From assembly GCA_001797815.1 (NCBI GenBank), contig MGQK01000045.1:25086-41200 (forward strand): a DNA stretch of 16,115 bases. Direction: 5' to 3'. Below, in pieces: positions 1 through 16,115 of this stretch. The notes under the pieces were generated by a model. The model had not been told where the DNA came from. It ran no database searches and saw nothing but the letters and a program-made list of their open reading frames with translations. A program made the translations under genes and the position numbers. This DNA is from Deltaproteobacteria bacterium RBG_13_61_14. GTDB lineage: Bacteria > RBG-13-61-14. Numbering within the stretch: position 1 is the first letter of the stretch; each line of letters begins with the position of its first letter.

Positions 1-275
1 ATGGAGACCACCCGGCCGCGCGGGTCGCGCTCCGGATCGCCAAAAGCTCCGAACTGGTAAAGCCGGCCGCCGCAGAGGCCGGTCTCCTCCCAAAGCTCGC
101 GCCGGGCCGCGGCCACGATCGGCTCGCCCGCTTCCACCAGGCCGCCGGGGATGGCCCAGCGGCCGGCAAAAGGCGGGTAGCGCCGCCGGACCAGGAGCAC
201 CTGCAGGGAATCGGCTTCGCGGGCGAGGATGACCACGTCCGCGGCCAGGAGGGGCCGCTCAGGGGTTGTCGCCAT
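1..275 (-). CDS. NUDIX hydrolase (5' part; runs off the window)
   Basis: The minus-strand reading frame opens at ATG 275-273 and stays open for 91 codons to the window edge, so the 3' end of the gene is missing. Residues 45-67 form a complete Nudix box, G-x5-E-x7-REL-x-EE-x-G-L, which binds the divalent metal and makes this family cleave nucleoside diphosphates linked to another moiety. The following FGDPERDPRGR stretch is typical of ADP-ribose pyrophosphatase/NrtR-like Nudix proteins, so ADP-ribose or a related dinucleotide is the likeliest substrate class; this is inference. No Shine-Dalgarno sequence precedes the start, and a good promoter lies only 12 bp upstream of it. The gene is divergent from the DUF4388 gene. 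Confidence 0.88.
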   Translation of the reverse strand, partial: MATTPERPLLAADVVILAREADSLQVLLVRRRYPPFAGRWAIPGGLVEAGEPIVAAARRELWEETGLCGGRLYQFGAFGDPERDPRGRVVS

Positions 276-287
276 AGTTCGAGTCTC

Positions 288-316
288 ATTCTAGGGAGGA
301 CCAAGGGCGAAGTCAA
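288..316 (-). promoter_or_regulatory. sigma70-like promoter of the NUDIX gene, near-leaderless
   Basis: Read on the minus strand, TTGACT (316-311), 17 bp, then TAGAAT (293-288). Each box matches the consensus at five of six positions, with optimal spacing. Transcription would begin about 5 nt before the ATG at 275, leaving no room for a ribosome binding site. Confidence 0.6.
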
Positions 317-336
317 AACCCCCGGGCGTGCGGTTG

Positions 337-369
337 CCACCCGGGACGCGGGTGGGCTCTGGTTTTTTT
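337..369 (+). terminator. Terminator-like hairpin in divergent region (weak)
   Basis: CCACCCG (337-343) pairs perfectly with CGGGTGG (349-355) over a 5-nt loop, and a run of seven T follows at 363-369. It has the shape of a factor-independent terminator on the plus strand, but no plus-strand gene lies upstream and seven bases separate stem and T-run. It may be fortuitous or may protect the 461 promoter from read-through. Confidence 0.25.
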
Positions 370-384
370 AAGCCCCTTCAATCT

Positions 385-412
385 TTGCTGGAAGCGTGTT
401 ATGTTATAAAAA
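385..412 (+). promoter_or_regulatory. Possible promoter of the DUF4388 gene
   Basis: TTGCTG (385-390), 16 bp, TAAAAA (407-412) in an AT-rich pocket ahead of the gene at 461. Both boxes are imperfect, so this is a weak call. Confidence 0.3.
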
Positions 413-460
413 AGGCTGGATAAGCCGCATCTCGGTTCCAGGGTTAGGTGAGATCGCAAA

Positions 461-2125
461 ATGGCAATTGGAATTACCCAGTCGCGGGGTTTGAGCCAGG
501 GGGAGTTGTCCCAGGTCCCGTTGGTGGAAATCCTGGGCTACCTCTATGCGCAGAAAAAGACCGGCCGGTTGGCCTTGACGCGCGGGCGCCAGAACAAGGA
601 GATTTTCTTCTTTGACGGCGTGCCGATTTTCGCCACCTCCTCGGCCCCGGCCGAGAACCTGTTCGAGGTGATGGCCAAGTTCCACAAGCTGACCCAGGAA
701 GAGGCGCTGCAACTGCGCGCGCTCCAGAAGGAAAAAGGCTTAAGCCCGGAGGACACTCTGAAGAGTCTGGGTTCCTTGTCTGATCCGGAGATTTATTGTT
801 TCCAGATGGAGACCTTCTCTCAGATGGTGATTAATGCTTGCGGCTGGAGCGACGGCCACTACCAGTTCCAGCCTGATGAGCGCTTGCTGGACCAGGTTCC
901 GATGTTCGACCTCTCGCCGCTGGACCTGATCTACCGGGGGGTGAAGAATTACCATGCGCTGAATCTGGCCCAGGAAATCCAGCAGGTCCAGGAGAAAAAG
1001 GTCCGAATCGCCCACGGCTGGGAACAAGCCCTGGCCTTGCCCCGGGCTTTTTACCAGCACTCCGATATCCTGGACCTCTTTGATCAGGAGACCAGCGTGG
1101 GCGAGAGTATTCCCCGCCTGCACCATGAACTGGGTGATTTAAACGAAGCTTTGCTCCTGCTTTATATGCTTCTGGTGACCGGCCTGCTGGCTTTCTCTGA
1201 CCAGGAGACTCCTGCGGCGGAACCGGAGGTCAAACCCGAACCTCTCCCGGCCAAGGAACCGCCGGCGCCGGTGAGCACCATTTATATCTCCACCCAGCGG
1301 GTGCGAGAGCGGATCAAGGCCCCGACCCGGACGGTGGCCTCTGCCGAGGAAATTAAAAAGAAAGCCGCGGAGGCCCAGAACGTGCAGCGGCAGACGACCG
1401 AAGCGGAGAAGCGCCTGGAGGCCATGGAAAACCATTTGTCCGAGGCCGCCGGCCCCTTCCAGGTGTTGGCAGTGGAAGTGGGGGCCTCGCCCCGGGATAT
1501 TCAAAAAGCATGCACGCTCCTCAGGAACCGGATCCGCCTGGATCAAATGCCTCTGGAAGTCCAACAGAAGCTAAAGGAACGGGCGGCCAAACTGGAAACC
1601 AAGCTGGATGAGGTCGTGCAGACGGTGAGCCATCCGGAAAAACGCGTGGCTTACGAACAGGAACAATTCCAGGAAGAAAAAAAGAAGGCCTGGAACATCC
1701 CGCTCAAGAAAAAATTAGCCCTGCAGCAATGGAAGCAGGGACAATGGTACCTGGATAACGTCCATCCCGAGTTTGCCCCTCGCTATTTCGAGCAGGCGGT
1801 CGAGCTGGACCCGGAACAGCCACTGTATTATGCCTATGTTGGCTGGGCCACCTATCGAGGCCGCAGCCGCAACCTGGCCGAAGCGCGGGCTTACCTCAGC
1901 CAGGCCCTGAACCTCAATCCCCTCCTGGACCAGGCCCATTACTTCCTGGGCTTGATCGCCAAGCGCGAAGGCGATCCCGACCTGGCCGAACACCACTTCC
2001 GCAAGGCTCTGGAGTCCAACCCCCAGCATGCCCAGGCCAAGCGGGAACTGGGCCTGCTCGCCAGCCACCAGAAACAGGAGAGCCTTCTCGGCCGACTGTT
2101 GGGTAAAACCTCTTCTAAAAAATAG
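461..2125 (+). CDS. DUF4388 / J-like / TPR scaffold protein
   Basis: This 554-residue cytoplasmic protein has no signal peptide or membrane segment. Residues about 10-140 match the DUF4388 pattern: a short helix, then TGRLAL and KEIFFFDG strands, as in PATAN-type signalling proteins. Residues 250-272 are a Pro/Glu linker. Residues 295-330 are a charged, probably coiled-coil helix. Residues about 331-405 look like a degenerate DnaJ domain (start FQVLAVEVGASPRDIQKA, end HPEKRVAYE) without the HPD motif, so it is unlikely to stimulate Hsp70. Residues about 420-523 hold three TPR-like repeats. This mix is known from delta-proteobacterial and related proteins that act as protein-protein scaffolds; the partner is unknown. 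AGGTGAG at 446-452, 8 nt before the ATG, supports the start. Confidence 0.85.
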   Translation: MAIGITQSRGLSQGELSQVPLVEILGYLYAQKKTGRLALTRGRQNKEIFFFDGVPIFATSSAPAENLFEVMAKFHKLTQEEALQLRALQKEKGLSPEDTLKSLGSLSDPEIYCFQMETFSQMVINACGWSDGHYQFQPDERLLDQVPMFDLSPLDLIYRGVKNYHALNLAQEIQQVQEKKVRIAHGWEQALALPRAFYQHSDILDLFDQETSVGESIPRLHHELGDLNEALLLLYMLLVTGLLAFSDQETPAAEPEVKPEPLPAKEPPAPVSTIYISTQRVRERIKAPTRTVASAEEIKKKAAEAQNVQRQTTEAEKRLEAMENHLSEAAGPFQVLAVEVGASPRDIQKACTLLRNRIRLDQMPLEVQQKLKERAAKLETKLDEVVQTVSHPEKRVAYEQEQFQEEKKKAWNIPLKKKLALQQWKQGQWYLDNVHPEFAPRYFEQAVELDPEQPLYYAYVGWATYRGRSRNLAEARAYLSQALNLNPLLDQAHYFLGLIAKREGDPDLAEHHFRKALESNPQHAQAKRELGLLASHQKQESLLGRLLGKTSSKK

Positions 2126-2202
2126 ACCGGCCCGGGTCTCTCCTGGCGCTCCATGCCATCCGGCAAGGCGTTGCGTTTGGTCGAAGGAAATCGAGGCCAT
2201 CG

Positions 2203-2231
2203 TTGCTAAAAACTCCGGCTTGCTTTAGAAT
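2203..2231 (+). promoter_or_regulatory. Predicted promoter of the 2286 gene
   Basis: TTGCTA (2203-2208), 17 bp, TAGAAT (2226-2231); four and five of six consensus positions match. The predicted start near 2238 leaves a leader of about 48 nt that contains a hairpin. Confidence 0.45.
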
Positions 2232-2240
2232 AGGAACTAA

Positions 2241-2267
2241 AGAGGGATCCGATCTCTCTAACTTTTT
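2241..2267 (+). promoter_or_regulatory. Leader hairpin with U-run (possible attenuator or terminator)
   Basis: AGAGGG (2241-2246) pairs with CTCTCT (2254-2259), including one G-U pair, and the pairing may extend into the loop. Five T follow at 2263-2267 and run directly into the Shine-Dalgarno AAGGAG at 2268-2273. It could end transcription from the upstream gene or act inside the leader of the next gene. The stem is short, so this stays tentative. Confidence 0.35.
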
Positions 2268-2285
2268 AAGGAGACACGGTCCAGA

Positions 2286-3119
2286 ATGATTTCCGAGAAA
2301 CGGGTCAAGGGGTCTGTCATCGTCTTCATGCTCGCCTGCCTCGGGCTGCTGATCACGGGGTTTTATTATTTGCTGACCGCCCAGATTCCCCTGGAAATGC
2401 AAATCCAGCAACTGATCGAGGCGGACCAGAACCGCCCCCCGCTTTCCGGTCTCCTCGGCCCCCGTCTCCAGCAGGATGAACTGGAAGCCCGGGATATCAG
2501 AAAAAAATATCTGGAAATAAAGCCGGCTTATGACGTGGTCATGGCCGACTACGTCCACATCCCCCGCTTCAAGCCTCCTGCCGATGGCCATCTCACCGAA
2601 AAGCAGATCCTGGCCATGTATGACATCTACATGAGCGGAGTCCGGGAAATCCGCCACTTTAAGATTTATGATCTGGGAGACAGACCCGGCATGTTCAAGG
2701 CCTTCATTTCCTATGCCTACCTCCCGGCGCTGGTGGAGTTGGTCCGCAAGCGCGGGTTAGTCAAACACCAGATGACGGAGGATGAACTGAATTGGGTGGT
2801 GTTACGGACCATGGAAGCGGCGCTCTTCGCTTGCAACCGCCAAAGGGAGACGGGGCAAGGCACCCCCGAAGAGCGCAAGCGACTGGAGACCGCGCGCTAC
2901 GGCCTGTCCAACATCCTCGGCCTGGTGGAAGAAAGAACTCCGGAAGAAGGCGGATCCGTCACTCATCCGGAACGGCTCAATGATTCCAAAATCCCGCGCG
3001 CCAACGTCGCCTTGTTTTTAAAACTGCGTGAAAACGTGCGCTGGTCCGGCGCCCGCTTCTACGGCATGAACTTCGACGAGAACTACATCATGCAAGCCGC
3101 GAAGTCCCTGCCCGAATAG
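2286..3119 (+). CDS. Membrane-anchored protein of unknown function
   Basis: I do not recognise a family for this 277-residue protein. It has a short basic N-terminus (KRVKG) and one strong hydrophobic segment at about residues 10-31, followed by a long hydrophilic, mostly helical region. That is the layout of a single-pass protein with an exported C-terminal domain or an uncleaved signal anchor. There is no lipobox and no enzyme motif that I can see. A GDRPGMF turn lies near the middle, and the second half holds the few cysteines outside the membrane segment. AAGGAG lies 12 nt before the ATG, a slightly long spacing. The gene has its own predicted promoter and stands alone between the DUF4388 gene and a repeat island. 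Confidence 0.75.
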   Translation: MISEKRVKGSVIVFMLACLGLLITGFYYLLTAQIPLEMQIQQLIEADQNRPPLSGLLGPRLQQDELEARDIRKKYLEIKPAYDVVMADYVHIPRFKPPADGHLTEKQILAMYDIYMSGVREIRHFKIYDLGDRPGMFKAFISYAYLPALVELVRKRGLVKHQMTEDELNWVVLRTMEAALFACNRQRETGQGTPEERKRLETARYGLSNILGLVEERTPEEGGSVTHPERLNDSKIPRANVALFLKLRENVRWSGARFYGMNFDENYIMQAAKSLPE

Positions 3120-3133
3120 GCCCCTTTGGATAA

Positions 3134-3161
3134 GAGGCTTGAGGCATGAGGCATGAGACGT
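3134..3161. repeat. Degenerate heptamer tandem repeat (GAGGCAT type)
   Basis: Four consecutive 7-bp units: GAGGCTT, GAGGCAT, GAGGCAT, GAGACGT. It lies just after the stop of the 2286 gene, at the start of a 384-bp gene-free region (3120-3503) that is otherwise filled by the next repeat entries and the promoter of the propeller gene. Confidence 0.6.
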
Positions 3162-3192
3162 TAAACTTGAACGTAAACGAATGTTAGTGAAC

Positions 3193-3220
3193 AGTGCACG
3201 GTGCACAGTGCACAGTGAAT
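3193..3220. repeat. Heptamer tandem repeat (AGTGCAC type), copy 1
   Basis: Units AGTGCAC, GGTGCAC, AGTGCAC, AGTGAAT at exact 7-bp periodicity. The 18-bp stretch 3193-3210 is repeated without a mismatch at 5428-5445 in the second repeat island, so this is a dispersed genomic repeat and not a local accident. Confidence 0.75.
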
Positions 3221-3225
3221 GGTAG

Positions 3226-3246
3226 CCGCGACCGCCCCGGTCGCGG
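3226..3246. repeat. Perfect 9-bp hairpin (CCGCGACCG type)
   Basis: CCGCGACCG (3226-3234), loop CCC, CGGTCGCGG (3238-3246). No T-run follows, so it is not a simple terminator. A related palindrome that starts with the same CCGCGACC lies at 5545-5567. Confidence 0.65.
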
Positions 3247-3301
3247 ATCGGGTTCTGCGTTTCACACTCTTGCCACCCCCTCAGTTTTTCAGGAATCACG
3301 G

Positions 3302-3360
3302 GTAGGGGCGCGATTTATCGCGCCCTCTGGTGACTGGGGCGCAATGAATTGCGCCCCTAC
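3302..3360. repeat. Nested double-hairpin palindromic repeat (REP/BIME-like)
   Basis: Two tight hairpins lie in a row: GGGCGCGA/TCGCGCCC with loop TTTA (3306-3325) and GGGGCGCAA/TTGCGCCCC with loop TGAA (3336-3357). The outer ends also pair, GTAGGGGCGC (3302-3311) with GCGCCCCTAC (3351-3360), so the whole 59 bp can switch to one long stem. This geometry is that of palindromic intergenic repeats moved by REP-associated transposases or similar non-autonomous elements. No transposase is present nearby. Confidence 0.7.
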
Positions 3361-3419
3361 GAAGGCCGATAATACGCGGTGTTGACCAAAAGTGAGGGGC
3401 GGCAAGGTTTCACGTTCTC

Positions 3420-3448
3420 TTGACTCGGTTTAATAAACCTGGTATATT
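3420..3448 (+). promoter_or_regulatory. Strong sigma70-like promoter of the propeller gene
   Basis: TTGACT (3420-3425), 17 bp, TATATT (3443-3448). Each box has five of six consensus bases and the spacing is ideal. It lies just outside the repeat island and gives a leader of about 50 nt. Confidence 0.65.
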
Positions 3449-3491
3449 TTCCCTGTTTTTCTCAAGGCCCTTGAAATCTTGGATCCAAGCG

Positions 3492-3498
3492 AAGGAGG
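3492..3498 (+). promoter_or_regulatory. Ribosome binding site that fixes the propeller start
   Basis: A full AAGGAGG lies 5 nt before the ATG at 3504. It selects this start over an in-frame upstream initiation codon at 3420, which overlaps the promoter -35 box. Confidence 0.8.
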
Positions 3499-3503
3499 AG
3501 CCA

Positions 3504-4712
3504 ATGAAAACCGCGCACCGTCCTCTCATCCTCTCGGCCATTCTAGTCCTGATCTCGCTTCTCGTCTTTGATTGCGATGACGGCGACCCGTCGGTGGGTC
3601 CCCCTTCCATCTGCATCTGGCAGAAGCTCGGGTCAGACCTCCGGGTGACCAGCGCCGTGAATGATAGCTGGTTTCCCTCCCTTTCCTGGACAGGGTCCGA
3701 GTTCGGGGTGAGCTGGCAGGATTACCGGAACGGGAGCCCCGAGATCTACTTTGCCCGCGTGTCCGCGGCCGGGGCCAAGCTCGGGTCCGACCTCCGAGTG
3801 ACCAGCGACGCGAATTGGAGCGGTTACCCCTCCCTGGCCTGGACCGGGTCCGAGTTCGGGGTGAGCTGGATGGATGACCGCGACGGCAATCCGGAAATCT
3901 ACTTTGGCCGAATTTCCTCCACCGGCACCAAGATCGGGGCAGATGTCCCGATCACGAATGATTCCAATATCTGGTTGACTTATAGCGGGTGGAATTCCCT
4001 GGCCTGGACCGGGTCTGAGTTCGGGTTGAGCTGGATGGGTTACCGCGACAACTTGGAAGGGGAAATCTACTTTGCCCGCGTCTCCTCCTCCGGGGCCAAG
4101 ATCGGGGCAGATGTCCGGATCACGAATGATGCCAAAGCGAGCATGGTTCCTTCCCTTGCCTGGACCGGGTCTGAATACGGGGTGAGCTGGATGGATGAAG
4201 ACCCCGGCAATTATGAGATCTACTTTGCCCGCATCTCGGCCGACGGGACCAAGATCGGGGCCGATGTCCGGATCACGAATGCTACGGGTGGGAGAGAATA
4301 TCCTTCCCTGGTCTGGACCGGGTCTGAATACGGGGTGAGCGGGGAGGATAACCGCGACGGCAATTATGAGATCTACTTTGCCCGCATCTCGGGCAGTGGG
4401 ACCAAGATCGGGGCCGATGTCCGGATCACGAATGATGCCAATTATAGCGGGATTCTTTCCCTGGTCTGGACCGGGTCCGAGTTCGGGGTGAGCTGGATGG
4501 ATGACCGCGACGGCAATGATGAAATCGAAATCTACTTTGCCAGCATCTCAGCTTCCGGGACCAAGATCGGGGCAGATGTCCGGATCACGAATGATGCCAA
4601 TGATAGCTATTTCCCTTCCCTTGCCTGGGCCGGATCTGAATACGGGGTGAGCTGGATGGATCGCCGCGACGGCAATTGGGAAATCTACTTTGCCCGGATT
4701 GGCTGTCAATGA
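3504..4712 (+). CDS. Exported seven-repeat (probable beta-propeller) protein
   Basis: The protein has 402 residues. Residues 1-23 are a basic and strongly hydrophobic export signal ending VFDC at Cys24. The lipobox is poor, because Asp precedes the Cys, so lipidation is doubtful. From residue 41 to the end there are seven tandem repeats of 49-56 residues. Each holds a K-I/L-G-A/S-D-V/L strand, a TGSE(F/Y)GVSW strand, an acidic DDRDGN-like turn and an EIYFAR strand. Seven four-stranded units suggest one seven-bladed beta-propeller. Cys37 lies in an N-terminal strand that could complete the last blade, and Cys401 lies at the C-terminus, so a disulfide may lock the ring. Blade 5 lacks the conserved Trp. 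No catalytic signature is visible; a surface binding or adhesive role is inference, supported by the pilin gene next door. Confidence 0.8.
   Translation: MKTAHRPLILSAILVLISLLVFDCDDGDPSVGPPSICIWQKLGSDLRVTSAVNDSWFPSLSWTGSEFGVSWQDYRNGSPEIYFARVSAAGAKLGSDLRVTSDANWSGYPSLAWTGSEFGVSWMDDRDGNPEIYFGRISSTGTKIGADVPITNDSNIWLTYSGWNSLAWTGSEFGLSWMGYRDNLEGEIYFARVSSSGAKIGADVRITNDAKASMVPSLAWTGSEYGVSWMDEDPGNYEIYFARISADGTKIGADVRITNATGGREYPSLVWTGSEYGVSGEDNRDGNYEIYFARISGSGTKIGADVRITNDANYSGILSLVWTGSEFGVSWMDDRDGNDEIEIYFASISASGTKIGADVRITNDANDSYFPSLAWAGSEYGVSWMDRRDGNWEIYFARIGCQ
3624..4709 (+). repeat. Seven in-frame coding repeats of about 153 bp
   Basis: Units begin at 3624, 3777, 3930, 4098, 4251, 4404 and 4563. Segments such as AAGATCGGGGC followed by GATGTCCGGATCACGAATG recur almost without change in units 3-7, while units 1-2 form a slightly different pair. 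This implies recent duplication or gene conversion of units 3-7. Confidence 0.9.
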
Positions 4713-4731
4713 AGATCCCTGGAATTATAAT
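4703..4731 (+). promoter_or_regulatory. Predicted promoter of the pilin gene
   Basis: CTGTCA (4703-4708), 17 bp, TATAAT (4726-4731), with a perfect -10 box. It overlaps the last codons of the propeller gene. The -10 box lies inside a palindrome, GGAATTATAATTCC (4721-4734), which could also bind a dimeric regulator. Confidence 0.5.
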
Positions 4732-4809
4732 TCCGAATCTTCCGTCACTGCCGAAGAAATCGAAGAAACGAGTTTAACGGTTTAGACTTCAATAGCGAGA
4801 GAGGATACG

Positions 4810-5358
4810 ATGATGCTGAAAAGGAGCAAGAAGGGTTTTACGTTGATCGAGTTGATGATCCTGGTGGCGATCATCGGGATCCTGGCGGACATCGCCATTC
4901 CGAACTTCCTCAAGTTCCAGGCGAAGGCGAAGCAGGCCGAGGCCAAGTCCAACCTCAGCGCCATCTATGTCGCCCAGCTTGCCTATTTCGCCAACAGCAA
5001 CACCTATGCAGACACTCAGGCGTCTCAGGACCCTATTACGTGCAATAGAGCTTTTGTTGGTGGGCCTTCCCTTTATATGACCGTTCCTGACGATGGGAGC
5101 GGCTGTTTCTGCGCCATGAACTGGCAACCCACTGGCCAGAACCGCTATACTTACCAGTGCGGAAACACCCCGCATATCATCGACGCCAAGCTCGGTACTT
5201 CCATGTACGTCGATAGTTGCGACCCAGTCATTGTTCCTGACTCCACAGATGTCAGCTTCATCGCGGGGGCCGCGGGCAACGTGGACATTGACCCCGAACC
5301 CGACTGCTGGAGCATCAATGAACTCAATGAACTGAAGAACGAGATGAACGACATCTAA
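4810..5358 (+). CDS. Type IV pilin-like protein (six cysteines)
   Basis: The 182-residue precursor has the class III signal: a short basic leader KRSKKG cut before Phe10, then FTLIEL with Glu at +5 and a hydrophobic helix. The sequence NFLKFQAKAKQAEAKSNLSAI that follows this helix, and the C-terminal DCWSIN, resemble myxobacterial and acidobacterial major pilins. The globular part has six Cys (78, 99, 101, 117, 137, 166), enough for three disulfides. One oddity is Asp at mature position 18, where nearly all pilins carry Ala. GAGGA lies 4 nt before the first ATG and 7 nt before the second (4813), so either may start. Assembly by a type IV pilus or secretion machinery elsewhere in the genome is expected; none of it is encoded here. 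Confidence 0.92.
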   Translation: MMLKRSKKGFTLIELMILVAIIGILADIAIPNFLKFQAKAKQAEAKSNLSAIYVAQLAYFANSNTYADTQASQDPITCNRAFVGGPSLYMTVPDDGSGCFCAMNWQPTGQNRYTYQCGNTPHIIDAKLGTSMYVDSCDPVIVPDSTDVSFIAGAAGNVDIDPEPDCWSINELNELKNEMNDI

Positions 5359-5392
5359 ACCAACGACTGCTTGTTTGCTCTGGGGAACAATT

Positions 5393-5490
5393 GGGGTCAG
5401 AGCTTGACAATTGACATTCAGCCTAAAAGTGCACGGTGCACAGTGAGAGGTGGCAGGGTGGCAAGGAGGGAGAGGGGGTCAGAACTTTAC
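5393..5490. repeat. Second repeat island: GGGGTCAGA pair and AGTGCAC copy 2
   Basis: A 16-bp motif GGGGTCAGAGCTTGAC (5393-5408) recurs as GGGGTCAGAACTTTAC (5475-5490), with 14 identities in direct orientation. Between them, 5428-5445 is an exact second copy of the 18-bp heptamer repeat at 3193-3210, followed by purine-rich GGTGGCAGGGTGGCAAGG. Motifs of the GGGGTCAG type often flank REP-associated or IS200-like elements in other genomes, which is recollection and not a search result. No coding sequence is visible from 5359 to 5614. Confidence 0.6.
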
Positions 5491-5515
5491 TTTAAACTTT
5501 ACATAATTGTATAAG
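5486..5515 (+). promoter_or_regulatory. AT-rich possible promoter antisense to hflX (weak)
   Basis: TTTACT (5486-5491), 18 bp, TATAAG (5510-5515) in an AT-rich patch with two ACTTTAC copies (5484-5490, 5496-5502). It points into the 3' end of hflX from the wrong side. It may be chance in AT-rich DNA. Confidence 0.2.
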
Positions 5516-5544
5516 GAAGCAATTCCGGCTCAGCCGTCCGGTCC

Positions 5545-5567
5545 CCGCGACCGAAGAGTGGTTGCGG
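5545..5567. repeat. Hairpin of the CCGCGACC type, copy 2
   Basis: CCGCGACC (5545-5552), loop GAAGAGT, GGTTGCGG (5560-5567), with one G-U pair. It shares its left arm with the perfect hairpin at 3226-3246. It lies downstream of hflX, but the T-rich stretch sits between the gene and the hairpin, so it is not a canonical hflX terminator. Confidence 0.5.
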
Positions 5568-5579
5568 CGAGTTTATCTT

Positions 5580-5614
5580 CAATCCAAAATCAAAAATCCA
5601 AAACCCAAAATTCT
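5580..5614. repeat. A-rich AATCCAAAA direct repeats
   Basis: Two copies of AATCCAAAA (5581-5589 and 5595-5603) plus a diverged third, immediately after the hflX stop codon. Seen from hflX this is a run of T-rich sequence. Such arrays recur between genes in several bacterial groups. Confidence 0.5.
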
Positions 5615-7153
5615 TCAAAACCCCAGCGCCTGCCAATGGGTTTCCTCCGCCGATTCCTGCTCCGGCCACAGCCGGTCCTCCATGGCCCGCAAGAGCGGCC
5701 GAAAGGTGGCCCGATCCAGGGCGGAAATCACAACCGCTTCCGGATACCGCCGGGCCAGGGACCGCGCCGCCCCCTCTTCCAGCAGGTCCGCCTTGTTCAG
5801 GACCAGCAGGCTCTCGGTCTCGGTGAAATCCAGCTCCTTGAGCAGTTGCTCCACCGTCTGCACCTGGCGCTCCAGGTTCGGGATCGAGGCGTCGGCCACG
5901 TGCAGGAACAGGTCCGCGTCGGTCAATTCCTCCAGGGTCGCCCGGAACGCGGCCAGCAGGTCCTTGGGCAAATCCCGGATAAACCCGACGGTGTCGGTGA
6001 TGATGATCTCCCGCTCCCGGGGAAACCGCAGCCGGCGGCTGGTGGGATCCAGGGTGGCGAACATCTGGTCGGCCACCGCCACCTGGCTGTTGGTCAGGGC
6101 GTTGAGCAAGGTGCTCTTGCCGGTGTTGGTGTAACCCACGATGCTCACCACCGGGGCTTCCCGCCGCTCCCGGCGCACCCGCCGGGTCGCCCTGCCCTTC
6201 CGGATCTGGCCGATGTCCCGCTCCAGGTGATGGATGCGGTCCCGGATCTTGCGCCGGTCCACTTCCAGCTTGGTCTCGCCCGGGCCTCGGGTCCCGATCC
6301 CGCCGGTGAGCCGGCTCATCTCCACCCCCCGGCCGACCAGCCGCGGCAGCAGGTAGCGCAACTGCGCCAACTCCACCTGGATCTTCCCTTCCCGGGTCCG
6401 CGCCCGCTGCGCGAAGATGTCCATAATCAACTGGGGCCGGTCCACCACCTTGAGCCCGCTCGACTCCTCTATGGCCAACACCTGCGCCGGGGTCAACTCG
6501 TGATCGTAAATCAAGGTGTCGGCCCCCAACTGCATGGCCCGGGCGGAAATCCGGCGGAGTTTGCCCTCGCCCACCAGGAACCGGGAATGATACTTCTCCC
6601 GCTGCTGCCAGAAGCGATCCAGCACCACCACCCCGGCGCTCCGGGCCAGCTCTTCCAGCTCGGCCAGTTCTTCTTCCGCGGAAGCAGAGGTCCAGCCGGC
6701 GCGGCGCCTTCCATTGCGGCCGGCCTCCGGCACCGCCTTGACCAGGATCACGCCCTCTCCGCCCGGGTTCCCGGCCGCCCGCCGGCTCCGGGCCAACTCC
6801 TCTTCCAGGGCCTGGATCAACTCCTGGAAATCCATTTGCAGTTGTCCCGCGGGAATGGGACCGTAAACCTCAAAAACTTTTCCGACCGGATTGTCCGGCA
6901 AGAGGTGGGCCAGCAGCGACGGTCCCGGAAATCCCTCCGGGGTTACGCTCACGGCCAGCACCAGGTCCAGCCGAAAGCGCGCCAAAGCGAAAAGGTCGTC
7001 CTCCCCGATCGCTTCGCCCTTGAGGTGGGTATGCAGGTGGCGCAGCCCGGAAAAGCGAAGCCGCTTGAGCGCCGGCCGGGGCAGGTCCGGCAAGGTCAAT
7101 TCCCGGGCTTCGCCCACCACCACCGCGGTCACTTTGCCCCGGCGGTTGACCAA
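5615..7153 (-). CDS. hflX: Ribosome-associated GTPase HflX
   Basis: HflX binds the 50S subunit and splits or rescues stalled ribosomes. Counted from the TTG at 7153, residues 1-100 are the end of the N-terminal domain of the long HflX form. The RGPGETKLE stretch is at 289-297, a helical linker follows, and then the G domain: G1 GYTNTGKST (340-348), G3 DTVGF (387-391), G4 NKAD (453-456), G5 SAL (477-479). All nucleotide-binding motifs are intact. TTG 7153 is the first standard start codon in the frame, but the conserved protein clearly continues upstream (see 7154-7342), so this start is too short. The gene lies downstream of tRNA-Gly on the same strand and may share its promoter. Confidence 0.95.
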   Translation of the reverse strand: MVNRRGKVTAVVVGEARELTLPDLPRPALKRLRFSGLRHLHTHLKGEAIGEDDLFALARFRLDLVLAVSVTPEGFPGPSLLAHLLPDNPVGKVFEVYGPIPAGQLQMDFQELIQALEEELARSRRAAGNPGGEGVILVKAVPEAGRNGRRRAGWTSASAEEELAELEELARSAGVVVLDRFWQQREKYHSRFLVGEGKLRRISARAMQLGADTLIYDHELTPAQVLAIEESSGLKVVDRPQLIMDIFAQRARTREGKIQVELAQLRYLLPRLVGRGVEMSRLTGGIGTRGPGETKLEVDRRKIRDRIHHLERDIGQIRKGRATRRVRRERREAPVVSIVGYTNTGKSTLLNALTNSQVAVADQMFATLDPTSRRLRFPREREIIITDTVGFIRDLPKDLLAAFRATLEELTDADLFLHVADASIPNLERQVQTVEQLLKELDFTETESLLVLNKADLLEEGAARSLARRYPEAVVISALDRATFRPLLRAMEDRLWPEQESAEETHWQALGF

Positions 7154-7342
7154 CGCCGCGATCTGCCGGCCCAGAGCAAAGGAGAGCCCGGCGAGCTCGC
7201 GGTTGAACTCGTGGGTGCTGATCTGGTCGGGCGGGAGCTGACGCCGATAGAGCCGGGCCAGGCTCTTCTCTTCCTGCCCGCTTAATCCCGCCAGGTTGCC
7301 GAATAATTCCTCGATCGCCCTAACCTCGCTCGTCGTTGACCG
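7154..7342 (-). other. hflX: Upstream coding extension of hflX without a standard start codon
   Basis: The hflX frame stays open to a stop at 7345-7343. Its translation includes LFGNLAGL, LARLYRRQLPPDQIS and RELAGLSFALGRQIAAL, which match the usual N-terminus of long HflX proteins. No ATG, GTG or TTG occurs in this frame. Candidates are ATC at 7315-7313, preceded by the purine-rich AGCGAGG, or CTG at 7294-7292. A sequencing error or a frameshift mutation is also possible. Confidence 0.7.
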
Positions 7343-7467
7343 TTAACGATGGTCGGTTCCCGGTTTCAGGTCCTGTTCGCGGTTGGGCTTTGCCGGAAAA
7401 GACAAGAAGCGAAAGCATCAGGTTTCAAAACCGTGAACGTGGGGATGGGAACCCGGAACCAAGGAAA

Positions 7468-7542
<75 letters not shown>

Positions 7543-7561
7543 TCAAGGTTGGTTGTTTATT

Positions 7562-7589
7562 ATCTTAACAGATGCCTGAACCTTGTCAA
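7562..7589 (-). promoter_or_regulatory. Promoter of tRNA-Gly
   Basis: Read on the minus strand: perfect TTGACA (7589-7584), 16 bp, TAAGAT (7567-7562), about 20 bp before the tRNA 5' end. hflX follows on the same strand with no clear terminator between them. Confidence 0.65.
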
Positions 7590-7653
7590 GCGCGGCTGGA
7601 AATTTCAACTGCCGTCGCTCGGAAAAAAGAGTCTGTATCTTCGAGACCAGGTC

Positions 7654-7662
7654 TGGTAAAAT
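7654..7662 (+). promoter_or_regulatory. Extended -10 promoter candidate for ilvD
   Basis: TGGTAAAAT fits an extended -10 element (TG-n-TAAAAT). No good -35 box lies 16-18 bp upstream. The leader would be about 42 nt, with only a distant GGGGGGA as ribosome binding sequence. Confidence 0.35.
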
Positions 7663-7710
7663 CTTTGCCGGAAAGAAACGGGGGGAACCCGGCTTTCGTC
7701 TCCTCAAAAA

Positions 7711-9360
7711 ATGACTCGCCCTCGAAATAAGGCTCTCGATCTTGATACCGCCTACGCCCGGGCCCTCTACCATGCCTGCGGGCTCAGCGATCAAGAACTG
7801 GCCCGGCCCCTGGTGGCCGTGGTCAATAGCTTTGCCGAGAGCGTGCCCGGACACGTTCACCTGGCCCGGCTCGCCCAAGAGGTCAAGGCCGGCATCCGCC
7901 GGGCCGGGGGCACACCCCTGGAGTTCAATACCATCGCCATCTGCGACGGTATCGCCCAGGGGCCGGGGATGCATGCGGTCCTGGCCAGCCGGGAGGCGAT
8001 CGCGGCCTCGGTCGAGCTTACGATGCGCGCGCACCGCTTCCCGGCCATGGTGCTCCTGGCTACTTGCGACAAGGTGATACCCGGCATGCTCCTGGCCGCG
8101 GCCCGGCTCGACGTGCCCACGGTCTTCTTGCCCGGCGGCACCATGAAGCCCGGCCGCGTGCACGGCCAAACCCTGGTGGCCTCCGACGTCAAAGAAGCCA
8201 TCGGCCGGTTCCAGGCCGGCCAGCTCAGCGCCCGGGAATTCCGGGAGATCGTGGCCGCCGGCTGTCCCGGGCCCGGCGCTTGCTCGATGATGGGCACGGC
8301 CTGCACCATGGCCGTGGTTACCGAAGCCCTGGGCCTGGCCCTGCCCGGCGCCGCCACCGCCCTCGCGCTCTCCCCGGAGCGCCGCGAGCTCGCCCGTCGC
8401 AGCGGCATCGCGGTCATGCGCCTGCTCCAGCGCCGCAAGACCGCCCGGCGCTTCTTCACCCCCCAGGCCCTGGAGAACGCGATCCGCACCGTCCTGGCCG
8501 TGGCCGGCTCGACCAATGCCGTGCTCCACCTCCTGGCCCTGGCCCACGAAGCCGGGCTGCCGCTGAGCCTGGCCGACTTCGACCGCCTCAGCCGGGAGAC
8601 GCCCACCCTGGCCAAGTTCAAACCCTCCTCCTCCGCCACCATTGCCCAGTTCCACCGCGCCGGCGGCGTGCCCACGGTGCTGGCCGGCCTGGGCCGGCTG
8701 GTGCAGGGCCGCGCGCCCACGGTCAGCGGCCAAACCATCCAGGAGGTGGCCCGGAATTCTTTGCCGACCGGTCCCCTGATCCGATCCCTCCTGGATCCGA
8801 TTGCTCCCGAAGGCGGAATCGCCGTGTTGTCCGGCTCCTTGGCCCCCAAAGGCGCGGTGGTCAAGCCGGCAGGGATCGTGCCGGCCATGCACGTCCATCG
8901 CGGACCCGCGGTGGTCTTTGAAAGCGAAGAAGCGGTGCGCGATCATCTGAGGAAGAAACGGGTGCGGCCGGGCTCGGTGCTGGTGATCCGCAACGAAGGC
9001 CCGGCCGGCGGCCCGGGCATGCGCGAGCTCAGCATCCCCGCGGCCATGCTGGTGGGCATGGGGCTCGGCGACCGGGTGGCGATGGTGACCGACGGCCGTT
9101 TTTCCGGCGCGACCCGGGGACCGTGCATCGGCCACGTGGCGCCCGAGGCCGCGGCCGGCGGCCCCATCGCCGCAGTCAAGAACGGCGACCTGATCTCCAT
9201 AGATATTCCCCGGCGCAAACTTGATATTTTGATCTCGGCCAGCGAGATCAAGCGCCGCTTGAAAAAAATCCGACGCTCTCGTACCCCCATTCCGCCCGGT
9301 TTTCTCCGCCTCTATGCCGAGCGAGTCTCCGGCGCGGAGTTGGGGGCCATTTTGCGGTAG
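7711..9360 (+). CDS. ilvD: Dihydroxy-acid dehydratase (IlvD/Edd family)
   Basis: This 549-residue protein has the full length and order of an IlvD, which dehydrates 2,3-dihydroxy acids to 2-keto acids in valine, isoleucine and pantothenate synthesis using an iron-sulfur cluster and Mg2+. Visible motifs: NSF..VPGHVHL (39-51), NTIAICDG (73-80), TCDK with Cys119 (118-121), [16 protein letters not shown] with Cys191 (185-200), GSTNAVLHL in the middle, and [12 protein letters not shown] and [11 protein letters not shown] near the C-terminus. The VPGH form of the first site is like the E. coli enzyme. Some spots deviate from common IlvD (ARALYHACG near the start, LAKFKPSSS mid-protein), so a sugar-acid dehydratase of the same superfamily cannot be excluded. 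No other ilv gene is nearby. No good ribosome binding site precedes the ATG. Confidence 0.9.
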
Positions 9361-9404
9361 ATGGTGGAAGTGCCGGCCTCCTGGGCCGAGGCCAGGGATT
9401 TTCA

Positions 9405-9433
9405 TTGACAAGTTTCAAAGGTTAGGCTATAGA
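9405..9433 (+). promoter_or_regulatory. Strong sigma70-like promoter of the Omp85-like gene
   Basis: TTGACA (9405-9410), 17 bp, TATAGA (9428-9433): a perfect -35 and a four-of-six -10. It separates the barrel gene from ilvD and gives a leader of about 25 nt that holds GAGGA and a G-run before the ATG at 9464. Confidence 0.65.
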
Positions 9434-9463
9434 AAAGCTGCATTCGAGGAAAGGGGGGCTTTC

Positions 9464-10744
9464 ATGAAACATTTGGCGTGGATGTGGGTTCTTGCCATCC
9501 TGATGGTTCTGGCAGTGCCGGTGGCATGGTCTCAAGAACAAGAAGAAGAGAAGGGACAGGAGCCGGCCAAGGCCGCGGAAGAAGAGTCGGCGGAAAAGCC
9601 CGAGTCGAAAGAGTCCAAGGTCGCGGGCACGCCCTATATTTATTCCGGACCGGACACCGGGGTGGGGGCAGGCTTTGCCATCATCTACCGCGATCTGGCC
9701 GGCAAGGTCGGCCGGGACACCAGCTTTTCTGCCAGCTTCACCCAGAGCCAGTATCAAGAATTTTCTGTGGATTGGACCGAACCGGACATCATTCGCAAAG
9801 GACCCCGGCTCAACCTCTACGCCAATTTTGAAAACAAACCGGCGCGCCGCTTCTATGGTTTCGGCAACGACACCAGCAAGAAGGACGTCTGCAACTGGGG
9901 CTGGACCATGTATGAGCTCCGGCCGCGCGTGATCCTCCCGCGGGACGACGCCCAATGGCGCGCGCGCCTTCAATACTCTTACCAATACGCGATGCCCAAG
10001 GACGGGACCCTGGAGGATTCCGAGGACTGGCGCTATTCGCGGCCCATCTCGGAGCAGTTTTCCAAGCTCTATAACAGCAGCGAGTTTGACGGCGGCGCCA
10101 CCGCCGGGCCAGGCATCTATTTGATCCATGACAACATCAAAGATCGGTTCCCCATCGGCGGCGGCCGCTCGGAAAAGGTTTTCCCGGTCTCCGGCGGATA
10201 CCAGGAATTATTTTTTAATTACAACGGACCCATGTTTGGCTCCAGGTTTGAATATTATCTGGCCCAGGCCGATATCCGGCAATACTTCGGCTTTTTCAAG
10301 GACAACACCGTGCTCGTGCTCCGGGGCAAAATGATCTCCACCATTGGCGAGGTGCCCTTCTGGAACCTGCCCTCCTTTGGCGGCGGCAATGACTTGCGCG
10401 GCTTTAACGACGGCCGCTTCCGGGGCAAGGATTCCACCCAATACAATATTGAGCTCCGCCAGGGCATTGCCCCGAATTTTAAATGGCCCCTGCTCGGGGG
10501 CAGGTTTAATATCACCTACCCCTTCCTCTTCGCCTTCTTCGAGGCCGGCCGGGTTTACGACTCTTACACCGACCTCGGCGCGGAATGGAACAAGGACTAC
10601 CATCCCTCTTACGGCGCCGGCTTGCGTTTCATTATCAGCCCCAGCATTGTCATCCGGTTCGAATGGGCCTACAGTCCGGAATTTGCCCCGACACTCGGCT
10701 CCATCTACTCTTCCTTGATCCTCAATGAAGGCGAGCCTTTCTAG
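9464..10744 (+). CDS. Omp85/BamA-like outer-membrane barrel without POTRA domains
   Basis: The 426-residue protein starts with a cleavable signal peptide (residues 1-23, hydrophobic core then AWS before Gln24). Residues 24-53 are a Glu/Lys/Ala-rich acidic linker. The rest alternates in the manner of beta-barrel strands with many aromatic residues. FGGGNDLRGFNDGRFRG at 305-321 carries the LRGF motif of the barrel loop 6 that defines Omp85 proteins (BamA, TamA, bacterial surface antigen family), and the chain ends in Phe as barrel substrates usually do. No POTRA domain can fit in the 30-residue linker, so it is not the essential BamA insertase but a short relative of unknown cargo. An in-frame start at 9314 was rejected: it overlaps ilvD and lacks a signal peptide. 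The 10760 gene follows after 15 bp, probably in the same transcript. Confidence 0.85.
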   Translation: MKHLAWMWVLAILMVLAVPVAWSQEQEEEKGQEPAKAAEEESAEKPESKESKVAGTPYIYSGPDTGVGAGFAIIYRDLAGKVGRDTSFSASFTQSQYQEFSVDWTEPDIIRKGPRLNLYANFENKPARRFYGFGNDTSKKDVCNWGWTMYELRPRVILPRDDAQWRARLQYSYQYAMPKDGTLEDSEDWRYSRPISEQFSKLYNSSEFDGGATAGPGIYLIHDNIKDRFPIGGGRSEKVFPVSGGYQELFFNYNGPMFGSRFEYYLAQADIRQYFGFFKDNTVLVLRGKMISTIGEVPFWNLPSFGGGNDLRGFNDGRFRGKDSTQYNIELRQGIAPNFKWPLLGGRFNITYPFLFAFFEAGRVYDSYTDLGAEWNKDYHPSYGAGLRFIISPSIVIRFEWAYSPEFAPTLGSIYSSLILNEGEPF

Positions 10745-10759
10745 GCGAGAGATGAGACC

Positions 10760-11266
10760 ATGACCAATTTTGGGCCCACTCCCCTCGGACCCGGTTCACC
10801 GGGCCCGGGTTCTTATCCGCCCATGCCTCTTGCCGGCTACCCGCCCGGGACCCAGCCCCCCAGCTCGGCCTGGAAGTATGTGCTCATGGGCTGCGCGATC
10901 GTGGTCCTGCTCGGGATCGTAATCAGCGCCGGCACCTGTTACTACCTGGGCCAGAAAGGGCCGGAGCTGGCCCAGTCGGTCATGAAGATGGCCAAGCCCA
11001 CCTACCTGAACATGCTCACGCCCGACCACACCGCGGAGGAGCGCGAGAATTTTTCCAACCATCTCGATCGGCTTTTTGAGGCCCTGGGCCAGGATGGCCT
11101 GATGAAGTTCGGGGAAAAATATTCGGCCAACTTCCAAGAACTGCAGGAGATCTCCGAGGACCAGCGGATCACGGTGGAGGAAAGCCAGGACTGGTGCGAG
11201 CACCTGGACCAGACCATGAGCGGCCAGCCAGCCGGCCAGGAAGAAGGCGAGGAATTTCCGTTCTAA
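10760..11266 (+). CDS. Small single-TM protein with Pro/Gly-rich N-terminus
   Basis: I do not recognise a family for this 168-residue protein. Residues 1-37 are rich in Pro and Gly. Residues about 40-67 form one hydrophobic segment (VLMGCAIVVLLGIVIS), followed by a soluble, acidic helical tail that ends QEEGEEFPF. There is no signal peptidase site, so the protein is probably a bitopic inner-membrane protein with a cytoplasmic Pro-rich head, or the reverse. The gene starts 15 bp after the Omp85-like gene with GAGAGATGAG as ribosome binding region, which argues for co-transcription and a shared envelope role. It converges on the methyltransferase gene with only 18 bp between stop codons. Confidence 0.75.
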   Translation: MTNFGPTPLGPGSPGPGSYPPMPLAGYPPGTQPPSSAWKYVLMGCAIVVLLGIVISAGTCYYLGQKGPELAQSVMKMAKPTYLNMLTPDHTAEERENFSNHLDRLFEALGQDGLMKFGEKYSANFQELQEISEDQRITVEESQDWCEHLDQTMSGQPAGQEEGEEFPF

Positions 11267-11284
11267 GCCGGGTTACCGCTCTGC

Positions 11285-12079
11285 CTATTTTTTGCGAAAG
11301 CACCCCACCAGGCCGATGCCGAAGGGCAGGCGGTTGAAGAGGTTGTCCAGCCGGAAGACCTGGGCCAGGCCCTGGGAGACCCAGGGGTGAACGCCGATCC
11401 GGGTGGACACCGAGCTGGCGCGGGCTTCGCCTTCCAGGTGATGATGCCTTCGCAGCCAGGGCAGATAAAACAGCCGGTGAAAAAGGTAACCCAGCGGCCA
11501 GCCCCAGTAGTGGATGATCTGGGCCTGGAAGCCGCTGGTTTCAAAAAGTTGTTTCAACTCATCCGCATTGTAGAGCCGGCAGTGGCCGGCCCAGTCGTCG
11601 TTGAGGTCCCATTTCTTCGACTCCGCCGGGACTGAGACCACGCACACCCCGGCCGGCTTGAGCAGGCGATGAAACTCTTGGACCAGGGCCTGGTCGTCCT
11701 GGAAATGTTCGATCACCTCGCCGGCCACGATCCCGTCAAAGGCGGCGTCGGCTAAGCCCGAGTTTGGAAGCGTGCCCTGCTTCAACTCCACCCGCTCGCG
11801 GTAGGGGAAGGCTTCCAGGGTTCGCGCCAAAAGGGCGAGGCAATCCACGGAAGCGTCGAGCGCGAGCACCGAGTAGCCGAGCGCGGCGAGCTTCCGGGTC
11901 AGGGTTCCGTCGCCGGCCCCGGCGTCGAGGATCCGGCCCTGGGGCAAGGCCGTCTGCAACAACTTCAGCATCAGCGCCTCGCGGAACTGGTGCTTGGGCC
12001 CGCCGGTGGGCATGTCGCCCCAGCGGCGGGGATGGTGGGGCTTTGGCTGCTTCATTTTCTCAAAAAGCCAGCTTATCAT
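11285..12079 (-). CDS. Class I SAM-dependent methyltransferase
   Basis: The 264-residue protein has the Rossmann methyltransferase signature: motif I LDAGAGDGTL (51-60), an acidic strand end ALDAS (about 73-77) for the SAM ribose, FDGIVAGEVIEHF (motif II region) and FHRLLKPAGVCVVSVP (motif III). This is the Methyltransf_11/UbiE-like fold. A DLNDDWAGHCRLYNADEL stretch and an aromatic, partly hydrophobic segment (YWGWPLGYLFHRLFYLPW) suggest a lipid, quinone or polysaccharide precursor as substrate, but that is a guess. Starts at 12079 and 12055 are both possible; both have weak ribosome sites. The N-terminal KPHHPRRWGDMPTGGPKHQ may bind substrate. The gene stands alone, convergent with 10760 and divergent from the activase operon. 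Confidence 0.85.
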   Translation of the reverse strand: MISWLFEKMKQPKPHHPRRWGDMPTGGPKHQFREALMLKLLQTALPQGRILDAGAGDGTLTRKLAALGYSVLALDASVDCLALLARTLEAFPYRERVELKQGTLPNSGLADAAFDGIVAGEVIEHFQDDQALVQEFHRLLKPAGVCVVSVPAESKKWDLNDDWAGHCRLYNADELKQLFETSGFQAQIIHYWGWPLGYLFHRLFYLPWLRRHHHLEGEARASSVSTRIGVHPWVSQGLAQVFRLDNLFNRLPFGIGLVGCFRKK

Positions 12080-12106
12080 AAGTTATTCCGGTATAAAAAC
12101 CGCTTT

Positions 12107-12120
12107 CGCGCTTCGGCGCG
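12107..12120. other. UUCG-type hairpin in the divergent intergenic region
   Basis: CGCGC, TTCG loop, GCGCG: a perfect 5-bp stem closed by a stable C(UUCG)G tetraloop on the plus strand. It lies in the 89-bp gap between the methyltransferase and the activase operon. No T-run follows; its role is unclear. Confidence 0.35.
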
Positions 12121-12133
12121 GAGGTCCTTTTCG

Positions 12134-12162
12134 TTGACACGCCACCTTGATTTTGCGATCAT
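12134..12162 (+). promoter_or_regulatory. Promoter of the activase operon, predicted leaderless
   Basis: Perfect TTGACA (12134-12139), 17 bp, GATCAT (12157-12162; four of six). The expected +1, 6-7 nt after the -10 box, coincides with the A of the ATG at 12169, and no Shine-Dalgarno sequence is present. Confidence 0.55.
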
Positions 12163-12168
12163 GAACTC

Positions 12169-12951
12169 ATGCTGTTTGCGGGAATTGATGTAGGTTCTCT
12201 TTCGGCGAAAGTGATCCTGCTGGACGAGAGCCGAAAGGTGGTGGGAGAGGCGATTACCCTGACCGGCGCGAGCAGTATCAAGGCGGCGGAGCGGAGTTAT
12301 GCCGAGGCGCTGGCCCAGGCGGGCGCGCGCCGCGAGGACGTGGCCGTGGTGGTTTCCACCGGCTACGGTCGCGACCGGATTCCATTCGCCCATAAGCGGG
12401 TGACCGAGATCTCCTGCCATGCCAAGGGCGCTTCGGCGCTGTTCCCGGAGACGCGCACGGTGATTGACATCGGCGGCCAGGACTCCAAGGTGATCCGGGT
12501 GGACGGCAACGGCCGGGTGCAGAGCTTCCAGATGAACGACAAGTGCGCGGCCGGCACCGGCCGGTTTTTAGAGGTGATGGCCCGGGCCCTGGAGGTGGAG
12601 CTTTCGGAAATGGGACCTTTGAGCCGGCAAAGCCGGAACCGGATGACGGTGAGCTCGGTCTGCACGGTGTTTGCCGAGAGCGAGGTGGTGAGCCTGATCG
12701 CCTCGGGCGCTCAGCGGGAGGACATCATCCGGGGGATCCACGCCGCGATTGCGGACCGGACCCGCAGCCTGGCCGGCCGGGTCGGGATCGAGCCGGAGGT
12801 GACCATGACCGGCGGGGTGGCCAAGAACGCGGGAGTGGTGGCCGAGCTGAGCGAGCGGCTGGGCCTTCGGCTCAACCTGCCCGAGGAGCCGCAGACCGCG
12901 GGCGCCCTGGGAGCCGCCTTGTTCGCCTGTGAGCAAGGGATGAATAAATGA
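12169..12951 (+). CDS. 2-hydroxyacyl-CoA dehydratase activase-type ATPase (BadF/HgdC family)
   Basis: Family members are homodimeric ASKHA-fold ATPases that bridge one [4Fe-4S] cluster and use ATP to push an electron onto a partner enzyme. This 260-residue protein is of typical length. It shows phosphate-1 GIDVGSLSAK (5-14), STGYGR (63-68), phosphate-2 DIGGQDSKVI (100-109), cluster ligands Cys126 (DKCAAGTGRF) and Cys165 (SSVCTVFAESE), and the adenosine motif MTGGVAKNAGV (213-223). All key residues are present, so it should be active. The usual partners (HgdAB/HadBC dehydratase or benzoyl-CoA reductase subunits) are absent from the window. Its stop overlaps the next ATG by 4 bp, so its closest partner here is the DUF362-ferredoxin protein. 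It starts a four-gene operon. Confidence 0.93.
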   Translation: MLFAGIDVGSLSAKVILLDESRKVVGEAITLTGASSIKAAERSYAEALAQAGARREDVAVVVSTGYGRDRIPFAHKRVTEISCHAKGASALFPETRTVIDIGGQDSKVIRVDGNGRVQSFQMNDKCAAGTGRFLEVMARALEVELSEMGPLSRQSRNRMTVSSVCTVFAESEVVSLIASGAQREDIIRGIHAAIADRTRSLAGRVGIEPEVTMTGGVAKNAGVVAELSERLGLRLNLPEEPQTAGALGAALFACEQGMNK

Positions 12952-14066
12952 CCCAAGAACGCCTCCTGGTTTTCGACGCTTCCTACGAGCGCATGGACCA
13001 GGCGCTGGAGCAGGTGGTGGAAGGTCTGGACCTGGGAAGTTGGCTCGCGGCCACCCGCGGCAAAAAAGTCTGGATCAAGCCCAACATGCTCGGCCTGTTC
13101 AAGCCCGAGCAGCACTGCGCCACCCATCCCTCCCTGGTGCGGGAGCTGGTCAAGCTGTTCAGCGCCGCCGGGGCCGAGGTCATGGTCGGCGATAACCCGG
13201 GCGTGGGCGGCTACGGGCTCAACGAGAAAGTGGCTCGCCGCACCGGGATCCTGGCCGCGGCCGACGGCTGCTTCCGGAACGCGAGCGCGAAGCCCAAGGA
13301 AATCGAGATCCGCTCCCGCTTCTTCACCAAGATGGTGGTCTCCGAGGAAATGCTCCAGGCCGACCTGGTGATCAACGTGCCCAAGCTCAAGACCCACTCG
13401 CTCACCGTTCTCACCGGCGCGATTAAAAACATGTTCGGGATGCTCATCGGCGGCTGCAAGGGCCAGGTCCATGCCCACGCCAGCCGAATGGAGGAGTTCA
13501 GCGAGGCGCTGGTGGACCTGTATCAGATCCGGCCACCGGAGCTGACGATCGTGGACGCGATCATGGCCATGGAAGGCAATGGCCCCAGCGCCGGGAAGCT
13601 CCGCCCCCTCGGCAAAATCATGGCTTCCCGCAACGGGGTGGCCGCGGATCTGGCCGCCGCGGCGCTCACCGGCGCGGACCCGAACTCTCTCCATTTTCTG
13701 CGGATCGCGCAAGAGCGCGGGCTCGGCCCCCGTTCGCTCGCGGAGATGGACGTGCAGGGCAAGCTCAAGCCCGCGGCCCGCTTCAAGCTGCCGACCACCA
13801 TCCAGCGCTTCGGGTTCCTCGGCCAATGGTTCAACGACTACTTTTACACCGCCTTGCTCCGTCCCACTTTGGGCCTGCAACAAGATCAATGCAGCCAATG
13901 CCGGATTTGCGCGGACCATTGCCCGACCGGGGCCATGCAGATGGCGGACTATCCCTGGATTGACCAGGACAAGTGCATCCGGTGTTTCTGTTGTCACGAA
14001 CTCTGTCCGGAAAACGCCTGGGAGTTCCGCGGGCTGATGCGCCGATTAAGTGCCAGGCGACTTTAG
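12948..14066 (+). CDS. DUF362 protein with C-terminal 2x[4Fe-4S] ferredoxin domain
   Basis: The 372-residue protein has the DUF362 domain at about 37-260 (WIKPNMLG, THPSLVRELV, VGDNPG, DLVINVPKLKTHSLTVLTGAIKNMFGML). Its C-terminal domain has two CxxCxxCxxxCP motifs: Cys315/318/321/325 and Cys343/346/349/353, with an extra Cys348. DUF362 has no settled biochemical role; the fused domain should carry two [4Fe-4S] clusters for electron transfer. A 4-bp ATGA overlap with the activase gene implies translational coupling. I infer that it could donate electrons to the activase or be the target of its low-potential electron. No signal peptide or TAT motif is seen, so it is cytoplasmic. Confidence 0.9.
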   Translation: MTQERLLVFDASYERMDQALEQVVEGLDLGSWLAATRGKKVWIKPNMLGLFKPEQHCATHPSLVRELVKLFSAAGAEVMVGDNPGVGGYGLNEKVARRTGILAAADGCFRNASAKPKEIEIRSRFFTKMVVSEEMLQADLVINVPKLKTHSLTVLTGAIKNMFGMLIGGCKGQVHAHASRMEEFSEALVDLYQIRPPELTIVDAIMAMEGNGPSAGKLRPLGKIMASRNGVAADLAAAALTGADPNSLHFLRIAQERGLGPRSLAEMDVQGKLKPAARFKLPTTIQRFGFLGQWFNDYFYTALLRPTLGLQQDQCSQCRICADHCPTGAMQMADYPWIDQDKCIRCFCCHELCPENAWEFRGLMRRLSARRL

Positions 14067-14072
14067 CGAGTG

Positions 14073-14095
14073 GGGCCGGGTTTTAAACCCGGCCC
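14073..14095. repeat. 9-bp intercistronic hairpin before the moeA-like gene
   Basis: GGGCCGGGT (14073-14081), loop TTTAA, ACCCGGCCC (14087-14095), six bp after the DUF362 stop and two bp before the next ribosome site GAGGAG. There is no T-run. It may adjust expression between operon genes or be a further dispersed palindrome, since its G-rich arm and T/A-rich centre recall the repeats at 3302-3360. Confidence 0.6.
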
Positions 14096-14097
14096 GC

Positions 14098-14103
14098 GAG
14101 GAG
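14098..14103 (+). promoter_or_regulatory. Ribosome binding site that fixes the moeA-like start
   Basis: GAGGAG lies 5 nt before the ATG at 14109 and selects it over an in-frame GTG at 14070, which lies inside the hairpin region. Confidence 0.75.
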
Positions 14104-14108
14104 AAGCC

Positions 14109-15311
14109 ATGATTGAGATGATCGCTTTCGAGAGAGCGCGTTCGCTGGTGCTGGGGTCGGTGCATCCGCTGGCGAGCGAGCGGGTGGAGGTGACCTCCGC
14201 GGGCGGCCGGGTCCTGGCCGAACCGGCCGCGGTTTTAGTGGACTTGCCCTCCGCGCGGATTGCCACCCGGGACGGTTTTGCCTTGCGGGCAAAGGAAGCG
14301 GACCCCCGGCGCAAACTCAAGGTCCGGGGCAGCGCCTTTGCCGGCTCTCCTTATCCGGAGCCGCTGGCTCCGGACGCGGCGGTGCGCGTGACCACCGGCG
14401 CGGTGGTCCCGGAAGGCGCGGATACCGTGGTCCCGGACGAGGAGGTTTTGCGCGAGGGCGAGGAAATCCGGGTTCCGGGTTCGCTCGCGGTCAAGAGCTT
14501 TATCCGGGAACAGGGCGAAGAACTCCAGACCGGCCAGCCCCTGTTCCCGGCGGGCACGGTGATTGACCCGCCCATCCTCAGCCTGCTGGTCGCGGCCGGA
14601 CATGGGGAAGTGAAGGTGACCTGCCAGCCCCGGGCACGGGTCCTGGCCATCGGCGATGAGCTCCGTCCCCCGGGCCGGCCGCTCTTGCCGGGCCAGACCT
14701 ATCCGAGCGTGGCCTGGGCCATCGCCGCGGCTTTACGGCAATTGGGCATGGCCGAGGTGCGGGTGGAGCTGTGCGCCGACGAGGAAGACGCGATCCTGGA
14801 GTGTCTGCCCGAGCCGCTGGCCGCGGACCTGATCGTGACCTTGGGCGGCACCGGCCGCGGGGACCGGGACGTGGTCATCTCCGCTCTTGAGAACCGGGGT
14901 TGCGGGTTCGAGTTCCGGGGCATCAAGATGCGGCCCGGCCATTTCACCGCTTTTGGGTTGCTCCGCGAGGTGCCGGTGCTTTGCCTGCCCGGCGGGCCCT
15001 CAGCGGCGGAGGCGGGCTTTTACCAGTTTCTGCGGCCGGTGCTCCTGAAAATGCTGGGCCGGCATCGGCTCGAACTTCCCTCCATCCGGGCCAAGCTGGC
15101 GGAATCGGTCAGCTCACCGAAGGGGCAATACCATTTGATCCGGGGCCGGCTGGAGCGAAAAGAGCGGGAGGAGTGGTTTCATCCGCTTCACGAAACCGGC
15201 GTGCACCAGGAGCTGCGCCTGTCCAACGGATACCTGGCCGTGGCCGAGGCGGTGGAGCATCTGGGCGCCGGCTCCGAAGTCGAGATCGAATTGATCCGGG
15301 AACCCTGGTGA
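14109..15311 (+). CDS. moeA: Divergent MoeA-family molybdopterin molybdotransferase
   Basis: MoeA inserts molybdate into adenylylated molybdopterin. This 400-residue protein has the MoeA domain order: N-terminal ATRDGFALRA (52-61; DGYA site), VRVTTGAVVPEGADTV (92-107), domain 3 AIGDEL (180-185) and LGGTGRGDRD (245-254), MRPGHFTAFG (274-283), LPGGPSAA (293-300) and a C-terminal beta domain. It departs from canonical MoeA: GGVSVGxxD has become GGTGRGDRD, the GxIxDSN segment has become GQTYPS, and LPGNPVSA has become LPGGPSAA, so a conserved Asn is lost. It may be a paralogue for another cofactor or substrate. No molybdoenzyme or other moa/moe gene is in view. It is the third gene of the operon; the isoaspartate methyltransferase follows after 29 bp. 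Confidence 0.85.
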   Translation: MIEMIAFERARSLVLGSVHPLASERVEVTSAGGRVLAEPAAVLVDLPSARIATRDGFALRAKEADPRRKLKVRGSAFAGSPYPEPLAPDAAVRVTTGAVVPEGADTVVPDEEVLREGEEIRVPGSLAVKSFIREQGEELQTGQPLFPAGTVIDPPILSLLVAAGHGEVKVTCQPRARVLAIGDELRPPGRPLLPGQTYPSVAWAIAAALRQLGMAEVRVELCADEEDAILECLPEPLAADLIVTLGGTGRGDRDVVISALENRGCGFEFRGIKMRPGHFTAFGLLREVPVLCLPGGPSAAEAGFYQFLRPVLLKMLGRHRLELPSIRAKLAESVSSPKGQYHLIRGRLERKEREEWFHPLHETGVHQELRLSNGYLAVAEAVEHLGAGSEVEIELIREPW

Positions 15312-15326
15312 AAATCCCGAGCCTCC

Positions 15327-15332
15327 AGGAGG
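15327..15332 (+). promoter_or_regulatory. Ribosome binding site of the Pcm gene, inside an inverted repeat
   Basis: AGGAGG lies 8 nt before the ATG at 15341 and fixes this start over longer in-frame openings inside moeA. It is half of the near-perfect inverted repeat GCCTCC-A-GGAGGC (15321-15333), which might hide it in a folded mRNA. Confidence 0.75.
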
Positions 15333-15340
15333 CTGCGACC

Positions 15341-16102
15341 ATGAAGCCCGCCCGCCGCCTGCTGAAAATGCTTTCGGCCCTGGTCCTGATCCTGCTCGGC
15401 TCGTGCCATAGCTGCAACCATCGGCCCCCGCCACGCACCCCAGCGCCCGAACCGGGCCTCTCGGATCCATACGCGGCGTTGCGGGAAGAAATGGTGCGCG
15501 ATCAGATCGAGGCGCGGGGCATCAATGACCCCAAGGTCCTGAAAGCCATGCGCACCGTGCCCCGGCAGGAGTTCATTCCCGAAGCCGGCCGCAGCCAGGC
15601 CTACGGGGACCACCCGGTGCCGATCGGCTATGGCCAGACCATCAGCCAGCCATACATCGTGGCCTTCATGACCGAGGCGCTCAAGCTGAAGGGGCGGGAG
15701 AAGGTCCTGGAAATCGGCACCGGCTCCGGCTACCAGGCCGCGATCCTGGCCGAGATCGTGCCGGAGGTCTATTCCATTGAGATCTTGTGCGAGCTCTTAA
15801 AATTCGGCCGCCAGAACCTGGACCGCCTGGGCTACCAGCGAGTCATCACCCGGTGTGCGGACGGTTACCAGGGCTGGCCGGAGCACGCGCCGTTTGACGC
15901 GATCATGGTCACCGCGGCGCCGGACCATGTCCCCCAACCCCTGATCGACCAGTTAAAAGTCGGGGGACGCCTGATCCTGCCGGTGGGGGCCTTTTTCCAG
16001 GAACTGTTGCTGATCACCAAGACCGAAAAAGGGATCGCAAAACACTCCTTGCTCCCGGTCCGCTTTGTCCCCATGACCGGGGAGGCGGAACGGAAGAATT
16101 AA
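15341..16102 (+). CDS. pcm: Protein-L-isoaspartate O-methyltransferase with lipoprotein-type signal
   Basis: Pcm methylates isoaspartyl residues in aged proteins with SAM so that they can revert to aspartate. Residues 40-253 are a complete Pcm: MVRDQIEARGI (51-61), VPRQEFIP (73-80), PVPIGYGQTISQPYIVA (92-108), SAM motif I LEIGTGSGYQ (123-132), ADGYQGWP (173-180), FDAIMVTAA (185-193) and a closing GGRLILPVG strand. Unlike cytosolic Pcm (about 210 residues), it has a 39-residue N-terminal addition: basic MKPARR, a hydrophobic core at 10-20 and lipobox LGSC with Cys22, then a Pro-rich spacer. This predicts a lipid-anchored, periplasm-facing enzyme, where a SAM supply is not obvious. It ends the four-gene operon that begins at 12169. 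Confidence 0.92.
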   Translation: MKPARRLLKMLSALVLILLGSCHSCNHRPPPRTPAPEPGLSDPYAALREEMVRDQIEARGINDPKVLKAMRTVPRQEFIPEAGRSQAYGDHPVPIGYGQTISQPYIVAFMTEALKLKGREKVLEIGTGSGYQAAILAEIVPEVYSIEILCELLKFGRQNLDRLGYQRVITRCADGYQGWPEHAPFDAIMVTAAPDHVPQPLIDQLKVGGRLILPVGAFFQELLLITKTEKGIAKHSLLPVRFVPMTGEAERKN

Positions 16103-16115
16103 GGGGTTGTCTATG

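Follow-up and report, generated by a model that had tools for sequence, protein, structure and literature searches.

Activators of acyl-CoA dehydratases and related reductases are dimers with a bridging [4Fe-4S] cluster: ferredoxin reduces the cluster, ADP is exchanged for ATP, and once this ATP is hydrolyzed the electron is fired into the target enzyme, a dehydratase or reductase (PMC8473912, PMC11574389). In a classical HgdC–HgdAB or Bcr/Bzd operon the client genes are adjacent to the activator. Such genes are missing beside the activase on contig C45 described here, although the same genome does encode HGD-D clients. This contig is 57.6 kb long and carries the window, a stretch of 16,115 nucleotides; the draft genome to which it belongs measures 4.74 Mb at 95% completeness and comes from a phylum represented here by three genomes. 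The features of interest in the window are the following.

12169..12951, + strand: BadF/HgdC-type acyl-CoA dehydratase/benzoyl-CoA reductase activase, 260 aa (TIGR00241, PF01869, PDB matches, motifs)
12948..12951, + strand: ATGA stop-start overlap of the activase and DUF362 genes (sequence)
12948..14066, + strand: DUF362 protein with a C-terminal 2[4Fe-4S] ferredoxin domain, 372 aa (PF04015 E 2.2e-50, Fer4, Cys pattern)
14073..14095, no strand: perfect palindrome GGGCCGGGTTTTAAACCCGGCCC between DUF362 and moeA (sequence, RNA fold)
14109..15311, + strand: MoeA-like molybdopterin molybdotransferase (PF03453, PF00994, PF03454; 39% identity to L167)
15341..16102, + strand: protein-L-isoaspartate O-methyltransferase, pcm (PF01135; 63% identity to L167; start codon picked by eye)

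The activase, its overlapping DUF362 neighbor and the downstream block

The activase ORF is intact. Its product matches the TIGR00241 profile with 277.9 bits, above the curated cut-off of 125.4, and PF01869 with 243.6 bits against a cut-off of 31.5 (E 3.5e-72). All nucleotide and cluster motifs are found (GIDVGS, DIGGQDSK, NDKC126AAGTGRFL, SVC165TVFAESE and TGGVAKN); they comprise the ASKHA nucleotide motifs and the two cysteines of the cluster, Cys126 and Cys165. Judged by these profiles the protein is a member of the CoA-dehydratase/BCR activase family, and the sequence-only reading of an intact "archerase" is borne out. The best match in the PDB is MbdQ (9gai, E 6e-80), an ATP-binding subunit of class I benzoyl-CoA reductases (MbdQ/BzdQ/BcrA/BcrD), followed by the activators HadI (4eht, E 1.5e-75) and HgdC (1hux, E 9e-72); all three align end to end. 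The DCCP reductase (7yyl) also matches, and the window activase is closer to HgdC than to it. The likeness to HgdC and HadI extends to every nucleotide motif and to the pair of cluster cysteines but, unlike these activators of 2-hydroxyacyl-CoA dehydratases, the window activase has no dehydratase gene beside it. Unlike class I BCR, it is single rather than part of a paired ATP-binding dimer, and it falls below the cut-offs of the BCR subunit equivalogs TIGR03192, TIGR02259 and TIGR02261 (BcrA, BcrD, BzdQ; 201.6/380.2, 197/578 and 151/312.9 bits, score/cut-off). A promoter-like site at 12134–12162 (one found, 0.5 expected) was not counted as evidence.

The second ORF is likewise intact and on the same strand. 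To our knowledge, DUF362 is a family without a known function. The match to PF04015/DUF362, which is in the same Pfam clan as LarA/DUF2088 (PMC11770544), covers residues 41–238 with 172 bits against a cut-off of 24. It is followed by the cluster motifs C315-x2-C318-x2-C321-x3-C325P and C343-x2-C346-x2-C349-x3-C353P, confirming the two [4Fe-4S] motifs seen earlier. This cysteine pattern, including an extra Cys348, is invariant in 10 homologues, and many paralogues and orthologues in the family carry the ferredoxin domain as the window protein does. A sequence-profile search of solved structures matched the ferredoxin part only and gave no match for the DUF362 fold among the best 60 of 213 matches. 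From the ATGA overlap, translational coupling of the two genes, as proposed from the sequence, is likely.

The next gene on the same strand is moeA, and pcm ends a block that is syntenic with ferredoxin–moeA–pcm in the sister genome G001 (contig C249, L167:821-3160). There, a stand-alone ferredoxin of 81 aa, which shares 49–51% identity with the C-terminal region of the window DUF362 protein, precedes moeA (39%) and pcm (63%); the Fe-S gene upstream of it is transcribed divergently, and no activase is present there. Most simply, the activase would have come to stand in front of an older (DUF362/ferredoxin)–moeA–pcm block in the window lineage; the reverse history, loss of the activase from the G001 block, is possible. 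The 23-nt palindrome after DUF362 is predicted to form a strong hairpin (RNA fold –25.6 kcal/mol, z –3.7) without a T-run, and no further exact copy was found in ten other stretches of the window genome. Elsewhere in the window (3420–4712), a protein of repeated 'SLAWTGSEFGVSWMDDRDGN.EIYFARIS..GTKIGADVRIT'-like units is possibly a beta-propeller repeat protein.

Candidate clients and unlinked activases

A PF06050 search found no HGD-D client in the window or anywhere on C45, which extends the earlier statement that no dehydratase or reductase subunit is visible in the window to the whole contig. In the genome as a whole, PF06050 (HGD-D; HgdAB/BCR/double-cubane-type) matches in twelve places corresponding to eleven genes, the one on C106 being read as two pieces around masked bases. 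Two pairs lie on C40, one pair each on C73 and C21, and single genes on C65, C106 and C44. The C73 and C21 pairs each have their own activases, two in the case of the BCR-like locus on C21, and the other seven of the eleven genes are on contigs without any activase match. Client genes therefore outnumber the activases beside them, with the proviso that the first C40 pair starts at the contig start and that linkage may be lost at contig ends in draft MAGs. The label "orphan" given to the activase from sequence holds locally and fails genome-wide, and the check for an HgdAB-like dehydratase elsewhere proposed with that reading yielded these eleven genes. The genome also encodes long proteins with fused activase-like domains (L163:4928-9019, 1363 aa, and L164:6418-10344, 1308 aa).

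The C65 and C106 proteins match two subunits that are paired side by side in G065, G066, G067, G060, G064, G026 and G037, so that this pair appears to have been split in the window genome. The C44 gene (L159:3625-4599) encodes a small HGD-D protein (about 324 aa) with three invariant cysteines and has homologues in 71 of 247 genomes. These proteins are distantly like double-cubane cluster proteins, showed no conserved neighbors and have no activase beside them. The C44 protein is most like NF040772 and the double-cubane cluster protein/reductase (6eno, 7yyl) and keeps its three invariant cysteines as part of this likeness, but it is shorter and scores far under the equivalog cut-off (56 against 350 bits). 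As a strict partner of activases the C44-type protein was rejected: it is enriched, being present in 41/101 activase-bearing and 30/146 other genomes (p 5e-4, uncorrected for relatedness), but not obligatory.

Activases without a linked client are found well beyond this genome. HGD-D genes are present in each of 14 genomes with close activases, among which G061 has a linked copy, and in a second set 29 of 30 activase-bearing genomes do, the exception being G265; HGD-D is thus present in 43/44 other activase-bearing genomes. In G068 the sole activase match and the sole HGD-D gene, of C44 type, lie on separate contigs. G063, G065, G066 and G067 each have just one single-domain activase, which is the unlinked copy, besides a long fused activase-like protein, and their HGD-D genes amount to one pair on a contig other than the activase's; G016 is similar. 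In a maximum-likelihood tree of 81 activases, 27 are client-linked and 45 unlinked, the latter an upper estimate, since a short flank or a contig end underlies some of the labels. The unlinked activases form several deep clades. What speaks against the client-less system envisaged from the sequence is that likely clients lie in trans and that activases without a linked client are both old and widely distributed. In several Desulfobacterota clades, unlinked activases (L281–L335, e.g. L303, L312 and L318) adjoin acyl-CoA dehydrogenase, enoyl-CoA hydratase-like and biotin-carrier-like genes, identified partly by eye, and these neighbors suggest acyl- or aromatic-CoA pathways.

Conservation of the activase–DUF362 pairing

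In the window's own phylum, G001 and G002 have an orthologous activase (59–61%). Immediately behind it come an HDAC-like gene and a gene for an FG-GAP protein, and the longer G001 contig continues with a cyclophilin-type PPIase and SppA. In the window genome these four genes (59, 34, 41 and 49% identity) stand behind an HgdB-like gene on C106. Comparison of L160:9166-15353 (G000:C106) with L046:1694-7741 (G001:C82) shows the HgdB-like gene and the activase swapped before the HDAC–FG-GAP–PPIase–SppA block.

A blast-level scan found DUF362 beside the activase in no relative, and a profile scan found none beside activases L016–L124. The best homologues of the window-type DUF362 protein (48–50%, full length) are in G060, G062, G064, G065, G066, G067 and G087, and each of these genomes has an unlinked activase on a contig other than that of the DUF362 gene. 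Among the neighbors listed in 15 neighborhoods of window-type homologues (41–50%) there is no activase, and no common partner except an amidase within one clade. The view that the pairing does not recur was overturned when a profile scan of a further set revealed a divergent DUF362 subtype directly upstream of the activase in eight Desulfobacterota genomes (G165, G287, G192, G131, G218, G265, G242 and G095). In this subtype the two [4Fe-4S] motifs interrupt the DUF362 domain, whereas in the window type they are C-terminal. A stop/start overlap (ATGA, TGATG or GTGA) is present in 8/8 coupled genomes, and the flanking genes are likewise conserved. The sequence-only reading had named the lack of a conserved neighborhood in relatives as what would refute it. 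That lack is found for the exact pair, both in same-order relatives and around window-type DUF362 homologues, and adjacency is conserved only for the other subtype in the eight-genome clade.

In the tree of 81 activases, the eight coupled ones form one well supported clade and the window activase groups with those of its own phylum. On this tree the DUF362 label has to change twice, and the coupling in the eight genomes probably had a second origin; a single origin is possible. Across 247 genomes of one phylum, with window-type DUF362 counted at E below 1e-74, this type occurs in 25/101 activase-bearing and 7/146 other genomes (p 5e-6, uncorrected for relatedness); conversely, the activase is present in 25/32 genomes with window-type DUF362 and in 76/215 others.

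Probable action in trans and a possible role of the DUF362 protein

We propose that the window activase is a canonical archerase acting in trans, with a gene order of the pair that is probably lineage-specific and without a dedicated two-protein system (probability roughly 0.68). Reduced ferredoxin (or flavodoxin) would place an electron on the [4Fe-4S] cluster that is expected to bridge the dimer through Cys126 and Cys165 of each subunit, and upon ATP hydrolysis the activase would hand this electron to HGD-D-type proteins whose genes lie on other contigs. Likely candidates for clients are the split C65/C106 pair, both of the C40 pairs, which lack an activase, and/or the small C44 protein of double-cubane-like type. 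The position of the activase before DUF362–moeA–pcm would then probably be a matter of lineage-specific gene order. In its favor are the eleven HGD-D genes of the window genome, seven of them on contigs with no activase match, the separate contigs of activase and HGD-D genes in G068, G063, G065, G066 and G067, the side-by-side C65- and C106-like genes in such genomes, the swap of activase and HgdB-like gene before the HDAC block, the 45 unlinked activases in the tree, the G001 block that has no activase, and the general mechanism of the family. Against it, a partner without genetic linkage is only a candidate, the long fused activase proteins (about 1300–1450 aa) could serve some clients, and the eight-genome coupling and the co-occurrence of DUF362 with activases hint at more than a bystander's part for DUF362.

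How the two genes came to be adjacent can be explained in several ways. We give about even odds to chance or lineage-specific adjacency in both lineages, with no functional link and an activase serving distant HGD-D proteins. It fits with the non-conserved pairing, the ferredoxin–moeA–pcm block in G001 without an activase, and the many DUF362 paralogues. On the other hand, the overlaps are kept in all eight coupled genomes, and chance adjacency in at least two of about 20 independent lineages has a probability of only ~0.005 (~0.5%), a rough estimate that assumes an expectation of 0.1 and a post hoc count.

If the DUF362-ferredoxin has any role here, the most attractive would be that of electron donor to the activase. 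That it is a dedicated ferredoxin carrier, the pair together reducing HGD-D proteins in trans, seems to us rather unlikely. The ATGA overlap in the window, the stop-start coupling of a different DUF362-2[4Fe-4S] subtype in another clade, the two changes on the tree, the co-occurrence of window-type DUF362 with activases and the known use of ferredoxin as electron source of activators (PMC8473912) all point towards it. Conversely, the window-type pair is not conserved, an HDAC gene adjoins the activase in same-order relatives, the window-type homologues have no activase neighbor, and most unlinked activases lack a DUF362 neighbor. Adjacency could also arise by chance among the 20 DUF362 matches in the window genome (2–5 per genome in the eight-genome clade), and general synteny may explain the coupling in that clade. 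A broader proposal, which we regard as more doubtful still, is that DUF362-2[4Fe-4S] proteins make up a recurrent and hitherto unrecognized class of partner dedicated to trans-acting BadF/HgdC activases, as electron donor or in cluster maturation, with at least two recruitments in two different architectures and the C44-type protein as one client.

That the DUF362-ferredoxin is itself the client, in an ATP-driven system of low-potential reduction that involves no HGD-D protein, is highly improbable: no HGD-D gene lies near the pair and one coupled genome (G265) has no HGD-D match, but G265 is a draft that may be incomplete, all other tested activase-bearing genomes have HGD-D genes, 7/8 coupled genomes carry the C44-type protein (the sole HGD-D gene in G095 and G218), and two standard ferredoxin-type clusters would not by themselves need an archerase. 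The earlier idea of the ferredoxin domain as donor or client in a client-less ATP-driven system loses the client-less system; a link between DUF362 and the activase is kept, less strongly than first put, on account of the second coupling, which probably arose independently.

For the preferred reading, action in trans, the implication is that an "orphan" archerase gene does not have to signal new chemistry: genes for activases often lie at a distance from those for their clients, so that local context alone misleads. At the same time, the recurrent stop-start coupling provides a testable hint that DUF362-ferredoxin proteins might supply electrons to activases.
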